A DNA stretch of 64,000 bases from Larkinella humicola (lineage in GTDB: Bacteria; Bacteroidota; Bacteroidia; Cytophagales; Spirosomataceae). Made by a program: the position numbers and the translations under genes. The stretch lies in assembly GCF_008727875.1 (NCBI RefSeq), contig NZ_VTWS01000006.1, forward strand, positions 434,001 through 498,000. The letters are read 5' to 3'. Positions 1-64,000 of the stretch are shown here, in pieces. Under the pieces are notes generated by a model that worked only from the letters and a program-made list of their open reading frames with translations, was not told where the DNA came from and ran no database searches. The stretch's first letter is position 1. Every line of letters starts with the position of its first letter.

Positions 1-806
1 ACTCCGCCCGGCCCCGGTTCGCCGAATCCGCCGGTTACGAGCAGCGTCTGACGTTCCGGCTGATCTTCCAGAAAACACAGGTTGCTGGTCAGTGGCAAGG
101 TGGTATCCAGTGAAAAAAGCCACTCACCCCGGGACGACACCACCTGAATCGCCTGCATCCCGTAATGTGCCACCCAAACCCGACTCTGCTGATCAAGCGC
201 CAGGCCATCGGGTAAATTGTCAATGGGATTCCCGGAGGGATGGGCCGGAAGATCCGCAAAAACCGTCGCCGGGCTTTTCGGAATCCCCGGTTCGGTCAGT
301 TCGATCACCAACACCCGGTTTTGGTAACTTTCGGCCACGTATAACTTCGTTTCATCGGCCGACAAAACCAGCCCGTTGGCGTAGTCGATGCTGTCGGCAA
401 CCACGCGTTCGGTTCCGTCTGCTCCGACGAAAAACACCTTTCCATCGGTTCGGATCGAGTCAGTAAAGTAGAGATTCTGCCGGGAGTCGATCACCAGATC
501 ATTGGGCGATTGCACATCCACCCTGGCACAAACCTTCTGAATAACAGAACCTTTAAGCGCTCCATCCGAATCAAACTGGCTAATGTCAGCCTGCTTAGGA
601 TCACATACCCAATGGTCGCCAGTGGGCAAAACAACCTGCCCGTTGGGGCAAGCGGTTTTTCCCCAGACGGTGTAATCCCCCGCTTTATCCAGCCGAATGA
701 TTTCACCGCCGGTGAGCGTCGTAACATACCAGTTTCCATCCCGATCCACCGCCGGGCCTTCGGTGTAGAAAGGCAGATCAAGAAGCTTTTCGACGGTGTA
801 GTTCAT
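1..806 (-). CDS. SMP-30/gluconolactonase/LRE family protein, partial
   Basis: The reading frame starts at the ATG at 806 and runs off the left edge, so the C-terminus is missing (about 268 residues visible). It shows the beta-propeller signatures of the SMP-30/gluconolactonase family: SPNDLVID followed by LYFTDS, then YANGLVLS with LYVAES, and PDGLALD with VWVAHYG. These motifs carry the metal-binding Asn and Asp residues of the family. Members hydrolyse sugar-acid lactones or related esters. No signal peptide is visible, so it is probably cytoplasmic. It is the last visible gene of the minus-strand catabolic run and is separated from the M81 gene by a large inverted repeat. Its place beside sugar-acid genes fits a lactonase, but the substrate is unknown. 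Confidence 0.85.
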   Translation of the reverse strand, partial: MNYTVEKLLDLPFYTEGPAVDRDGNWYVTTLTGGEIIRLDKAGDYTVWGKTACPNGQVVLPTGDHWVCDPKQADISQFDSDGALKGSVIQKVCARVDVQSPNDLVIDSRQNLYFTDSIRTDGKVFFVGADGTERVVADSIDYANGLVLSADETKLYVAESYQNRVLVIELTEPGIPKSPATVFADLPAHPSGNPIDNLPDGLALDQQSRVWVAHYGMQAIQVVSSRGEWLFSLDTTLPLTSNLCFLEDQPERQTLLVTGGFGEPGPGG

Positions 807-816
807 GTCTTTTTGT

Positions 817-957
817 ACTTCATTATTCGTTACCGCGCGGGCGGCCCCGTCATTATTTAATATTCGACATTTAACTACTTGATAAAAAACGACTTAAGAA
901 TAAATATCGAACACTGAATATTGACGGGGCCGCCCGCGCGGTAACGAATAATGAAGT
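817..957. repeat. 36-bp perfect inverted repeat with GC-rich core
   Basis: Arms at 817-852 and 922-957 are perfect reverse complements around an AT-rich 69-bp centre. Each arm contains a 16-bp GC word (CGCGCGGGCGGCCCCG at 834-849). It fills the gap between the M81 gene and the SMP-30 gene, and the right arm touches the M81 stop codon. It may act as a strong hairpin that attenuates or terminates transcription. The GC word recurs near 55.6 kb. Confidence 0.9.
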
Positions 958-2445
958 TTAGTGGAGTTGATGGGTTTGTTCAAACGGGAACAATGGCCTT
1001 CTCCGGTTTTGATACGCAAATAGCGTCATATCGGCCTGGGTCACGCCCGGCGTGTCGACCTGCACAATGGCCGGGCAAACCGGGGCATAGGCGGCAATCG
1101 GGGCGTTCACGCCTTTGGCGATGATGATGGCAAACGCGTCCGGTTCCAGGCCGAAAGCCGTCATCTGACGCAGGCTGTAGGGCGGTGTTCGGCGGGTCGT
1201 CAGCATAACGGTATTGCCTTTTTGGGTTTCCACCAGCACGGTTTCACCCATGTCGTAATTCACAAAACCGCCGTGTTTGGGTGTCGATTCCGTGAATTTT
1301 CCGTCCGAAAACTGCCTGAGCCTTACCTCCGTTGTGTAGGATTTTTCGGCTTCTCCCATCGCCAGTGAAAACGATTCACCAACGGCGTGTTGGCTCGCTT
1401 CCTTCACCGCCGACGGATCGTACAGGCAGATAAAAACCGGTCCGATTTCCTTCATTTCCAGCGCTTCCAGCAAATGCGTGCTGTTGCCGGGCGCACCCCC
1501 ACCGACGTTGTCGCCCATGTCCAGCATCAAAACCGGTTTGGGCAAGGTCGTTAGCGACGGCAGTACGGCCTGAATACCGGTTTTTAGTCCGTTAAATTCT
1601 TCTTTTCGGTCGAGGATATAGTCAGAAAGCTGCTGCCCGGTTTTCTGGATCAGCTTCTGCGCGTCGGCTTCCTGTTTTTGGTCGGCAATCAGAATAAAAG
1701 CCGAACCCATTTCGGCCACATCGGCATACGGGAAACCCAGCAGCAAACTCGCCGACAGCAGGCGGTTTTGCCTCCCCGTTTCCGTCAAATGCGCCAGCAA
1801 ACTCCGGCAGGGGTCCTGCGAGGTGTATTGTTGCTCGATGCTGATCGCCATCGGCAATTGTACCAGGTGTTGCACCGGCTGAACCGTGCCCCGCAACGTT
1901 TCCACCAGAATCTGGGCGGCTTTCCGGCCCGTCGCCCGCTGGTCGATGTGCGGATTGGTGGCATACGCGACCAGCGCATCCGTGGCCGCCACCATCGCCG
2001 GGCTGACGTTGGCGTGTGGGTCCAGCGTGCCGGTTATCGGTATTTCAGGACCCAGTTTTTCCCGCAGCAAACCCAGCCAATGCCCATCCAGATCGGGATA
2101 CGATTCCGCTACCCCGGCCCCATGCGGAACCACCACGCAACCATCGACCGGCAAAACGGCCTCGAGTGCGGACCACATTTCGGCCAGGATAGCCTCGTAA
2201 GCTTCTCGTTGGATCAAACCGCCCGGTGTGGCGGAGGCATACAAAACCGGAACGAGTTCCAGATCGGGAGAAGCATCGATCACATCGATGACGCCACTGA
2301 TTTCGTGGTGCGCGCCCTCGTATTCGGTCCGAATGGCTTCACCCGCCAGCCAGTAACCGTTTTTGAAATCGTCCAGCGTGGTGGGGATTTCAATAAAGGT
2401 GTTGGTTTCGTGGTAAATGCCCAGCAGTGCAATTCGTTTCCGCAT
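958..2445 (-). CDS. M81 family metallopeptidase (MlrC-like)
   Basis: This 495-aa protein has the typical MlrC two-part layout. The N-terminal DUF1485 part begins with the HETNTF motif (H12) and contains LDPHAN (141-146). The C-terminal MlrC_C part opens with LDMGDNVGGG (about 308-317). MlrC hydrolyses linearised microcystin, but most homologues sit in unrelated catabolic clusters and probably cleave small amides or N-acyl amino-acid-like compounds. There is no signal peptide. The gene lies 10 bp after ridA in the same direction and is probably co-transcribed with ridA, rraA and the MFS gene. The family is clear; the substrate is not. Confidence 0.92.
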   Translation of the reverse strand: MRKRIALLGIYHETNTFIEIPTTLDDFKNGYWLAGEAIRTEYEGAHHEISGVIDVIDASPDLELVPVLYASATPGGLIQREAYEAILAEMWSALEAVLPVDGCVVVPHGAGVAESYPDLDGHWLGLLREKLGPEIPITGTLDPHANVSPAMVAATDALVAYATNPHIDQRATGRKAAQILVETLRGTVQPVQHLVQLPMAISIEQQYTSQDPCRSLLAHLTETGRQNRLLSASLLLGFPYADVAEMGSAFILIADQKQEADAQKLIQKTGQQLSDYILDRKEEFNGLKTGIQAVLPSLTTLPKPVLMLDMGDNVGGGAPGNSTHLLEALEMKEIGPVFICLYDPSAVKEASQHAVGESFSLAMGEAEKSYTTEVRLRQFSDGKFTESTPKHGGFVNYDMGETVLVETQKGNTVMLTTRRTPPYSLRQMTAFGLEPDAFAIIIAKGVNAPIAAYAPVCPAIVQVDTPGVTQADMTLFAYQNRRRPLFPFEQTHQLH

Positions 2446-2455
2446 CGTTGTGGTT

Positions 2456-2839
2456 TTATTTTCCTACGTAAATCACGACATCGACTTCAAACTTCAGCAA
2501 ATCGCCGAGGCAACCGATGAGCGTAGTCCGGGCCGGATACGGAGCGTTGAAATACTCCCGGTAAATAGCATTGAACTCGGCCAGGTATTCCTGTTTACCG
2601 ACGTAGTTCCGAACCTGAACGGCATCGTCCAGACTCGCTCCGGCGGCTTCCACAATCCGTTTCAGGTTTTCGAACGACCGGCGGCATTCTCCTTCGAAGG
2701 TGTCATTGACAATGGCTCCGGTGTCGTCCACCGAGGCTTGTCCTGACACAAACAGGTAATCGCCCGAAACAATACCGGGTGAAAAAGGGAGGTGACTTTT
2801 CGGGATATTTTTCCCGCTTACAACGATTTTCTTGCTCAT
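2456..2839 (-). CDS. RidA family enamine/imine deaminase
   Basis: This 127-aa protein has the size and signatures of the RidA/YjgF/UK114 family: FVSGQ near residue 31, RNYV near 78, and PARTT near 102 with the substrate-binding Arg, followed by a conserved acidic C-terminal strand (FEVDVV). RidA proteins hydrolyse reactive enamines and imines released by PLP enzymes to keto acids and ammonia. Its start overlaps the rraA stop by 4 bp (ATGA), a sign of translational coupling. A threonine-synthase-like PLP enzyme two genes beyond rraA in the same run is a plausible source of its substrate. Confidence 0.93.
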   Translation of the reverse strand: MSKKIVVSGKNIPKSHLPFSPGIVSGDYLFVSGQASVDDTGAIVNDTFEGECRRSFENLKRIVEAAGASLDDAVQVRNYVGKQEYLAEFNAIYREYFNAPYPARTTLIGCLGDLLKFEVDVVIYVGK

Positions 2840-3480
2840 AATACACCAAATTTTTGATAGGCTTCCCAGGCTTTCATGCCGTTTTTAATGGCGTCGCGCG
2901 TGATATTTTCGGCATCCACTTTCTGAATGGCGGCCGCGATGACCTGTTCTTCCACTTCCTGCGGAACGACCACAATGCCGTCTTCGTCGGCCATTACCAG
3001 ATCGCCGGACCGGAATTTTACGCCGTCGATTTCCACCGTGACATCCAGATCGACCACCCGCTGGCGGTTCTGGCTGTCGTACGGATTTTTGGAGGTCGCA
3101 AAAACCGGAAATTCCATCGCCCGCATTTTGTCGATATCCCGAACTCCGCCGTGAACGATGACGCCCAGACAACCGCTGTTGCGGGCCGCCGTCGACAACA
3201 ACTCCCCCCAGATGCCGGAACGCGTGGAACCGCCTGCTGCACAGATCAGTACGTCGCCCGGCTGGCAGGAATCGACGGCCTGTAATTCCAGTTCGTAGGG
3301 ATTCGGGTCGACGTCGTATAGGTCCGCCCACAAGCTGGTTTTGCAACGACCCAGCAACTTATTGATGCCGGTATAGGCGTGAAACGGAATGCGCGTGGCC
3401 TGGTGTGTATAGCCCAACTGGTCGAGTACATCCGACAGCACGGCCACGTATAGTTTGTCTTTTAATTCTTCCAGATTCAT
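2836..3480 (-). CDS. RraA family protein (aldolase/decarboxylase type)
   Basis: This 214-aa protein matches the RraA-like family, which includes 4-hydroxy-4-methyl-2-oxoglutarate and oxaloacetate-type aldolases and decarboxylases. WGELL is at 91-95, GGVRDID at 111-117 (with the catalytic Arg-Asp pair), and EDGIVVVP is near 166-173. In catabolic clusters such proteins usually cleave 2-keto acid intermediates and need a divalent metal. It lies between the MFS gene and ridA, overlapping ridA by 4 bp. The role in keto-acid cleavage is inferred from context. A ribonuclease-E-regulator function is unlikely in this phylum. Confidence 0.88.
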   Translation of the reverse strand: MNLEELKDKLYVAVLSDVLDQLGYTHQATRIPFHAYTGINKLLGRCKTSLWADLYDVDPNPYELELQAVDSCQPGDVLICAAGGSTRSGIWGELLSTAARNSGCLGVIVHGGVRDIDKMRAMEFPVFATSKNPYDSQNRQRVVDLDVTVEIDGVKFRSGDLVMADEDGIVVVPQEVEEQVIAAAIQKVDAENITRDAIKNGMKAWEAYQKFGVL

Positions 3481-3499
3481 TTTAAAACAGGTTTATGTA

Positions 3500-4813
3500 T
3501 TAGCCCCCTAAATCCCCTGAAGGGGACTTGGACGCGGAATCTTCCAGATGCATAAAGTCCCCTTCAGGGGATTTAGGGGTAATATCTTCCGGTTTTGGTT
3601 TGATGGTATATAGCAAGGCGGCAGAAATCAGCATGGTAAGGGCGGCAAACTGGAACATCCGGCTGAGATCCACGTCGGCATCCCGCAACATACCGCCGGC
3701 ATACAGCCCCACGCCCCCGACAATACAGGCTACCAGATTCAGTACACCGTAACCCGTGGCGCGGTATCGCTGGTCGGCAATCAGGCACAAAATCGGCATC
3801 ATGTTCGCATCCAAGAAGGTGCGCGTGAAGGCATAAATCATGAAACAGACAATGGCAATGGGAAGGACGCTGGTGCTGCTGGCGATAAAAATACCGGGGG
3901 CGGCAATCACTAGCCCGATAAAAGGCACCAGAATCCGACCGCGTGGGTTGGTCCGACTCCAGCGGTCGGCCAGAAAACCGCCCGTCAGAACGCCCACCAG
4001 CGAGGCCGTGTGAAAATAGCCCGTGGCATACAGACCGGCGACGGTTTGGGACAGGTTGAAATGCTCTTTGTAATACGTTGGTAACCAACCGACAACCAGC
4101 CAACTCACAATTCCGCCCAACCCCCAGAAGGTCAGGGCTACCACATAATTCCGTCGGCTGAACAGATCCCGAAGTGCCTCGGTGAAACGAATGGCCGGTT
4201 CCGGCTCGGTCGAAAGTGTATTTTTTTCGGGGACAACCGGATCGCGCAACACCAACGCCAGCAACACCGCATACCCGACGCCAATGAGTCCAAAAACGCC
4301 AAATGCGTAGCTCCAGGTCCTGCTTTCGGCCAGCCAGCCGCCCACAAAACCCAGGCTTTGCCCGATCATAATCCCGCCCATGTGAATGCCCGTCGCCAGC
4401 GAGCGCGTGGCACCCCGGTGGTAGTCGACAATCAGCGCCAGAGCCGCCGGAATGTAACAGGCTTCGCTGATGCCCATGAGCGCTCGGGTCAGCAAAAGTT
4501 CTTCAAAGGTGGTAGCGCGGGCAGTAAACCAGGTGACAATCGACCAGACAAACAGGCTCCCGATAATGACCCGGCTGCGGTTGAACCGGTCGGCCAGAAA
4601 CCCGGCCAGCGGACTCAGCAAACCGTATACCCACAGGAAAACCGAGGTCAGCAAGCCGAATTGCGCGTCGGTCATCGGAATTTCGGCCAGAATGGAACTT
4701 CGCATGGTAGTGATCATCATCCGGTCGAGGTAGTTCAGACAGCCGACCACACAGAGTAAACCCACGATGAGCCACGGATAAAAAGACGGTCGCGATAGAG
4801 TCATTACTTTCAT
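3500..4813 (-). CDS. MFS transporter, ACS-type (organic anion/sugar acid)
   Basis: This 437-aa protein has about 12 hydrophobic segments. Its N-terminus resembles anion:cation symporters, with NYLDRMM in helix 1 and a loop-2/3 signature of the type GFLADRFNRS. ACS carriers import sugar acids and other small organic anions by proton symport. It probably imports the product made by the secreted enzymes of the locus. The last roughly 25 codons (KSPEGDF then KSPSGDLGG) are encoded by an intergenic inverted repeat (3505-3579), so the tail is repeat-derived and not part of the MFS fold. Confidence 0.92.
   Translation of the reverse strand: MKVMTLSRPSFYPWLIVGLLCVVGCLNYLDRMMITTMRSSILAEIPMTDAQFGLLTSVFLWVYGLLSPLAGFLADRFNRSRVIIGSLFVWSIVTWFTARATTFEELLLTRALMGISEACYIPAALALIVDYHRGATRSLATGIHMGGIMIGQSLGFVGGWLAESRTWSYAFGVFGLIGVGYAVLLALVLRDPVVPEKNTLSTEPEPAIRFTEALRDLFSRRNYVVALTFWGLGGIVSWLVVGWLPTYYKEHFNLSQTVAGLYATGYFHTASLVGVLTGGFLADRWSRTNPRGRILVPFIGLVIAAPGIFIASSTSVLPIAIVCFMIYAFTRTFLDANMMPILCLIADQRYRATGYGVLNLVACIVGGVGLYAGGMLRDADVDLSRMFQFAALTMLISAALLYTIKPKPEDITPKSPEGDFMHLEDSASKSPSGDLGG
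3505..3579. repeat. 25-bp inverted repeat of the CCCCTAAATCCCC family
   Basis: Arms at 3505-3529 and 3555-3579 are perfect complements. The core word is AAATCCCCTGAAGGGGACTT. The repeat lies over the 3' end of the MFS reading frame and is translated into its tail. Close relatives are at 4838-4914 and 21479-21580. Confidence 0.9.
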
Positions 4814-4837
4814 AGCTCGTAGATTGATGATTTAATT

Positions 4838-4914
4838 GCCCCTAAATCCCCTAAAGGGGACTTTGACACGGAACCCTCCGGATTTTAGAAGTCCCCTTTA
4901 GGGGATTTAGGGGC
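4838..4914. repeat. 25-bp inverted repeat of the CCCCTAAATCCCC family
   Basis: Arms at 4838-4862 and 4890-4914 are perfect complements containing AAATCCCCTAAAGGGGACT. It lies in the 108-bp gap between the PLP-enzyme gene and the MFS gene. It could act as an internal attenuator of the long minus-strand run, but no U-tract follows the hairpin on the coding strand. Confidence 0.9.
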
Positions 4915-4921
4915 GAAAGGC

Positions 4922-6010
4922 CTACAAAAACGGCTGAATCAGCCCGATGGCCCGGCCAACGTCCACCGTTTCCACGGGCGGCAAGCCAAAGTTTCTTTCG
5001 ACCGACGCCATGTCTTTAAAACCGCTGCCGGTGACCAGACAAACCACGGTTTCGTCGCGGCTCACTTCGTTTCGGGCCACGGCATTCTCCAGCCCGGCCA
5101 GCGCGACCGCTCCGGCGGGTTCGCTGAAAATCCCTTCTTTCTGGGCCAGTGCTTTCTGCCACGCAAACACCCGATCGTCCGTTACCACATAGCCCGTACC
5201 ACCGGTTTTCCGACAGTTCGCGATCACCTCATCGCCATCCAGCACCCCCGGAACCTGCAAACCGCTGACCGACGTGGTGGATAACGCCACCGCGCTGGCC
5301 TTTCGATCCTGGTTCCGCAACGCACTTGCGATCGTATCGTTTCCTTCGGGTTGAACACAGTTAACTTTCGCAAAACCGGCATTCGGTTTTTCAGACAGAA
5401 CGCCCCGGGTGATGGCCAGCGTTAGCCCTCCCCCACCGGCTGGCGAAAAAATGTGATCGACCCGACCTTCCAGCGTTTCCAGAATTTCGGAAGCCATCGT
5501 CTGCACGCCCTGCATGGCGGACGGGCAATACCGGTAGGCGCTGATTGGCAGCGGTATTTCGTGTGTTTGGCAGAGGGTTTCGAGTTCATCGAAAACCGCC
5601 GAGGTGATCGCCGGATCTTTGCCAAAACCGTGTACCATAAAAATGTGGGCTCCGTACAACTGCATCTGCCGGATTTTGGGCAAGGGGGCGCCGTCTACCA
5701 CCACCAGAATGCATTGAATGCCCGCAGCCGCGCAGTACGCCGACAAAGCCGCGCCGGTGTTGCCGCTGGAGGTGGCAATGCAGACTTTCTGCCCTTTGGC
5801 ATTCAGTTCACTGACCAAAACAGCCGCGAAACGGTCTTTGTAGGAACCGGTCGGATTCAGGTTTTCCAGTTTGAAATACAGGTTATTCAGCCCCAACGAT
5901 GGCCCAATCGACCGGGAGCGGACGAGTGGCGTCTGCCCTTCGCCCAGCAGTACGCGGTGTTGGGGTGCCACGGTCGGCAATTGATTTTGGTATTTCCAGA
6001 TCGTATTCAA
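4922..6010 (-). CDS. Threonine-synthase-like PLP-dependent enzyme
   Basis: This 362-aa protein is a fold-type II PLP enzyme. SYKDR at 56-60 carries the Schiff-base lysine (K58), SSGNTG at 81-86 is the substrate loop, and a glycine-rich phosphate loop follows (SPAGGGG, 189-195). The length fits the short threonine-synthase/threonine-dehydratase group. These enzymes carry out beta- or gamma-elimination or replacement on hydroxy-amino acids. Context (RidA, RraA, M81, no other thr genes) points to a catabolic eliminase and not to biosynthetic ThrC. It overlaps the upstream SDR gene by 4 bp. True threonine synthase activity cannot be excluded from sequence alone. Confidence 0.85.
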   Translation of the reverse strand: MNTIWKYQNQLPTVAPQHRVLLGEGQTPLVRSRSIGPSLGLNNLYFKLENLNPTGSYKDRFAAVLVSELNAKGQKVCIATSSGNTGAALSAYCAAAGIQCILVVVDGAPLPKIRQMQLYGAHIFMVHGFGKDPAITSAVFDELETLCQTHEIPLPISAYRYCPSAMQGVQTMASEILETLEGRVDHIFSPAGGGGLTLAITRGVLSEKPNAGFAKVNCVQPEGNDTIASALRNQDRKASAVALSTTSVSGLQVPGVLDGDEVIANCRKTGGTGYVVTDDRVFAWQKALAQKEGIFSEPAGAVALAGLENAVARNEVSRDETVVCLVTGSGFKDMASVERNFGLPPVETVDVGRAIGLIQPFL

Positions 6011-6822
6011 AACTCGGTGGGGAATTGGGTTTTCTTGGCTGAATAGGTACTGAAATTCGGTTTAAAACCGCCGTCGATGGTCAGTGTGGTTCCGCTGATG
6101 TAGGACGCCTGCGGAGAACACAGCCAGAAAACCGCTTCGGCCACTTCGCGGGAATGACCACCCCGCGCGAGCGGAATGAAATCGGTGAGTTCGGCGGTCA
6201 AGCGGGCGCTGATGTTTTCTCCTTCCGGATCGACGTAGTCGTTGCTGAGTTCGGTGTCGATGTAACCCGGCGCAACGCCCACCACCCGAATACCGTTCCG
6301 ACCGTAGGTAATGGCAAATTCCGCCGTCAGGCTTTCCAGTGCGGCTTTGGCTGCAATGTACGCCGGGCCGCAGCCCGCTGGCCGGGAGGCCATGACGCTG
6401 GAAACGTTGACGACGACACCGCCACCGGTCTGTTTTTCCATCTGTTGCGCAACCCCTTTCGTCAGAAAAACCGGGGCCGTCAGACAAACCCGCAGCGTTT
6501 TTTCCCAGGTTTCAAGTTCCATGCTCCGCAGCGTTTCCAGCGTTCGCCAGGCGGCATTGTTCACCAAGGCGTCGATCCGCCCACCCCATTCCACAGTCTG
6601 ATTGACCAGCTCTTGCAGATAGGACGACTGTTCCAGATCGCCCGGAATCGCCAGACAATCAGCATCATATGTGGTTTCCAGCTCAACCACTAACGCATTC
6701 AGCGGTTCTTCGGCAAGGTCGGAAAGCACCAGACGAAACCCTTCTTCGGCGAATTTTGTGGCCGTTGCCCGACCGATTCCCCCGGCGGCTCCGGTGATGA
6801 GCACGACTTTTTTATTTCTCAT
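6007..6822 (-). CDS. SDR family oxidoreductase
   Basis: This 271-aa classical short-chain dehydrogenase has the NAD(P)-binding TGAAGGIG at 10-17, NNAAW at 88-92 and the catalytic Ser-Tyr-Lys set (S141/S142, Y155, K159). An Asp after strand 2 (SDLAEE) suggests NAD preference. It probably oxidises a hydroxyl of a sugar-acid or amino-acid-like intermediate. It overlaps the PLP-enzyme start by 4 bp and the deacylase stop by 11 bp, so the three are probably translated together. The substrate is not predictable. Confidence 0.93.
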   Translation of the reverse strand: MRNKKVVLITGAAGGIGRATATKFAEEGFRLVLSDLAEEPLNALVVELETTYDADCLAIPGDLEQSSYLQELVNQTVEWGGRIDALVNNAAWRTLETLRSMELETWEKTLRVCLTAPVFLTKGVAQQMEKQTGGGVVVNVSSVMASRPAGCGPAYIAAKAALESLTAEFAITYGRNGIRVVGVAPGYIDTELSNDYVDPEGENISARLTAELTDFIPLARGGHSREVAEAVFWLCSPQASYISGTTLTIDGGFKPNFSTYSAKKTQFPTEF

Positions 6823-7735
6823 GAATCATTATTTTACCGGGCTTTCCGATGGGCAGAACTCCGCCCAACGCATCGCCCTTTTTCACGTTTACCGTCGTTC
6901 GCAGGAGAAAAGCCAGCCCGGCGATCTCCGAGAGTACGTCCGTCGTGTCGCCCGAAACCGGGTCAACAATTTGGCCCCAACGCTGCCCGGCCCGGATGAA
7001 ATCACCCGGTTTTACGGCAGTGATAAAAATACCGTCGGCGGGCGAAGGCATTTTGGCCTGAAGATAACCACTGTCAGGGCGATCATCTTCCACCCAATAC
7101 CGTTCAGTGGCCGGGCTGGTTTGCGCGGGTTCATCGATCATTTTCAAGTGCCGAAGCAGATTGAGAAAACCGTCCTGATAGGCCGTCACGACCGGCTCCC
7201 GAAGTCCGGTTCCTCCGCCGTATTCCAGGTAAATGGCCGGAATGTTGGCATCACGCGCCACGGAAAGGGTGCGTCCATTCGGACGGTGATCGGTTCCCCA
7301 CACGATGGGGAGGTTATACGCCAGCGCCATTTCCCGCTGTTTTTCCAGCACCTCTGGCGACGGATGAAGCATATAACCGGCCAATGGATAAATATCATAG
7401 GCCAATCCGCCGGTGTGCATGTCGACGTAATAATCCGCTTCCCGAATGAGCGCACTGATGCGGTCGGCGGTTTGTTCCGATACCGAACCTGCGGGATTTC
7501 CCGGACAAATCCGGGCCAGATCCAACCCGTCTTCCCCGCAGCGGCAGGCGAGTGCGTAGGCCGATGCGTTCACCACCGGCACAATCGTCACGCTGCCGGA
7601 CACCACTTTTCCTTCCAGCACCCCAATCAGTTCACGAGCCGACAGCATTGGTTCGTATTCATCCCCGTGAACGCCCGCCGACAGCAGGACGTGGGGGCCG
7701 GGCAATGTTCCGATTATTCGCTTATACTCAATCAT
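6812..7735 (-). CDS. Succinylglutamate desuccinylase/aspartoacylase family zinc hydrolase
   Basis: The family (M14-like deacylases) is recognised from the zinc ligands GVHGDE (H23, E26 with the start chosen here) and DMHTGG (H107), about 307 residues in all. Members remove acyl groups from N-acyl amino acids or related amides. The frame is open up to 7789, but that start would overlap the upstream SGNH gene by 53 bp. The ATG at 7735 lies 1 bp after that gene's stop and begins directly at the first conserved strand, so it is preferred. It probably deacylates the imported compound before the SDR and PLP steps. Confidence 0.85.
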   Translation of the reverse strand: MIEYKRIIGTLPGPHVLLSAGVHGDEYEPMLSARELIGVLEGKVVSGSVTIVPVVNASAYALACRCGEDGLDLARICPGNPAGSVSEQTADRISALIREADYYVDMHTGGLAYDIYPLAGYMLHPSPEVLEKQREMALAYNLPIVWGTDHRPNGRTLSVARDANIPAIYLEYGGGTGLREPVVTAYQDGFLNLLRHLKMIDEPAQTSPATERYWVEDDRPDSGYLQAKMPSPADGIFITAVKPGDFIRAGQRWGQIVDPVSGDTTDVLSEIAGLAFLLRTTVNVKKGDALGGVLPIGKPGKIMIHEK

Positions 7736-7736
7736 T

Positions 7737-8534
7737 TCAGTGTTCCCCTTCATAATACGGCCCTCCACAAGTCGGTTCTTTGGGGTCAAAAATGGCTACT
7801 GCTTTGAACAACTGACGGGCGATTTCCTGATGGCCCCGCGCGCCCGGATGCAGCGGATCGTTGAGCCATTCGCGGTTCACATCAACGCCGGTCGTGGTTT
7901 GCCAATGGTGGTAGTTATCGACCAGAATCACCTGTTTCGTTTCCGCTACGGTTCGAATAACCGGAATGTAATCCGGCAGCGTTTTACGTTCCGGGGCTTT
8001 TTGGATAATGATCGGATTCGGCGTATGCAGAATCGGAATGGCCCCCAACGCGCGGATTTTCTCAACGAGGCTGATCAGGTTTTGCTCAAAAACGGCGGTT
8101 GTGATTTCTTTTCGAGCACAGTCGTTCGTTCCGATCATCAGCGACACCACCGCCGGTTTGAACTGCGCGACCCGCCAGTCGAAATCGCTCAGGATGTTGC
8201 TGGTGGCATTGCCGCTGATGCCGGTATTGACCACCAGATCACGCACCTTTTTCAACTCCCAGCGAAGCCGTTCGGCGAAAATTTCGGGGTAGCTGCGAAA
8301 ACCGTGCGTGTGCTTGGCGCCGTGCGTGATGCTGTCGCCGGTAAAAAGCCAGACACTGGGTTCTTTCTGAGCGAACAGCCCTTTGATCCGTTCCAGATCC
8401 GGAACCGTTGCCCGGTTTTTCGCATCCGATGACGCCATTCCGGGAAAAACCGGCATTGAAACCGTCGGCAGAACCACACCCAGTCCGGCCATTTTGATGA
8501 ATTTCCGACGGGAAAAGTCCGACTCCTTTTGCAT
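7737..8534 (-). CDS. SGNH/GDSL hydrolase with Tat-like signal
   Basis: This 265-aa protein has all SGNH blocks: GDSITHG at 66-72 (nucleophile S68), a glycine in block II (VVNTGISGN), GTND at 135-138 and DPLHPGARG (D226, H229). The N-terminus has a Tat-like motif (SRRKFIKMAG) and a hydrophobic stretch, so it is probably exported folded. Such enzymes deacetylate sugars, including sialic-acid-like residues. It sits between the sialidase-like genes and the deacylase gene. A second SGNH domain of this type is fused to a sialidase-like protein at 9838-11670. Confidence 0.9.
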   Translation of the reverse strand: MQKESDFSRRKFIKMAGLGVVLPTVSMPVFPGMASSDAKNRATVPDLERIKGLFAQKEPSVWLFTGDSITHGAKHTHGFRSYPEIFAERLRWELKKVRDLVVNTGISGNATSNILSDFDWRVAQFKPAVVSLMIGTNDCARKEITTAVFEQNLISLVEKIRALGAIPILHTPNPIIIQKAPERKTLPDYIPVIRTVAETKQVILVDNYHHWQTTTGVDVNREWLNDPLHPGARGHQEIARQLFKAVAIFDPKEPTCGGPYYEGEH

Positions 8535-8546
8535 GCGAAAACCGGT

Positions 8547-9659
8547 TTATTGGTACAAGGCCGCCAGATTCAGCCGGTTGATCCGGGTGGTCGACAAATG
8601 GGTTTTGGCTTTCTGGCTACCCGCGCAATACCCCAGCAAAGCCTCTTTTTTGGTAAAATGAATGGCGATGTAGCAATACCAGCCGTCGGGATCGGTTTCG
8701 ATGTTGCGGACGTGTTGCCAGGTTTTGCCGTCATCTTTCGAAATGGCCACTGACAGCGGGGTGCGCTTGTCTTTGATGGCCGGATTGCTGCCGTCGTTGT
8801 TGTTCCAGACCACCAGCAGATCGCCAGTCGAAGGAATGCGGGCGATGGACGCCGGTGACAGGGGCGATTTCAACGTGCTTGGCTCAATTGGACTCCAGGT
8901 TTGCCCTTTGTCTTTGGAATACGAAAACTGCTGAAAACCGCCACTGGCGCGGATAAACATCAGGATCGCCCCGTTTTTCAGCTCGATCAAACCGGGTTCC
9001 TGCGTAACCAGATCTGCCGGTTTCGGAACGGCTTCGCTGCTTTTCCAGGTGGCTCCGTTGTCGTCGGAATAATAGCTGTACAGCGTTCCGTTGCCCTGCC
9101 ATTTGCCACCGGGGGATTTGTGCTGGGCCACCGCCATCAGCAAACGGCCATTTTTCAGTTGGATCACACGGCTGTTGTTGAGCACAAAATAGCCTTCCCG
9201 GTCGGTAATGCAGGGCGTGGGTTTGCTCCAGGTTTTGGCTTCGTCGGCCGAAATCCGCATCTGGGGAATGCAGTCCTGCTCGGAATTCTTTTTGAGGTAA
9301 AACAGCGCAATTTTGCCGTTTTTCAACCGCAGCAACGAAACCGACATCACATTCATGTCGCCTTCTTTTTCCACAATGAGCTGATCCTGTTGCGTCCAGG
9401 TTTTGCCGCCGTCTTTCGAAAACCGCCCCGCCAGATAGGCCGGGGCGTGGTCGCTCGTGCTGCCGCCGGTATAGTGGCTGTAGACAAACAGAATCCGGCC
9501 GTCTTTCAGCGTGACGAAATCGCCCTCGCTGTTGCGGGGGTTGTTGTCGCCGGGGTTCAGTTCCAGGGCAACCGTGCCAGCGGATTCGGTATCGGGCTGC
9601 GCGCGAACGGCTCCAAAAGCTAGTAATAAGAATGATAGAATGAACAGTGGTTTGGTCAT
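8547..9659 (-). CDS. Sialidase-like BNR-repeat protein (exo-alpha-sialidase family)
   Basis: This 370-aa secreted protein has a signal peptide ending near AVRA-Q. It carries repeated Asp-box motifs of the S-x-D-x-G-x-T-W type: SKDGGKTW at 81-88, then SDDNGATW, SKDKGQTW and SKDDGKTW. These mark a six-bladed propeller as in sialidases. The early segment NPGDNNPRNSEGDFVTLKDG is nearly identical to the C-terminal half of the next gene, showing recent paralogy. It would release a terminal sugar acid outside the cell if catalytic. Catalytic Arg/Tyr/Glu residues were not mapped, so the activity is assumed from the family. Confidence 0.88.
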   Translation of the reverse strand: MTKPLFILSFLLLAFGAVRAQPDTESAGTVALELNPGDNNPRNSEGDFVTLKDGRILFVYSHYTGGSTSDHAPAYLAGRFSKDGGKTWTQQDQLIVEKEGDMNVMSVSLLRLKNGKIALFYLKKNSEQDCIPQMRISADEAKTWSKPTPCITDREGYFVLNNSRVIQLKNGRLLMAVAQHKSPGGKWQGNGTLYSYYSDDNGATWKSSEAVPKPADLVTQEPGLIELKNGAILMFIRASGGFQQFSYSKDKGQTWSPIEPSTLKSPLSPASIARIPSTGDLLVVWNNNDGSNPAIKDKRTPLSVAISKDDGKTWQHVRNIETDPDGWYCYIAIHFTKKEALLGYCAGSQKAKTHLSTTRINRLNLAALYQ

Positions 9660-9837
9660 GGGTTTAGCAATTAGTCGTCAATTGGTACTTAATCGTTGAG
9701 AACCGTTGGGTTGAAAATACGGAACCACGTTGTTTCGAATCTTGGAAAGCATGGAAAGTCGGATTACAAATCCTTGACAGAGTGGGTCAAGATTGCAAAT
9801 CTCGACCAGCATCGTCTCTTGTCTCACTTCTCTTTTC
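9660..9837. other. Intergenic spacer with two imperfect small palindromes
   Basis: This is a 178-bp gap inside the minus-strand run. It holds two related words, GGATTACAAATCC near 9762 and AGATTGCAAATCT near 9789. No gene or clear promoter is visible. Confidence 0.4.
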
Positions 9838-11670
9838 TTACGTCTTCGTGTTATAAATCCATTCCAGGTTCAGGCGCGTAACGTTAGTGACCGAGAGCCC
9901 CGTGCCTTTGGGGCGGTTTCCGGCGCAGTAACTCAACAAAACCTCCTTTTTTCCCACGAAATGAATGGCCGTATAACAATACCAGCCATCGGGATCGGCT
10001 TCCAGCGTTTTGACGTGTGTCCAGGTTTTCCCCTCGTCTTTCGAAACGGCGATGTTCAGGGGCGTCCGACGGCCTTTGATCGGGTTGCCTTCCTGGTTGC
10101 CGTTGTTGTTCCAGACCATCAGCAGATCGCCGGTGGCCGGGATGCGGGCGATGGTGGCCGGCGAAACCGGCGACGCAATGGTGGTCGGCTGCGATGGACT
10201 CCAGGTCTGCCCCTGATCGGTCGAATAGGCCGCATACTGAACCCCGGCATCCGTCCGGATGATCATCATCAGCCGGTCTTTCAACGAAATGAGTCCCGGT
10301 TCCTGGAGGGTAATCGCATCCGGATTGGCCACCTCCTGACTCACCTTCCAGGTTTTGCCGGTATCGTCGGAATAATACGAAAATAAGCGGCCTTTTCCAT
10401 TAAACCGGCCTCCCGGTGGCGTTTCGTGCAAGGCAACCGGCATCAGGAGCCGACCGGTTTGCAACTGAATCACGCGGTTGTTGTTCAACACAAAATAGCC
10501 TTTCCGGTCGGTGATGCAGGGAATGGCCTCGCTCCAGGTTTTGGCTTCGTCGGTCGAAATCCGCATCATCGGAATGCAGTCGTCCATGGCATTTTTCCGG
10601 GCGTAAAACAGCGCAATTCGGCCATCCTGCAACCGCAGCAGCGAAACCGACATCACATTCATGCCCCCTTCATTGCTGACGATAAGCTGGTCGTCCTTCG
10701 TCCAGGTTTTGCCCCCGTCGCCGGAATACCGCCCAACGAGCGTGGCCGCAGCAAAATCGCTGGAGGAGTTACCGGCAAAGCGGGAGTAAATGAACAGAAT
10801 CCGGCCGTCTTTCAGCGTCACAAAATCGCCCTCGCTGTTGCGCGGGTTGTCGGCTCCCGGATTGAGTTGCAGCACGAGGCTTTTCTCACCGACCTTGTTC
10901 TTTCCGTTGAGTTTGGTCACCCGCAGGATTTCGTCCACCATGTTCCCGGCAATCAGTTCGTGGCCCTTGTCGTTGGGGTGAACGCCGTCGAGCATCAGCG
11001 AATCGAAGCTGACACCCGTCCGGTTTTGGTAATCCACAAACGCTTTGTAGTTGTCGACCAGACCCGTCCGGTATTTCCGGGAATAGTTCCGTATCACCTC
11101 GACGTACTGCAAAAGCCGCTCGTTCTGGTAGTCTGCGTATTTTTTACCCAGCAGATTCGGAACCGTCAGAATGACTAGACTCTCGTTTTTTTGCAGCGAT
11201 TCGATCATGTAGGCCAGATTTTGCCGGTAGTTTTCCAGCGGAATCCGCGACGGCCCCGTGGCTCCTCCGCTGTCGATGTGGGCGTCGTTGATGCCAAACC
11301 CGATGATTACCAGATCGGGGTGAACCGCCATCACATCCGACTCAAACCGGTCGAGGGCGTGTCTGATTTTGAACAGGTTATGATCCGTCTGACGACCGGT
11401 ATGGCTACCGGGAATCCCGGCATTGATGACCGTGGCACTCACGCCTTTCTGAGACAGCAGGTGGGGCAATCGCTGCGCAAAAACCTGATTGACGGTTTTG
11501 CGGATGGCCGTGATGGAGTTGCCGAAAGCGACAATGGTCAAATTGCCATCACCACCTCCCACCGGTTTTTCGGCAAAAACCGGAAAACCAAGGAAAAAGC
11601 AGAAAACCGTTATTAATAAAAATGCCCCCAACCGTGCGACGGTCCGACCCCTAAAGGGGGCTTTAGTCAT
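9838..11670 (-). CDS. SGNH esterase - sialidase-like BNR fusion protein
   Basis: This 610-aa protein joins two enzymes that occur separately next door. After a signal peptide ending near VFA comes an SGNH domain with FGNSIT (49-54), a GFGINDAH block III and DGVHPND block V. From about residue 270 it continues as a BNR/sialidase-like propeller closely resembling the downstream gene. The frame stays open to 11778, but the ATG at 11670 gives a compact signal peptide and is preferred. This ATG lies in the loop of a 42-bp perfect inverted repeat, and one arm encodes the charged part of the signal peptide. The fusion suggests coupled deacylation and glycosidic cleavage of an O-acylated terminal sugar acid. 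Confidence 0.85.
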   Translation of the reverse strand: MTKAPFRGRTVARLGAFLLITVFCFFLGFPVFAEKPVGGGDGNLTIVAFGNSITAIRKTVNQVFAQRLPHLLSQKGVSATVINAGIPGSHTGRQTDHNLFKIRHALDRFESDVMAVHPDLVIIGFGINDAHIDSGGATGPSRIPLENYRQNLAYMIESLQKNESLVILTVPNLLGKKYADYQNERLLQYVEVIRNYSRKYRTGLVDNYKAFVDYQNRTGVSFDSLMLDGVHPNDKGHELIAGNMVDEILRVTKLNGKNKVGEKSLVLQLNPGADNPRNSEGDFVTLKDGRILFIYSRFAGNSSSDFAAATLVGRYSGDGGKTWTKDDQLIVSNEGGMNVMSVSLLRLQDGRIALFYARKNAMDDCIPMMRISTDEAKTWSEAIPCITDRKGYFVLNNNRVIQLQTGRLLMPVALHETPPGGRFNGKGRLFSYYSDDTGKTWKVSQEVANPDAITLQEPGLISLKDRLMMIIRTDAGVQYAAYSTDQGQTWSPSQPTTIASPVSPATIARIPATGDLLMVWNNNGNQEGNPIKGRRTPLNIAVSKDEGKTWTHVKTLEADPDGWYCYTAIHFVGKKEVLLSYCAGNRPKGTGLSVTNVTRLNLEWIYNTKT

Positions 11671-11723
11671 CCAAGAAAAGTCCCCTTTAGGGGTCGGACC
11701 GTCGCACGGTTGGGGGCATTTTT
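11618..11723. repeat. 42-bp perfect inverted repeat around a start codon
   Basis: Arms at 11618-11659 and 11682-11723 are perfect complements with a 22-nt loop. The arms combine a CCCCTAAAGGGG-type word with CCGTGCGACGGTCCGA. On the minus strand the probable start codon of the SGNH-sialidase fusion (11668-11670) is in the loop. The folded mRNA could therefore affect its translation. Confidence 0.9.
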
Positions 11724-11788
11724 CAAACCCGATCTGAATTACTCTTCGACTGTTTTGCATACCGATTGATCTGTTCATTCAGACGTGT

Positions 11789-12919
11789 TTACCGTAAAAA
11801 GTCTTTTTCGTTCAGCTTCACCCGCAATTCGCCCTGCATGACGGTGATCCAGAGCACACCCGGTTTTTCTTCGAAAACGTACGGATACGAAATCCGGGGC
11901 TGCTTTCCGCGTTCGGCAAAAACGACCGGTTTGCTCCAGCTTTTGCCCTCATCGTCCGAAAACGCAATCGACAGTTCATCGCGGTGGTTGCTGGCCGGAA
12001 TTTCCGACCACTGGTTATCTCCCCCACTCAGCTTATACGACACCTGGCCGTCCGGAAAACGGCGGTTCCAGACCAGCACCAGCTTGCCATCCTGCAACCG
12101 TTTGAGCAGACCGGGCGCAGAACTCGCGCTGATGTTGGTGGGGTTGAAACTGTTCCAGGTCACGCCGTCGTCTTTGGAATAGGCTTCCCAGAACGTTCCC
12201 CAGTTGGTGCGCAGCAGCAGCCACAGGCGTCCGTCTTTCAACTGTTCCAGTGTGGCTTCCGTAACGCCCCCGTGGTGGCCGGTTCCGCCCAGGTCGATGA
12301 TGGTGCTGCGGGTCCAGGTTTTGCCGTCGTTCTTCGACGAATAGGTCAACACCGAATGTCGTCCGGGGTTGTGCCTCATCATCATGGAGGTAAAAACGAT
12401 GCTGCCGTCTTTGGTTTCGATCATGTCACGAATGGCACCGGTCCAGTCGTCGTGCAGTTTCTGGGCGTCCTGCCAGGTTTTGCCGCCGTCGAGGCTGCGG
12501 ACGGCGTAGGTCGGCAGTTTGGCGTCGGGCGAGTCCGAGATTTCCTTCTGCCAGTTCCAGTTGGCCCGCTCTTTCAGGTTCATACAGGCCAGAATGATCA
12601 CATTCCGTTTGGTACGGATCAACGCCCGTTCGTCGCTGATTTCAAATTTTGCCGGGTCTTTAAAGATCGTGTATTCCGTCCAGGTCTTGCCGTCGTCCTT
12701 GCTGATCAGGCTTTTGGTTTTGTCGACGGTTAGGATACTGCCGTCGGCCAGCCGCACAAACGGCCCCATTTTCAGGCCCGGAATTTCCTGAACATTCTCC
12801 GCAATCCAGGACCCCGACACGGTGGTTTTTCCGGCGTCTTTATTGATCTGAGCGAGCAGAGAACCGCTGGCCAGCAAAGCCAGAAGGCCAGTCACTTTTA
12901 ATCCATGCGCTATTTTCAT
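11789..12919 (-). CDS. Sialidase-like BNR-repeat protein
   Basis: This 376-aa protein has a signal peptide (cleavage near LLAQ). Five Asp-box-like motifs spread through the chain mark a propeller: SKDDGKTW near 69, SLDGGKTW, SKNDGKTW, SKDDGVTW and SDDEGKSW. It is the third sialidase-like protein in a row and is less similar to its two downstream neighbours than they are to each other. It probably acts in the periplasm or at the outer membrane on the same polymer or glycan. Whether it is a sialidase or another propeller hydrolase cannot be decided from sequence alone. Confidence 0.85.
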   Translation of the reverse strand: MKIAHGLKVTGLLALLASGSLLAQINKDAGKTTVSGSWIAENVQEIPGLKMGPFVRLADGSILTVDKTKSLISKDDGKTWTEYTIFKDPAKFEISDERALIRTKRNVIILACMNLKERANWNWQKEISDSPDAKLPTYAVRSLDGGKTWQDAQKLHDDWTGAIRDMIETKDGSIVFTSMMMRHNPGRHSVLTYSSKNDGKTWTRSTIIDLGGTGHHGGVTEATLEQLKDGRLWLLLRTNWGTFWEAYSKDDGVTWNSFNPTNISASSAPGLLKRLQDGKLVLVWNRRFPDGQVSYKLSGGDNQWSEIPASNHRDELSIAFSDDEGKSWSKPVVFAERGKQPRISYPYVFEEKPGVLWITVMQGELRVKLNEKDFLR

Positions 12920-12949
12920 ACAAAGGAGGTGGTTTAGGATTTAGGATAG

Positions 12950-14623
12950 TCAGTTTGTCTTTTTTGTGCGCGTCATCGCGACCGAGTGAAGCGACACTCC
13001 GACGGGTTTTCCCCGTTGGTCGCTCGTTCTGATCCGCAGGTAATTCATGCCAAAATCCGATTGGCGACAGAAATTCGTCCGGGCCACGATTCGGTTGTTG
13101 AGCAATAAAAGTGCTTCATCTTTCTGGCAATTCCACCGGATTTCCACCATCATCCGGGACGGTTTCGCTCCGATTTTGGCCAGTTCGGCGGATTTAATCT
13201 TGAATTCGGCTACGGCATGGTCAGCCGCCAGCGAGTCGTCCGGCACCGAGAAATGGTCGGTTAGTGCCAGTGAAACCGTCTGTGCATCGGGCGAAAATTT
13301 CAGATCGGCTTTCAGTGTCCCCTGCCGCGTCGCCGGAAAATTCCAGACCAGGGCCGGGCGTTCGGTTGTCGAAATCAGGGCGGTTTTCCCCTCCTCGCGG
13401 GCTTCGGTTTGCTCGAGCCAGTCGGGGTCAAACAGCACCACCGATTTGGCGTCACCCTGTCCGGCCACCAGCGCCACCTTGCCCTCCGCCGTTTCTGCTG
13501 CCGATGCGTAGGCGGTGCCCCGGTCGTTTTTTTCAACCCGACCCGGTTTGGCAGCAGGCATCGTCAGCACCTCCCGAAAGCCCTGCCAGGTTTTTCCCTC
13601 ATCGTGGCTGATGGCGGCATGCAGCATTTCCCGGCCTCCGGCGGCATAACTCCGGGGATTGTCCCAACGCTGGTTACTGTTCAACAGCAGCACCAGACGG
13701 CGGTCTGACAGCCGGAGCAGTTCGGCCGGGGAGTCCGACGAAATAAACCGGGTTGGCCGGGCCGCCTGCCAGGTTTGGCCCTGATCACCGGAAAACGATT
13801 CATACAAATGCCCTTTGTTGGTCCGAATCAGCATCCACAACCGCCCGTCGGTTAATTCCACCACATCCGGCTCAATACCGCCGTAGCGAACCGGCATCGT
13901 GTTGTCAATTTCGACCCGGATCGGATTAGCCGACGGTTGCCAGGTTTGTCCGTTGTCGTCCGAATACAGCGAAATGATGTCGTTCCAGCCGTAATCAAGC
14001 TGCCCCGCCCCCGGTTTTTCCTGCCGCTCGGGAACCGCTTTGGCAAAAGACACCAACAGGCGTCCGGTGCTGAGCCGGATGAAACTCCGGATCGAACCCA
14101 CATAGCCGTCGTAAATCTTTTGGGGCTGACTCCACGGTTTTCCAGTGCCGGTTGTCCGGCCATACCACACATCCAGATGTCGCCCCCGGTAGCCGTTGGT
14201 ACCGGTACCCCACAGATGGAAAATGCCGTGCAGTTCGCCCTGCGGGTCTTCCAGCACCCGGTTGGCGTAATATGCCTGCCCCGGCAAATCGAACTCTTTC
14301 ACCGGCGACTCCCACTGAATGCCATCCGGCGACGATATGGACCGGAGTTGATTGGCGTCGCCGGGGCGATTGATGTAAAAGATGGTCAGTCCGCCGTTTT
14401 TCCGCCTGATCAGGGTCGCTTCATTGCCCGGTGCCGGAGCCACCCAGACCGGTTCGTAGAGATCGGGTACCCGCTTTGGCACCGGACGCAGTCGCATCCC
14501 GGCAGAGGCTTCGGCAACTTGCGCATAGCTTTCCTGTAATGACATCCCAAAAGACACCGTGAGACCACACACCGCAATTTGGAGTGTTCGTTTCAGGGAT
14601 CTATTTAAAAAGAAAGCGGTCAT
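12950..14623 (-). CDS. Sialidase-like BNR protein with C-terminal beta-sandwich
   Basis: This 557-aa protein begins with an N-terminal signal segment (cleavage near SYAQ). The propeller carries Asp boxes SDDNGQTW, SGDQGQTW and SHDEGKTW. After about residue 420 the chain continues into a 130-residue beta-rich C-terminal region of no recognised family, perhaps a binding module. It is the first of the four BNR genes to be transcribed and follows the DHDPS-like gene. Hydrolysis of a terminal sugar from an external glycan is the family-based expectation. The extra domain could set its specificity. Confidence 0.83.
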   Translation of the reverse strand: MTAFFLNRSLKRTLQIAVCGLTVSFGMSLQESYAQVAEASAGMRLRPVPKRVPDLYEPVWVAPAPGNEATLIRRKNGGLTIFYINRPGDANQLRSISSPDGIQWESPVKEFDLPGQAYYANRVLEDPQGELHGIFHLWGTGTNGYRGRHLDVWYGRTTGTGKPWSQPQKIYDGYVGSIRSFIRLSTGRLLVSFAKAVPERQEKPGAGQLDYGWNDIISLYSDDNGQTWQPSANPIRVEIDNTMPVRYGGIEPDVVELTDGRLWMLIRTNKGHLYESFSGDQGQTWQAARPTRFISSDSPAELLRLSDRRLVLLLNSNQRWDNPRSYAAGGREMLHAAISHDEGKTWQGFREVLTMPAAKPGRVEKNDRGTAYASAAETAEGKVALVAGQGDAKSVVLFDPDWLEQTEAREEGKTALISTTERPALVWNFPATRQGTLKADLKFSPDAQTVSLALTDHFSVPDDSLAADHAVAEFKIKSAELAKIGAKPSRMMVEIRWNCQKDEALLLLNNRIVARTNFCRQSDFGMNYLRIRTSDQRGKPVGVSLHSVAMTRTKKTN

Positions 14624-14648
14624 TTTTCTAATACTAAACCTGTGTATT

Positions 14649-14681
14649 AAACCTGTAAGGTCTTCAAGACCTTACAGGTTT
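14649..14681. repeat. 33-bp palindrome of the ACCTGTnAGGTCTT family
   Basis: Two 16-bp arms flank a single central base: AACCTGTAAGGTCTT and its complement. A partial second copy follows at about 14699-14721. It lies between the BNR gene and the DHDPS-like gene. Related palindromes are at 29595-29627 and 46243-46274. Confidence 0.85.
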
Positions 14682-14735
14682 TTGAGAGGTTTTTGAGAGA
14701 TCTTCAAGACCTTGCAGGTTTAGCGGTTTTCTCAA

Positions 14736-15647
14736 CTAGTTACTAACCAATCCAGTAACCGCCGAAATCCGGTCGCAGATTTCCAGCACGTCTTTTTCGT
14801 TCCATTCACCGTTGCCCATGCCCAAAGGCGGGTTGGGAAGTCCGATGTTGATGTCATGCTTGAGCAGCATGGCCTGGTGGAAGAACGACCAGATGTTGGG
14901 CAGCACGTCATGAATAATCTCCTGGAAGGTCAGCATGAAGCGGTTTCCGAGTTCAAAATTCCCCTTGATAAATTCCTCCCGCACAAATTTGCACTCTTCT
15001 CCCCAGAGGTTGAAAAAACTTCCGATGGCGCCCACGGTGCCGCACAGGGTGGCCTGACAGAACAGTTCGTCGGCCCCACTGAACAGCACCAGCTTGTCCT
15101 GCGACAGAATATGAATCAGGCTCACTTCGTACAGATTCTGGGTGGTGAGCTTCATACCGGCAATGTTGGGCAGGGTCAGAATCTGCTCGATGTAGTGCCG
15201 GGCATCGCCCCCAAACACGCTGTGGTTGCCGATGTGGTACGGAAAAAAAGGAATGTCGATGGACGAGCCAATGGCCTTGTAATGTTCCAGTGCATTGCGA
15301 ACCCCGGATTGGTAGTAAATCGGGCCAACGGTCGAAATCCCGTATACACCCTGTTCCTGAGCCGCCTGCGCCAGCCTGATCGACTCCCGCGTGTTCAGGG
15401 CGCCCACCTGGGCAATCACCGGCATGGCTCCGTTGACGGTTTCCATGACGGTCTGGGTGATGTCCATCCGCTGTTTTTCCGAAAACAGAAACCCTTGTCC
15501 GGTGGAGCCCAGCACATACAGGCCGTCCAGTTTTTGTTTGATACAGAGTTCTACAATTTTTTCCAGTTGTTGAAAGTCAGGGTTGCCGTTCTGATCGACC
15601 GGTGTGAACAAGGCTGGCCAAAGGCCACCGATTGGTGAATGCGTCAT
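14736..15647 (-). CDS. Dihydrodipicolinate synthase/N-acetylneuraminate lyase family protein
   Basis: This 303-aa class I aldolase of the DapA/NanA family has GSTGQG at 47-52 (the usual GTTGE-type phosphate/carboxylate loop), a catalytic Tyr at 137 (FFPYH) and the Schiff-base Lys at 166 (AGMKLTT). NanA members split sialic acids to pyruvate and an aminosugar, and other members cleave or dehydrate keto-deoxy sugar acids. Position directly after susCD and before the sialidase-like genes favours a catabolic lyase. No nanE or nanK is seen in the window, so canonical N-acetylneuraminate use is uncertain. Confidence 0.9.
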   Translation of the reverse strand: MTHSPIGGLWPALFTPVDQNGNPDFQQLEKIVELCIKQKLDGLYVLGSTGQGFLFSEKQRMDITQTVMETVNGAMPVIAQVGALNTRESIRLAQAAQEQGVYGISTVGPIYYQSGVRNALEHYKAIGSSIDIPFFPYHIGNHSVFGGDARHYIEQILTLPNIAGMKLTTQNLYEVSLIHILSQDKLVLFSGADELFCQATLCGTVGAIGSFFNLWGEECKFVREEFIKGNFELGNRFMLTFQEIIHDVLPNIWSFFHQAMLLKHDINIGLPNPPLGMGNGEWNEKDVLEICDRISAVTGLVSN

Positions 15648-15696
15648 GGTGTTTGTGTACTTGAAGGTAGTTTAATGTTTGTGATTTTGGGTGAAT

Positions 15697-15820
15697 GGTT
15701 TACGGTAGTCGGTTTACGGTTTACGGTAGCTGACGCAATGCATACTTTCAGAAAGCGTACGTCAGCTAGAACGCATCAGTCCCGGCGAGGAGCCGCACCG
15801 TAAACCGAATACCGTAAACC
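15697..15820. repeat. Long imperfect inverted repeat with GGTTTACGGT words
   Basis: Arms at 15697-15720 and 15797-15820 pair with one mismatch and are built from repeats of GGTTTACGGT. A nested pair (TAGCTGACG / CGTCAGCTA) lies inside. It fills the gap between the susD stop and the DHDPS-like start and could reduce read-through, so that susCD is expressed above the downstream genes. Confidence 0.85.
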
Positions 15821-15821
15821 G

Positions 15822-17294
15822 TTACTCATATCCCGGATTCTGGACGAGTTTGGCGTTCCGGCTCATCACGGTTTCGGAGAGCGGAAACAGCAGCAGGTTG
15901 GTTTGCCCTTTGCGGTCGGCGAGCGACGGAACGAGGTCGAACGCTTTGTTAAACCGAACCAGATCCCACCAGCGTTTGCCTTCAAAAGCCAGTTCGAACA
16001 GGCGTTCCTTGAGAATGGCGTCGTCGTTGGCGGCTTTGGTCGACGACACAAACCGGTGTTTCTCAAACTGATCGCCGTAGGCCCGCTGCCGAACCAGGTT
16101 GATTTCGGTGGCCGGGTCCTGCCCCAGCGCGTTTTTGGCTTCGGCAATCATCAGCAACACATCGGCGTAGCGGTAAATGATGACATCGTCCAAAAACCGT
16201 CGGCCGTTGGCATCCACAAAACCGTTGAATTTGGTCATGGCCGACGTATAATATACCGGGTTGCCCTGTGCGTTTTTCGAGTAAATTTCCACAAACGATT
16301 TGTCCTTGCGTTTGTCGTCCGTCGTAAACTGTTTGCGCATGGTTTCGGAGGGTGCCCACCAGTTCATGCCGCCACCCAGTCCAATTTTCTGGAGGGTTGC
16401 GGCATCCGTTCCCGGTGGCAGGTCGCTGTCGCGGATGTACATATCGCCACTGTAGTTGTTAATGGCTTCCAGATCCTGGTAGCGCACCGCAAACACGATT
16501 TCCTTGTTGCCTTTGTTGGTATAACTGAATACATCCGCAAAATTCGGCAACAGGGCGACGTCGCTTTTTTGAACTTCCTGCAAAGCCGCCAGAGCAGTAT
16601 TGAGGGCTGCTTCTCCGCCGTTTCTGCGTTTGGCAATCCAGAGGTATACATCGCCTTTCAGGGCATTGGCCGCCGGTTTCGACCACGCTCCGCGCCGGGT
16701 TGGGTAGGTATTGGTGGGAAAAAGCTCCAGGGCTCTGGCCAGATCGTCGGTGATCAGTTTAAACATTTCCTCTTCCGAAGCCCGCGGTTTGTAAATCGTT
16801 TCCGGGTCCGACGATTCCGTCGGGTCCAGCAGCAGCGGTGTTCCGCCCCAGGTCCGCACCAGCACATAATACAGATACGCCCGCAGGGTATAGGCTTCCG
16901 CCAGAATGGTATTTTTGGTACTTTCCGACGTAAACGCGATGGCTGGTGCGTATTTCAGAATCAGGTTGATGTCGTGGATCACCGTGTAAATCGTCCCCCA
17001 GTCGGGACCGGGAGCCGTAATTTTGTGCAGGCGGTTTTGAAAATAGGGAATCCGGAAATCGGCATTCAGGATGCCGGTTCCCATGATTTCGCTGCGGGAC
17101 TCGCCGAGGTAATAAAGGTTAAAATTGGTGAAGGCCCGAAACCGGGCGTACATCCCACTTTTGGCACCCACCACGTCTTCCGGTGTTTTCCAGTACGAAG
17201 CCGCCGTAATCTGGCTTTGGGGTTGAACATCCAGTTCTTTGTCACAGGAACTCAACAAAGAAATGAACAACAGGGCGATGAGGTTGTTTTTCAT
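15822..17294 (-). CDS. RagB/SusD family nutrient-uptake outer membrane lipoprotein
   Basis: This 490-aa protein has a lipobox LLSSC (C17). It follows the SusD layout: an N-terminal helical TPR-like region with AEAYTLRAYLYY, and a C-terminal RagB/SusD part ending in a typical FELAFEGKRWWDLVRF motif. SusD-like proteins sit on the cell surface and bind the glycan over the SusC channel. The gene follows susC by 13 bp and is surely co-transcribed. It marks the locus as a glycan- or conjugate-utilisation system. Confidence 0.96.
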   Translation of the reverse strand: MKNNLIALLFISLLSSCDKELDVQPQSQITAASYWKTPEDVVGAKSGMYARFRAFTNFNLYYLGESRSEIMGTGILNADFRIPYFQNRLHKITAPGPDWGTIYTVIHDINLILKYAPAIAFTSESTKNTILAEAYTLRAYLYYVLVRTWGGTPLLLDPTESSDPETIYKPRASEEEMFKLITDDLARALELFPTNTYPTRRGAWSKPAANALKGDVYLWIAKRRNGGEAALNTALAALQEVQKSDVALLPNFADVFSYTNKGNKEIVFAVRYQDLEAINNYSGDMYIRDSDLPPGTDAATLQKIGLGGGMNWWAPSETMRKQFTTDDKRKDKSFVEIYSKNAQGNPVYYTSAMTKFNGFVDANGRRFLDDVIIYRYADVLLMIAEAKNALGQDPATEINLVRQRAYGDQFEKHRFVSSTKAANDDAILKERLFELAFEGKRWWDLVRFNKAFDLVPSLADRKGQTNLLLFPLSETVMSRNAKLVQNPGYE

Positions 17295-17307
17295 GATCGT
17301 TTCTTGA

Positions 17308-20300
17308 TTAGAATGACACGTTCAGACCTACGATGAAATTTCTCGGAACCGGATACCGTCCGTTGTCCTGCCCGCCTTCTTCGGGGTTGAGTCCGGAATA
17401 CTTCGTGAAATACTTCAAATTGTTCGCCGTTACGTTCAGCCGCAGGTTGCTCAGGCCGAGTTTCGACGTCAGACCGGAAGGCAGGCTGTAGCCCAGCGAA
17501 ATTTCCCGGATGGCCAGAAAATTACCTTTCTCGAAGTAGTAGGAATTCTGCCGGAAGAGGTTGCTCTGCACCTGCTGATCGGCGTAGTAATAGCGCGCAA
17601 TGTCGGTCTGATCCCCCGGTTTTTGCCACGAGCGCAGGATGTCGGTGGAGGCATTGTTTTCGCCCACAAACTGGCCGTTGTACAACGCCCGGGTGTAGTT
17701 GTAGATGGTGTGTCCCAGCGTGAAATCAGCGCGGCCCGTCAGGCTGAAATTCCGGTACGCCAGCGAGGTGGTAAAACCGCCCGTCACCGTCGGATAAATA
17801 TTGCCGAGGTAGACTCGGTCGAACGAGTTGATTTCACCGTTGCCGTCCACATCGAGCCAGTTGACATCGCCCCCGAACTTCGTTTTGCTGGCCAGTGGCA
17901 CAATAATGTCGCGCGGAGCTGCGGCCGCTTCTTCGTCGGTGGCAAAAATTCCGAGCTGTTTGTAGGCGTAGTAATCACCGATCCGCCCCCCTTCCTGAAG
18001 CCCTCCGCGCCATTCATTTTTGCCCGTTTCGGGGTCATAGACCAGTACCCCGCCCACCCGGTTCCGCTCATTCCCGTTGGCCGGTAACTTCAGAATTTTC
18101 TGCTGGTTGGTGGCAATGTTGAAGCTGGCGTTCCAGTTGAAACCCGATTCGGTTCGGAGAATACTGCCCGAAACTTCCACTTCAACACCCTGGTTCTGGA
18201 GACTGCCGTAATTGGTCAGAATGGACTGAAAACCGGTTTCCAGCGGCAATTCCAGGTTGGTGAGCAGGTTGTCGGTTCGTTTCCGGAAGTAGTCCACCAA
18301 CAGATTCACCCGCCCGTTGAACAAGCCAATGTCCATCCCGACATCGTACGTCTGGGTCTGTTCCCATTTGAGGTTCGAGTTGGGAATGACGGTATTCTGA
18401 ATGGCCGCCGTGCCGTCATACCGTGACCCCACGCTGTAGGTCCCCTGCGCCTGGAAATCACCCAGTTGCCCCAGGTTCCCGTTCACCCCATAGCTGGAAC
18501 GCAGTTTCAGGGTGTTCACCACCCGGTCCAGCCCGGCTTCTTTCCAGAACGATTCGTTGTGAATATTCCAGCCCACCGAAGCCCCCGGAAACAACCCCCA
18601 TTTGTTGTTCTGCCCCAAATTAGAAGCCCCGTCGTAGCGGGCGTTCAGCGAGAGTAAATACTTCTGGGCGAAATTGTAGTTGGCCCGTCCGAAAAAGCTC
18701 AGAATCCGTTGCTGCGTGATCGAACTGCTGACAGCGGTTGGGGTGGCCGAAGCGTTCAGGGTCGGAATAATATCCGTGGAAGCGCCCTGACCCGTTGCCG
18801 ATAATGCCGATAGTTTCCGGTCGAAATAGGAACTACCGAGCATAAAATCCAGTCCGTGCTGGTTGAAGCTTTTGGTATAATTCAGAATGGCATCGACCTG
18901 CTGCTGCCAGTGCGTCGTGCGGGCTCCGGTGGCCACGCGCGAATCGATGAAGGCCAACGGACCGTTCAGATAGGATTTTTGAAAGGAGTTTTCCTTGGTT
19001 TCGATCACATAGAGCGACGTAGAGGGTTCAAACGTCAGCCCCGGCAGGATGTTCCAGGTCAAACCACCCCCGAGGGTCAGCCGGTAGAGGTGATTGTCAG
19101 TCGTATACCGGTTTAGCTGATACAACGGATTGCCGATCGACCGGGCATAACCGGGAGCCATGGTGCCGTCTTCAAAATACAGTTTGGCGGTCGGTGGCAG
19201 GGCCAGCGCGCGCTGAAAAATCTGATTATCGCTGAAAACCTGGTTGTTGCCGGAATTGGTAAAGTTGGTAAACGCGTTGACTTTCAGCTTTTCCCGAAGC
19301 TTCAGATCACCGCTGAAATCAAAGGTAAACCGCCGGAAGTCCGTATTGATGGCAATACCCTGCGATTTGAGGTAGCCGACGCCCAGGTTGTAGCTCCCTT
19401 TATCGGTGCCGCCCATCGCTCCCAGATAATAATTCTGGGAAATACCGGTTTGGAACAACAAATCCTGCCAGTCGGTATTCTTGAAAATCAGCGTTTTAGT
19501 CGGATCGGCGGGGTCGGCAATGCTTTCCCAGCCTTCACCCAGTTTATACTGATTCTGGGGGGTGAGGTACTGAACCGTCGAATAGGTCCGGTTCGTCAGG
19601 TCGTTTCCGGTTCCGAAACTGTTGGCAAGGGTCAGCACGTTCATGCGCTCGGGAATCTTCTTGGCCGAATTCAGCGCCCCTAACCGACCGTAGTATACGT
19701 AGTCGCGGGCCGACATCATTTTGTAGCGTTTGGCCAGTTGAGAAAATGTGGTGTTCTGCCGGAAGGTGATCAGCATTTTGCCGGATTTGCCTTTTTTGGT
19801 CGTGATAATCACCACTCCGTTGGCTCCTCTAGCCCCGTAAATGGAGGTGGATGAGGCATCTTTCAGGACTTGCAGGGTTTCGATGTCGTCGGCATTGATG
19901 TCGTTCATATCGGACCGGATGACGCCGTCGATGATGTAGAGTGGCGAAGAACCGTCGGGATTGTTGATTGATGTGCCGCCCCGGATGATGACCCGCGGAG
20001 CCGCTCCGGGCTGGCCCGTCGTCGTTTGTACCCGCACACCCGGTAAGGTTCCCTGCAAAGCCGAAGCGGCATTGGCATACGGAATGTTTTCCAACACCTT
20101 GTTATCCAGCTTGGAAATCGAGGTCGTTACGGTTTCGCGGGACTGCGAACCGTAGCCGACCACCACCACTTCATTCAGCGTTTTCAGATCGGGTTCCAGC
20201 ACCACACTCACGTCTGTCTGGTTGCCGACAACGACCTCTTTGGTCTGGTAGCCGATGTAGCTAAAGACCAGCGTTTTGTCGCCGGATGCATTGATCGTGA

Positions 20301-20496
20301 ATTTCCCGTTCCCATCCGTCGTAACCCCGATCTGGGTGCCTTTCACCACCACGGTAACAAAAGGAAGCGGGGCCTGGTCGGCACCCGATGTAACGGTTCC
20401 TCTGACCGATTGGACCTGGGCTTTCGCACCGTATCCCATTACCAGCCAACAACAGAGAACGAGGACTCTACAATAGATTTGGGGCAGTGTCTTCAT
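17308..20496 (-). CDS. SusC/RagA family TonB-linked outer membrane protein
   Basis: This 1062-aa protein starts with a signal peptide and a carboxypeptidase-like domain (VRGTVTSGADQAPLPFVTV onward). The SusC signature VVVGYGSQ and the plug domain follow (IIRGGTSINN, DIETLQVLKDASSTSIYGARG), then a 22-strand barrel ending in a typical terminal phenylalanine strand (IVGLNVSF). It imports the bound glycan fragment across the outer membrane using TonB energy. As the first gene of the minus-strand run, with a promoter box upstream, it probably drives the whole locus. Confidence 0.97.
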   Translation of the reverse strand: MKTLPQIYCRVLVLCCWLVMGYGAKAQVQSVRGTVTSGADQAPLPFVTVVVKGTQIGVTTDGNGKFTINASGDKTLVFSYIGYQTKEVVVGNQTDVSVVLEPDLKTLNEVVVVGYGSQSRETVTTSISKLDNKVLENIPYANAASALQGTLPGVRVQTTTGQPGAAPRVIIRGGTSINNPDGSSPLYIIDGVIRSDMNDINADDIETLQVLKDASSTSIYGARGANGVVIITTKKGKSGKMLITFRQNTTFSQLAKRYKMMSARDYVYYGRLGALNSAKKIPERMNVLTLANSFGTGNDLTNRTYSTVQYLTPQNQYKLGEGWESIADPADPTKTLIFKNTDWQDLLFQTGISQNYYLGAMGGTDKGSYNLGVGYLKSQGIAINTDFRRFTFDFSGDLKLREKLKVNAFTNFTNSGNNQVFSDNQIFQRALALPPTAKLYFEDGTMAPGYARSIGNPLYQLNRYTTDNHLYRLTLGGGLTWNILPGLTFEPSTSLYVIETKENSFQKSYLNGPLAFIDSRVATGARTTHWQQQVDAILNYTKSFNQHGLDFMLGSSYFDRKLSALSATGQGASTDIIPTLNASATPTAVSSSITQQRILSFFGRANYNFAQKYLLSLNARYDGASNLGQNNKWGLFPGASVGWNIHNESFWKEAGLDRVVNTLKLRSSYGVNGNLGQLGDFQAQGTYSVGSRYDGTAAIQNTVIPNSNLKWEQTQTYDVGMDIGLFNGRVNLLVDYFRKRTDNLLTNLELPLETGFQSILTNYGSLQNQGVEVEVSGSILRTESGFNWNASFNIATNQQKILKLPANGNERNRVGGVLVYDPETGKNEWRGGLQEGGRIGDYYAYKQLGIFATDEEAAAAPRDIIVPLASKTKFGGDVNWLDVDGNGEINSFDRVYLGNIYPTVTGGFTTSLAYRNFSLTGRADFTLGHTIYNYTRALYNGQFVGENNASTDILRSWQKPGDQTDIARYYYADQQVQSNLFRQNSYYFEKGNFLAIREISLGYSLPSGLTSKLGLSNLRLNVTANNLKYFTKYSGLNPEEGGQDNGRYPVPRNFIVGLNVSF

Positions 20497-20580
20497 GGAA
20501 GTAGATGATTAAAATCATAGAAGAAAGGAATGGAATCAGGGTCTTTGAGCGAATTATATTCTATCTTTACATTTGTCCTA

Positions 20581-20609
20581 CAAATATAATAGTCGTATTT
20601 TAATTACAA
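20581..20609 (-). promoter_or_regulatory. Bacteroidetes-type promoter upstream of susC
   Basis: On the minus strand TATATTTG (20588-20581) fits the -7 consensus TAnnTTTG. A TTG at 20609-20607, 18 bp upstream, fits the -33 element. It lies 85 bp before the susC start, in the divergent gap with the FadR-type regulator. Confidence 0.6.
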
Positions 20610-20670
20610 TGGAATTGTATCAAAAAAGATATAGTACTTCAAAAAGTGCCAAAATACCGGGGCATTGCAT

Positions 20671-20678
20671 TACATTTG
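20671..20678 (+). promoter_or_regulatory. Possible -7 box of the FadR-type regulator gene
   Basis: TACATTTG fits TAnnTTTG and lies 16 bp before the regulator's ATG. No good -33 element was found, and the leader would be very short. Confidence 0.4.
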
Positions 20679-20694
20679 CACCAAAAAATGAAAC

Positions 20695-21390
20695 ATGAAT
20701 AGTAAATTAGGGTTGCTGGAACCGTTGGAGAGTCTGTCGATGACCGATCGTGTTGAAAATATCCTGCGTGAATACTTTACGGAGAACGCTTTTAAACCCG
20801 GCGATGCGCTTCCGAACGAACTGGAAATTGCTCAGAAACTGAACGTCAGCCGGAATGTGGTTCGGGAAGCCCTGAGTCGACTTCGGATGCTGGGGATGAT
20901 TGAAGCCCGGCCCCGGCGCGGTATGATTATGTCGCAGCCCGATTTGCTGGCCGGGATCGAAAAAGTGCTGAATCCGTTTATTCTGAGCCAGAGCAATCAG
21001 AAAGATATTTTTGAATTGCGGCTGATTCTGGAAATGGGAATCGCCGAGTTTTTATTTGCCCGCAAAACGCAGAAGGATCTGGACGAACTGGAGTTGATTG
21101 TCGAAAAGCAGAAGACGCTGCCGGTTCTTTCGAAAGAAGACGAGATTGAATTTCACGGCAAGTTGTACGATATGACGGGCAATGAGACGTTCCAGCGGTT
21201 TCAAAGCCTGCTGTTCCCGGTTTTTGAACACGTCTTTGCTTCCATGACCAACCAGAAAGACAACTACGTGCTCGTCGACCCGGTTTCCCACGCCGACCTG
21301 TTCAGGATTCTCAGGGACGGAACCCCCGAAGCGTTCCGGAAAGCGATGCACAAACACCTGGAGGTGTATTATAATACGATTAAGAAGTGA
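20695..21390 (+). CDS. FadR/GntR family transcriptional regulator
   Basis: This 231-aa protein has an N-terminal GntR winged helix (residues about 15-85, with PNELEIAQKLNVSRNVVREALSRL split over the recognition helix) and an all-helical FCD ligand domain (about 95-225). FCD regulators usually sense carboxylic or sugar acids and repress nearby catabolic operons. It is divergent from susC with a 198-bp shared gap. It is therefore the best candidate for control of the 16-gene minus-strand locus, responding to the sugar acid or keto acid made there. Confidence 0.94.
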   Translation: MNSKLGLLEPLESLSMTDRVENILREYFTENAFKPGDALPNELEIAQKLNVSRNVVREALSRLRMLGMIEARPRRGMIMSQPDLLAGIEKVLNPFILSQSNQKDIFELRLILEMGIAEFLFARKTQKDLDELELIVEKQKTLPVLSKEDEIEFHGKLYDMTGNETFQRFQSLLFPVFEHVFASMTNQKDNYVLVDPVSHADLFRILRDGTPEAFRKAMHKHLEVYYNTIKK

Positions 21391-21410
21391 AGGAGGATAA
21401 GAATGATAAA

Positions 21411-21475
21411 TGATGAATGGTAAATGGTCAAAGAGCGCCTACCACTTTTACATTAAACATTCATCATTTTTCATT
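21411..21475. repeat. Imperfect AT-rich inverted repeat (ATGATAAATG words)
   Basis: A left arm near 21411-21430 pairs imperfectly with a right arm near 21456-21475. The words resemble those of the perfect repeat at 27264-27361. It lies just after the regulator gene and is a likely terminator. Confidence 0.6.
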
Positions 21476-21478
21476 GAG

Positions 21479-21580
21479 ACTTCCGTTTTCTGCCCCTAAA
21501 TCCCCTAAAGGGGACTTTAGCATCCGGAGAATTCCGAGTCCAAGTCCCCTTTAGTGGATTTAGGGGCAGAAAACGGAAGT
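21479..21580. repeat. 39-bp inverted repeat of the CCCCTAAATCCCC family
   Basis: Arms at 21479-21517 and 21542-21580 pair with one mismatch. The inner part matches the repeats at 3505 and 4838, while the outer part (ACTTCCGTTTTCTG) is specific to this copy. It lies between the convergent regulator and DUF1080 genes, where it could terminate both. Confidence 0.85.
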
Positions 21581-21609
21581 CCTACATTCATAATTTATCC
21601 TTCTCTTTT

Positions 21610-22410
21610 TCAAAAATCCGTTTCCGGTTTTTTCAGATCCAGTTCTTTGATCCAGATGTTGCGGTAATAGACATCGTGCCCTTCGGCCTGGAGTTTCAGG
21701 CCACCCGGCGTATCGGTGATGCCTTTGCCGCCGTCATTTCCGCCGTCGATGCCCGAATTGGGTCCGCCCCACACCTGGTTGATTTCCTGGTTGGTATGCA
21801 CTTTTTTGCCGTTGAAATACATCGTTAGCCGGGCTTTTTCGGTGCGCTTCCCATCCTTAAACCGGGCTGCCCGAAAAACGATGTCGTACGAATTCCATTT
21901 CCCAACGCCGTTGTAGGCATGATACGGTGACGGTGTTTCGTTGATCACAGCCGCCATCCCGTGCGAAGTGGTGTCGCCATCGAGCACCTGAATCTCGTAG
22001 CGGTTTTGCAGATAAACGCCACTGTTGCCACCCGGTTTCAGAATATAAAACTCAATATGCAGCCGGAAATCCCGGAACGTCTGTTTCGTCACGATGTCGG
22101 CGGTGCCGTATTTGCCACCCGCAGCCGTGGGGTCGTTGGTGTTCAGAACCGTGCCTTTTCCGTCCGGATCTTTTTCAATGGTCCATTTAATGGGCGGGGT
22201 GGCAGCAAACCGGGGGCCTTCCCAGTAGATCCACTTCGAATCGAGCATCTGGCGAGACCCGTCAAACAGGATTTCTGCTCCTTTGGGTGCTTTGGTGCCG
22301 ACGCCCACCTGAGCCTGGGCGTTGGCTGAAACCACTGAATACAAGGCAATTGCCAGAATGAAAAGAAAGTTAGCAGCAACCGTCGAAAAGCGAAAAGCAG
22401 AATAGTTCAT
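21610..22410 (-). CDS. DUF1080 / 3-keto-disaccharide hydrolase domain protein
   Basis: This 266-aa protein has a signal peptide (cleavage near ANAQ) and one DUF1080 concanavalin-like domain. The markers are the early segment ILFDGSR, the central KPGGNSGVYLQNRYEIQVLD (split around the GNSG turn) and a C-terminal DVYYRNIWIKEL strand. The family includes 3-keto-glycoside hydrolases, which cleave sugars oxidised at C3. It is divergent from a Tat-exported Gfo/Idh/MocA oxidoreductase. That is the usual partner for periplasmic C3 oxidation, so the two may work together. Confidence 0.92.
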   Translation of the reverse strand: MNYSAFRFSTVAANFLFILAIALYSVVSANAQAQVGVGTKAPKGAEILFDGSRQMLDSKWIYWEGPRFAATPPIKWTIEKDPDGKGTVLNTNDPTAAGGKYGTADIVTKQTFRDFRLHIEFYILKPGGNSGVYLQNRYEIQVLDGDTTSHGMAAVINETPSPYHAYNGVGKWNSYDIVFRAARFKDGKRTEKARLTMYFNGKKVHTNQEINQVWGGPNSGIDGGNDGGKGITDTPGGLKLQAEGHDVYYRNIWIKELDLKKPETDF

Positions 22411-22581
22411 CAGAAAAAGGGGTTTGGAATCGATCCGTAAAGGTCCGTTAAAGATAAGCGGGATTCGGTGAATTATCGATTGGAAATTTTCGATGATCCA
22501 ATTAATTTACATCGGGTTAACGCGCCGGAATGGAGTAGTTGACCCGCCGATTTTGCTTACTGAAATCTAAACCTACTCCCT

Positions 22582-23961
22582 TTGAAAATGAAAGATAACG
22601 CTTTTACCGTGTCCCGGCGGGATTTTCTGCTGGCGGCTGCGGCCACCGCGCTGGCTCCTCCGCTGGTGCTTCAAGCCTCCAAAAGAAAATTTGGCCCAAA
22701 CGACAAACTTAACCATGCCTGCATCGGTGTGGGCGGCATGGGCTGGGGCGACCTCAACCAATTCGGCAAACATCCACGGGTCAACATTGTGGCAATCTGC
22801 GATGTGGATGCGATCCGGTTGAAAAAGGCCTCCGATGCTTATCCGCAGGCCCGAACGTATACCGACTGGCGCGAACTCCTGGAAAAAGAGGGCGATAAAA
22901 TCGACTCGGTCAACGTAACCGTACCGGATCATAATCACTTTGCCATTGCCATTCAGGCCATCCGGAACGGCAAACACGTGTATTGCCAGAAACCGATGTG
23001 CCACGATGTGGCCGAGGTGCGGGTGCTGACCGAAGCCGCCGTTAAGGCTGGTGTCGTGACCCAGCTCGGCACCCAGATAGCCGCGGGCAAAGGCGACCGC
23101 ACCGCCGTTCAATGGATCAAAGAAGGCGCCATTGGCAAAGTAAAACACGCCTACCTCTGCTCCAACCGCCCCGGTGCCGTTGAACATTACCGGCTCGTTG
23201 GTCCGCGCCCGGCCGAACCCCAGGAAGCCCCCTCGACCCTGAACTGGGACCTCTGGGTGGGCACGGCCCCGATGCGCCCTTTTTCGCCTGACATCTACCA
23301 CCCGACCAAATGGCGGGCGTGGCAAGATTTCGGAACCGGCTGGTCGGGCGACATCGGCTGCCACATTTTCGACGCCGTCTGGAAAGGGCTGGGCCTGAAA
23401 CCGCCCAAGTCGGTGATTGCCGAAGTGCAGAAATCCTGGGAAGACTCGCCCGCCCGCCGGGGTGACACCTGGCCGCAGGGCAACCACATTACCTGGTCGT
23501 TTCCGGGCAACAAAATGACTGCTTCCCGCACTTTGCCGGTCGAGTGGTTCGACGGGGAGTTTTACCCACCGAAAGAAATTCGGGCCTTGTTCTCAGAAAC
23601 CGACTATCCCGCCGAATCGGCCATGTTGATCGGCACGAAGGGGGCCCTGCTGATTCCGCACGGCAAAATGCCGGTTTTGCTGCCGGGCGACCAATTCAAG
23701 GATTACAAAGTGCCGGAACTGGAAGAACGCAACCATTACCACCACTTTGCGGAGGCCTGTCTGGGCGGCCCGAAAACCGAGTCTCATTTTGCCCAATCCG
23801 GACCGATGACCGAGGCTATTTTACTGGGTACCGTTGCGATTCGGGTGCCGGGCCAACTGCTGGAATGGGACGCTGCCCGGATGAAATTTCCGAATAATCC
23901 CGATGCCGAGCGCTACCTGAGCCGAATTTACCGCGATGGCTGGCGCATTGCCGGGTTGTAA
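22582..23961 (+). CDS. Tat-exported Gfo/Idh/MocA family oxidoreductase
   Basis: This 459-aa protein begins with a Tat signal (SRRDFLLAAAA at 11-21). A Rossmann fold follows with the GVGGMGWGD loop near 49-57 and QKP at 136-138 (the EKP-like catalytic lysine), then the C-terminal GFO_IDH_MocA-type beta domain. Exported members of this kind oxidise glycosides, often at C3, with tightly bound NAD. Either the ATG at 22582 or the one two codons later is possible, because both precede the Tat motif. It is paired with the divergent DUF1080 hydrolase. Confidence 0.93.
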   Translation: MKMKDNAFTVSRRDFLLAAAATALAPPLVLQASKRKFGPNDKLNHACIGVGGMGWGDLNQFGKHPRVNIVAICDVDAIRLKKASDAYPQARTYTDWRELLEKEGDKIDSVNVTVPDHNHFAIAIQAIRNGKHVYCQKPMCHDVAEVRVLTEAAVKAGVVTQLGTQIAAGKGDRTAVQWIKEGAIGKVKHAYLCSNRPGAVEHYRLVGPRPAEPQEAPSTLNWDLWVGTAPMRPFSPDIYHPTKWRAWQDFGTGWSGDIGCHIFDAVWKGLGLKPPKSVIAEVQKSWEDSPARRGDTWPQGNHITWSFPGNKMTASRTLPVEWFDGEFYPPKEIRALFSETDYPAESAMLIGTKGALLIPHGKMPVLLPGDQFKDYKVPELEERNHYHHFAEACLGGPKTESHFAQSGPMTEAILLGTVAIRVPGQLLEWDAARMKFPNNPDAERYLSRIYRDGWRIAGL

Positions 23962-23990
23962 AGGGTCATGGGAGTTGAAACTTCATTGCT

Positions 23991-24017
23991 GGGCGGGATT
24001 TGCAATCCCGCCCTTTT
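23991..24017 (+). terminator. Rho-independent terminator after the oxidoreductase gene
   Basis: Arms GGGCGGGATT (23991-24000) and AATCCCGCCC (24004-24013) are separated by 3 nt and followed by TTTT. Confidence 0.85.
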
Positions 24018-24077
24018 CTGTTCCGGATTTAAAATTCGATGCGCTCCGGAATCAGGCTCCTCCATTTTCCAAATCGC

Positions 24078-24602
24078 TCACTCTCCCGCCAACGCCAGCT
24101 TGATGTGCGCCAGGTGGTGCTGTGTATGCCAGGCCGACATGGCGATGGCCTGCGCCTGACTAAACCAGAGTTTGCGAACCGGATGGAAGTATTTGATTGC
24201 CAACTGCTCATCCGTCAGCGATTTCAGCAGATAGACATACCGGCGCGTGATGCCATCGAACGACACCAGCGAGTCGTCAATCGGCGCGGTCAGCGAATCC
24301 GGTGTGGCTACCCAGGCATCCATATTGATCAGGGTGACGACTTCGTAATCAGGCTCGGTGAGGGCCTTTTTCATCCGCAGGAAATGCAGCAGTTGAATAT
24401 CGCTGACGTGGTGAATCAATTGCTGAACAGTCCAGCTTCCTTCGCGGTAGGTCATCGCCAACTCCTCCGGCGACAGGTGTTCGACCAACTCCCGGTAGCG
24501 GGCTGGCATGGCTTCAACGATGGCAATCAAGTGCTGCAGTTCCTGTGGTGTGTAGGTTTCCTGTGTCGTGAGGGGGCCGATGGGGTATTTCCGGTTTTCC
24601 AT
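24078..24602 (-). CDS. DinB/YfiT family putative metal-dependent hydrolase
   Basis: This 174-aa all-helical protein has the YfiT-type layout: an N-terminal PIGPL segment, an internal LIHHVSD (first metal His) and a C-terminal WHTQHHLAHI with the other two His ligands. YfiT/BstA-like proteins are thiol transferases or hydrolases of the DinB superfamily and act in the cytoplasm on small electrophiles. The start at 24602 begins directly at the conserved N-terminus. It is convergent with the oxidoreductase gene and separated from it by a terminator. Confidence 0.9.
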   Translation of the reverse strand: MENRKYPIGPLTTQETYTPQELQHLIAIVEAMPARYRELVEHLSPEELAMTYREGSWTVQQLIHHVSDIQLLHFLRMKKALTEPDYEVVTLINMDAWVATPDSLTAPIDDSLVSFDGITRRYVYLLKSLTDEQLAIKYFHPVRKLWFSQAQAIAMSAWHTQHHLAHIKLALAGE

Positions 24603-24658
24603 ATCTGTTCAAAAGCCGTGGTTGTGTATCCGTTGAAACGGCAATTTCTAAAAAAAGA

Positions 24659-24688
24659 TGGAATGTCTGTCGATCGACAGACATTCCA
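24659..24688. repeat. 30-bp perfect palindrome
   Basis: TGGAATGTCTGTCGA is followed at once by its reverse complement with no spacer. It lies 57 bp upstream of the YfiT gene start and could be an operator or a cruciform site. Confidence 0.85.
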
Positions 24689-24788
24689 TTCAATACAAAA
24701 GAAAATACTTTCCAATTTGTAGTTTACCTTTTTTACAAACTAGAATAGTTCATTGATCCTCAGAGCATTCCCAAAATACTATGCTACG

Positions 24789-24840
24789 ACCGGCAGGTTT
24801 TGTGCAGCTTTAACGGCGATTCTGCACAAAACCCGCCGGT
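24789..24840. terminator. 19-bp hairpin after the small membrane protein gene
   Basis: Arms at 24789-24807 and 24822-24840 pair with one mismatch (core GGTTTTGTGCAG). It lies 31 bp downstream of the small minus-strand gene stop and is a likely terminator for it. Confidence 0.6.
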
Positions 24841-24870
24841 TCACAGTATAATTACCATATTCAATCATTT

Positions 24871-25047
24871 TCACTTCCTACTTCTTATGAAGTAATCAAT
24901 AATAATAATTGATAGCAAACCAACACCAGTACCCAAAACATATTTGCCAATGACCCAGTTTTGGCTGTACATCAATCCACCAATAACAATAATACAAATT
25001 GTTACAAATTTTAGGATTGCTTTAAACAAGGCTCCATACGTTTTCAT
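24871..25047 (-). CDS. Small two-helix membrane protein, 58 aa
   Basis: The ATG at 25047 opens a 58-codon frame ending at the TGA at 24871. The product has two hydrophobic stretches, roughly residues 11-26 and 31-50, a Trp/Gln/Asn turn between them, and a basic C-terminus (FIRSRK). This is the pattern of a small inner-membrane hairpin protein. Its base composition is more AT-rich than the neighbouring genes. No family was recognised. The lack of other features in the gap and the clean membrane topology support it, but a chance frame cannot be excluded. Confidence 0.6.
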   Translation of the reverse strand: MKTYGALFKAILKFVTICIIVIGGLMYSQNWVIGKYVLGTGVGLLSIIIIDYFIRSRK

Positions 25048-25408
25048 GTGTAGTTTCTGTTACTTATGCTACGTAAGCATCATTTTTAAGTGATAAAAAG
25101 CATTCTCAACCTTCAGCATCTTTTTTTACATTAATGTAACCATTCTACAACACCCGGTTCTTTCAAGGATGGGGCTTCAAAAAACCTACAGAAAACCGGA
25201 CCACAAAAACAAATCCAATCGCGTGAAATCAACACTATTCTGCGCGAAACCACCAGTCTATTTTTCTAATTTACAGATACTTAAGAATCAGTTACATCTA
25301 AAAATGTTAACCAAACTCCGCCTTTCGTAACCTTATGGTTTGCGACCAACGGATTGTCTTTTTTACTATTTTTGTAATCAGCCACGTTAAAACCGCATCA
25401 GACAGACT
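25048..25408. other. Intergenic region upstream of the DUF4920 gene
   Basis: About 360 bp of AT-rich DNA. Only a possible -7 box (TATTTTTG at 25367-25374, plus strand) 34 bp before the DUF4920 start is worth noting. No gene or repeat is visible. Confidence 0.4.
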
Positions 25409-25864
25409 ATGAAAACGTTAGCCATCCTGACCCTCGCCCTCGGAATCTCGCTTAGTGCCGTCGCACAGGACAACGTCAGCTACCACGGCAAGAAAATAAC
25501 CGCCGACCACGCCACGCCGACCACCGAGCTGCCCGCCAAAATGGGCGACAAAACGAAACTGGAAACCAAAGTGGAAGGCACCGTCGAGTCAGTCTGTCAG
25601 GTGAAAGGCTGCTGGATGCGGGTGAAAGCCGCCGACGGACAGGCCATGCTGGTGCGGTTCCGCGACTACGGTTTCTTTGTTCCGAAAGACATCGTTGGCA
25701 AAAGTGTGGTGTTTGAAGGAACCGCCGAAACCAAAACCACTTCCGTTGCCGAGTTGCGCCACTACGCCGAAGATGCCGGGAAAAGCAAAGAGGAAATTGC
25801 CAAAATCACCCAGCCCGAAAAAGCCATCACGTTTGTGGCTGATGGAGTGATCGTGAAGAAATAA
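25409..25864 (+). CDS. DUF4920 domain-containing secreted protein
   Basis: This 151-aa protein has a signal peptide ending near AVAQ. The DUF4920 domain shows the paired cysteine motif VCQVKGCWM near 64-72 and RFRDYGFFVPKD near 85-96. The family is common in Bacteroidota, is periplasmic and resembles an OB-fold metal- or redox-related protein, but has no proven function. It is followed by two hairpins that separate it from the amidohydrolase gene. Confidence 0.92.
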   Translation: MKTLAILTLALGISLSAVAQDNVSYHGKKITADHATPTTELPAKMGDKTKLETKVEGTVESVCQVKGCWMRVKAADGQAMLVRFRDYGFFVPKDIVGKSVVFEGTAETKTTSVAELRHYAEDAGKSKEEIAKITQPEKAITFVADGVIVKK

Positions 25865-25867
25865 AAA

Positions 25868-25938
25868 GCCCGAATAAACCGCCTTCGGGCGTTCGATAAA
25901 TGTGTATCTTGAAAGCCGCAACTTTTGCGGCTTTTTTG
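25868..25938 (+). terminator. Two hairpins, the second with a U-tract
   Basis: A weak hairpin (GCCCGA / TCGGGC, 25868-25890) is followed by AAAGCCGCAA / TTGCGGCTTT at 25912-25934 with a T-rich tail. This ends the DUF4920 transcript before the amidohydrolase gene. Confidence 0.85.
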
Positions 25939-25957
25939 CTTTTTAACATCCAACTGC

Positions 25958-27250
25958 ATGAAAAAAAACTACCTTTCCGCCGTACTCCTACTCTTATTTC
26001 TGACATCTCCCCTGCTAACACTGGCCCAGCAACGCACGCTGATTCACTGCGGCAACCTGCTCGATGGCGTTCGTAACGACCTCCAGCGCGAAATGACCGT
26101 GGTTGTGGAAGGCACGAAAATTACCGCCATTCAAAAAGGCTATGCCAAACCGGCGGCTTCGGACCGGGTGATCGACCTGAAAAGCAAAACCGTGTTGCCC
26201 GGCCTAATCGACATGCACGTCCACCTCGAAGGCGAAACCCGCCGGGGCGGCACCCTCGACCGGTTTACGATGAACGTGCCGGATGTGGCTTTTCAGTCGG
26301 CCAAGTACGCCCAAACGACCTTGCTGGCTGGTTTTACGACCGTTCGGGATCTGGGCGGCAGTGGCGTTAATGTAGCCTTGCGCAATGCCATCAACCGGGG
26401 CCTGGTCGACGGGCCGCGCATTTTTACGGCGGGTAAAACGATTGCGACCACCGGCGGTCATGCCGATCCGACCAACGGCTACCGCAAGGATTTGATGGGT
26501 GATCCGGGTCCGCTGGAAGGTGTCATCAACAGCCCCGAAGAAGCCCGCAAAGCCGTTCGGCAACGCTACAAAGACGGTTCCGATCTGATTAAAATCACGG
26601 CCACCGGTGGGGTGCTGAGCAACGCCAAAGACGGTTCGGGGCCGCAGTTTACCGAAGAAGAAGTCCGGGCGGTAGTGGAAGCCGCCAAAGATTACGGTTT
26701 TGCCGTTGCCGCCCACGCCCACGGTGCAGAAGGCATGAAGCGGGCCATCCGCGCGGGGGTGAACACCATCGAACACGGCACAATGATGGACGATGAAGCC
26801 ATCGAATTATTCAAAAAACACGGCACCTATTACGTCCCCACCATCATTGCCGGGAAAGTGACCTCCGATTCGGCCAAAATATTTGGGTATTATACGCCTT
26901 TTGTTACCCGCAAAGCCCTCGCCATCGGCCCGCTGATTCAGGCTACTTTCGCCAAAGCCTACAAAGCCGGGGTCAAAATCGCATTCGGCACCGACGCCGG
27001 TGTGTTCGTTCACGGCTACAATGCAAAGGAATTTGAGTACATGGTTGAAGCGGGAATGCCGCCCCTGGAAGCGATCAAATCGGCGACGATGGTCAATGCC
27101 GAGTTGCTGGGGATGAAAACGCAGATTGGCTCGGTCGAAACCGGCAAACTTGCCGACCTGATTGCCGTCGACGAAAACCCCGTCCAGAACATCAAAACCC
27201 TGCAACAGGTGCGGTTTGTGATGAAGGAAGGAAAAGTGTATAAACAGTGA
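25958..27250 (+). CDS. Secreted metal-dependent amidohydrolase (imidazolonepropionase/prolidase-like)
   Basis: This 430-aa protein has a signal peptide (MKKNYLS, hydrophobic core, cleavage near TLAQ). Amidohydrolase superfamily markers are DMHVHLEGE near residue 86 (first metal-binding HxH), a lysine-containing strand [16 protein letters not shown] near 263, NTIEHG near 278 and GTDAG near 344. This pattern fits the broad Xaa-Pro dipeptidase/imidazolonepropionase-related group of exported hydrolases. The ATG at 25958 is chosen over an upstream TTG because it begins the signal peptide and follows the terminator. The substrate is unknown. Confidence 0.92.
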
Positions 27251-27263
27251 AAGGAGGAGTTAT

Positions 27264-27361
27264 AATGATAAATGTAAAATGACGAATGTTAAATGTAAAA
27301 GTTAAGGAGCGAGAAGCCCATCACTTTTACATTTAACATTCGTCATTTTACATTTATCATT
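27264..27361. repeat. 39-bp perfect AT-rich inverted repeat between convergent genes
   Basis: Arms at 27264-27302 and 27323-27361 are perfect complements built from words such as AATGTAAAATG. The repeat ends 9 bp from the uxaC stop and can terminate both the amidohydrolase and uxaC transcripts. Confidence 0.9.
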
Positions 27362-27369
27362 CCCCGTTT

Positions 27370-28782
27370 TTAAAACTTAAAATACTCCTTCGCATTGTTG
27401 TAGCAAATATCCTGCACCAGTTTGCCGATCCAGTCGATGTCGTTGGGCAGTTCGCCGTTTTCGACATCGTTACCAAAAATATTGCAGAGAATCCGGCGGA
27501 AATATTCGTGGCGCGGATACGACAGAAAACTGCGCGAATCGGTCAGCATTCCGACAAACCGGCTCAACAGGCCCATGTTCGACAGCGCGTTGATCTGTTT
27601 CTGCATTCCCTCCTTCTGATCCTGAAACCACCAGCCCGAGCCGAATTGAATTTTACCCGGCATCGATCCATCGTTGAAATTACCGATCATCGTAGCCATC
27701 ACTTCGTTATCGCCGGAATTGAGGTTATACAGGATGGTTTTCGCCAGTTGATCGCGGTCATCCAGGCCCCCTAAAAACCGGGCCAGCGGACTCGCCTGCC
27801 GGAAATCGCCGATGCTGTCCCAACCCGTATCGGGGCCGAGGGTCCGTAACGCGCGTTTGTTGTTATTCCGCAGCGCACCCAGGTGGAATTGCTGCGTCCA
27901 GCCTTTTTCCCAGTCCCATTCCGCAAACCGGTCTAGCATATACGACTTGAACTGCCGGTTCTCGGTTTCACTCAGGGCACCATTCGACAGCAGTTTCTGA
28001 AAGACACCACGCACTTCCGATTCAGTATACGGCTCGGCATAAATCAGTTCCAGACCGTGGTCCGACAGGCGACAACCCGCCTGGGCAAAGTAGTCATGCC
28101 GTTGTTTCAGGCACTCCAGGAACGTGTCAAGCGAGCGAATTTCCTGGTTACACACCTCTCCCACGCGCGTTACATACGCCTGAAAAACCGCTACATCGTC
28201 GATCGCCATCGCCTTGTCGGGCCGGAACGTGGGCAGTACTTTGATTTCAAAACCGTCGGCGGCAATCTTTTTATGATGCTCCAGCGAATCCGTCGGATCG
28301 TCGGTAGTACAGACAGTTCTGACGTTGAAATGACGCAGCAGGGTGCGGGTCGACATGCCGGGGAGTTGTTCCGTACAGCGGTCGTACACCTCGCGGGCCG
28401 TGGTGCCATTCAGCACCGTTTCGACGCCGAACGGGTTTTTCAACTCCATGTGCGTCCAGTGGTACAGCGGATTCCGCATCGTGTACGGCACGGTTTCGGC
28501 CCACTTCTGAAACTTTTCGTAATCCGACGCATCGCCGGTGCAGTACTTTTCAGCGACCCCGTTGGTGCGCATGGCCCGCCATTTGTAGTGGTCACCGTAG
28601 AGCCAGATTTGCGTCAGGTTCTCGAACGTTTTATCGGCAGCAATCTGATCGGGCGGCAGGTGACAGTGGTAATCGATGATGGGCATCGCCTTGGCGTAGT
28701 CGTGGTAGAGCCGCCGGGCGGTATCGGTCTGGAGAAGAAAATCTTCGTCTAAAAAGGATTTGATGGGTTGATCAACCAGCAT
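27370..28782 (-). CDS. uxaC: Glucuronate isomerase
   Basis: This 470-aa protein is full length for UxaC. The N-terminus runs FLDEDFLL to MPIIDYHCHL with the metal-binding His pair. Further family segments are TNGVAEKYCTG, the VCTTDDPTD strand and LPTFRPDK. UxaC interconverts D-glucuronate with D-fructuronate and D-galacturonate with D-tagaturonate in the cytoplasm. It is followed upstream by a Uma2-type gene and uxuA on the same strand, and the rest of the pathway is divergently encoded. Confidence 0.97.
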   Translation of the reverse strand: MLVDQPIKSFLDEDFLLQTDTARRLYHDYAKAMPIIDYHCHLPPDQIAADKTFENLTQIWLYGDHYKWRAMRTNGVAEKYCTGDASDYEKFQKWAETVPYTMRNPLYHWTHMELKNPFGVETVLNGTTAREVYDRCTEQLPGMSTRTLLRHFNVRTVCTTDDPTDSLEHHKKIAADGFEIKVLPTFRPDKAMAIDDVAVFQAYVTRVGEVCNQEIRSLDTFLECLKQRHDYFAQAGCRLSDHGLELIYAEPYTESEVRGVFQKLLSNGALSETENRQFKSYMLDRFAEWDWEKGWTQQFHLGALRNNNKRALRTLGPDTGWDSIGDFRQASPLARFLGGLDDRDQLAKTILYNLNSGDNEVMATMIGNFNDGSMPGKIQFGSGWWFQDQKEGMQKQINALSNMGLLSRFVGMLTDSRSFLSYPRHEYFRRILCNIFGNDVENGELPNDIDWIGKLVQDICYNNAKEYFKF

Positions 28783-28814
28783 GGTCGTACGGGGTTGCGT
28801 TCACCCAATAAAGG

Positions 28815-29456
28815 CTAAGGCGTCGGCTTTTTACCCGTCAACAGGGCATCAAGTACAAACGAACAGCCCGGCAGTACGTCGATGGACTGGTCCCAGTTTT
28901 TCAAAATCCAGTCTTTGCCCGGTTCGGCGATCCAGATTTTTTTTGATTCGGTAAAAATCCAAATGACCTTTTCGGTGCCAAAATTCAGCAACTGCGTGGT
29001 TTTTTCCTGGTAATAATTAAAATCGGAATGAAAGCGGGTGAAGTCGGCTTTGGTATCTACTTCAATGGCAATTTTCGGCGGTATCCAGGCGTATTTGGTA
29101 AGATCCTGATCCGTCAATTGCGTTGTGGAAAAAATCGCTACGTCGCAGGCTCGCCAGTCGTTCTTTTTAAATTGAATGCCCAATTCGTTGGTAACGACCG
29201 TAAACTCATCCTCATTCAATGCATTCATCAGTCGCGCAACCAGTTTGGCGACCAGAATCCCCTGTAATAAACTCGAACTCATTGCTTCTTCAACCGATTT
29301 AGTCCCGTTCAATACATCCTTGTATCCGGCATAATAAACCGGTTTGCCGTCCCACATCTCATAGACGAGCGATTCGAGCAAACGAGCCCTGGCGATCCGG
29401 GCCTCGCGTTGCTCCGGACTGCGTTTGTTAATTTGTTTTTCTTGAACCTCAGCCAT
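28815..29456 (-). CDS. Uma2 family endonuclease-like protein
   Basis: This 213-aa protein has the PD-(D/E)xK-type fold of Uma2 (DUF820). D105 (CDVAIF) and E132 (IEVDTK) fit the acidic active-site pair, followed by a helical YYQEKTTQLLNFG segment and a strand VIWIFTE. Uma2 proteins are widespread in multicopy in cyanobacteria and Cytophagales, with no settled function. It sits between uxaC and uxuA but is bounded by a large inverted repeat on its uxuA side. It may therefore be an independent insertion into the operon. Confidence 0.85.
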   Translation of the reverse strand: MAEVQEKQINKRSPEQREARIARARLLESLVYEMWDGKPVYYAGYKDVLNGTKSVEEAMSSSLLQGILVAKLVARLMNALNEDEFTVVTNELGIQFKKNDWRACDVAIFSTTQLTDQDLTKYAWIPPKIAIEVDTKADFTRFHSDFNYYQEKTTQLLNFGTEKVIWIFTESKKIWIAEPGKDWILKNWDQSIDVLPGCSFVLDALLTGKKPTP

Positions 29457-29461
29457 TTTGG

Positions 29462-29555
29462 TTTACGGTTTTCAGTTTACGGTTTTCAGTTTACGCCGGG
29501 CCACCGTAGCGACGGCCCGGCGTAAACTGAAAACCATAAACCGTTAATCGGTCTT
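29462..29555. repeat. Inverted repeat with tandem TTTACGGTTTTCAG words
   Basis: Core arms at 29481-29502 and 29514-29535 are perfect complements ending in GCCGGGCC. The left side carries a second tandem copy of TTTACGGTTTTCAG. It lies just upstream of the Uma2 gene. Confidence 0.85.
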
Positions 29556-29594
29556 TCTTCTACCAATATACAAAAAAATACAGACTCGGTTTTA

Positions 29595-29627
29595 ACACCT
29601 GTTAGGTCTTGAAGACCTAACAGGTGT
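29595..29627. terminator. 33-bp palindrome of the ACCTGTnAGGTCTT family
   Basis: Two 16-bp arms (ACACCTGTTAGGTCTT and complement) surround one central base. It lies 4 bp after the uxuA stop and probably ends or attenuates that transcript. Confidence 0.8.
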
Positions 29628-29631
29628 CGTG

Positions 29632-30837
29632 TTACAGACTTGACCGCTCAATTCCCAACATCAGGCCGCGGAGTTCGGCGAGTCCGCGCAGTCGTCCGAT
29701 GGCGGTATAACCGGGATTCGTCCGTTTTCCGGAATTCAGGTCATCGAGCATTTTGTGGCCGTGATCGGGGCGGAACGGCATTCTGAAATCCTCCAGCCCT
29801 TCCTCCTCCCGGCGTCGCTGTTCGCCCAGCAACGCACTGACAACAGCAAACATATCCACATCCCCGTCCAGGTGATTGGCTTCAAAAAAGTTGCCTTCTT
29901 CGTCCCGTTTTGTGCTGCGCAGGTGGATAAAATGAATGCGGTTTCCCAGTCGATCCACCATACCTGCCAGATCATTATCCGGCCGGACGCCGTAGGAACC
30001 GGTGCAGAAACACAGGCCGTTGGCGGGCACATCCACCGCATCCAGCACCATCCGGGCATCGGCTTCCGTACTCACCACGCGGGGCAGCCCCAGAATCGGA
30101 TACGGGGGATCATCGGGATGGATCGACAGCCGAACACCCGCGTCCTGCGCAACGGGCGCAATTTCCCGCAAGAACGCGTACAGGTTTTCACGTAACTCCT
30201 TGTCACCGATGTGTTTATAGGCATTGAGGGTTTCCTGAAACTGCTCCACCGTGTAGCTTTCTTCCGAACCCGGCAAACCTGCCAGAATATTTAACTGCAA
30301 ACGCCGGGCCGCGGCTTCGTCCAGGGCTTCAAAGCGGTTTCGGGCTTTCAGAAGCTGTTCGGGCGTATAGTGTGCTTCGGCACCGGGGCGTTTCAGAATG
30401 AACAATTCAAAAGCCGCAAACTCCGTGGCATCAAACCGCAAAGCCGTCGAACCGTCCGGCATCAGGTAGTCCAGATCGGTGCGGGTCCAGTCCAGCACCG
30501 GCATAAAATTGTAACAAACCGTGTCGATGCCGCAGCGGCCCAGGTTGACGATCGACTCTTTGTAATTTTCAATGTACTGCTGAAAACCGTCGGAGCGGGT
30601 TTTGATGGCATCGTGCACCGGAATGCTTTCGACCACCGACCACGTCAGCCGGTGTTCACCGGGCGCACCGGCTTCAATGATGGATTTGCGGGTGGTAATT
30701 TCATCGACGGACCACACCTGTCCGTTGGGAATATGGTGCAACGCCGTTACAATGCCCGTCGCTCCGGCTTGTTTGATGTCGGCGAGACTAACGGGATCGG
30801 CGGGGCCGAACCATCTCCAGGTTTGTTCTAATGCCAT
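29632..30837 (-). CDS. uxuA: Mannonate dehydratase
   Basis: This 401-aa protein begins [12 protein letters not shown], matching the conserved UxuA start, which is why the ATG at 30837 is chosen over an upstream in-frame ATG at 30891. Further family segments are [24 protein letters not shown] and HPDDPP with metal-binding residues. UxuA dehydrates D-mannonate to 2-keto-3-deoxygluconate in glucuronate breakdown and uses Mn or Fe. It is divergent from the exuT-like gene across a 149-bp gap. Confidence 0.97.
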
Positions 30838-30937
30838 TTCTTTGCGCGTATTTTTGATTGAAAAAGCAGGCCGTCGAATGGCTCTACTCATTTCGCCTTC
30901 CGGCCTTTCGATCTACTATTTTTTCGTGACATTTCGG

Positions 30938-30945
30938 TAAGTTTG
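30938..30945 (+). promoter_or_regulatory. Possible -7 box upstream of the exuT-like gene
   Basis: TAAGTTTG fits the Bacteroidetes TAnnTTTG box 41 bp before the start codon. No convincing -33 element is visible. Confidence 0.4.
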
Positions 30946-30986
30946 GCAAAATTTTGTCTTTATCGCATCGCTAACCCCTTTACGTA

Positions 30987-32324
30987 ATGTCCGCCCCCTC
31001 CGGAAATTATCGCTGGCGAATTGTGCTGCTGCTGTTTTTTGCAACGACCATCAACTACATCGACCGGCAGGTGCTGTCGTTCACGATGATCGACGAAACA
31101 TTCCGGCGGGAGATGATGGGGAAGGCGGCCGATGAAGCCCTGACGGAAAGTGATCTGGATCAGTTTAAAGTCCTCTACAGTTACGTCGATACGGTTTTCA
31201 AGGTGGCTTACGCGCTGGGGTTTCTCCTCATCGGCTGGATCATCGACCGGGTGGGCACGAAGCGGGGGTTTTCCATTTCGATAATTCTCTGGAGTATTGC
31301 CGGCATTTTGAATGCGTTTATCGGGTCGTTGCGGGGGTTGAACATCGTCCGGTTTATGCTGGGCATCGGCGAAGCCGGTAACTTTCCGTCGGCCATCAAG
31401 TCGGTGGCCGAGTGGTTTCCAAAAAAAGAACGGTCGTTTGCCACGGGCCTTTTCAATGCCGGCACCAACGTTGGCATCATTGCCACGGCAGTTTTGATTC
31501 CGTGGCTGACGATTCAATTTGGCTGGCGGTTTTCGTTTGTAGCTACCGGTCTGCTGGGTTTTCTGGTGCTGATTGCCTGGCTCCGAATCTACCATCGGCC
31601 GGAAGAGCACCCGCGGGTGAGCAAGGCTGAACTGGCTTATATTCAGCAGGATTACGAGGAAGATATCCCGGAAGAAAAACTATCGTGGTGGCGTCTGCTC
31701 GGTTTTCGGCAAACCTGGGCGTTCATTGTCGGCAAATTCATGTGTGACCCCATCTGGTGGTTTTACCTGAGCTGGCTTCCCGATTTTTTCAACAGCAGCG
31801 AATCGCTCGACCAGCGGCTCGACCTGAAGAATGTCGGCTTGCCTTTTCTGGTCATTTACATCGTTTCCGATGGCGGCAGCGTGCTGTTCGGGTGGCTGTC
31901 GTCCAAATTCATTCACATGGGTTGGTCGGCCAACCGGGCCCGCAAAACCACCATGCTGATTTGTGCGATTTGCGTCGTTCCAATTTTTTTTGCGGCTCAG
32001 ACCAGTAGTATTTACGTAGCAATTGCCTTGATTTCTTTAGCGACGGCGGCCCACCAGGGCTGGTCGGCCAATATTTACACGTTCGCGTCGGACCTGTTCC
32101 CCAAAAATGCCGTGGCTTCCGTCACCGGTATCGGCGGGATGTTCGGAGCGATGGGCGGTATTTTGCTGGCGGCTGTAGCGGGCAACATTCGCGTCAGTCT
32201 GGGGTATTTACCGTTGTTTATCATTGCCAGTTCAACCTACCTGATTGCACTGGTAATCATCCATTTCCTGTCGCCGACCCTGGAGCCGGTGACGAAAAAG
32301 GAACTGGAAAGTATCGGTGTTTAA
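30987..32324 (+). CDS. exuT: MFS hexuronate transporter, ExuT-like
   Basis: This 445-aa protein has 12 hydrophobic segments. The start RWRIVLLLFFATTINYIDRQV is typical of ExuT-type anion:cation symporters. The GEAGNFPSAIKSVAEWFP region in helices 4-5 and a long cytoplasmic middle loop also fit. It imports glucuronate and/or galacturonate by proton symport. It heads the plus-strand half of the hexuronate locus and is followed by kdgK after a 206-bp repeat-rich gap. Confidence 0.9.
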   Translation: MSAPSGNYRWRIVLLLFFATTINYIDRQVLSFTMIDETFRREMMGKAADEALTESDLDQFKVLYSYVDTVFKVAYALGFLLIGWIIDRVGTKRGFSISIILWSIAGILNAFIGSLRGLNIVRFMLGIGEAGNFPSAIKSVAEWFPKKERSFATGLFNAGTNVGIIATAVLIPWLTIQFGWRFSFVATGLLGFLVLIAWLRIYHRPEEHPRVSKAELAYIQQDYEEDIPEEKLSWWRLLGFRQTWAFIVGKFMCDPIWWFYLSWLPDFFNSSESLDQRLDLKNVGLPFLVIYIVSDGGSVLFGWLSSKFIHMGWSANRARKTTMLICAICVVPIFFAAQTSSIYVAIALISLATAAHQGWSANIYTFASDLFPKNAVASVTGIGGMFGAMGGILLAAVAGNIRVSLGYLPLFIIASSTYLIALVIIHFLSPTLEPVTKKELESIGV

Positions 32325-32334
32325 CATTGAGGGA

Positions 32335-32525
32335 TGGTTTTAAATGGTTAAAATGGCTGAAAATGGTTTGATGATTAAACGGTTAAAATGGCGGGAAATG
32401 GTTAAAAATGGTTGTCAGTCACCCGTTTTCAACCATGTAACCATATCAACCATTCAACCATTTTAACCATTCAACCATTTAGCCATCAACCCATTTTCAA
32501 TCACCAAAAACCATATCAACCATTC
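32335..32525. repeat. AATGGTT/AACCATT word-repeat inverted region
   Basis: The left half is full of AATGGTT-type words and the right half of their complement AACCATT, with a turn near 32415-32425. It can fold into several alternative long hairpins. It fills the gap between the exuT-like and kdgK genes. Confidence 0.75.
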
Positions 32526-32530
32526 AGTAC

Positions 32531-33526
32531 TTGAAAAAAATTGTCACTTTCGGTGAAGTCATGATGCGTCTGGCGCCACCGGGTTTTGCAAAATTTACGC
32601 AGGCGCATTCGTTGAATGTGGTCTATGGCGGAACGGAGGCCAATGTGGCGGTTTCGCTGGCTTGTTTTGGTTGCCAAACTGCCCACGTCACCCGTTTTCC
32701 CGACCATGCGCTGGGCCGGGCTGCGGCCGCTACGTTGCGGTACCACGGTGTCGATACGTCGAGCATCAGTTTTGGCGACGGACGACTGGGGCTGTATTTC
32801 CTGGAAACCGGGGCCGTGAGTCGCGCCAGCCAGATCATTTACGACCGCTATGACTCGGCTTTTTCGCTGATTCGACCCGGCGATTTCGACTGGGAAACGA
32901 TTTTGGCCGGTGCCGACTGGTTCCATTGGTCGGGCATTACGCCCGCCCTATCGCAACAGGCCGCCGATTGTTTGCAGGAAGCCATCGAAACAGCCAACCG
33001 GCTGGGGGTGATGGTTTCGGGTGATATTTATTTCCGGAGTAATCTGTGGAAATACGGCAAAAAACCGCAGGACATTTTACCCGCGCTGACCGCCGGTTGC
33101 GATCTGGTGCTGGGCAATCAGGAAAACTTTGAGGAACTCTACGGCGTGAAAGCCGATTCTTTCGAAGATGCCTGCCGGAAAATGCAAATCCAGTTTCCCA
33201 GGATTCAGTACTTTACCGACACCGAACGACAATCGCTGAGCGCATCGCACAACCGGCTGATGGCCAAGTTTTTCGACGGCTCCAAGACGTATTCGTCTGA
33301 CGTTTATGACATTACGCACATCGTCGACCGAATCGGGGGAGGTGATGCGTATCTGGCCGGACTGATCTACGGTTTGTTAACCAAAAACGATCCGCAATAC
33401 GCCGTTGAATTTGGCGCGGCTGCTTCGGCTCTAAAACACACCGTCGAAGGCGACGCCAACCTGGTTTCGGTTCAGGAAGTAGAAGCCATGGTCGGTGGCG
33501 ACAAGTCGGGACGACTGAGAAGATGA
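32531..33526 (+). CDS. kdgK: 2-dehydro-3-deoxygluconokinase (PfkB family)
   Basis: This 331-aa protein starts at a TTG (32531) directly before KKIVTFGEVMMRL, the conserved first strand of KDG kinases. No ATG upstream would fit. Family signatures are YGGTEANVAVSLA near 35 and the C-terminal PfkB anion hole RIGGGDAYLAG (catalytic Asp near residue 270). It phosphorylates 2-keto-3-deoxygluconate to KDPG with ATP in the cytoplasm. It is flanked by repeat regions and followed by eda. Confidence 0.93.
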   Translation: MKKIVTFGEVMMRLAPPGFAKFTQAHSLNVVYGGTEANVAVSLACFGCQTAHVTRFPDHALGRAAAATLRYHGVDTSSISFGDGRLGLYFLETGAVSRASQIIYDRYDSAFSLIRPGDFDWETILAGADWFHWSGITPALSQQAADCLQEAIETANRLGVMVSGDIYFRSNLWKYGKKPQDILPALTAGCDLVLGNQENFEELYGVKADSFEDACRKMQIQFPRIQYFTDTERQSLSASHNRLMAKFFDGSKTYSSDVYDITHIVDRIGGGDAYLAGLIYGLLTKNDPQYAVEFGAAASALKHTVEGDANLVSVQEVEAMVGGDKSGRLRR

Positions 33527-33533
33527 TTATGAA

Positions 33534-33606
33534 TTACGAGTTACGAGTTACGAGTTAAGAGTTGGCTGACGCATATAACTCTTAACTCGTAACTCGTAAC
33601 TCATAA
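33534..33606. repeat. 30-bp inverted repeat of TTACGAG words, kdgK-eda gap
   Basis: Arms at 33534-33563 and 33577-33606 pair with one mismatch around the 13-nt loop GGCTGACGCATAT. The same loop recurs in the repeat just after eda (34273-34347). Confidence 0.88.
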
Positions 33607-33618
33607 CTAAGAAAGAGT

Positions 33619-34293
33619 GTGGCTCGTTTTTCAAGATTAGAAGTTTATCAGACCATTCGGCAAGTGCCGGTGGTACCGGTTTTTTACCACGCCGACGCCG
33701 ACGTTTGTCGCGAAGTGCTGGGGGCCTGCTACCGGGCCGGCATCCGGGCGTTCGAATTTACGAACCGGGGTGATTTTGCCCACGAACTGTTCGCGGAACT
33801 CGCCAAAATAGCCGCCCGTGATTTCCCGGAGCTGGTGCTGGGCGCCGGAACGCTGGTGGAAGCCGGAACGGCGGCTCTTTACATTCAGTCGGGGGCCAAT
33901 TTCATCGTGGGGCCGTCGTTTCACGAATCCATCGCCCGCACCTGTAACCGCCGGAAAGTGGCCTACATGCCGGGCTGTGCGACGCTCACCGAGATTTCAA
34001 CCGCCGAAGAGTTTGGGGTGGAAGTGGTCAAGGTCTTTCCGGGCGACACGCTGGGACCCGGTTTTGTCAAAGCCGTAAAAGGGCCGATGCCGTGGACGAG
34101 TGTCATGGTGACGGGTGGTGTCGAACCGACCCACGAAAGCCTGAGCACCTGGTTCAAAGCAGGTGTAACTGCCGTGGGCATTGGCTCCCAGTTGTTCCCC
34201 AAAGACGTGTTAGCCAACCGCCAATACGATCAAATCGAAACAAAAGCCAAAGAAGTGCTGGCCATTCTGGCGGAGTTAAGAATTAAGAGTTAG
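33619..34293 (+). CDS. eda: KDPG/4-hydroxy-2-oxoglutarate aldolase
   Basis: This 224-aa class I aldolase starts at a GTG (33619). FEFTNRG carries the catalytic Glu (E46), VLGAGTL is at about 73-79, and VVKVFPG carries the Schiff-base Lys (K138). It cleaves KDPG to pyruvate and glyceraldehyde-3-phosphate, the last step of the hexuronate route. Its last codons (ELRIKS and stop) lie in the left arm of an inverted repeat, so the tail is repeat-derived. Confidence 0.95.
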   Translation: MARFSRLEVYQTIRQVPVVPVFYHADADVCREVLGACYRAGIRAFEFTNRGDFAHELFAELAKIAARDFPELVLGAGTLVEAGTAALYIQSGANFIVGPSFHESIARTCNRRKVAYMPGCATLTEISTAEEFGVEVVKVFPGDTLGPGFVKAVKGPMPWTSVMVTGGVEPTHESLSTWFKAGVTAVGIGSQLFPKDVLANRQYDQIETKAKEVLAILAELRIKS

Positions 34294-34347
34294 GAGTTAA
34301 GAGTTGGCTGACGCATATAACTCTTAACTCCTAACTCTTAACTTATA
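34273..34347. repeat. Inverted repeat of TTAAGAGTT words over the eda 3' end
   Basis: A left arm ending at 34305 and a right arm from 34319 pair nearly perfectly around the same GGCTGACGCATAT loop found before eda. The left arm encodes the last residues of Eda. Confidence 0.85.
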
Positions 34348-34435
34348 ATTGCGCTCTATTCATTTAGGATTTACTTTTACACAATACTGGTAACATTTGA
34401 AGCCGTCCAGGCGACCAAGCAACGTATCCATCATC

Positions 34436-35980
34436 ATGACACCACTGAACCGTTCGAATTATCCGGCCACCATTCACCCTGAGCGCGTGTTGCAATTTGG
34501 CACAGGCGTTTTGTTGCGCGGATTACCCGACTATTTGATCCATAAAGCTAACCAGCAGGGTATTTTCAACGGCAGCATCGTTGTGGTGAAATCCACCGGG
34601 GGCGCAACGGATGAATTTGCCGAACAGGATGGGCTGTATACGGTGGTGACGCGAGGGATCCAGAAGGGTCAAACGGTGGATAAACACACGGTGGTGTCGG
34701 CCGTCAGCCGCGTCATTTCGGCGAAGGAAGACTGGAAAGCCGTGCTCGATATTGCCAAAAAACCGTCGTTGCAAGTCATTATTTCCAACACGACCGAAGT
34801 CGGAATCCAGTATGTGGCCGAGAGTATTTTCCAGAATCCTCCGCAGTCGTATCCGGCCAAACTGACGGCTTTCTTATACGAACGATTCAAGAATTTTGGC
34901 GGTGGCCGAAGCAAAGGGATGGTGGTCATTCCTACCGAACTGATTACCGACAACGGGCTGAAACTGCGCGACATTGTCGAAAAAGTAGCCAAACACAACG
35001 AACTCGGCAAGCTGTTTATGAAGTGGTTAAAATACCACGTGCGCTTCTGCAACTCGCTGGTCGACCGGATCGTACCGGGAAAACCCGATGCCGAAACCCT
35101 GCTCCGGAAACAGGAAGAACTGGGCTATGAAGATAAGTTGCTGATCATGGCCGAACCCTACCGGCTGTGGGCCATCGAAGGAGACGACCGTGTCAAAAGC
35201 GTGCTGACCTTTGCGAAAGCCGACCCGAGTGTCGTGATCGACGAAGACATCAATTTTTACCGCGAGCGCAAACTCCGCGTGCTGAATGGAGGCCATACCA
35301 TCAGCGTGCCGCTGGCGTATTTGCTCGGTCTGGAAACCGTCAACGAAATGATGCTGCACCCGCTGATGGGCCGTTTCGTGGAAGAGGTCATTACCCAGGA
35401 GATTGTCCCGACCTTGCCCGAGTGGATGATTCCGGAAGAAAACCCGGATGCTGTGCGCGAATTTGCCGCCGACGTGCTCGACCGGTTCCGCAATCCGTAT
35501 ATTGAACACCTTCTGCTCAGTATTACGATGCAGGAAACCTCCAAAATGCGCGCCCGGAATCTGCCGACCATTCAGCGGTTTGTGGAACAGCAACAGCAGG
35601 TGCCACAACGAATGGTGCTCGGTTTTGCCGCTTACCTGCGGTTTATGAAGGCCGTTCGGTTTGAAAAAGGAGCTTACCTCGGGGAAGCCACTACGCCCTC
35701 CGGAGGCATCATCACCTACCCCATCCGCGACGATTACGCCGAGTATTTCTACAACATGTGGCAGAAAGTCGATGTCCACGATGCGGCTTCAGTACGCAAT
35801 TTCGTTCACGCCATCTGCGACGATTCGGCCTTGTGGGAAATGGATCTGCGACCCCTCACCGGTTTTGCCGACGCCGTTGCCGAACAGCTTAATAACCTGC
35901 TGACGCTGGGCGTTGAAGCGACTATTGAACGCCAGGTGGCAACCGCCGAGTCTACGACCAGCGGCTCAGGAATTGATTAA
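34436..35980 (+). CDS. uxaB: Tagaturonate reductase-type mannitol dehydrogenase family protein
   Basis: This 514-aa protein is closest in pattern to UxaB: YPATIHPERVLQFGTG at the N-terminus, IISNTTEVGI in the centre and CNSLVDRIVPG near residue 205. The ERKLRVLNGGHT region carries the catalytic Lys and His. UxaB reduces D-tagaturonate to D-altronate. Because uxuA but no uxaA or uxuB is present here, it may serve, or also serve, as fructuronate reductase. The ATG at 34436 is preferred over an upstream TTG. Its 3' end overlaps the LytTR regulator gene tail to tail by 29 bp. Confidence 0.88.
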   Translation: MTPLNRSNYPATIHPERVLQFGTGVLLRGLPDYLIHKANQQGIFNGSIVVVKSTGGATDEFAEQDGLYTVVTRGIQKGQTVDKHTVVSAVSRVISAKEDWKAVLDIAKKPSLQVIISNTTEVGIQYVAESIFQNPPQSYPAKLTAFLYERFKNFGGGRSKGMVVIPTELITDNGLKLRDIVEKVAKHNELGKLFMKWLKYHVRFCNSLVDRIVPGKPDAETLLRKQEELGYEDKLLIMAEPYRLWAIEGDDRVKSVLTFAKADPSVVIDEDINFYRERKLRVLNGGHTISVPLAYLLGLETVNEMMLHPLMGRFVEEVITQEIVPTLPEWMIPEENPDAVREFAADVLDRFRNPYIEHLLLSITMQETSKMRARNLPTIQRFVEQQQQVPQRMVLGFAAYLRFMKAVRFEKGAYLGEATTPSGGIITYPIRDDYAEYFYNMWQKVDVHDAASVRNFVHAICDDSALWEMDLRPLTGFADAVAEQLNNLLTLGVEATIERQVATAESTTSGSGID

Positions 35981-36707
35981 ATGCATCTTTGTGCTGGTCA
36001 CTGACGGGAATGGTGGCCGAACCAATTTGGATGGTGTTGCGCGTTACGGCCTCAATTTTGTCCAAAGCGACGATAAACGAACGGTGAACGCGCATAAACC
36101 GCCGGGAGGGCAGTTTGTCTTCCAGGGCTTTCAAACTCGTTAGCGACAGAATCGGCTTCGGAACGGCCTCGGGGCGGTCTTTCCGCAAATGCACTTTTAC
36201 GTAATCCTTCAGTCCTTCGATGTAAAGAATGTCATGGAAGGCAATCCGAACCAGTTGGTATTCTACTTTCAGAAACAGGTATTCTTCTTCCGGTTCGGGC
36301 GCAACCGGCAAGGCGATGGCGGGCCGGTTGATCAGCTCAAAGTAGGCCCGGGCCTTGTTGGCCGCCCGCAAAAATTCTTCGTAATTAAACGGTTTGAGCA
36401 GGTAATCCAGCGCATCGACCTTGTAACCTTCCAGCGCAAAGTGATTGAAAGCCGTTGTGAAAATGATTCGCGGAGCGCTGCCGGTTTGGTTGCGCTCCAG
36501 CACGCGGGCGAGCTCCATGCCCGTCAGATCGGGCATTTGAATATCCAGAAACAACAGATCGACCGGGTGATCGTGCAGGCCCTGTAAGGCTTCAACGGCA
36601 CTGCTGTAGCGACCGGCCAAGGTAAGAAACGGCGTTTTTTCGATGAACGCACACACCAGCCCGAGGGCCAGGGGTTCGTCGTCTACCGCAATGCAATTGA
36701 GGGTCAT
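35952..36707 (-). CDS. LytTR family response regulator
   Basis: This 251-aa protein has an N-terminal receiver domain (DD at 9-10, phospho-acceptor D55 in LFLDIQMPD) and a C-terminal LytTR DNA-binding domain (about 145-250, with MRVHRSFIVAL). Such regulators bind direct repeats upstream of target genes. It overlaps its kinase gene by 4 bp. Targets are unknown; neighbouring uptake genes at 38-45 kb are candidates only by position. Confidence 0.95.
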   Translation of the reverse strand: MTLNCIAVDDEPLALGLVCAFIEKTPFLTLAGRYSSAVEALQGLHDHPVDLLFLDIQMPDLTGMELARVLERNQTGSAPRIIFTTAFNHFALEGYKVDALDYLLKPFNYEEFLRAANKARAYFELINRPAIALPVAPEPEEEYLFLKVEYQLVRIAFHDILYIEGLKDYVKVHLRKDRPEAVPKPILSLTSLKALEDKLPSRRFMRVHRSFIVALDKIEAVTRNTIQIGSATIPVSDQHKDAFNQFLSRWS

Positions 36708-37774
36708 GTGAGTTGCAGGTTCAGATGAACCAGGTACTCGTTTTCGGGGGTGTCTTCTTTCACCGAAAGCTCATAGCGCTCGGGATAGAGCAAATCGAGC
36801 CGCCGACGCGTGTTGGTAAGGCCGATGCCACTGCCGACTTCGAGTGACTGATTTTTTTCGGGAAAGATCGTGTTTCTCACTTCCATTTCCAACTTTGACC
36901 CTTCCTGGTGGATAACAATACTGATCCGGCTGGGTCGCATGGCACTGACCCCGTGTTTAAAGGCATTTTCGACAAAAGGCAACAGCAGCATCGGCGCAAC
37001 CGGCACGTCCTGCAAAGGTGTTGGCTGTTCGAGCGTCACGGTTACTTTATCCGTTAGCCGTAGCTGCATGAGCTGAATGTAGTCCTGAACGAAGTCGATT
37101 TCTTTGCTCAGCATGGTGGTATCGTTGCCGGTTTCGTAGAGAACGTACCGCATCATGCGCGACAGCCGGTGCAGGGCTTCCCGCGACGCTTCCACGTCGA
37201 GGAGCGTCAGCGCGTAAATGTTGTTGAGCGTATTGAAAAAGAAGTGGGGGTTGATCTGGGCTTTCAAAAATGACAACTCGGAACTGACCCGGGCCTGTTC
37301 CAGACTGAGCCGCAGCCGGGCGTCTTCCTGCCACTTCTGAACGGAAGCAATGCTGGTTCCGATGCCTAACATCAAAAACGTAGTGACCAGCACCGACTGA
37401 CTCCAGCCCCAGATATTCCGGGGTTTCCGAACCCCGCCCTCGGGGTGAAACGCCCTAAACATCAGCTCCGGCAGGTTGAACCAGGTATCGATGCTAAACA
37501 GCAGGATCAGGACAATGGCAGCCGTTAGCACGAGCGACAACACATACATCCCGGTTTTGTCGCGGAAAAGCAATTGGGGCACCAATACCAGCGTGTTGAG
37601 GTAAAACGCACCGACCAGCAGGCAGAAGTAAATCCCCTGTTTGATCCAGAACAAGGTAGGCAACGTAACGTCCCAATTCAGCGGCTGATAAACCAGCAGG
37701 GCAAACCCCAGCAAGCCCCAGGCCAGAACGTGCGTCAGAACGGGAACATTACGACGTAACGTGAGTAAATTCAT
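36704..37774 (-). CDS. Sensor histidine kinase, LytS/YehU type
   Basis: This 356-aa protein has four predicted membrane helices in the first 145 residues. The His_kinase domain follows with QINPHFFFNTLNN (H177), then an HATPase region with GSGIGLTNTRRRL near 320. It has almost no periplasmic loop, so it probably senses a membrane or intracellular signal. It is encoded first in the two-gene unit with the LytTR regulator, overlapping by 4 bp. Confidence 0.94.
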   Translation of the reverse strand: MNLLTLRRNVPVLTHVLAWGLLGFALLVYQPLNWDVTLPTLFWIKQGIYFCLLVGAFYLNTLVLVPQLLFRDKTGMYVLSLVLTAAIVLILLFSIDTWFNLPELMFRAFHPEGGVRKPRNIWGWSQSVLVTTFLMLGIGTSIASVQKWQEDARLRLSLEQARVSSELSFLKAQINPHFFFNTLNNIYALTLLDVEASREALHRLSRMMRYVLYETGNDTTMLSKEIDFVQDYIQLMQLRLTDKVTVTLEQPTPLQDVPVAPMLLLPFVENAFKHGVSAMRPSRISIVIHQEGSKLEMEVRNTIFPEKNQSLEVGSGIGLTNTRRRLDLLYPERYELSVKEDTPENEYLVHLNLQLT

Positions 37775-38265
37775 GGGATGATAGGATGATTGTGGGCAAG
37801 ACTCCCGGGTTCAAAAATCTTCTGAAACGACAAAACAACCTGGTATCAAATGAAACCAGGTTGTCCAACTACCATCTCTATTAAAAAATATCGGTGCAGC
37901 AAGTGTATCTATGTAGTGAACGTTCGACGGCAATCAAGGTAAGGTGTCGAACGGGTAACGGTGTCAATTGATTTACAATCATACGGCACAAAAGCCAAAA
38001 CCAACGCGAAGAATCGACAAATTGCCAGCTTGTCCCGACCAATAGCCGATTTTTACCTATTAGCCCCCTCCGAACCTCTTTTCGGAACAAAACCGGTCCA
38101 TTTTTGGCATTAATCGGTCGAAACACGTCTTTAGTCGACATCCGTAACTTGCTGGTATATCGCGTTTTGCGGGCCGTTTTTTCCGCTGTTGCTTTGTATC
38201 GTTGATCAGCCACATCCGGCCACCAACCCATCAAACCGTTCATTTCACACAAAATACATACTCGT
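37775..38265. other. Intergenic region with one short hairpin
   Basis: This 491-bp gap between the divergent kinase gene and the small secreted-protein gene holds a 10-bp hairpin (ACAACCTGGT / ACCAGGTTGT, 37835-37864) about 60 bp upstream of the kinase start. A minus-strand frame of 154 codons here overlaps the next real gene and looks like chance. Confidence 0.5.
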
Positions 38266-38658
38266 ATGAAAACCGCATTCGCTTCCATCGTTGCCGCTCT
38301 TTTGGTCAGTGCCTCATCCTTGAGTTTCGCCAACATCACCCCCAAACCGGGTGATCAGGCTCCCTTCGAAACCTCAGTCATTGCATTTCCGTCTACCATG
38401 AAAATTGACGTTGTCGTTCAGAATCTGGAAGGCACCAACCTGACGATCCGCCTTGTTGACCATCTGGGCATTACTCAGGCCACGCAAAGACTCAGCAAAC
38501 ACGAGAAAGCTCTCCGCACCCGCTTCGATATCAGCGCCCTAACCGACGGCATTTACAAAGTGGTGGTTTCGGACGGTGCCAACACCCGGACGCAGGAAAT
38601 CAATATTTCGACCAACGTGCCAACCCCCACGACCTACCGCACGGTTTCCATTGGGTAA
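38266..38658 (+). CDS. Small secreted beta-rich protein, unrecognised
   Basis: This 130-aa protein has a signal peptide (cleavage near LSFA). The mature part looks like a single Ig-like or T9SS-sorting-like beta-sandwich: it has alternating hydrophobic strands and a DGIYKVVVSDG segment near the end, which is typical of Bacteroidota secretion or FnIII-like modules. It is only about 100 residues when mature. No family was firmly recognised. A hairpin follows, so it is probably transcribed alone. Confidence 0.8.
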   Translation: MKTAFASIVAALLVSASSLSFANITPKPGDQAPFETSVIAFPSTMKIDVVVQNLEGTNLTIRLVDHLGITQATQRLSKHEKALRTRFDISALTDGIYKVVVSDGANTRTQEINISTNVPTPTTYRTVSIG

Positions 38659-38664
38659 TTTGTT

Positions 38665-38700
38665 GATCAGGACAACCGCCGATGGGTAGTTGTCCTGATC
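38665..38700 (+). terminator. 12-bp hairpin after the small secreted-protein gene
   Basis: GATCAGGACAAC (38665-38676) pairs with GTTGTCCTGATC (38689-38700), 7 bp after the stop codon, followed by a short pyrimidine run. Confidence 0.8.
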
Positions 38701-38840
38701 TTCATCCCAATAATACCATTTGGATTCATCGGTCAAAAGACGTCATCCGGCGACGTTTTCACGCCCTTAGTCTATTTCGTTTTTCAGAATCCTCCCACAA
38801 TCGTTGATTTGCATATTCATTGTCTAATGAACTCAAAATC

Positions 38841-41537
38841 ATGAACAAATTTTCCCTCTCTCTATTTTTCACAATCGTATGCAGTCTGGCCGCCGTTCAG
38901 ACATTCGCCCAGTTTCCGGGCGGTGGTGGGGGTGGTTTTGGTGGCGGTCGGATGGGACAACCCGGTGGCCAACGCAATGGTGAAAAAGAAAAAACATTCA
39001 TTCCCGGTACCGTCGATGACGACAAACCCCGCGGCAACGGCAAAATTTCCGGGCTGGTGATGGATTCGACTTCCAACAAACCCGTTGAATATACAACCAT
39101 TGCCCTGATGGATATAAAAACCGGGAAGCCCATCGACGGGACCACGGCCGACGGCAAGGGGAAATTTATCTTATCCAAACTCGCTCCCGGCGAATACAAA
39201 CTGCAATACTCCTTCATTGGCTACCAGAACAAGCTGTCTGCCCCAATCAAAATTGAAAAGGGTTCCGACATCAACGTCGGCGTCATCAAACTGTCGCAGG
39301 ACGTTCGGCTGCTCAACGAAGTAACCGTTACGGGTCAGGCAGCCTTGATCGAAGAGAAAGTGGACCGGCTGGTGTATAACGCCGAAAAAGACATCACGTC
39401 CAAAGGGGGCGATGCCGCCGACATTATGCGGAAAGTCCCGATGCTGAGCGTCGATCTGGACGGCAACGTCAGTTTGCGCGGTAGCAGCAACGTTCGGGTT
39501 CTGATCAACAACAAACCGTCAACGATCGTGGCCAGCAGCGTGGCCGACGCCCTCAAGCAGATTCCGGCTGATATGATCAAGTCGATTGAAGTCATCACCA
39601 GCCCGTCGGCCAAATACGATGCGGAAGGCTCTGCCGGGATCATCAACATCATCACCAAAAAGAACACCCTGCAGGGCGCAACCCTGAACATGGACGTCGG
39701 CACGGGCAACCGGAGTTCGAACCTGAACCTGAACGCCAGCTATCGCCAGGGCAAAATGGGCTTCAACCTCGGCGGTTTTGGCCGGGCGATGTACAACATC
39801 AGAGGAGCTTTCAACAGCACGCAACAGACCACCGGCCAACTGGGCACGACCACCACAATTCAAAACGCCGATACCCGCCAGGCCGGGATGTTTGGCAACT
39901 ACCAGTTGGGTTGGGATTACGACATTGACAAAAACACCTCGCTGTCGGCCAGCCTGCGCTACGGCATGCGGAACATGATTAACTACCAGGATAACCTGCA
40001 AACGCTGTCGTACATCAACCTGCTGTCGACCAGGACTGGTCGGAACGTGGAAACCAAAAACCTCTCCGGTACGGTCGATGCGAACGTAAGCTACACCAAA
40101 ACCTACAAACCGAATCAGGAATTCAGCGTTCTGGGCTTATACAGCCGCAACAACAACACCAACAACTTTGTGGCGGAACTGCTCAACGGTGTCGACATGC
40201 AAACCATCACCAGCCGGCAACGCAACGACAACCTGAGCTACAACCAGGAATCGACCTTGCAGATGGATTACCAGACGCCGATCAAAGCAAACCAATTGCT
40301 GGAGTTTGGCGGAAAAGGCATCTTCCGGAACGTCAACAGCGATTACCAATATTACACAACGATGGGCGATAATGAGAACTACCAGATCAGCCCGATCCAG
40401 CCGGCCAATACACTGAACTACGACCAGAACATCATGGCGACGTATGTTGCCTACACCTACGCTTCCAAGACGAAATGGACACTGAAAGCGGGTGGTCGTT
40501 ATGAGTACACGTTCATCAACGCCAAGTTCAGCAACGAGCAGGGCAGCGATTTGAGTGACATTCCGGACTACGGTGTTTTTGTACCGAGTGTGAACCTGTC
40601 GAAAGGACTGAAAGGCGGCAAAATCGTAAAACTGGGCTATAACCGCCGGATTCAACGGCCGGGCATCCAGTTTCTGAACCCCAACATCAACTCGGCCAAC
40701 CCCCTCAACACCAGCCAGGGGAACCCCTATCTGAAACCGGAATACACTGACAACGTTGAACTGGGCCTGAGCGGACAGATCAAGAAGTTCTACATGAATG
40801 CGACGCTGTTTGCCCGCCAGACCAACAACTCCATTACGAGTGTTCGGGATGTGACGCAGATCAATACCGGAACGGAGGCTAATCCGGTTTATCAGCAAGC
40901 CATCAGCAGCACCTTCCAGAACATCGGAAAAGAGCAGGCCTATGGAGCAAATTTGTTTACCAATGTGACCCTGTTTTCCAAATGGCAACTGGGTGGGGGG
41001 ATCGACCTGTACCATACGTACCTGACCAACAACAACGCCAGTGCCATCTACGGCGCATCCAATTCGGGCTGGGTCATTGGTGGCCGGTTGTTCACGAGCG
41101 TCACGCTGAAAAACGGCTGGGGTCTCCAAGGTTTCGGCGGGGGCCGCGGACGGCAGATCAACCTGCAGGGATACCAGGGCAGCTTTGCGTTCTACAACCT
41201 GGGTGTCAAGAAAGATTTCAACAACAAACGGGGCAGCATCGGCCTGGGTGCCGAAAACTTCCTGAATCACCCCTTCAAAGTGCGTTCGGAATCGTCGTCG
41301 CCGATTCTGACCCAGAGAAGCGTCAACAGCATGTACAATGCCGGGGTTCGCGTGAACTTCTCCTACCGTTTAGGTAAAATGAGCCTCGACGGTTCCGGTT
41401 TCAGCTTCGGCCGCAGGAAGAAGACCATCAACAACGACGACCAGAAAGGTGGTGGTGGTGACGATAGTGGTGGGGCAACCCAACAGGCTCAACCGGCAAC
41501 CGGTGGCGCAACGGGCGGTCGTCCCCGTCAAAAATAA
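38841..41537 (+). CDS. Outer membrane beta-barrel (TonB-dependent receptor-like) protein
   Basis: This 898-aa protein begins with a signal peptide ending near TFAQ and a glycine-rich linker. It continues with a carboxypeptidase-regulatory-like domain (SGLVMDSTSNKPVEYTTIAL), a plug domain (LRGSSNVRVLINNKPS, then SIEVITSPSAKYDAEGSAG) and a large barrel of the outer_membrane_beta-barrel family. A Gly/Gln-rich tail follows the last strand. It is likely an uptake receptor of the non-SusC type with no SusD partner. The ATG at 38841 is chosen over an upstream TTG because it starts the signal peptide. Confidence 0.92.
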   Translation: MNKFSLSLFFTIVCSLAAVQTFAQFPGGGGGGFGGGRMGQPGGQRNGEKEKTFIPGTVDDDKPRGNGKISGLVMDSTSNKPVEYTTIALMDIKTGKPIDGTTADGKGKFILSKLAPGEYKLQYSFIGYQNKLSAPIKIEKGSDINVGVIKLSQDVRLLNEVTVTGQAALIEEKVDRLVYNAEKDITSKGGDAADIMRKVPMLSVDLDGNVSLRGSSNVRVLINNKPSTIVASSVADALKQIPADMIKSIEVITSPSAKYDAEGSAGIINIITKKNTLQGATLNMDVGTGNRSSNLNLNASYRQGKMGFNLGGFGRAMYNIRGAFNSTQQTTGQLGTTTTIQNADTRQAGMFGNYQLGWDYDIDKNTSLSASLRYGMRNMINYQDNLQTLSYINLLSTRTGRNVETKNLSGTVDANVSYTKTYKPNQEFSVLGLYSRNNNTNNFVAELLNGVDMQTITSRQRNDNLSYNQESTLQMDYQTPIKANQLLEFGGKGIFRNVNSDYQYYTTMGDNENYQISPIQPANTLNYDQNIMATYVAYTYASKTKWTLKAGGRYEYTFINAKFSNEQGSDLSDIPDYGVFVPSVNLSKGLKGGKIVKLGYNRRIQRPGIQFLNPNINSANPLNTSQGNPYLKPEYTDNVELGLSGQIKKFYMNATLFARQTNNSITSVRDVTQINTGTEANPVYQQAISSTFQNIGKEQAYGANLFTNVTLFSKWQLGGGIDLYHTYLTNNNASAIYGASNSGWVIGGRLFTSVTLKNGWGLQGFGGGRGRQINLQGYQGSFAFYNLGVKKDFNNKRGSIGLGAENFLNHPFKVRSESSSPILTQRSVNSMYNAGVRVNFSYRLGKMSLDGSGFSFGRRKKTINNDDQKGGGGDDSGGATQQAQPATGGATGGRPRQK

Positions 41538-41561
41538 TTCTGAATACCCCTGAATCGATGG

Positions 41562-41596
41562 CCGGACTTTCAAAATAAAGACTTCTGAAAGTCCGG
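41562..41596 (+). terminator. 11-bp hairpin after the barrel protein gene
   Basis: CCGGACTTTCA (41562-41572) pairs with TGAAAGTCCGG (41586-41596), followed by TTTA. It separates the barrel gene from the YceI gene. Confidence 0.75.
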
Positions 41597-41639
41597 TTTA
41601 ACCAAAACCGTATCAATTAACCAACCTCTCTATTCATTT

Positions 41640-42293
41640 ATGAAAACGAAGCAAATTTTTGCCGGTCTGTTAGCCTTAGGTATGCTGGCTTCCACCCCAC
41701 TGACCATCATCGCCGGCACACCGGGTTCCGACAAACGTCCGGGAAAAGTAGTCGCCAAAACCGTTACGTATGCGGTTGATACCGAACAGAGCACTGTGGT
41801 CTGGAATGCCAAGAAAGTAGGCGGTGAACACACCGGGAACATCAAATTGTCGAAAGGCGAATTCGTTTTCAATGGCAACAAGTTAACGGCCGGTACATTT
41901 ACCGCCGACATGACAACGCTCAGCGAGAATAAAAACAGCGAGCGCGTGGTGAACCACTTGAAAGGCGATGATTTCTTTTCCGTCGAAAAAAATCCAACGG
42001 CCGCTTTCAAGATTACCAAACTGGATGCGATTTCGGGTGCCAAAACCGGCGAAGCCAACTACAACGTAACTGGTGATCTGACCATTAAAGGAACCACCAA
42101 TCCGATCACGTTTCCGGCGGTTGTTAAAGTAGCGGGCGATGCGGTAGAAGCCACGGCGAAACTGGTTGTCAACCGGTTGGCCTACGACATCAAATACCGG
42201 GCGGCTGTCATCGGTACGGCGGCTGATAAAATCATTGAAGATACCTTTACGCTTGACCTGAAACTGGTCGGCAAGAAGTCGAAGCCAATGTAA
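41640..42293 (+). CDS. YceI family secreted lipid-binding protein
   Basis: This 217-aa protein has a signal peptide and the YceI lipocalin-like barrel: VDTEQSTVVWNAKKVGG, then NIKLSKGEF, LKGDDFFSVEKNPTAAF and FTLDLKLVGKK. YceI proteins bind isoprenoids or other apolar molecules in the periplasm. The segment YDIKYRA near 180 is a usual family mark. It stands alone between a terminator and the dehydrogenase gene. Confidence 0.95.
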   Translation: MKTKQIFAGLLALGMLASTPLTIIAGTPGSDKRPGKVVAKTVTYAVDTEQSTVVWNAKKVGGEHTGNIKLSKGEFVFNGNKLTAGTFTADMTTLSENKNSERVVNHLKGDDFFSVEKNPTAAFKITKLDAISGAKTGEANYNVTGDLTIKGTTNPITFPAVVKVAGDAVEATAKLVVNRLAYDIKYRAAVIGTAADKIIEDTFTLDLKLVGKKSKPM

Positions 42294-42470
42294 ATTGAAG
42301 CGGCCCGTGCCAGCTTCTGCCTCTGTCATTCGCTGTCAAAAGAATTTACGAATTTTCATTAATTAATACTATTTTTAATGAAATTTGGTACATTCTGAAG
42401 ACAACGAATGACTTTTTTTATGAAAATCGATGCTCAACACCAAACCACAAGGAATACCGGACCAATTAAT

Positions 42471-45347
42471 ATGAACTATAAAGGCTTTTTACCAAAACCG
42501 CTATCCCTCCTGCTGAATACCGGGTTGCTGATCGGGTTGGCTTCGTTTACGATACAAGACAATCCCAACGATCAAAAACCGGATGAGAGCCGGTTTACAC
42601 CCGTCGTCATTGCCGACAATTTAGACGAACCGATGGTGTTTGAAGTGCTTAAAGATGGCACAGCTTACATCATTGAACGCAAAGGCGCTTTCAAAAAATA
42701 CGACCCCGCGACCAAAACCGTCAATCTGATTGCGACCATTCCCGTCAACACCAAATACACCAGTGCCGAAGGCGTCTCGCGCGAAGCTGAAGAAGGGCTG
42801 ATGGGGCTGTCGCTCGACCCCAATTTCGATAAAAACCACTGGGTGTATCTGTATTATGCCCACCCAACCGAAAAGAAGCACATTCTGACCCGCTGGAATC
42901 TGGTCGATGACAAACTGAGTTCTGAAAAGGTGGTGCTGGAAGTGACGACCCAGCGCGAAGTATGCTGCCACACCGGGGGTGGGATGACCTGGGACAAAGC
43001 CGGGAACCTCTACCTGACCGTTGGCAACAACACCGGCAACCAGCAGGCGGCCCAAACTGATGAGCGGCCCGGCCGCGCCAGTTGGGATGACCAGGGACAC
43101 GCCGGTAACACCAACGATTTGCGCGGTAAGATTCTGCGCATTCACCCCGAAGCCGACGGTTCGTATTCCATTCCGGAAGGCAATCTGTATCCGAAAGGAA
43201 CCGCCAAAACCCGCCCGGAAATCTATTCCATGGGCCACCGCAACCCCTGGCGGATTTCCATCGACAGCAAAACCGGTTTTCTCTACTGGGGTGAAGTCGG
43301 CCCCGATGCCGGCGAAGACACCGAAATTGGCCCGCGCGGGTACGATGAGCTGAACCAGGGCCGCAAACCGGGCAACTTCGGCTGGCCGTGGTTTGTCGGT
43401 AACGACCAGGCGTTTCCGGTTTTCGATTATGCAACGAATAAACCGCTGGACAAAAAAGACCCCAGAAAACTCGTCAACAATTCGCCCAATAACACCGGCT
43501 TGACGGAACTACCGCCGGTGGCGCCTTCTTTTATCTATTATCCATACGGTATTTCGGAGAAATTTCCGCTGGTGGGCAGCGGTTCGCGCAGTGCAACGGG
43601 TGGCCCGATATACCACCGCTCCGATTTCAAAGATCCCAAGCGTCCGTGGCCAGCGTATTACGAAGGAAAATGGATTGCGACCGACTTCTCCCGGGGCTGG
43701 ATTATGGCGATTACGATGGACGAAAACGGCGATTACCAGTCGATGGAGCGGGTGTTACCCAACTACCGACCGGTTGAACCGATCGACATGAAATTTGGGC
43801 CGGATGGTGATTTGTACACGCTGGAATACGGCAGCAACTGGTTCCGAAAAAGTGACAATTCACGGCTGGTTCGGCTCGAATACAACGGCGGAAACCGGAA
43901 ACCGCTCGTCCAGGCAGCCGCCAGCAAAAAAGGCGGTACGGTTCCTTTCCAGATCACGTTATCATCGGAAGGCAGTAAAGATTTTGACGGCGACGCGCTG
44001 AAATACCAGTGGAAAGTGGCTTCGGGCGGTGGGGCCGCCCGGGTCTTTACAACGGCCAATCCGACCGTATCCTTCGATAAACCGGGCGTTTATACCGCCA
44101 CGCTGACGGTGAGCGATCCGCAGGGTGCCAGCAACAGCCAGTCGGTCAAAATCATCGCGGGGAATGAACCGCCCGTTGTGGCCGTGAATTTAACCGGTAA
44201 CAAGTCCTTTTTCTTCCCCGACAAACCGATTCAGTACGCGGTTCAGGTAAGCGATAAAGAAGATGGTAAACTTGCCGGGTCGAACGCGACATCGGGGCAA
44301 ATCAGTCCGTCGCGGGTCGCCATCAGCATCGATTACACATCCGAAGGCTTCGATTACGCCGAAGTGATTCAGAGTCAGCGCAGTGTCGATGCTTCGACGC
44401 AATTTGCCGTGGCGCAGACCCTGATCGGCCAGAGCGATTGCAAAGTCTGTCACCAGGTTGCCACTAAATCCGTTGGGCCGTCGTTCCATGACATTGCCAA
44501 CCGCTACAAAGGCAAATCCGAAGCGTCGGGGCAACTGGTTAAAAAAGTGATTAGCGGTGGTGGTGGCGTCTGGGGCGAAGTCGTGATGCCCGCTCACCCG
44601 GCGATGTCGGCCGGCGATGCCGCTGCGATTGTCAAATACATCCTGAACAGCACCGAAAAAAACCTAAGCACCTTGCCGACGCAGGGTAGTTATGCGCTCA
44701 AAATTCCGGAGGGCGACAATGGGAAAGGAACCGTCTTGGTACGGGCGTCTTATACCGACCGGCCGGTCAAAACCATTCCTTCGCAGACCTCGGAAAGCCA
44801 GCTTATTCTGCGCAACCCGGAAGTCAGCCCGGCCGATGCTGAGGTCACCAAAGGCGTTGATATCAAAGCCCGGGGTATGGGAACCGGGGTGAGTTTGGTG
44901 GCTTTTTCAAAGGGGTACATCGGGTATAAAAAGCTGGACCTGACCGACATCAAACAACTGGAACTCATTGCTTCGGCTCAGAAACGCGATGGCAGTGTCG
45001 GCGGAACCATTGAAATCCGGCTGGACTCTCCAACGGGCGATCTGATCGGTCAAACCGTTGTGGAGGTGGCCCAACCGAGAGCGCCAGGGGCCGCACCCAC
45101 GGCGACGGCCATTCAAACCGCCGGTGGCAATGCGCCCACAGCCGGAACGGGTGTTACCACTCCGCCAAAATCAACAACGGCGGCTGCTCCTTCTTACACG
45201 CCCCGTGGCCCGGCACCTCTGAAAGTTGCGTTGAAAGAAACCACCGGGGTTCATGACGTCTACCTGGTTTTCAAAAACGATCAGGCGAAAGCCATCGAGC
45301 CGCTGCTGTCCCTGGTCAGTATCAAGTTCAGCCCGGTAGAAAAATAG
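42471..45347 (+). CDS. PQQ-type sugar dehydrogenase with PKD and cytochrome c domains
   Basis: This protein of about 958 aa has a signal peptide, then a glucose/sorbosone-dehydrogenase-like propeller (EEGLMGLSLDPNF, VCCHTGGGMTWD, GHRNPWRIS). A PKD-like domain follows near 480-560, then a mono-haem cytochrome c domain (CKVCH with a downstream Met in VMPAHP) and a C-terminal carbohydrate-binding-like domain with a Pro/Thr/Ala linker. It would oxidise a sugar in the periplasm and pass electrons through its own haem. The frame is open from 42408; the ATG at 42471 gives the best signal peptide. Confidence 0.9.
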   Translation: MNYKGFLPKPLSLLLNTGLLIGLASFTIQDNPNDQKPDESRFTPVVIADNLDEPMVFEVLKDGTAYIIERKGAFKKYDPATKTVNLIATIPVNTKYTSAEGVSREAEEGLMGLSLDPNFDKNHWVYLYYAHPTEKKHILTRWNLVDDKLSSEKVVLEVTTQREVCCHTGGGMTWDKAGNLYLTVGNNTGNQQAAQTDERPGRASWDDQGHAGNTNDLRGKILRIHPEADGSYSIPEGNLYPKGTAKTRPEIYSMGHRNPWRISIDSKTGFLYWGEVGPDAGEDTEIGPRGYDELNQGRKPGNFGWPWFVGNDQAFPVFDYATNKPLDKKDPRKLVNNSPNNTGLTELPPVAPSFIYYPYGISEKFPLVGSGSRSATGGPIYHRSDFKDPKRPWPAYYEGKWIATDFSRGWIMAITMDENGDYQSMERVLPNYRPVEPIDMKFGPDGDLYTLEYGSNWFRKSDNSRLVRLEYNGGNRKPLVQAAASKKGGTVPFQITLSSEGSKDFDGDALKYQWKVASGGGAARVFTTANPTVSFDKPGVYTATLTVSDPQGASNSQSVKIIAGNEPPVVAVNLTGNKSFFFPDKPIQYAVQVSDKEDGKLAGSNATSGQISPSRVAISIDYTSEGFDYAEVIQSQRSVDASTQFAVAQTLIGQSDCKVCHQVATKSVGPSFHDIANRYKGKSEASGQLVKKVISGGGGVWGEVVMPAHPAMSAGDAAAIVKYILNSTEKNLSTLPTQGSYALKIPEGDNGKGTVLVRASYTDRPVKTIPSQTSESQLILRNPEVSPADAEVTKGVDIKARGMGTGVSLVAFSKGYIGYKKLDLTDIKQLELIASAQKRDGSVGGTIEIRLDSPTGDLIGQTVVEVAQPRAPGAAPTATAIQTAGGNAPTAGTGVTTPPKSTTAAAPSYTPRGPAPLKVALKETTGVHDVYLVFKNDQAKAIEPLLSLVSIKFSPVEK

Positions 45348-45360
45348 GCCTACTCTTACC

Positions 45361-45413
45361 AAAACGAACAGCGCCCGAACGGAGGTTTTCTCCGTTCGGG
45401 CGCTGTTCGTTTT
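45361..45413. terminator. Bidirectional terminator, 24-bp arms
   Basis: Arms at 45361-45384 and 45390-45413 (core CAGCGCCCGAACGGAG) with a 5-nt loop. An A-run and a T-run flank them, so it can end both the dehydrogenase and the convergent NUDIX transcripts. Confidence 0.92.
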
Positions 45414-45418
45414 GAACG

Positions 45419-46183
45419 TTAACTAAAGGCGAGATTGCCTTCCTGCAACGCTTTTTCGTACTTTTCTTTATTAAACCGGAACAAATACGGCGACTTGAAA
45501 GCCCCACCCTTCCGTTGTTCTTCCAGCCGTTCGATGATGCCCAATGCCCGCATCTTTTTGGAAAAATTACGGGGATCCAGCGGTCGGTTCAGGATGGTTT
45601 CGTAGAGTCGCTGGAGTTCGGGCATGGTAAATTTTTCGGGCAGCAGATTATACCCGACCGGTTGCCAGCTTAGTTGAACACGTAACGTCCTGAGCGCCAC
45701 GGCCACAATATGGTTATGATCGAAAAGCAAGGAGGGCAATTTTTCAACATCCCACCACCGGCATTCATCCGTCAGAAAATCAGCGGTGGGGGCCACTTTC
45801 GAAAAATCGACCAGGGCAAAATAACCAATTGATACGGTACGATCGGGCCATTGTCGGGACGATGTATCCGGCCAACTCAGTTTTTGGCTGATTTCCTGCC
45901 GGTTATACCGTACATCTTCGCCAAAGGTGTGAAATTGCTGGAGAAAAAGCTCCTTGATCCCGGTACGTTCTTCCAGAATGCGTTGAGCCGCCACATCGAC
46001 CGATTCGTTCTTGTAGATAAAACCGCCCGGCAATCCCCACTCCTCGGTTTGCTTCCATCGTAACAATAACACTTTCAACTGATTATCATAAAATCCAAAA
46101 ATCACGCAGTCGATTGAAAGGCCCAACACACACCGTGCATCGACTTCATTGAAATACTCCTCCAGTTGCTTCTTGTAATTCAT
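45419..46183 (-). CDS. NUDIX-domain transcriptional regulator, NrtR-like
   Basis: This 254-aa protein has an N-terminal NUDIX domain and a C-terminal winged helix (about 165-250, TMPELQRLYETILNRPLDPRNFSKK), the NrtR arrangement. The NUDIX box (G54 to I76) is degenerate: the first Glu is Ile69 and the last Glu is Arg73. It is therefore more likely a ligand sensor than a hydrolase. In Bacteroidota such regulators control sugar use, for example arabinose. It is divergent from the secreted esterase gene and is that gene's most likely regulator. Confidence 0.9.
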   Translation of the reverse strand: MNYKKQLEEYFNEVDARCVLGLSIDCVIFGFYDNQLKVLLLRWKQTEEWGLPGGFIYKNESVDVAAQRILEERTGIKELFLQQFHTFGEDVRYNRQEISQKLSWPDTSSRQWPDRTVSIGYFALVDFSKVAPTADFLTDECRWWDVEKLPSLLFDHNHIVAVALRTLRVQLSWQPVGYNLLPEKFTMPELQRLYETILNRPLDPRNFSKKMRALGIIERLEEQRKGGAFKSPYLFRFNKEKYEKALQEGNLAFS

Positions 46184-46204
46184 AGAGAAAAAATAAAAAA
46201 TTAG

Positions 46205-47476
<1,272 letters not shown>

Positions 47477-47503
47477 TTCAATTCTCTCCGGCCTTACCTG
47501 CTC

Positions 47504-47923
47504 TCAACCCGGCCATGTTTTGTTGGTACGACCATCGATCGAGTGCTTGCCGGGCCCCACAAAATAAAGGGTAAAATAGACCAGAAAATACAACAAGGGC
47601 ATCTCTTTTTTCCCAAAAGGGTCGGCACCGTGGGCAAAAAATGCAACCACGAGCATGTTGATCATCAAGATGATGGCGGCTACCCGGGTTTGAAATCCGA
47701 TCAGAATCAGAATAGAGCAGACAAACTCGGCCAGCATGGACAGGATCAGCGATGATGCACTGCCGATGCCAATGGGGTCTCCAAAAGTAAAATTACCGGT
47801 TACTACTTTCATGAATTTAGGCCAGCCATGCGTCAGCATCAGAGCTGCGACACCAATCCTCAGCATCAGTAGTGAAAAATGTACCATCGATGGGCTAGCT
47901 TTTGTTCCTAACAGTGGTTTCAT
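47504..47923 (-). CDS. DoxX family membrane protein
   Basis: This 139-aa protein has four hydrophobic segments and the DoxX pattern: LRIGVAALMLTHGWPKF near 20-36 and EFVCSILILIGFQTR near 65-80. DoxX proteins are small inner-membrane proteins linked to quinone or redox chemistry. It is convergent with the esterase gene and lies at the border of the AT-rich region. Confidence 0.93.
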   Translation of the reverse strand: MKPLLGTKASPSMVHFSLLMLRIGVAALMLTHGWPKFMKVVTGNFTFGDPIGIGSASSLILSMLAEFVCSILILIGFQTRVAAIILMINMLVVAFFAHGADPFGKKEMPLLYFLVYFTLYFVGPGKHSIDGRTNKTWPG

Positions 47924-48266
47924 AGCAGATTGTCTGGTTACTTCCCTAAACGGACTTTCGCAGGCGTCTGTTTAGGCTTTTTCATAAAAGTTCGCTTCAG
48001 CCGAATCCAGAGACCTATGCAAACCCTCTCCCACCTGGATCGTTTTCTTTTCCTAATTTCCTATTCTTTGAAAGTTATCAGCTAATTTACTTTCCGCTAA
48101 TATCTCTCTGAGTCAGGACTTTATATACTGCGTATTAGACCTTAAACTTCCATAAAAACAAATTATTTTAACTTCAATTAGCAGCAATTATTTCTCAAAC
48201 AAGTACTCTATAATTTACAATAGATAAGTAGTATATTTATACTATTAAAAATAAAAAACACATCTT
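47924..48266. other. Intergenic border of the AT-rich region
   Basis: 343 bp between divergent genes. Composition falls sharply to AT-rich from about 48050 on. No gene, repeat or clear promoter could be supported. Confidence 0.4.
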
Positions 48267-48890
48267 ATGAATACAATGATTGGTATACCATCTAACCATT
48301 TTATAGCCTCTTACATTACCGAAATTGCCAGATCGGTATGTTTAAGTATAAACATTATTTTCGACATTCAACAAGTTGAAAAGATCGTAAAACAGCAGCC
48401 TATTGATTGGGTTTTATTTGACATTTATGAAAAATCGACAATTTATTTTGATGTTTTGCAAGAATTGAGATTGCGGGACCAACGTTTCCAATTAGCGATA
48501 TTAGTAGACAATAGCGTAAATTATACAAATAGTATCGACTATCATATTCAGAATTTAAAGCCCGATTTAGTCTGTGGCTTTCATGAATTACCACACTGTT
48601 TAAGGTTGATTGCCCTGGGACAGCGTTTTCTTCCTTCATTACCCCCCATATCGCGAATGCATGCTATACAAGGATGGAATGAATTGACTGGGCGCGAAAA
48701 AGAAGTTTTGTGGAAATTAGCGGAAGGCAAATCTACAGCGGAAATAGCCGGTATATTATACATCAGTACCAAAACAGTCGAAAACCATAAGGCAAATATT
48801 TCTTCGAAGTTAAATGTAAATGGGGGGCCGGGTTCTTTGTTAAGATTCATTTTTAAAAATAAAGCCTACATCTTATCAACTAAATATTAA
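48267..48890 (+). CDS. LuxR-type response regulator-like protein
   Basis: This 207-aa protein has an N-terminal receiver-like domain (VLFDIYEKS near 50, with an Asp in the phospho-acceptor position) that is short and divergent. The C-terminal LuxR helix-turn-helix (about 140-200, ELTGREKEVLWKLAEGKS then TKTVENHKANI) is typical. It probably regulates transcription, but no partner kinase is nearby. It is the first gene of the AT-rich region, lies 119 bp before the giant secreted-protein gene, and may control it. Confidence 0.85.
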   Translation: MNTMIGIPSNHFIASYITEIARSVCLSINIIFDIQQVEKIVKQQPIDWVLFDIYEKSTIYFDVLQELRLRDQRFQLAILVDNSVNYTNSIDYHIQNLKPDLVCGFHELPHCLRLIALGQRFLPSLPPISRMHAIQGWNELTGREKEVLWKLAEGKSTAEIAGILYISTKTVENHKANISSKLNVNGGPGSLLRFIFKNKAYILSTKY

Positions 48891-49009
48891 ATATAGAAAC
48901 AAAAATAGGTAACCTATCCTAAAAACTCGCATAACATCACTCATGTAGCTAAAGAAACACTTTATGAATTTTACGAAAATACTATCGTAAAATCCACATT
49001 GTTGCTATC

Positions 49010-52000
49010 ATGAGAAAAATAAATTACCTTGCAGGAAGGAATCGTACCTTCATAAATTTAATAGCATTATTGGCACTATTAAGTTTACAATCTTTTCGAT
49101 TTAGTAACATAAATAGGGAAGGAAAAATCCCGTCTATTTTGCTAAAAAATATGGAGAAACCCGCTACATACATACTTGAAAAGAAACGAAACCCAGGAAG
49201 CGGGAAACCCAGAAGACCCATTCTTCCTCCCTCTTATCCATCCCCCAATCGAAAATCAGCCTTCTCGGGTAGCGATCCGATTCGTTTTGTCTTTTACACC
49301 AATAAAAAGCAGGTCAGTCTTGGTGAAGAAGTGGAATTAACGATCACGGCTCACTACATGGCCATGCATCCCGGCTTGCTAGCGACCTTTCCCGGCTCAA
49401 ATGCGTTTAGCCTCAAAGTGCTCGTCCCGGACGGTTTCGTTCAAACGGGCGGTGACTATTTCGACCTCATCGGTACAGAGCTTTCAAACCAGCGGAAAAC
49501 GGTTACCTATTCTCTCAAGGGCAAGTTTGTTTCAATTTCCAGCAATAACACCTTCCGCTTGCTACGAAGCCATAAGGACGCCGGTGCTGACAGCAAATTT
49601 ATAGAGAAGGGCAAATTCCAGATTCATTGCCTTAATTCCGCCGAAAGCCTTGCCAATGCTGGGTCTTTGAAAGGATCACGGATTGCTGTAACCGAAGTTG
49701 CTTGTACACCTTTTCCAATTGTTTGTTCTGGTAACAACTTTGAGATTCGCAATCAAACTATTACTGTAGCACAGACAGGCACCTATTCGCTTGCGGTTTC
49801 GTACCGTTCCCATGAAAAATCTGCGATTGGGATCGTGCGAATCGATGGTGTTGCCCAAAATGTAGCGTTTGCTATGACTACTTCGTACCTAAACCAGGTC
49901 GTAGGTACCGTATCACTTAGTGCGGGCACTCACACGATTGGATTAAGTTCAGGTTCCGAAGGTGGGCTTGTTTGTTTTAATAACATTTGTCTGACCAACG
50001 CTGATAACTCCTGCAACTACACACCATCTGCCACCGTTAGCAACACGACTCTAGGCTGCGGGACTTCGGTAAATTTAAGTGCAACCTGCGAAGGTAGTGA
50101 TTGTGCTGGGCTAAATTATAGCTGGAGTGGAAATGGCGTTGATCAAAATGGCCAGACGATTAGCGTGAATACGCCTACCAGCGATGGATTTTACACCTAT
50201 ACCGTGACAGCAAGTAAGAGTGGATGCAGTAAAACCGCTCAAACATCGGTCACTGTTAATGGATGCGGGTCAGGATCACTTACGGGTTGTTATGTCATCC
50301 GCTCAAAAAAAACCGGTCAGGTATTACAGTCTTTAGCGGGTGATGTAGTTGAACAACGAGCTGCAAATAGCCAGGCGAACCAAATATGGAAAGCCGAAAG
50401 CGTAGGAACCAATCAATACAGGTTCACAACGCAGGATGGTTCCGGCAAAAGCATGCAAGTCAATACGGCAAATTATGGAGAATTAATTCGAATCGGAACC
50501 TACACCGGATCCGATTTACAGAAATGGACAATCCGAAGCGACAATAACGGCAGTTATCGGATCAATACCTCCAACGGAATTACCTGGGATATGCGAAATT
50601 ATGGTGTTGAGCCACAACTTCAATTATGGGGTGATATAACAGAACCGTTTGCCGACCAGCGCCTGTTTGGATTCGAGTCCGTTGGTTGCCCCACAGCCCC
50701 TCCGGCATCCGGTTCCTGCACTACCTTGCGAAATGCTGACTCCCCTACCAACCTGACTGGTGGTTTGACGTATAAGTATTATCAAAGCATCACCAACAAC
50801 GATTGGTGCTCAGCCACCGGACTCAGCAACCAGGCTGTCATTAGTTCCGGTTCGGTCGGTACCATTAGCCTCACGCCCCGCCAGCGCGACGACCATTTTG
50901 GCTTCGAGTTTGCCGGATACATTCAAGTCCCGGCTGATGGACAATATACTTTTTTTCTTAACAGCGACGATGAGTCCCGGCTCAGCATTGGGGGGCAATT
51001 GATCATAGCTCATAGCGGTTGCCACGGCACAGCGACAGCAGGCCAGGAACCCAGCGGCAGCATTTGTCTGCGGGCCGGCTACCACCCCATCCAAATTCTT
51101 TACAGCCAAGGTGATGGAGGATTTGGCTTGCAAACATTCTGGCAGGGTCCCACCTTTGCCAAACAGGAAATACCCGCCAGTGCTTTGTTCCGCAGCGGAA
51201 CATCGACTACAGTAGCTTGTAATTTTGTCGTCAATGCGACAGCACCGGCTACGGCTAATTGCAGTAGTGCCATTACCCTCAACGCTCCCTGCACAGGAAG
51301 TGACTGCGATGGTCTCATCTATAATTGGAGCACCGGACAAAACGGTCAATCAATCTACATCACAGCTCCAAGCAGTAACGGTACTTCTACTTATACCGTG
51401 ACAGCCAGCAAAAATGGATGCAGTAGTAAAACGGCAAATACTAGTATTACCATCACAGGGTGTACAACTCTTAGCTTTCAAGATATGGGGCGAGCTGGGA
51501 CACGACGCGACCAATTTGACATTGCTAAATCTAATGCTCAAAATGGTACTATTAGCATTAGTGATATTTCAAACTACAGTCTTAGCGGATACAATTCATT
51601 GTATTTTATAAACGATGTCTACGTTGGAAAGAGCTTAAATAACTATCAACTACCCGTAAATGCTAAGTACATTGTAGATAAATTAATCACAAAGTCTGAT
51701 GTAATAAACGGATATCACCGTGTTGAAGATCTGTGGAAACAAAACAGTCAAGATTCTCAATGGATCAATAGTTGGCACCAGCAAATAATCGATACGTATG
51801 ATGGAAGTATGCCAATAGGAGATCAGACCATAAGTAGCGGTAAAGGAAAACTTTTACCTCAATACGAAAGCTGGTTTATCAGGTCAAATAATTGGAATTC
51901 TGAATTTTTGAGAAGCACTTCCCCTTTATCATTACCTCCTGGAAAAATTTTTGGGGGAGATCCTTTAGATGCAACTGCAAATTTGGATGATTATCGTTCA

Positions 52001-53308
52001 CATGGATGGAACGTATTTCATCGATCACACATCAATGGCCAAGATATACCATTAAGTGAGCGGTTGGTGATGCCTAATTCTGATAACTTTAAGCAAGGCC
52101 TTCTAAATTCAAGCATATCTAATAAAAATTACTCTAATGGAAATCCTACCTATGAACAAGGGGTGGCATCGCAAGATTATGCAGGAATTGATGGCTTCGG
52201 ATGGCTAATTGATCAAGTTGGAGAAGGTAATAATTTTGTTTTAGGAAATAGTGATGGTTATTTAGGTTATCATGAACGTTATAAAGCAAGAAATCCAAAC
52301 AGTCATACCTTTGGTAATTATAGCTCAAATTCTTTTCGTTATAGAGCCTTTTCTTACAATTTTCAGCCTCTTGGTGGCGGCTCACGCAATCCTTTAAATT
52401 TTAATAACTATTTACGCCCGTATCAAAGTCAGCAACAAGCAAGGACGGGAGTAAATGGAAACGCTGACCCATTTTATTCCGATCATGGCGGAAAAAGTCT
52501 GAGTAGTATAGGAGTTGAGCAATTATTGAACTTCTACCCTTTTGATGTAAATGACATTGATATCATTTATGTAAAACTACATGAAATGGATATTATGTTA
52601 AAGCAAGATCCTAACAATAAACCAATTGGCTATTTCTGGCCGCTTAGGGAAAATCCCGCGGGAAGTAGTGGAGGAGATGCTTCAAGTGGACAAAATTCTT
52701 ATGAATGGGAGCATGAAACTACAAACCCTATTGGAAAAGTACGTCAAAAATCACATAGCATTTGTAGTTTAATTGCAGCAGAAGTATTTGCATTCGATAT
52801 GATAACTCGTGGAAAAGGATTAGTCTACTTTCATAATTTACCTTTAACAGGTAATGATCGTAATAAAATTGGTAGTAGTGAATTTTACCCAACCACATGG
52901 ATACCGAACCCTGGAAGTCCCAATAACTTTCCTTTTGTGACATCAAGTGAGGGAATAGTCCCATTATCTCCATTAGTAGGTTTTGACGCAAGCTATCACG
53001 GACTAATCAAAGCACAAAGAGCATTAAGTTGGCTAGAAACGGCAACTCCGAATTGGGAATACGCAACATACACATTAAATGGCGCAACGCGTACCGCTCC
53101 TGCAGATGGATCAGCTATTCTGCAACATGCATTTGACTACAAGCCCATGGCAATGATTCTACATAACGGCAATAAAAAAGTTGTCTGGGCATTTGACCCA
53201 TACTGTCAACCAAATTCAACACAAACAATTAAGGTAAACCTTAATGACGGATCATCAATCGATATAATTCTTAAAGGAAATGCATTACATGTTGTCTTAA
53301 TTAACTAA
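49010..53308 (+). CDS. 1432-aa secreted multidomain protein (Ig-like, ricin-type, PA14, unknown C-terminal module)
   Basis: After a short N-terminal hydrophobic segment there is a beta domain (about 87-205) and a CBM6-like region (about 230-330). A Cys-rich Ig-like repeat (about 334-420), a ricin-type beta-trefoil with repeated Q-x-W-like elements (about 425-560), a PA14 domain (about 580-730) and a second Ig-like repeat (about 737-818) follow. The final 610 residues match no family I recognise and are rich in Asn, Tyr, Ser and Trp. Base composition turns strongly AT-rich at about 51470, exactly where that module begins. It looks like a surface or secreted glycan-binding protein with a foreign catalytic or effector end. 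Confidence 0.8.
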   Translation: MRKINYLAGRNRTFINLIALLALLSLQSFRFSNINREGKIPSILLKNMEKPATYILEKKRNPGSGKPRRPILPPSYPSPNRKSAFSGSDPIRFVFYTNKKQVSLGEEVELTITAHYMAMHPGLLATFPGSNAFSLKVLVPDGFVQTGGDYFDLIGTELSNQRKTVTYSLKGKFVSISSNNTFRLLRSHKDAGADSKFIEKGKFQIHCLNSAESLANAGSLKGSRIAVTEVACTPFPIVCSGNNFEIRNQTITVAQTGTYSLAVSYRSHEKSAIGIVRIDGVAQNVAFAMTTSYLNQVVGTVSLSAGTHTIGLSSGSEGGLVCFNNICLTNADNSCNYTPSATVSNTTLGCGTSVNLSATCEGSDCAGLNYSWSGNGVDQNGQTISVNTPTSDGFYTYTVTASKSGCSKTAQTSVTVNGCGSGSLTGCYVIRSKKTGQVLQSLAGDVVEQRAANSQANQIWKAESVGTNQYRFTTQDGSGKSMQVNTANYGELIRIGTYTGSDLQKWTIRSDNNGSYRINTSNGITWDMRNYGVEPQLQLWGDITEPFADQRLFGFESVGCPTAPPASGSCTTLRNADSPTNLTGGLTYKYYQSITNNDWCSATGLSNQAVISSGSVGTISLTPRQRDDHFGFEFAGYIQVPADGQYTFFLNSDDESRLSIGGQLIIAHSGCHGTATAGQEPSGSICLRAGYHPIQILYSQGDGGFGLQTFWQGPTFAKQEIPASALFRSGTSTTVACNFVVNATAPATANCSSAITLNAPCTGSDCDGLIYNWSTGQNGQSIYITAPSSNGTSTYTVTASKNGCSSKTANTSITITGCTTLSFQDMGRAGTRRDQFDIAKSNAQNGTISISDISNYSLSGYNSLYFINDVYVGKSLNNYQLPVNAKYIVDKLITKSDVINGYHRVEDLWKQNSQDSQWINSWHQQIIDTYDGSMPIGDQTISSGKGKLLPQYESWFIRSNNWNSEFLRSTSPLSLPPGKIFGGDPLDATANLDDYRSHGWNVFHRSHINGQDIPLSERLVMPNSDNFKQGLLNSSISNKNYSNGNPTYEQGVASQDYAGIDGFGWLIDQVGEGNNFVLGNSDGYLGYHERYKARNPNSHTFGNYSSNSFRYRAFSYNFQPLGGGSRNPLNFNNYLRPYQSQQQARTGVNGNADPFYSDHGGKSLSSIGVEQLLNFYPFDVNDIDIIYVKLHEMDIMLKQDPNNKPIGYFWPLRENPAGSSGGDASSGQNSYEWEHETTNPIGKVRQKSHSICSLIAAEVFAFDMITRGKGLVYFHNLPLTGNDRNKIGSSEFYPTTWIPNPGSPNNFPFVTSSEGIVPLSPLVGFDASYHGLIKAQRALSWLETATPNWEYATYTLNGATRTAPADGSAILQHAFDYKPMAMILHNGNKKVVWAFDPYCQPNSTQTIKVNLNDGSSIDIILKGNALHVVLIN

Positions 53309-53348
53309 GACGCTTTAATTTCCGTATATTAACTTTTAAAATAATGAA

Positions 53349-53408
53349 ATATGTTTCTTATAAATGGTTGTTAATTAGTCATTTAATAACCATTTGTAAG
53401 AAACATAT
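53349..53408. terminator. 26-bp AT-rich hairpin after the giant protein gene
   Basis: Arms at 53349-53374 and 53383-53408 pair with two mismatches that would be G-U pairs in RNA, with an 8-nt loop. It probably ends the upstream transcript; the next gene starts 12 bp later. Confidence 0.7.
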
Positions 53409-53420
53409 TAAGAAACATTT

Positions 53421-55076
53421 ATGATAACCAAGAATAAGAGCTCAGTAAAAACAAAGAATTACGCAGGCCTGTCACCGCAGGAATATACAACGCTTGTCTT
53501 TTTTTCTATTTTATATACAATTAAAAAGCTGCCATTCATTTTATACAATGGTCAAATAAATCCTGATGAAAGCCAAATGCTAACACAGGCAATTACGTTA
53601 AAATTTGATCCAATATTTTGGCGATCAGTTGATGGAACTACCAGTGGACCAATTAATAGCTATATAATTCTTTTATTAAAATATGCAGGATTACCATTTA
53701 ATTACTTAACTCTTCATGCCACAGCTACAGGACTAGTCATTTTTTCATTATTCATTACATACCTTACATTAAGGCTATTCAACACTATTAAAGTTTCATT
53801 TTTAAGCATCATAATTATATACAGTTTTTTTTTCTTCACCAATCATAATGATTTTAACCATTATAACAGTGAATTACCTTCATTTTTTTTAATTACTTTA
53901 GCTATTTACATATTAGCTTATACATATCATAATAAAAAAATACCAATATATTTATATATTTTATTTAGTATTATTTGCTGCTTAATACCTTTCGCAAAAT
54001 TGCAAGGAGGGCCGCTTGCCATTCTATACTTATTGTATGAGTTTTTTATTATATTAAAAAGAAAATTAAATAAAACAGCAGCTATTGTTGGCCTTGGCAG
54101 TGGAATGGTAATTGTGGGAGGATCTTTATTGGCATATTTATTTTATAATAATATAATATACGATTTCTATATAATGTATATCAAAACCAATTTAAACCAC
54201 TATAATGTGGGAGATCCATTTAGTTTATTTATTAAATTAATATTCAAATCGTCTTACGACTATTTATTTTTTTTAATTTACAACATTATAATATGGTCAA
54301 CTTTCCCCATAGTTATAAGCAAAAAAAATTATTCATATCTTATATATAAAGATAATGTATTCATATTTTTATCAATAAACATTGTAGTTTCTTACATAGT
54401 TGTTACTCGCACAGGCTATACTTTTGAACATTATTTATTCTACACGCTTTTTCCCATCACCTTACTCACATCACATATGCTAAGCCATATCTTTGAGTAC
54501 CGTGACATTAAAAAATACACTTTTCCAATAGTAAGTATAATGATGACTGGATTATTCATCGGCCTTGTTACCGTGCATATATTAAAGTATAATAGGAAAA
54601 ATCAAAATTTCAAGAGATTTGAACTTGCACAACATGAAATTAATGTTATCAAATTAATTAATTACTACACTAAACCAACTGATTGCCTCGTCGTATGGGG
54701 ATGGAATTTGACTTATCATACTCTTACCGGATTAAGGCAAGGTACTCGAGAAAATCATTCCATACGATGCATGACGACTAACTCTTTAGGCGCTATCCAT
54801 GACCCTTATCTTATTGAATATTATTGCCATCAATATGTAAATGATATCAAACGGAATCGACCTGCTGTGTTTATAGATGAAGTTAAAATGAATTCAATTT
54901 TTAAGGACCCTAATTTGGTTGCACACCAAACAATTCCAGATTTAAGAAATACCATTATGACAAACTACACACTAATAGACCAGCAAGCAGGGGTTTTAGT
55001 GTATGTAAGAAAAGACATATTGAAAATTCGGGGGAAACTGAATTTGGGCTTGCAAAAATATGGTAGAAATTTTTAA
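53421..55076 (+). CDS. GT-C-like multipass membrane protein
   Basis: This 551-aa protein has about 10-11 membrane helices up to residue 400 and a soluble C-terminal domain of about 150 residues. An Asp-Glu pair in the first loop (NPDESQ, D49-E50) fits the catalytic loop of GT-C glycosyltransferases of the PMT/ArnT type, which use polyprenyl-linked sugar donors. Codon use is extremely AT-rich. The C-terminal domain (DCLVVWGWN, TGLRQGT, HSIRC) is clearly homologous to the truncated gene at 57085-57640. Transferase function is inferred, not shown. Confidence 0.75.
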   Translation: MITKNKSSVKTKNYAGLSPQEYTTLVFFSILYTIKKLPFILYNGQINPDESQMLTQAITLKFDPIFWRSVDGTTSGPINSYIILLLKYAGLPFNYLTLHATATGLVIFSLFITYLTLRLFNTIKVSFLSIIIIYSFFFFTNHNDFNHYNSELPSFFLITLAIYILAYTYHNKKIPIYLYILFSIICCLIPFAKLQGGPLAILYLLYEFFIILKRKLNKTAAIVGLGSGMVIVGGSLLAYLFYNNIIYDFYIMYIKTNLNHYNVGDPFSLFIKLIFKSSYDYLFFLIYNIIIWSTFPIVISKKNYSYLIYKDNVFIFLSINIVVSYIVVTRTGYTFEHYLFYTLFPITLLTSHMLSHIFEYRDIKKYTFPIVSIMMTGLFIGLVTVHILKYNRKNQNFKRFELAQHEINVIKLINYYTKPTDCLVVWGWNLTYHTLTGLRQGTRENHSIRCMTTNSLGAIHDPYLIEYYCHQYVNDIKRNRPAVFIDEVKMNSIFKDPNLVAHQTIPDLRNTIMTNYTLIDQQAGVLVYVRKDILKIRGKLNLGLQKYGRNF

Positions 55077-55421
55077 GCGACCATTAAGGAATTGTAAAAT
55101 ATAATTCCTCTTAACTGGACGTGCGGTAGTTGAAGAGTAAATGTAGTCGTCGGCACTGACAGCCTTGTACCATTGTGCCAATCCTCAATACATCAAAGGT
55201 AGACAACCGATCCGATATGAATATGGTTTACCAACTCGCTTGTGAGAGTGGTAAAAAAGACTCTCAACAACCACTTCACCCCAACAATTTCCTTCAAGGC
55301 GGCTGGGTAGCCCCATCAAACTTAGTCTATAGTTCATCCCTCATAAGAGGTTGTTGAGGATTTTATAACTAGCTGAAAAAAGTGGGTGCCTGCTTACCTT
55401 TATGTTGCAACACAATGAGGT
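55077..55421. other. Non-coding stretch between the GT-C-like gene and the IS remnants
   Basis: About 345 bp in which base composition returns to normal. A 60-codon open frame at 55175-55357 has no family features and is not called. The DNA may be remnant sequence disturbed by insertion events. Confidence 0.4.
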
Positions 55422-55502
55422 GGGGCCGCCCTTTAGGTTTGAGGGTTGGTAAGAAACCAAGATTGGGTAGCTTGCCAACCCTCAAACCTAAAGGGCGGCC
55501 CC
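55422..55502. repeat. 28-bp perfect inverted repeat with GGGCGGCCCC end
   Basis: Arms at 55422-55449 and 55475-55502 are perfect complements (outer end GGGGCCGCCC, inner part TTTAGGTTTGAGGGTTGG). It abuts the stop codon of the IS3 orfA remnant. The outer GC word is shared with the repeat at 817-957. Confidence 0.9.
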
Positions 55503-55590
55503 GTTAAAGTTTTTTTTTGAGTACGTCTTGTAGCATCTGCTTATCTAAACTCAGGTCGGCTACGAGTTGCTTCAGTTTCTGATTTTCTTC

Positions 55591-55606
55591 GGCACCGGCC
55601 GCCCGG
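55591..55606. repeat. 16-bp GC-rich insertion 3 in the IS3 orfA remnant
   Basis: GGCACCGGCCGCCCGG (plus strand) separates codons for LRQLE and EENQKL. Its removal restores the OrfA frame. Confidence 0.75.
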
Positions 55607-55661
55607 CTCCAACTGTCGAAGGTTTCGTAGTTCTGGAACCCCTAAACCAGCGTACTTCTTC

Positions 55662-55677
55662 CACGCGGGCGGCCCCG
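55662..55677. repeat. 16-bp GC-rich insertion 2 in the IS3 orfA remnant
   Basis: CACGCGGGCGGCCCCG (plus strand) interrupts the codons for YYNWKKKY. It matches 15 of 16 bases of the word at 834-849. Confidence 0.75.
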
Positions 55678-55772
55678 TTCCAGTTGTAATAGGTAGCCTC
55701 GCTGACTCCCATCTTCCGGCAAACTTCCGCCACAGGTACACCAGTGTCAGCTTGACGCAGGGCAAAAATGAT

Positions 55773-55788
55773 GGCTCGGGCCACCCCG
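55773..55788. repeat. 16-bp GC-rich insertion 1 in the IS3 orfA remnant
   Basis: GGCTCGGGCCACCCCG (plus strand) separates codons for FIEAQ and IIFAL. Its removal joins them in frame. Confidence 0.75.
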
Positions 55789-55892
55789 TTGTGCTTCGAT
55801 GAACTTCGTCTTTTTCATGAGCGATTTTGGATTATTTAAGTTATCAAAATCGCCCGAATTTCTCTACTTGTTCACTGTCCAGTTTTTAGGGC

Positions 55893-57058
55893 CAAGGTCA
55901 CATTCAAGACTTCCCCATCCGTGATAAACGAGTTTTTATTCATATTAAACGTCGTCGCTCGCCACCGTGGCGCGGTTAAATTCCAGGACGGGTCAAATCC
56001 AGCAAAGGAATTGGTCCCAGGTAGCCCAGGGAACGCGGATGACGAAAGAATTCGCGGATTTTTTAAAAGAGATTGACGGATTTATTCCCCCACAGTACCA
56101 GTACCCGGGGTCGTTTATATGGCGTTAATGGGAAACGCTTATCAGCTCAATACCGCACCCATTTGAGCCATTTTCAAAACTGGTCCCAGCGAGGCCACGC
56201 TAAACAGTGGCTGCTCTACCCTCAAAACCTGGGCACGTATCTGTCGATTGATGAGACGTCACTTTCGCAAGGTGAGTTGTATACGATTCTAACTAATAAA
56301 GCGTCAAAAGGCCAAAAGGGCAGTATTGTGGCCATTATCGCTGGAACAAAAGCGGAAACGGTGATCGCTATTCTACGGAAAATTCCCGAAAAGCTTCGTA
56401 AAAAGGTCGCCGAAATTACCTTGGATATAGTGGGCAATATGGCGCTGATTGCCAAAAAATGCTTTACCCAAGCCACCCAGGTCACCGACCGGTTCCATGT
56501 CCAGCAATTAGCCCTGGAAGCCGTCCAGGAGATGCGTGTCCAGTACCGGTGGCAAGCCCTGGAGGCAGAAAATGAAGCCCTTGAACAAGCCAAAGCCACT
56601 CAGAGCGCGTATGAGACGGAAGTGCTTTCCAATGGCATACGCTCAAACAACTGCTGGCTCGCAGCCGGTATGTGCTTTATAAAAAATCGGGTGATTGGAC
56701 TGACAGTCAACGGGAACGGGCGGCTTTGCTTTTTGATCACTACCCTGATCTAAAGAAAGCCTATGATTTCAGTCAAGCCCTCAGTCACATTTTTGAGAAT
56801 ACGACCGATAAACTTTATGGCTTAGCACGGCTGGCAAAGTGGCATGAAAAAGTCCGACAGTGCGGTTTCAAGGCCTTCAACACGGTGGCCCTTTCCATTC
56901 AGAACGATTATGAGACGATTCTCAACTACTTTGACAACCGCAGCACCAATGCGTCGGCCGAATCCTTTAATGCCAAAATCAAAGCCTTCCGAGCCCAATT
57001 CAGAGGGGTAAGAAATGCGGAGTTTTTCCTGTACCGATTAACCCAGTTATATGCTTAA
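55893..57058 (+). pseudogene. ISAon1/ISL3-like transposase remnant, frameshifted
   Basis: The first part (HIQDFPIRDKRVFIHIKRRR, then LNSRTGQIQQRNWSQVAQG and FADFLKEIDGF) is the N-terminal-region protein of this IS type. It lacks its start and is broken at 55960-55973 by a 14-bp GC palindrome. The DDE transposase part runs from about 56100 (YGVNGKRLSAQYR, LSIDETSL with a catalytic Asp, DRFHVQQLALEA) and is broken by a likely 1-bp deletion near 56636 (NG then DTLKQ expected). The second frame then continues to NASAESFNAKIKAFR, which holds the terminal Glu, and ends at 57058. The frame change near 56100 may be the family's normal two-frame layout. Confidence 0.8.
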
Positions 57059-57084
57059 TCCAAGATGATCCACAACTTTTCTTC

Positions 57085-57640
57085 TTGATCCGGTATAAAT
57101 CAGATTCTGAAGTCGGAATGCGATCACGGATATCCCTACCGGACAACAGTCATTCTCACCACAGGTTTGCTCCTGGGTTCTACTGGAGTGTACTTCTTAA
57201 AGCTTCCCAGGAAAAACCAAAATTTCACAATGGTTTCAGCTCCCTTGCTTGAAACACGAATCCTCGGTCTAATCAAAAAGTATTCAAAACCAACCGATTG
57301 CCTGGTCGTCTGGGGGTGGAATATGCGGTATCATACCCTAAGCGGATTGAGACAGGGCACGAAAGAAAATCACTCAATCCGATGTATGGAAACGAATTCA
57401 TTAGGCACGATTCATGACCCTCAACTCATTGCCTATTACGGTCGGGAGTACGTAGATGACCTGAAACGAAACAACCCTTCCGTCTTCATCGATGAGGTAA
57501 AAGCAAACCGTTTTTTTGAGAATCCCGAATGGGTTATACACCAAAAAAATCCAGCGCTAAAACAGGTTATTGCCGATAAGTACCGGTTGTTGACACAAGA
57601 ATCCGGCGTTTCGGTTTACGTACGCAAAGATCTTTTGTAG
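57085..57640 (+). pseudogene. Truncated paralogue of the GT-C-like membrane protein (C-terminal end)
   Basis: The frame is homologous to the C-terminal end of the 53421-55076 protein from its last membrane helix onward: RKNQNF, DCLVVWGWN, GLRQGTKENHSIRC, NSLGTIHDP, FIDEVKAN and YVRKDLL all align in order. The 5' part is missing where the transposase remnant ends. In contrast to the other copy, the GC content is like the host genome. It is most likely a gene cut by insertion or by deletion between insertion sequences. A GTG/ATG-started fragment could still be translated. Confidence 0.8.
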
Positions 57641-57673
57641 ACCTACGAACAACATTTCGCTTTAAATACGATC

Positions 57674-59236
57674 TCAAAACTGATACAACAACCGCGCGCG
57701 CATCCCGGCCGAAGTGTGATTCAAACTAAACTGCGTAGACAACAAAGGGCTTGACAAATACGGATTGGCCTGAATCACCCAGTGACTCCATTGCTTCTCG
57801 AAAGCAACCCCCACGAGCCAGTTATTATAGACGGCGGGAGAACACTTCTCGTAGAACTTTTGCGCCATAAATTCATACGGTCCCATCCGGTTGGTGTACG
57901 AAATTTTCTCGCGGGCTTCCAGACTGAAGCTCGCGCCAACGGAGGGCGTAATCGTAAAAGAATTCCCGACCGGCAGACGATACCCAAAAGTGACCGGTAA
58001 TTGCCAGGTCTTTCCACTGCGGGCAATGTTCAAAATTTCAATGCGCTTGTCCCCAGGCACTTTACCCGGATAATCCCGCCGGAATTCAGTTTTTTTCTTG
58101 ATAAAATACTGTCCTTCCGTAATATACTCTTCGCCCGAAACACTCAGGCGCGTCAATCCGATGCCAATCGTCAACCGATCCCCCATCAGAACTTCACTCG
58201 CCAGCCCGTAACCTGACTGACCGCCACTCAATTGCGCACTGCCCCCAATCCGGAAATGAACGAAACGCTGCCGCTCTTCCACCCCCGGTTTTGAACCCGA
58301 AGAGGTCGCAACGGCCGAATGCGTTGCCAACGGCCGGATTCGCCGGACCCGGCGCTGGTAGTTTTCGACGTAATAACTGGAATCAAATTTCAACGGCCGA
58401 TTCAGCACCGGCTCCCAGGAGATAGAAGCGGATTCCGCTGAACCCGTTGTCGACCCGTTGTTTCCCGGAACATCTACCGAACCCGAAACACCGCTTGACA
58501 ACGGCCGGGAGGTTTCCAAACCGGTGGGTTTCTGCCGTCCCGAATACCGGTTCGGGTTCCGATTCCAGCGATCCGTGGCAGATTGCGGCAAACGACCTGA
58601 AGGAAGCGTGTTTCGCTCCGATTGCTCCGAAAGTACACGACCGGTTTTTGAGGGATCCGATTCCGATCCATTCAGCCCGGGTTCAGATTCTGTCAGGCGC
58701 TCTTTCGGGCCGAACCGATCCGGTAAAGCTTTGCCTTCCAACCGGTTTCGATTCCGACCTGGAGTCGATTCGGCGGGCGGGTTTTTGTCGGTGGAGTTCG
58801 TTGCCGATGGATCTGCTTCCAGACGGTTGGCCAGTTCGCGATCATCATCCCGCTGAACACCCGGAACAGAAGGCCTCAACCGGGGTGATGGAACGAGAAT
58901 CTCGCGCGTGATGTAGACCGTATCGGTTTTTGGCGACTGGGCGACCGGTGTTTCCAGCGGGGCCTGTTGCAGAATCGTGACGCTATCCTTCAGAGAATGA
59001 ACGGTTTGTGCCAGTTTCTGATTGGTACGGTATTGCCACACCGCCAGAATAACCAGCCCGGCCACTGTGGCGGCACTCATCATCGGCACAAGCCACTGCG
59101 TAACCGCCCCGCCGATGGAAGGTACGCCATTGCGACGCAGAACAGACCGAAGATGCACCCAATCGGTCTCCTGGAACGGAGGGTCTATCCCCTCCAGCTT
59201 TTGTCGTATATTTTCCTCAAATTTATCAGTTTTCAT
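57674..59236 (-). CDS. Membrane-anchored beta-barrel-like protein, partner of the ECF sigma factor
   Basis: This 520-aa protein has a short cytoplasmic N-terminus (MKTDKFEENIRQKLEG, ETDW) and one membrane helix (about 45-65). A long low-complexity Ser/Asn/Arg/Pro-rich linker follows, then a C-terminal beta-barrel-like region of about 170 residues. In Bacteroidota this layout behind an ECF sigma gene is typical of putative anti-sigma or signalling proteins. The ATG at 59236 is chosen because the conserved N-terminus begins there and it overlaps the sigma stop by 11 bp. An upstream extension of the frame would lie inside the sigma gene. Confidence 0.8.
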   Translation of the reverse strand: MKTDKFEENIRQKLEGIDPPFQETDWVHLRSVLRRNGVPSIGGAVTQWLVPMMSAATVAGLVILAVWQYRTNQKLAQTVHSLKDSVTILQQAPLETPVAQSPKTDTVYITREILVPSPRLRPSVPGVQRDDDRELANRLEADPSATNSTDKNPPAESTPGRNRNRLEGKALPDRFGPKERLTESEPGLNGSESDPSKTGRVLSEQSERNTLPSGRLPQSATDRWNRNPNRYSGRQKPTGLETSRPLSSGVSGSVDVPGNNGSTTGSAESASISWEPVLNRPLKFDSSYYVENYQRRVRRIRPLATHSAVATSSGSKPGVEERQRFVHFRIGGSAQLSGGQSGYGLASEVLMGDRLTIGIGLTRLSVSGEEYITEGQYFIKKKTEFRRDYPGKVPGDKRIEILNIARSGKTWQLPVTFGYRLPVGNSFTITPSVGASFSLEAREKISYTNRMGPYEFMAQKFYEKCSPAVYNNWLVGVAFEKQWSHWVIQANPYLSSPLLSTQFSLNHTSAGMRARLLYQF

Positions 59237-59831
59237 AGTAACGAATAGGAATCGCGGGGTCGGATGGAAACAGGTGTGGGTACGCAGACCGAATGGCCTG
59301 TTGAAGACGTTGCCGCGACCGTAAAAAATGCGAACGGATCGTGGCTTCGTTGCTCTGTAACACCTCGGCAATTTCCCGAAGACTGTAGCCATCTACTACA
59401 TGCATCGAAAACACAGTACGGTAGGCTGGCGGCAGTTGCTGCACCAGCGCCAGAATTTCGTCGGCCGAAATCTGGCCAATCACATCGTCTTCGAACGGCA
59501 CATCCTGACCGGCCTCCAACGAACTCATGTCTAATTTGTGGTATTTGCGGTAATAACTGATGGCGGTATTGATCAGAATCGACCGCAGCCACGCTTTGAA
59601 AGGATGAGTAGCATCGTATTGATGCAGTCGTTGAAATACTTTGAGAAAGCTCTCATTCAAGACTTCTTCGGCTTCCTCCGTCGTAGCCGAATACCGCAGG
59701 CAAATACTTTTGGAATAGCCATAAAACTTTTTAAATAAAACACGTTGAGCCTGCGCATCATGGTTGCGGCAGGCTTCAATAATACTATCAATATCGTTTT
59801 CCGCGAAGGAAGGGCGCTTTCGAAAGAACAA
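59226..59831 (-). CDS. ECF-type RNA polymerase sigma-70 factor
   Basis: This 201-aa protein starts at a TTG (59831) because a stop lies five codons upstream and no ATG is available. Region 2 (EEAEEVLNESFLKVFQRLHQYD, FKAWLRSILINTAISYYRK) and region 4 (LPPAYRTVFSMHVVDGYSLREIAEVL, then SNEATIRSHFLRSRQRL) are complete. It directs RNA polymerase to a specific promoter set. It is co-transcribed with the membrane/barrel protein that probably controls it. Targets are not identifiable here. Confidence 0.95.
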   Translation of the reverse strand: MFFRKRPSFAENDIDSIIEACRNHDAQAQRVLFKKFYGYSKSICLRYSATTEEAEEVLNESFLKVFQRLHQYDATHPFKAWLRSILINTAISYYRKYHKLDMSSLEAGQDVPFEDDVIGQISADEILALVQQLPPAYRTVFSMHVVDGYSLREIAEVLQSNEATIRSHFLRSRQRLQQAIRSAYPHLFPSDPAIPIRYYEN

Positions 59832-60077
59832 GGCCGTAACGATTTAAGTAAATGATTCACTCATATCATCCCAATACGTCAAAAACCGACCGGCTGTTGC
59901 AGCAACCAGGCACTATTTTTTATTTTTTTTCAATCTCTCAATTTCTACATTTTTTTCGATTTGGTCTGCAACGGTGCCGGTTTTCCAGGCGTAATGTCAA
60001 TTGTATCGTCGAAAAAAACGGTTCGCTCCCAAATGAGTCTCCCGCTTTTTTCGACCTCGACCTGAAATTCTAAAGCA

Positions 60078-60743
60078 ATGAAAATACATCTGTTGGTCAT
60101 TGCGGATAGTCTCCATTACGACTCGGGCCTCAACTCCCGGCAGAGCTACATCGATCAGTTCGTGCAGCAACTGGAACGCGGGGGGCAGGAAGTAATTGTG
60201 ACCTACCATGCACCGATGGCCATCAGCACCATCGCCGAAGTGTTGCAGCGGGTTCCGCTCCGACGCTATGACCTGATCATTCTGCAAATTGCCAACCGCC
60301 ACCTGCGCGATTCGCGGCTGGCCCTCCGCCCCACCGCCGGCACCCGGTTCGTGGAGCATGTAATGGCGTGGAAGTTACGCATACAATCCGTTCTGAGTGC
60401 CATTCGGCCCCTGAACGAAGTATACGCCCATTTGTCGCTTATTCTGGAGACACTCCGGTTTCACCGCAGCCGGGTTATTCTGATGACGCCTTTCCCCCAC
60501 CGCGAACCGGTCAGTGGCTGGTTGCGACGCAAGGGCAGTGCCATCCTTAAAAGTGAAGGCCAACACCGGGGATTCCGGGTGTTCGATGTTCAGGCACTGG
60601 TCGATTCCCGTGAAGAGTTTTTCAGTACCGGTGATCGTGAACGGCTCAACGCCATCAGCCACGAACTGATCGGACGACGGTTGTATGATTTTTACCGAAC
60701 GGAACCCAGCATGACCACCGGTCCGCTGAAACAGGATACCTGA
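60078..60743 (+). CDS. SGNH-like hydrolase-fold protein, divergent
   Basis: This 221-aa protein has an N-terminal strand with ADSLHYD in the place of the GDSL block and a third block reading QIANRH where GxND is usual. A late D-R-E-R-L-N-x-x-x-H segment stands in for the Asp-His block. It has no signal peptide, so it would be cytoplasmic. The family match is weak and the residues are altered, so catalytic activity is uncertain. It lies 334 bp from the divergent sigma start and just before a lipoprotein gene. Confidence 0.6.
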   Translation: MKIHLLVIADSLHYDSGLNSRQSYIDQFVQQLERGGQEVIVTYHAPMAISTIAEVLQRVPLRRYDLIILQIANRHLRDSRLALRPTAGTRFVEHVMAWKLRIQSVLSAIRPLNEVYAHLSLILETLRFHRSRVILMTPFPHREPVSGWLRRKGSAILKSEGQHRGFRVFDVQALVDSREEFFSTGDRERLNAISHELIGRRLYDFYRTEPSMTTGPLKQDT

Positions 60744-60791
60744 CGCTCAACCCAGCATTACCAACCACCATCATATACTTCCAGCAAAACC

Positions 60792-61616
60792 ATGAAAAAA
60801 CCCCTGTTCATTGCCTTGACCGTTATCGTGGCTGGCCTGTATGGCTGCAACCAAAGCCAGCAAACCGTCACACCGGACACCGATTCGGTAATCTCGGCCA
60901 CCAGCACCGCCCGGTTGGCGTCCGACAGTTCCGGGTTCTTCTGCAAGAAGAAAGTTACGAAAATCGCCGTAACCGACCTCCCGACAGCGGTGAGCGGTTA
61001 CATCTCAGCCAACTATGCCGGCGCCACCGTTGATTATGCCGCGAAAGATGATACGGGTAACTTCCTGGTAGCCATCACGCAAAATGGCGAAACCAAAGCC
61101 CTGTTATTCAACGCCGACGGCACTTTTAACGAAGAATTAGCCCTGAAAGACGGCCCCGGCCGAAAAGGCGGTTCGCACGGAAAAGGCGGTGGCAAAAAAG
61201 GAACGCTGGAACAGATTGCCGTCGCTGACCTGCCGTCTGCCATCACCAGTTACATCAGTACAAATTATGCCGGAGCCGAGGTGAAAACCGCAGCCAAAGA
61301 CAGTACCCGTGGCTACCTGGTGATGCTGGTGGTGAGCGATCAGTCGAAAACGCTGCTCTTCAACACCGACGGAACCTTCAACAAGGAAGTTTCCAAACCG
61401 TTGCGTGGCAAGTTTACGGCCGTTGCCGTTGCCGACCTGCCCGCTGCCGTTACGACCTACATCACAACAACGTATGCAGGTTCGACGATTAAAGATGCGG
61501 CCAAAAATGCCGACGGGCAATTGGTGGTCGTTGTGAAAACCAGCGATGGAAAACCGGTAGCCCTGCTTTTTGAGGCCGACGGCACCTTCAAACAGGTGTT
61601 GAAACAACGGCGTTGA
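60792..61616 (+). CDS. PepSY-like (DUF2874) triple-repeat lipoprotein
   Basis: This 274-aa protein has a lipobox GLYGC (C19). Three tandem copies of a roughly 70-residue repeat follow, each reading VxDLPxAVxxYIxxxYAG, AAKD and ALLFxxDGTF. This is the PepSY-like/BLIP fold found in secreted Bacteroidota proteins. Repeats 1 and 2 are separated by a basic Gly/Lys-rich stretch. A protease-inhibitor or binding role is possible, and the S41 protease gene is next. The function is not known. Confidence 0.88.
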   Translation: MKKPLFIALTVIVAGLYGCNQSQQTVTPDTDSVISATSTARLASDSSGFFCKKKVTKIAVTDLPTAVSGYISANYAGATVDYAAKDDTGNFLVAITQNGETKALLFNADGTFNEELALKDGPGRKGGSHGKGGGKKGTLEQIAVADLPSAITSYISTNYAGAEVKTAAKDSTRGYLVMLVVSDQSKTLLFNTDGTFNKEVSKPLRGKFTAVAVADLPAAVTTYITTTYAGSTIKDAAKNADGQLVVVVKTSDGKPVALLFEADGTFKQVLKQRR

Positions 61617-61623
61617 TGAATCG

Positions 61624-61678
61624 ATTTGGCACCCTTCTCCGAAAACAGGATGCGGTGCGGTGGCGAAGGGTGCCAAAT
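61624..61678 (+). terminator. 14-bp hairpin between the PepSY-like and S41 genes
   Basis: ATTTGGCACCCTTC (61624-61637) pairs with GAAGGGTGCCAAAT (61665-61678) 8 bp after the stop codon. It has no strong U-tract, so it may attenuate more than terminate. Confidence 0.7.
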
Positions 61679-61730
61679 TGATGCGGTGAATGACTCATAC
61701 TTTTTGAATACAACCTGAATTGGATCTCCT

Positions 61731-63179
61731 ATGAACAATACGCTGCGCAGTGTTCCTGCCTGGTGGGGAATGGTTTTGCTATCCGCTACGCTGCTGGCGG
61801 GCTGTCGCAAGGAAACCGACCTTGTTGAACCAACGACCACCACCTCCTCCGAAAACCAGACCATCAACAAATGGATTCTGGAAAACATGCGGGAATATTA
61901 TTACTGGAATGACAAAATCCCGGCCAGCCCGGATCTGACGATCGCGCCCTCCGATTTCTTCGACTCCATTCTCTACGCCTACGACGCCACCGCCCGACCC
62001 GACGGCGACCGGTTTTCGTGGATCGAGGAAAATGCGGATGATCTGTCGGCGTCGCTGAGCGGAGAATCGACCACCACCGGCATGGAATTCATGCTTTACC
62101 TGCGCTCGCAGGGTTCTACCAACGTGATTGCACAGGTTTTGTATGTTTTACCCAACTCCCCGGCAGCCGCTGCTGGCTTCAAACGGGGCGACATCATCAG
62201 CAAAGTGAACGGTCAAACCATCACGACGTCCAACTACGTTTCGTTGCTCTATTCGGGCGGCACAACGTTCTCCTTTGGTCTGGCCGAATTGCAAAACAGC
62301 ACGCTGGTCGATACGGATCTGACCCGCGCTGTAACGGCTACGGTTTTTCAGGCCAACCCGGTTTTCATGGATTCGGTCTACACCGTTGGCGGAAAAACCG
62401 TCGGCTATCTGGTTTACAATCAATTTGTTCCGGCGCCCAACAACAGCAACGGTTCGGAATATGACGATCAGGTCGATGCCATTTTCAGCAACTTCAAAGC
62501 CAAAGGCGTTAACGAACTGGTGCTGGATCTGCGCTACAATCCGGGCGGCTATACGTCCTCATCCGCCAATCTGGCCAGTTTGATCGGAAAAAATGTCGAC
62601 CGAACGAAAATCTATTTCCGCGAAGAATGGAACTCTACCCTGACGCCTTATCTCCAGCAGGAATACGGCGATGAGTTCTTTATCCAGCGGTTTGTTACCA
62701 AATCGCAAAACATTGGCAGCAACCTCCAGCGGGTTTTCGTGCTGACCACCGACGGAACCGCTTCGTCCAGCGAACTGATTATCAATGGATTACGCCCTTA
62801 CATGACGGTAACGACCATTGGCACTACAACCTATGGCAAAAATGTGGGGTCTATCACGATAGTCGATGATTCCGGAAACATCAAATGGGGTATGCAGCCA
62901 ATCGTTTTTAAGTCATTCAACAGCCTCGGCCAGTCCGATTATTCCACCGGTTTTACGCCCGCGGTGGAGGTTCAGGAACCGCTCAACCTGCAACCGCTGG
63001 GCGACGTCAGCGAACCCCTGCTCAATGAAGCACTTTACCAGATCACCGGAAGCCGCATTGCCCGGCGGGGTGTTGCCGAACCCAACCGCCTGCCCGCCCT
63101 GGGGTCGTCGATCCAGCGCAGAGCCGGCGGAGGGCGAATGATCAAAAGCTTACCAACCTTTAAACCCAGTACCCTATAA
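61731..63179 (+). CDS. S41 family (C-terminal processing) protease lipoprotein
   Basis: This 482-aa protein has a lipobox LLAGC (C25). An N-terminal helical segment (NKWILENMREYYYWNDKIP) is typical of Bacteroidota S41 lipoproteins. A PDZ domain (SPAAAAGFKRGDIISKVNG) and the protease core follow, with catalytic Ser in TDGTASSSEL (about 344) and Lys in TYGKNVG (about 367). It probably degrades or trims exported proteins at the periplasmic side of the membrane. It is followed by the barrel-like gene at 63205. Confidence 0.95.
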   Translation: MNNTLRSVPAWWGMVLLSATLLAGCRKETDLVEPTTTTSSENQTINKWILENMREYYYWNDKIPASPDLTIAPSDFFDSILYAYDATARPDGDRFSWIEENADDLSASLSGESTTTGMEFMLYLRSQGSTNVIAQVLYVLPNSPAAAAGFKRGDIISKVNGQTITTSNYVSLLYSGGTTFSFGLAELQNSTLVDTDLTRAVTATVFQANPVFMDSVYTVGGKTVGYLVYNQFVPAPNNSNGSEYDDQVDAIFSNFKAKGVNELVLDLRYNPGGYTSSSANLASLIGKNVDRTKIYFREEWNSTLTPYLQQEYGDEFFIQRFVTKSQNIGSNLQRVFVLTTDGTASSSELIINGLRPYMTVTTIGTTTYGKNVGSITIVDDSGNIKWGMQPIVFKSFNSLGQSDYSTGFTPAVEVQEPLNLQPLGDVSEPLLNEALYQITGSRIARRGVAEPNRLPALGSSIQRRAGGGRMIKSLPTFKPSTL

Positions 63180-63204
63180 AACACCTTTAAGCTGCCTTTT
63201 CTCC

Positions 63205-64000
63205 ATGAAAACCGCTCTGACTACGTTCTGGCTAACCCTCCTTGTCTGCCCGGCTTTTGCCCAGGGAATCACCGACTACTATCGCCCGGCGGGGGCGTCT
63301 GCGGGGGAATTCACGCCCGAGTACCGATCGGCGAAAGAACGCCGGGCCGAAATGACGAAGCTAATCGCCCGCTACGGCGAAACGTATATCCGGGAGCGTT
63401 GGTACATCGGAGGAGACGGTTTTTTTCGAACCGACAAAGGGCAGCTTGACCAAACCTTCAACGGATTGATCAGTACAAAATCCACTACGCAAACCGGCTG
63501 GAGTGCCGTTGTGGGCTGGGTTGGCAACGAACGCTGGGCGGTGGAAGGCGGCTACGCCCGTTCGCCTATTCACAATACGCTGGTGGTGGGCACCGGTTCG
63601 AACGCCCTCGACCTGCGCTTTGAGAACAACAAGCACGGTTTTGTGGTACGCGGCAAACGGCTGATGCGGTTGGGCAACCGAACCGCCCGTCGCTCCGGCT
63701 TGTGGCTCGGAGCCGGGGTCTGGATGGTGCCGAACAATGGCCAGCAAGTCAGCAACTTTTTGGTGGAAGGCTACAGCTACAGTGGTTCCGGGGGCGGTTT
63801 TGGCCGCACCAGCCGCACCCGGGTCGACACCCTCCAGATTTTTGGGGCAACCCGCCTGAGTCCGCGCCTGAATGGTATGGCCGAAGCCTCGGCCGAATAT
63901 ACCGTCAAGCTGGGCGGAAAAGCCGAACTCAGTCTGTTTGCCCGGAAATACTGGGGACTTAGTAACTCAATCACAACCAACCTGTTATACACCGTAAACC
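63205..64000 (+). CDS. Secreted/outer-membrane barrel-like protein, partial
   Basis: The ATG at 63205 opens a frame that runs off the right edge (265 codons seen). It has a signal peptide (cleavage near AFAQ), then alternating beta segments with aromatic ends (WSAVVGWVG, WAVEGGYA, SGLWLGAGVWM). This is the pattern of a small outer-membrane barrel. No family was recognised. It starts 25 bp after the S41 gene and may share its transcript. Confidence 0.75.
   Translation, partial: MKTALTTFWLTLLVCPAFAQGITDYYRPAGASAGEFTPEYRSAKERRAEMTKLIARYGETYIRERWYIGGDGFFRTDKGQLDQTFNGLISTKSTTQTGWSAVVGWVGNERWAVEGGYARSPIHNTLVVGTGSNALDLRFENNKHGFVVRGKRLMRLGNRTARRSGLWLGAGVWMVPNNGQQVSNFLVEGYSYSGSGGGFGRTSRTRVDTLQIFGATRLSPRLNGMAEASAEYTVKLGGKAELSLFARKYWGLSNSITTNLLYTVN

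Follow-up and report, generated by a model that had tools for sequence, protein, structure and literature searches.

The window, the whole stretch of 64,000 nucleotides that was analysed, contains an IS3-type orfA remnant on the minus strand that is broken by three 16-bp elements and is adjoined at its end by an inverted repeat, with an inverted pair of related elements placed between positions 834 and 940. The features are listed below, with the element types (T1 to T5) as defined further on.

55504..55818, minus strand: IS3-type orfA remnant (HTH_Tnp_1) broken by three 16-bp elements (Pfam and alignment)
55591..55606, minus strand: block 1, type T5 element, CCGG-GCGG-CCGG-TGCC in the minus-strand reading; site empty in copies L002 and L003, filled in L028
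55662..55677, minus strand: block 2, type T1 element, CGGG-GCCG-CCCG-CGTG in the minus-strand reading (alignment of IS copies)
55773..55788, minus strand: block 3, type T4 element, CGGG-GTGG-CCCG-AGCC in the minus-strand reading (alignment of IS copies)
55422..55502, no strand assigned: inverted repeat of 81 bp, two 37-nt arms 92% complementary, adjoining the orfA end
834..849, minus strand: T1 element (CGGGGCCGCCCGCGCG), pattern match in the window
925..940, plus strand: T1 element (CGGGGCCGCCCGCGCG), inverted partner of 834-849

The remnant length of 315 bp corresponds to 88 codons, a stop codon and three blocks of 16 bp. A PF01527 match (E 1.1e-9) is found in one of the two orfA frame pieces, the other piece being without a Pfam match. 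Each arm of the adjoining inverted repeat terminates in a truncated T1 core (GGGGCCGCCC), so that the core is present at both sides as if another repeat had cut the unit, and pieces related to this inverted repeat occur at C4:40704-40762 of the same genome, which comprises 7.86 Mb in 20 contigs and holds the window at 434001-498000 of contig C17. Beside the orfA remnant, at 56073-57058, inspection by eye suggests a further transposase remnant of a different kind, spread over two frames. The 551-aa ORF at 53421-55076 and a partial downstream ORF at 57167-57640 have a common stretch (also by eye), which would place the IS remnants between a long and a truncated copy of one gene.

The window orfA was aligned with 17 copies, namely two paralogs from the same genome, 13 of 21 matches in relatives (the remaining eight, short or terminal, being excluded) and two of nine plasmid records. 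An uninterrupted natural OrfA of 88 amino acids is present in L032, L039 and L041; L032 and L039 are insert-free throughout the IS, with orfB frames of 276 and 333 amino acids, respectively, and L041 has inserts in the orfB part. Filled and empty sites differ by precisely 16 bp. The block 1 site, in addition to being filled in L028, has variant forms in L029 and L030. The block 2 site carries T1 also in L003, L029 and L042 and, beside a deletion, in L031, is occupied by a different 16-mer, T2, in L002 and L028, and is empty in L032, L039, L041 and L051. The block 3 site is filled in L030, L031 and L040, decayed in L033 and empty in L002, L003, L028, L029 and others. About five recurrent sites in orfA carry such 16-bp GC-rich blocks in a mosaic across the copies, and one block may be found at different sites, as shown by T2, which lies close to the start codon in L048 but occupies the block 2 site in L002.

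These copies from the same genome and from relatives, with their sites empty or filled and an open OrfA frame in three of them, confirm the claim of an earlier note on this DNA that three insertions of 16 bp interrupt the frame. The same note took the three insertions to be independent events; since block 2, and to a lesser extent blocks 1 and 3, are present in other copies, independence in the window copy is not required. The open 88-aa frames rule out that the blocks are ordinary OrfA sequence, although several copies share them, and an assembly artefact is ruled out by the presence of the same 16-mers in many genomes.

In a set of 26 IS loci (84 kb, all-against-all gap search, double-counted places merged), most of which were picked by similarity to window positions 55490-55900 (411 bases, 48 of them belonging to the blocks), inserts of at least 13 bp occur at 33 places with a modal length of 16 bp at 26 places, 15 bp at four, 17 bp at two and 13 bp at one. 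This agrees with the earlier view of one size class and not ordinary decay. The GC content is at least 80% at 21 of the 26 places with 16-bp inserts. DNA of the same genome sampled blind to the blocks (813 kb, including the window) has inserts of at least 12 bp with lengths of 12 bp (two), 13 bp (one), 15 bp (two) and 16 bp (three), the 16-bp inserts all being GC-rich and one of them being block 1 of the window; none of the nine inserts found in 400 kb of genome G033 is 16 bp long. Across all loci, a set enriched for blocks in which some places are counted at two lengths, there are 48 inserts of 16 bp (42 of them GC-rich), nine of 15 bp and three of 17 bp. In genome G014 an IS3-type orfB recognized by eye (L182, 266-1250) has a long frame that is clean save for one unit near the 3' end, suggesting a young insertion, and no empty counterpart of this IS was found in the G014 genome.

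The 16-bp unit has the consensus xyGG-nCCG-CCy'x'-TGCG, composed of a 4-bp stem, a 4-nt loop and a 4-nt tail, with a variant of 15 bp; in other subfamilies the tail is TGCC or AGCC. In the common orientation the types are as follows.

T1: CGGG GCCG CCCG TGCG
T2: GCGG TCCG CCGC (T/C)GCG
T3: ACGG TCGG CCGC TGCC
T4: CGGG GTGG CCCG AGCC
T5: CCGG GCGG CCGG TGCC
T5c: CCGG TCCG CCGG TGCG

A perfect 4-bp stem is formed at 25 of 41 distinct 16-bp insertion sites, several of which are the same site in different copies, compared with 8.5% of shuffled 16-mers; the imperfect stems have three pairs at 11 sites (T3 included), two pairs at three, one pair at one and none at one. Among repeated GC-rich 16-mers with distinct flanks in the 813 kb, both strands counted, 16 have a stem of 4 and a loop of 4, compared with 1, 1, 3, 3 and 0 for loops of 3, 5, 6, 2 and 8, respectively. 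The stem also covaries. A pattern with the inner stem fixed, both outer pairs free and a first base other than T was run on 20 genomes, and its matches exceed the control in G016 (67 versus 6), G033 (44 versus 7), G052 (44 versus 15), G069 (27 versus 1) and the genome of the window (20 versus 9), being barely over the control in G003 (15 versus 12) and under it in G023 (6 versus 10). In the 150 copies listed from five of these genomes both outer pairs form, with G-T allowed, in 71% compared with 34% when the 3' sides are permuted (0/5000). Because copies are related, covariation is more safely judged from distinct 16-mers, and here both outer pairs form in 13 of 30 compared with 17% permuted (1/5000). 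The outer pair types include C-G, G-C, A-T and T-A, and an outer A-C mismatch is present in 23 of the 150 copies.

Identical units occur in unrelated contexts. A search of the 813 kb for repeated GC-rich 16-mers finds dispersed units with distinct flanks, the 16-mer CGGCAGCGGCCGACCG for example having four copies, and pattern matching gives 24 units in this DNA. Matches to the T2/T3 pattern are found in 38 of 99 relatives, with counts against a reversed control of 26 versus 0 in the genome of the window, 55 versus 0 in G033, 45 versus 0 in G016 and 28 versus 0 in G052. The T1 core is matched in 44 of the 99 relatives, with 127 versus 0 in G014 and 29 versus 4 in the genome of the window; it exceeds the control in all nine members of the genus and is at or below the control in some other relatives (G011 5 versus 7, G031 5 versus 14, G088 20 versus 39). 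A 24-mer made up of T3 and its inverted-repeat flank is found in 15 stretches, which include Larkinella punicea (11), L. terrae, Spirosoma oryzae, S. profusum and one Cytophagales MAG. The units are found in one family, which from the named carriers and a Spirosoma plasmid match we take to be Spirosomaceae, and in one outlier, G052, which belongs to another bacterial family and is the only such genome with units in the sample. A phylum-wide element is ruled out by the near-control level in 391 genomes beyond the family (32 matches compared with 22 for the control, none with more than four per genome; the phylum was sampled with 395 genomes, G052 not among them). The GC skew of 20 samples of G033 is not clean enough to place the replichores.

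The blocks in the window are therefore read as copies of a family of gene-less mobile DNA elements of 16 bp, with a 15-bp variant, a reading to which we assign a probability of roughly 0.8-0.85; a 16-bp hairpin is perhaps among the smallest mobile elements known. The evidence for movement is comparative, in filled and empty sites. Identical 16-mers recur across genera and in two families, which argues that the element is copied and that the words are not made on the spot, and we infer that the units move by being copied. The earlier suggestion of a process that adds GC-rich hairpin words to DNA is accordingly borne out in part, with the words themselves being templated elements. Since identical units at unrelated places need a template elsewhere, untemplated addition is unlikely, and the local generation of GC hairpins by replication slippage or template switching is scarcely credible, as the same 16-mers at unrelated sites and in different genera require a distant template; slippage could nevertheless explain the exact 16-bp period of the tandem arrays formed in G014 by the unit CGGGGCCGCCCGTGCG, which also breaks the orfB of L182 (by eye).

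A target preference is evident in the bases that follow the unit. The 166 contexts reduce to 108 groups with unrelated flanks, a few of which are chance matches, as illustrated by the L111 pattern match in an open frame (by reading). Base +1 is G in 86% and base +2 is T in 70% of the contexts. For T1 these values are 98% and 80% of 45 contexts, and for T3 base +1 is G in 21 of 21; the ends of T2, which are ambiguous by one base, were placed so as to allow a following G. T1 in its 15-bp form (CGGGGCCGCCCGGCG), with the end taken at 15 bp, has GT next in seven of eight contexts. T4 and T5 have five contexts only, with A next in four of them. No target duplication is present at the filled and empty pairs examined. 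The tail alone is not taken to set the target, as T3 and T5 have one tail but different targets.

The contexts comprise IS orfA and orfB, intergenic inverted repeats, tRNA remnants, other intergenic DNA and exact tandem arrays. An intergenic inverted repeat holds T3 within its arms, either in a single arm or mirrored in the two (L162, L163, L168 and L173), and these T3 units in inverted repeats form 19 contexts in one group. Empty arms are common, with 11 exact copies of one arm 16-mer in the 813 kb. In six of the 30 loci L092 to L121 (L097, L099, L102, L103, L115 and L118) the unit is embedded in a sequence resembling a T-arm, and ARAGORN predicts a tRNA no more than about 200 bp away. The most closely examined of the six, L102, has a partial tRNA-Pro copy with T3 placed before GTTCGAA and an intact tRNA-Pro without T3 at 1603-1677. 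At a contig end of G015 (L103, 1-240) a tRNA-Ala fragment is repeated in tandem every ~54 bp, each copy with a T2 unit. In G033 (G033:C1, for example 1627130-1627208) many T2 units form inverted pairs ~50-110 bp apart around variable short inserts, an arrangement that is REPIN-like. The footprint of a larger excised element was rejected as an origin of the units, since by eye no common interior lies between paired units, the T3-bearing inverted repeats apart.

These contexts bear on two further explanations. In one, a single ancestral insertion into an IS or repeat spread together with its carrier and is now immobile, as could be suggested by the several IS copies filled at the same sites and by T3 at the same arm position in many inverted repeats. 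As the sole explanation this is improbable given the 108 unrelated contexts (a few being chance matches), the tRNA remnants in several genomes and the one site that carries different blocks; some of the spread may nonetheless have occurred by hitch-hiking, T3 having multiplied together with the inverted repeats. In the other, the host marks or kills mobile elements by means of hairpin words. Three IS3-type remnants account for thirteen of the 24 units in the 813 kb, counting those at their edges (six at C5, four at C8 and three in the window), those at C5 being placed within 1.35 kb (L061, 1344-2676) among pieces matching rve, HTH_32 and rve_3, with an HTH_Tnp_1 match below the cut-off. A defence of this kind, and with it the earlier proposal of a process directed at mobile elements, is very improbable, as the same units are present outside IS, both in tRNA remnants and in intergenic DNA with or without inverted repeats, so that IS copies look like tolerant targets, and relaxed selection would account for the IS excess.

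For the family of mobile elements the mode of movement is considered at lower confidence. Conservation of the fold suggests that the unit moves as a single folded strand of either DNA or RNA. We put at slightly less than even odds the proposal that the 16-bp hairpin is its own transposition unit, and as such the smallest mobile DNA element known, being moved in trans as a folded single-stranded nucleic acid by an enzyme of this bacterial family, with a target dinucleotide for each subfamily (GT for most T1 to T3, AT or A for most T4 and T5). In the more general and better supported reading as a mobile family, a copy inserts precisely, without target duplication, usually directly 5' of GT (3' of AC on the other strand), with the T4 and T5 subfamilies mostly being inserted before A. 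Units interrupt reading frames as readily as tRNA remnants and intergenic repeats, and they persist where selection against them is absent, which is why dead IS copies gather them.

In IS200/IS605 elements a Y1 transposase excises a single strand and inserts it 3' of a short target, and the anatomy of the unit appears compatible with this Y1/HUH chemistry. A trans-acting Y1/HUH enzyme acting on the hairpin as single-stranded DNA is a candidate, although a doubtful one, suggested by the likeness of the tag and hairpin, the lack of duplication and the insertion 3' of AC to what is known of IS200/IS605 and REP. Of similarly doubtful standing is the explanation that the units are REP-like palindromes, composed of tag and hairpin, that are moved by a RAYT, an IS200-derived Y1 transposase. 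A tag, CGCA, GGCA or GGCT, is present at the 5' foot of the GC hairpin on one strand, the inverted pairs ~50-110 bp apart are found in G033, and Y1_Tnp genes are present in all eight genomes searched, which parallels the tagged GC hairpins, inverted doublets and Y1-bearing hosts of REP/REPIN-RAYT systems as far as the excerpts of PMC3116915 and PMC3733652 describe them. However, REP are extragenic and, according to PMC3733652, 20-40 bp long and tagged by GTAG or CGTC, whereas the units are 15-16 bp, have neither tag and are intragenic, being placed in transposase frames; and in the portion of PMC3116915 drawn on here, excision is reported for REP doublets and not for single REP, whereas here single units insert. 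In addition, no unit is present in 81 kb around 26 Y1_Tnp loci of the eight genomes. About 2.4 units would be expected there from the density of 24 in 813 kb, so finding none argues against linkage and no more. There is thus no support for a RAYT linked to the units, and one acting in trans may be responsible. Some Y1_Tnp genes (L247, L154 and L236) lie amid short repeats of their own, such as a 14-mer present 12 times in L247, that are unlike the 16-bp units.

Somewhat less probable again is an RNA route, in which the unit is transcribed and then reverse-transcribed into DNA. The stem covariation is the trace expected from an RNA or single-stranded DNA fold, so that single-stranded DNA explains it equally, and RNA-mediated movement has been argued for the yeast mitochondrial GC42 cluster (PMC4478555, in the part of that paper used here). 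The units resemble the yeast GC clusters as portrayed in that part of the paper (PMC4478555), being GC-rich gene-less mobile hairpins with a dinucleotide target and unit merging, and differ from GC42 as given there in that the latter is 42 bp long, is located in an organelle and has AG target nucleotides in two sets, the 16-bp units being without duplication. Compared with MITEs, which have terminal inverted repeats and a target duplication, no duplication is present at the filled and empty sites examined. The double-hairpin elements of Allomyces are likewise GC-rich mobile hairpins without genes. Rickettsia palindromic elements, of ~100-150 nt, are also palindromic insertions within genes and lie in frame, whereas a single 16-bp unit shifts the reading frame.

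Among known repeats the nearest counterparts are the small dispersed repeats (SDR) of heterocystous cyanobacteria, which, as reportedly described by Elhai and colleagues in 2008, are gene-less and 21-27 nt long. The SDR families are said to differ in sequence and to have one secondary structure with compensatory changes, and SDR reportedly occur inside minitransposons and heptamer tandem repeats and as nested or tandem copies, within one cyanobacterial subgroup; an RNA-mediated spread has been proposed for them. The 16-bp units are similarly gene-less, very short and dispersed in 108 unrelated contexts (with a few chance matches), their subfamilies differ in sequence with one fold and compensatory changes, T3 is embedded in the arms of intergenic inverted repeats, and nested or tandem copies are present. 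Unlike the 21-27 nt SDR they are 16 bp at 26 places, 15 bp at four and 17 bp at two, and unlike the cyanobacterial repeats they occur in Bacteroidota as a GC hairpin with a 4-nt tail and a GT target, frequently in IS reading frames. Very small mobile repeats were therefore already known when the earlier note supposed that the process might be undescribed, and for the 16-bp hairpin family itself no account was found in the literature, among open-licence papers only.

To our knowledge, how gene-less repeats of slightly more than 20 bases move has been an open question since the cyanobacterial SDR were described. The 16-bp family is an independent and smaller case from another phylum, and its exact ends, target rule, filled and empty pairs and a genome with more than 100 copies make the mechanism testable in named bacteria, with Larkinella punicea, L. 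terrae, Spirosoma oryzae and S. profusum carrying one subfamily. The units also account for certain frameshifts seen in the IS remnants, and certain breaks seen in the tRNA remnants, of the carrier family. The parallel to SDR may extend to heptamer repeats, a heptamer flank being present at seven of 30 T2-selected G033 units compared with 0.7% of 3000 random positions, and at none of 24 units in unselected DNA under a stricter test (0/20 from the genome of the window and 0/4 from G033). A period of 7 is the commonest tandem period in the sampled DNA, with 75 of 353 arrays in the sample of the genome of the window and 58 of 290 in that of G033 (L052-L091 and L253-L272).
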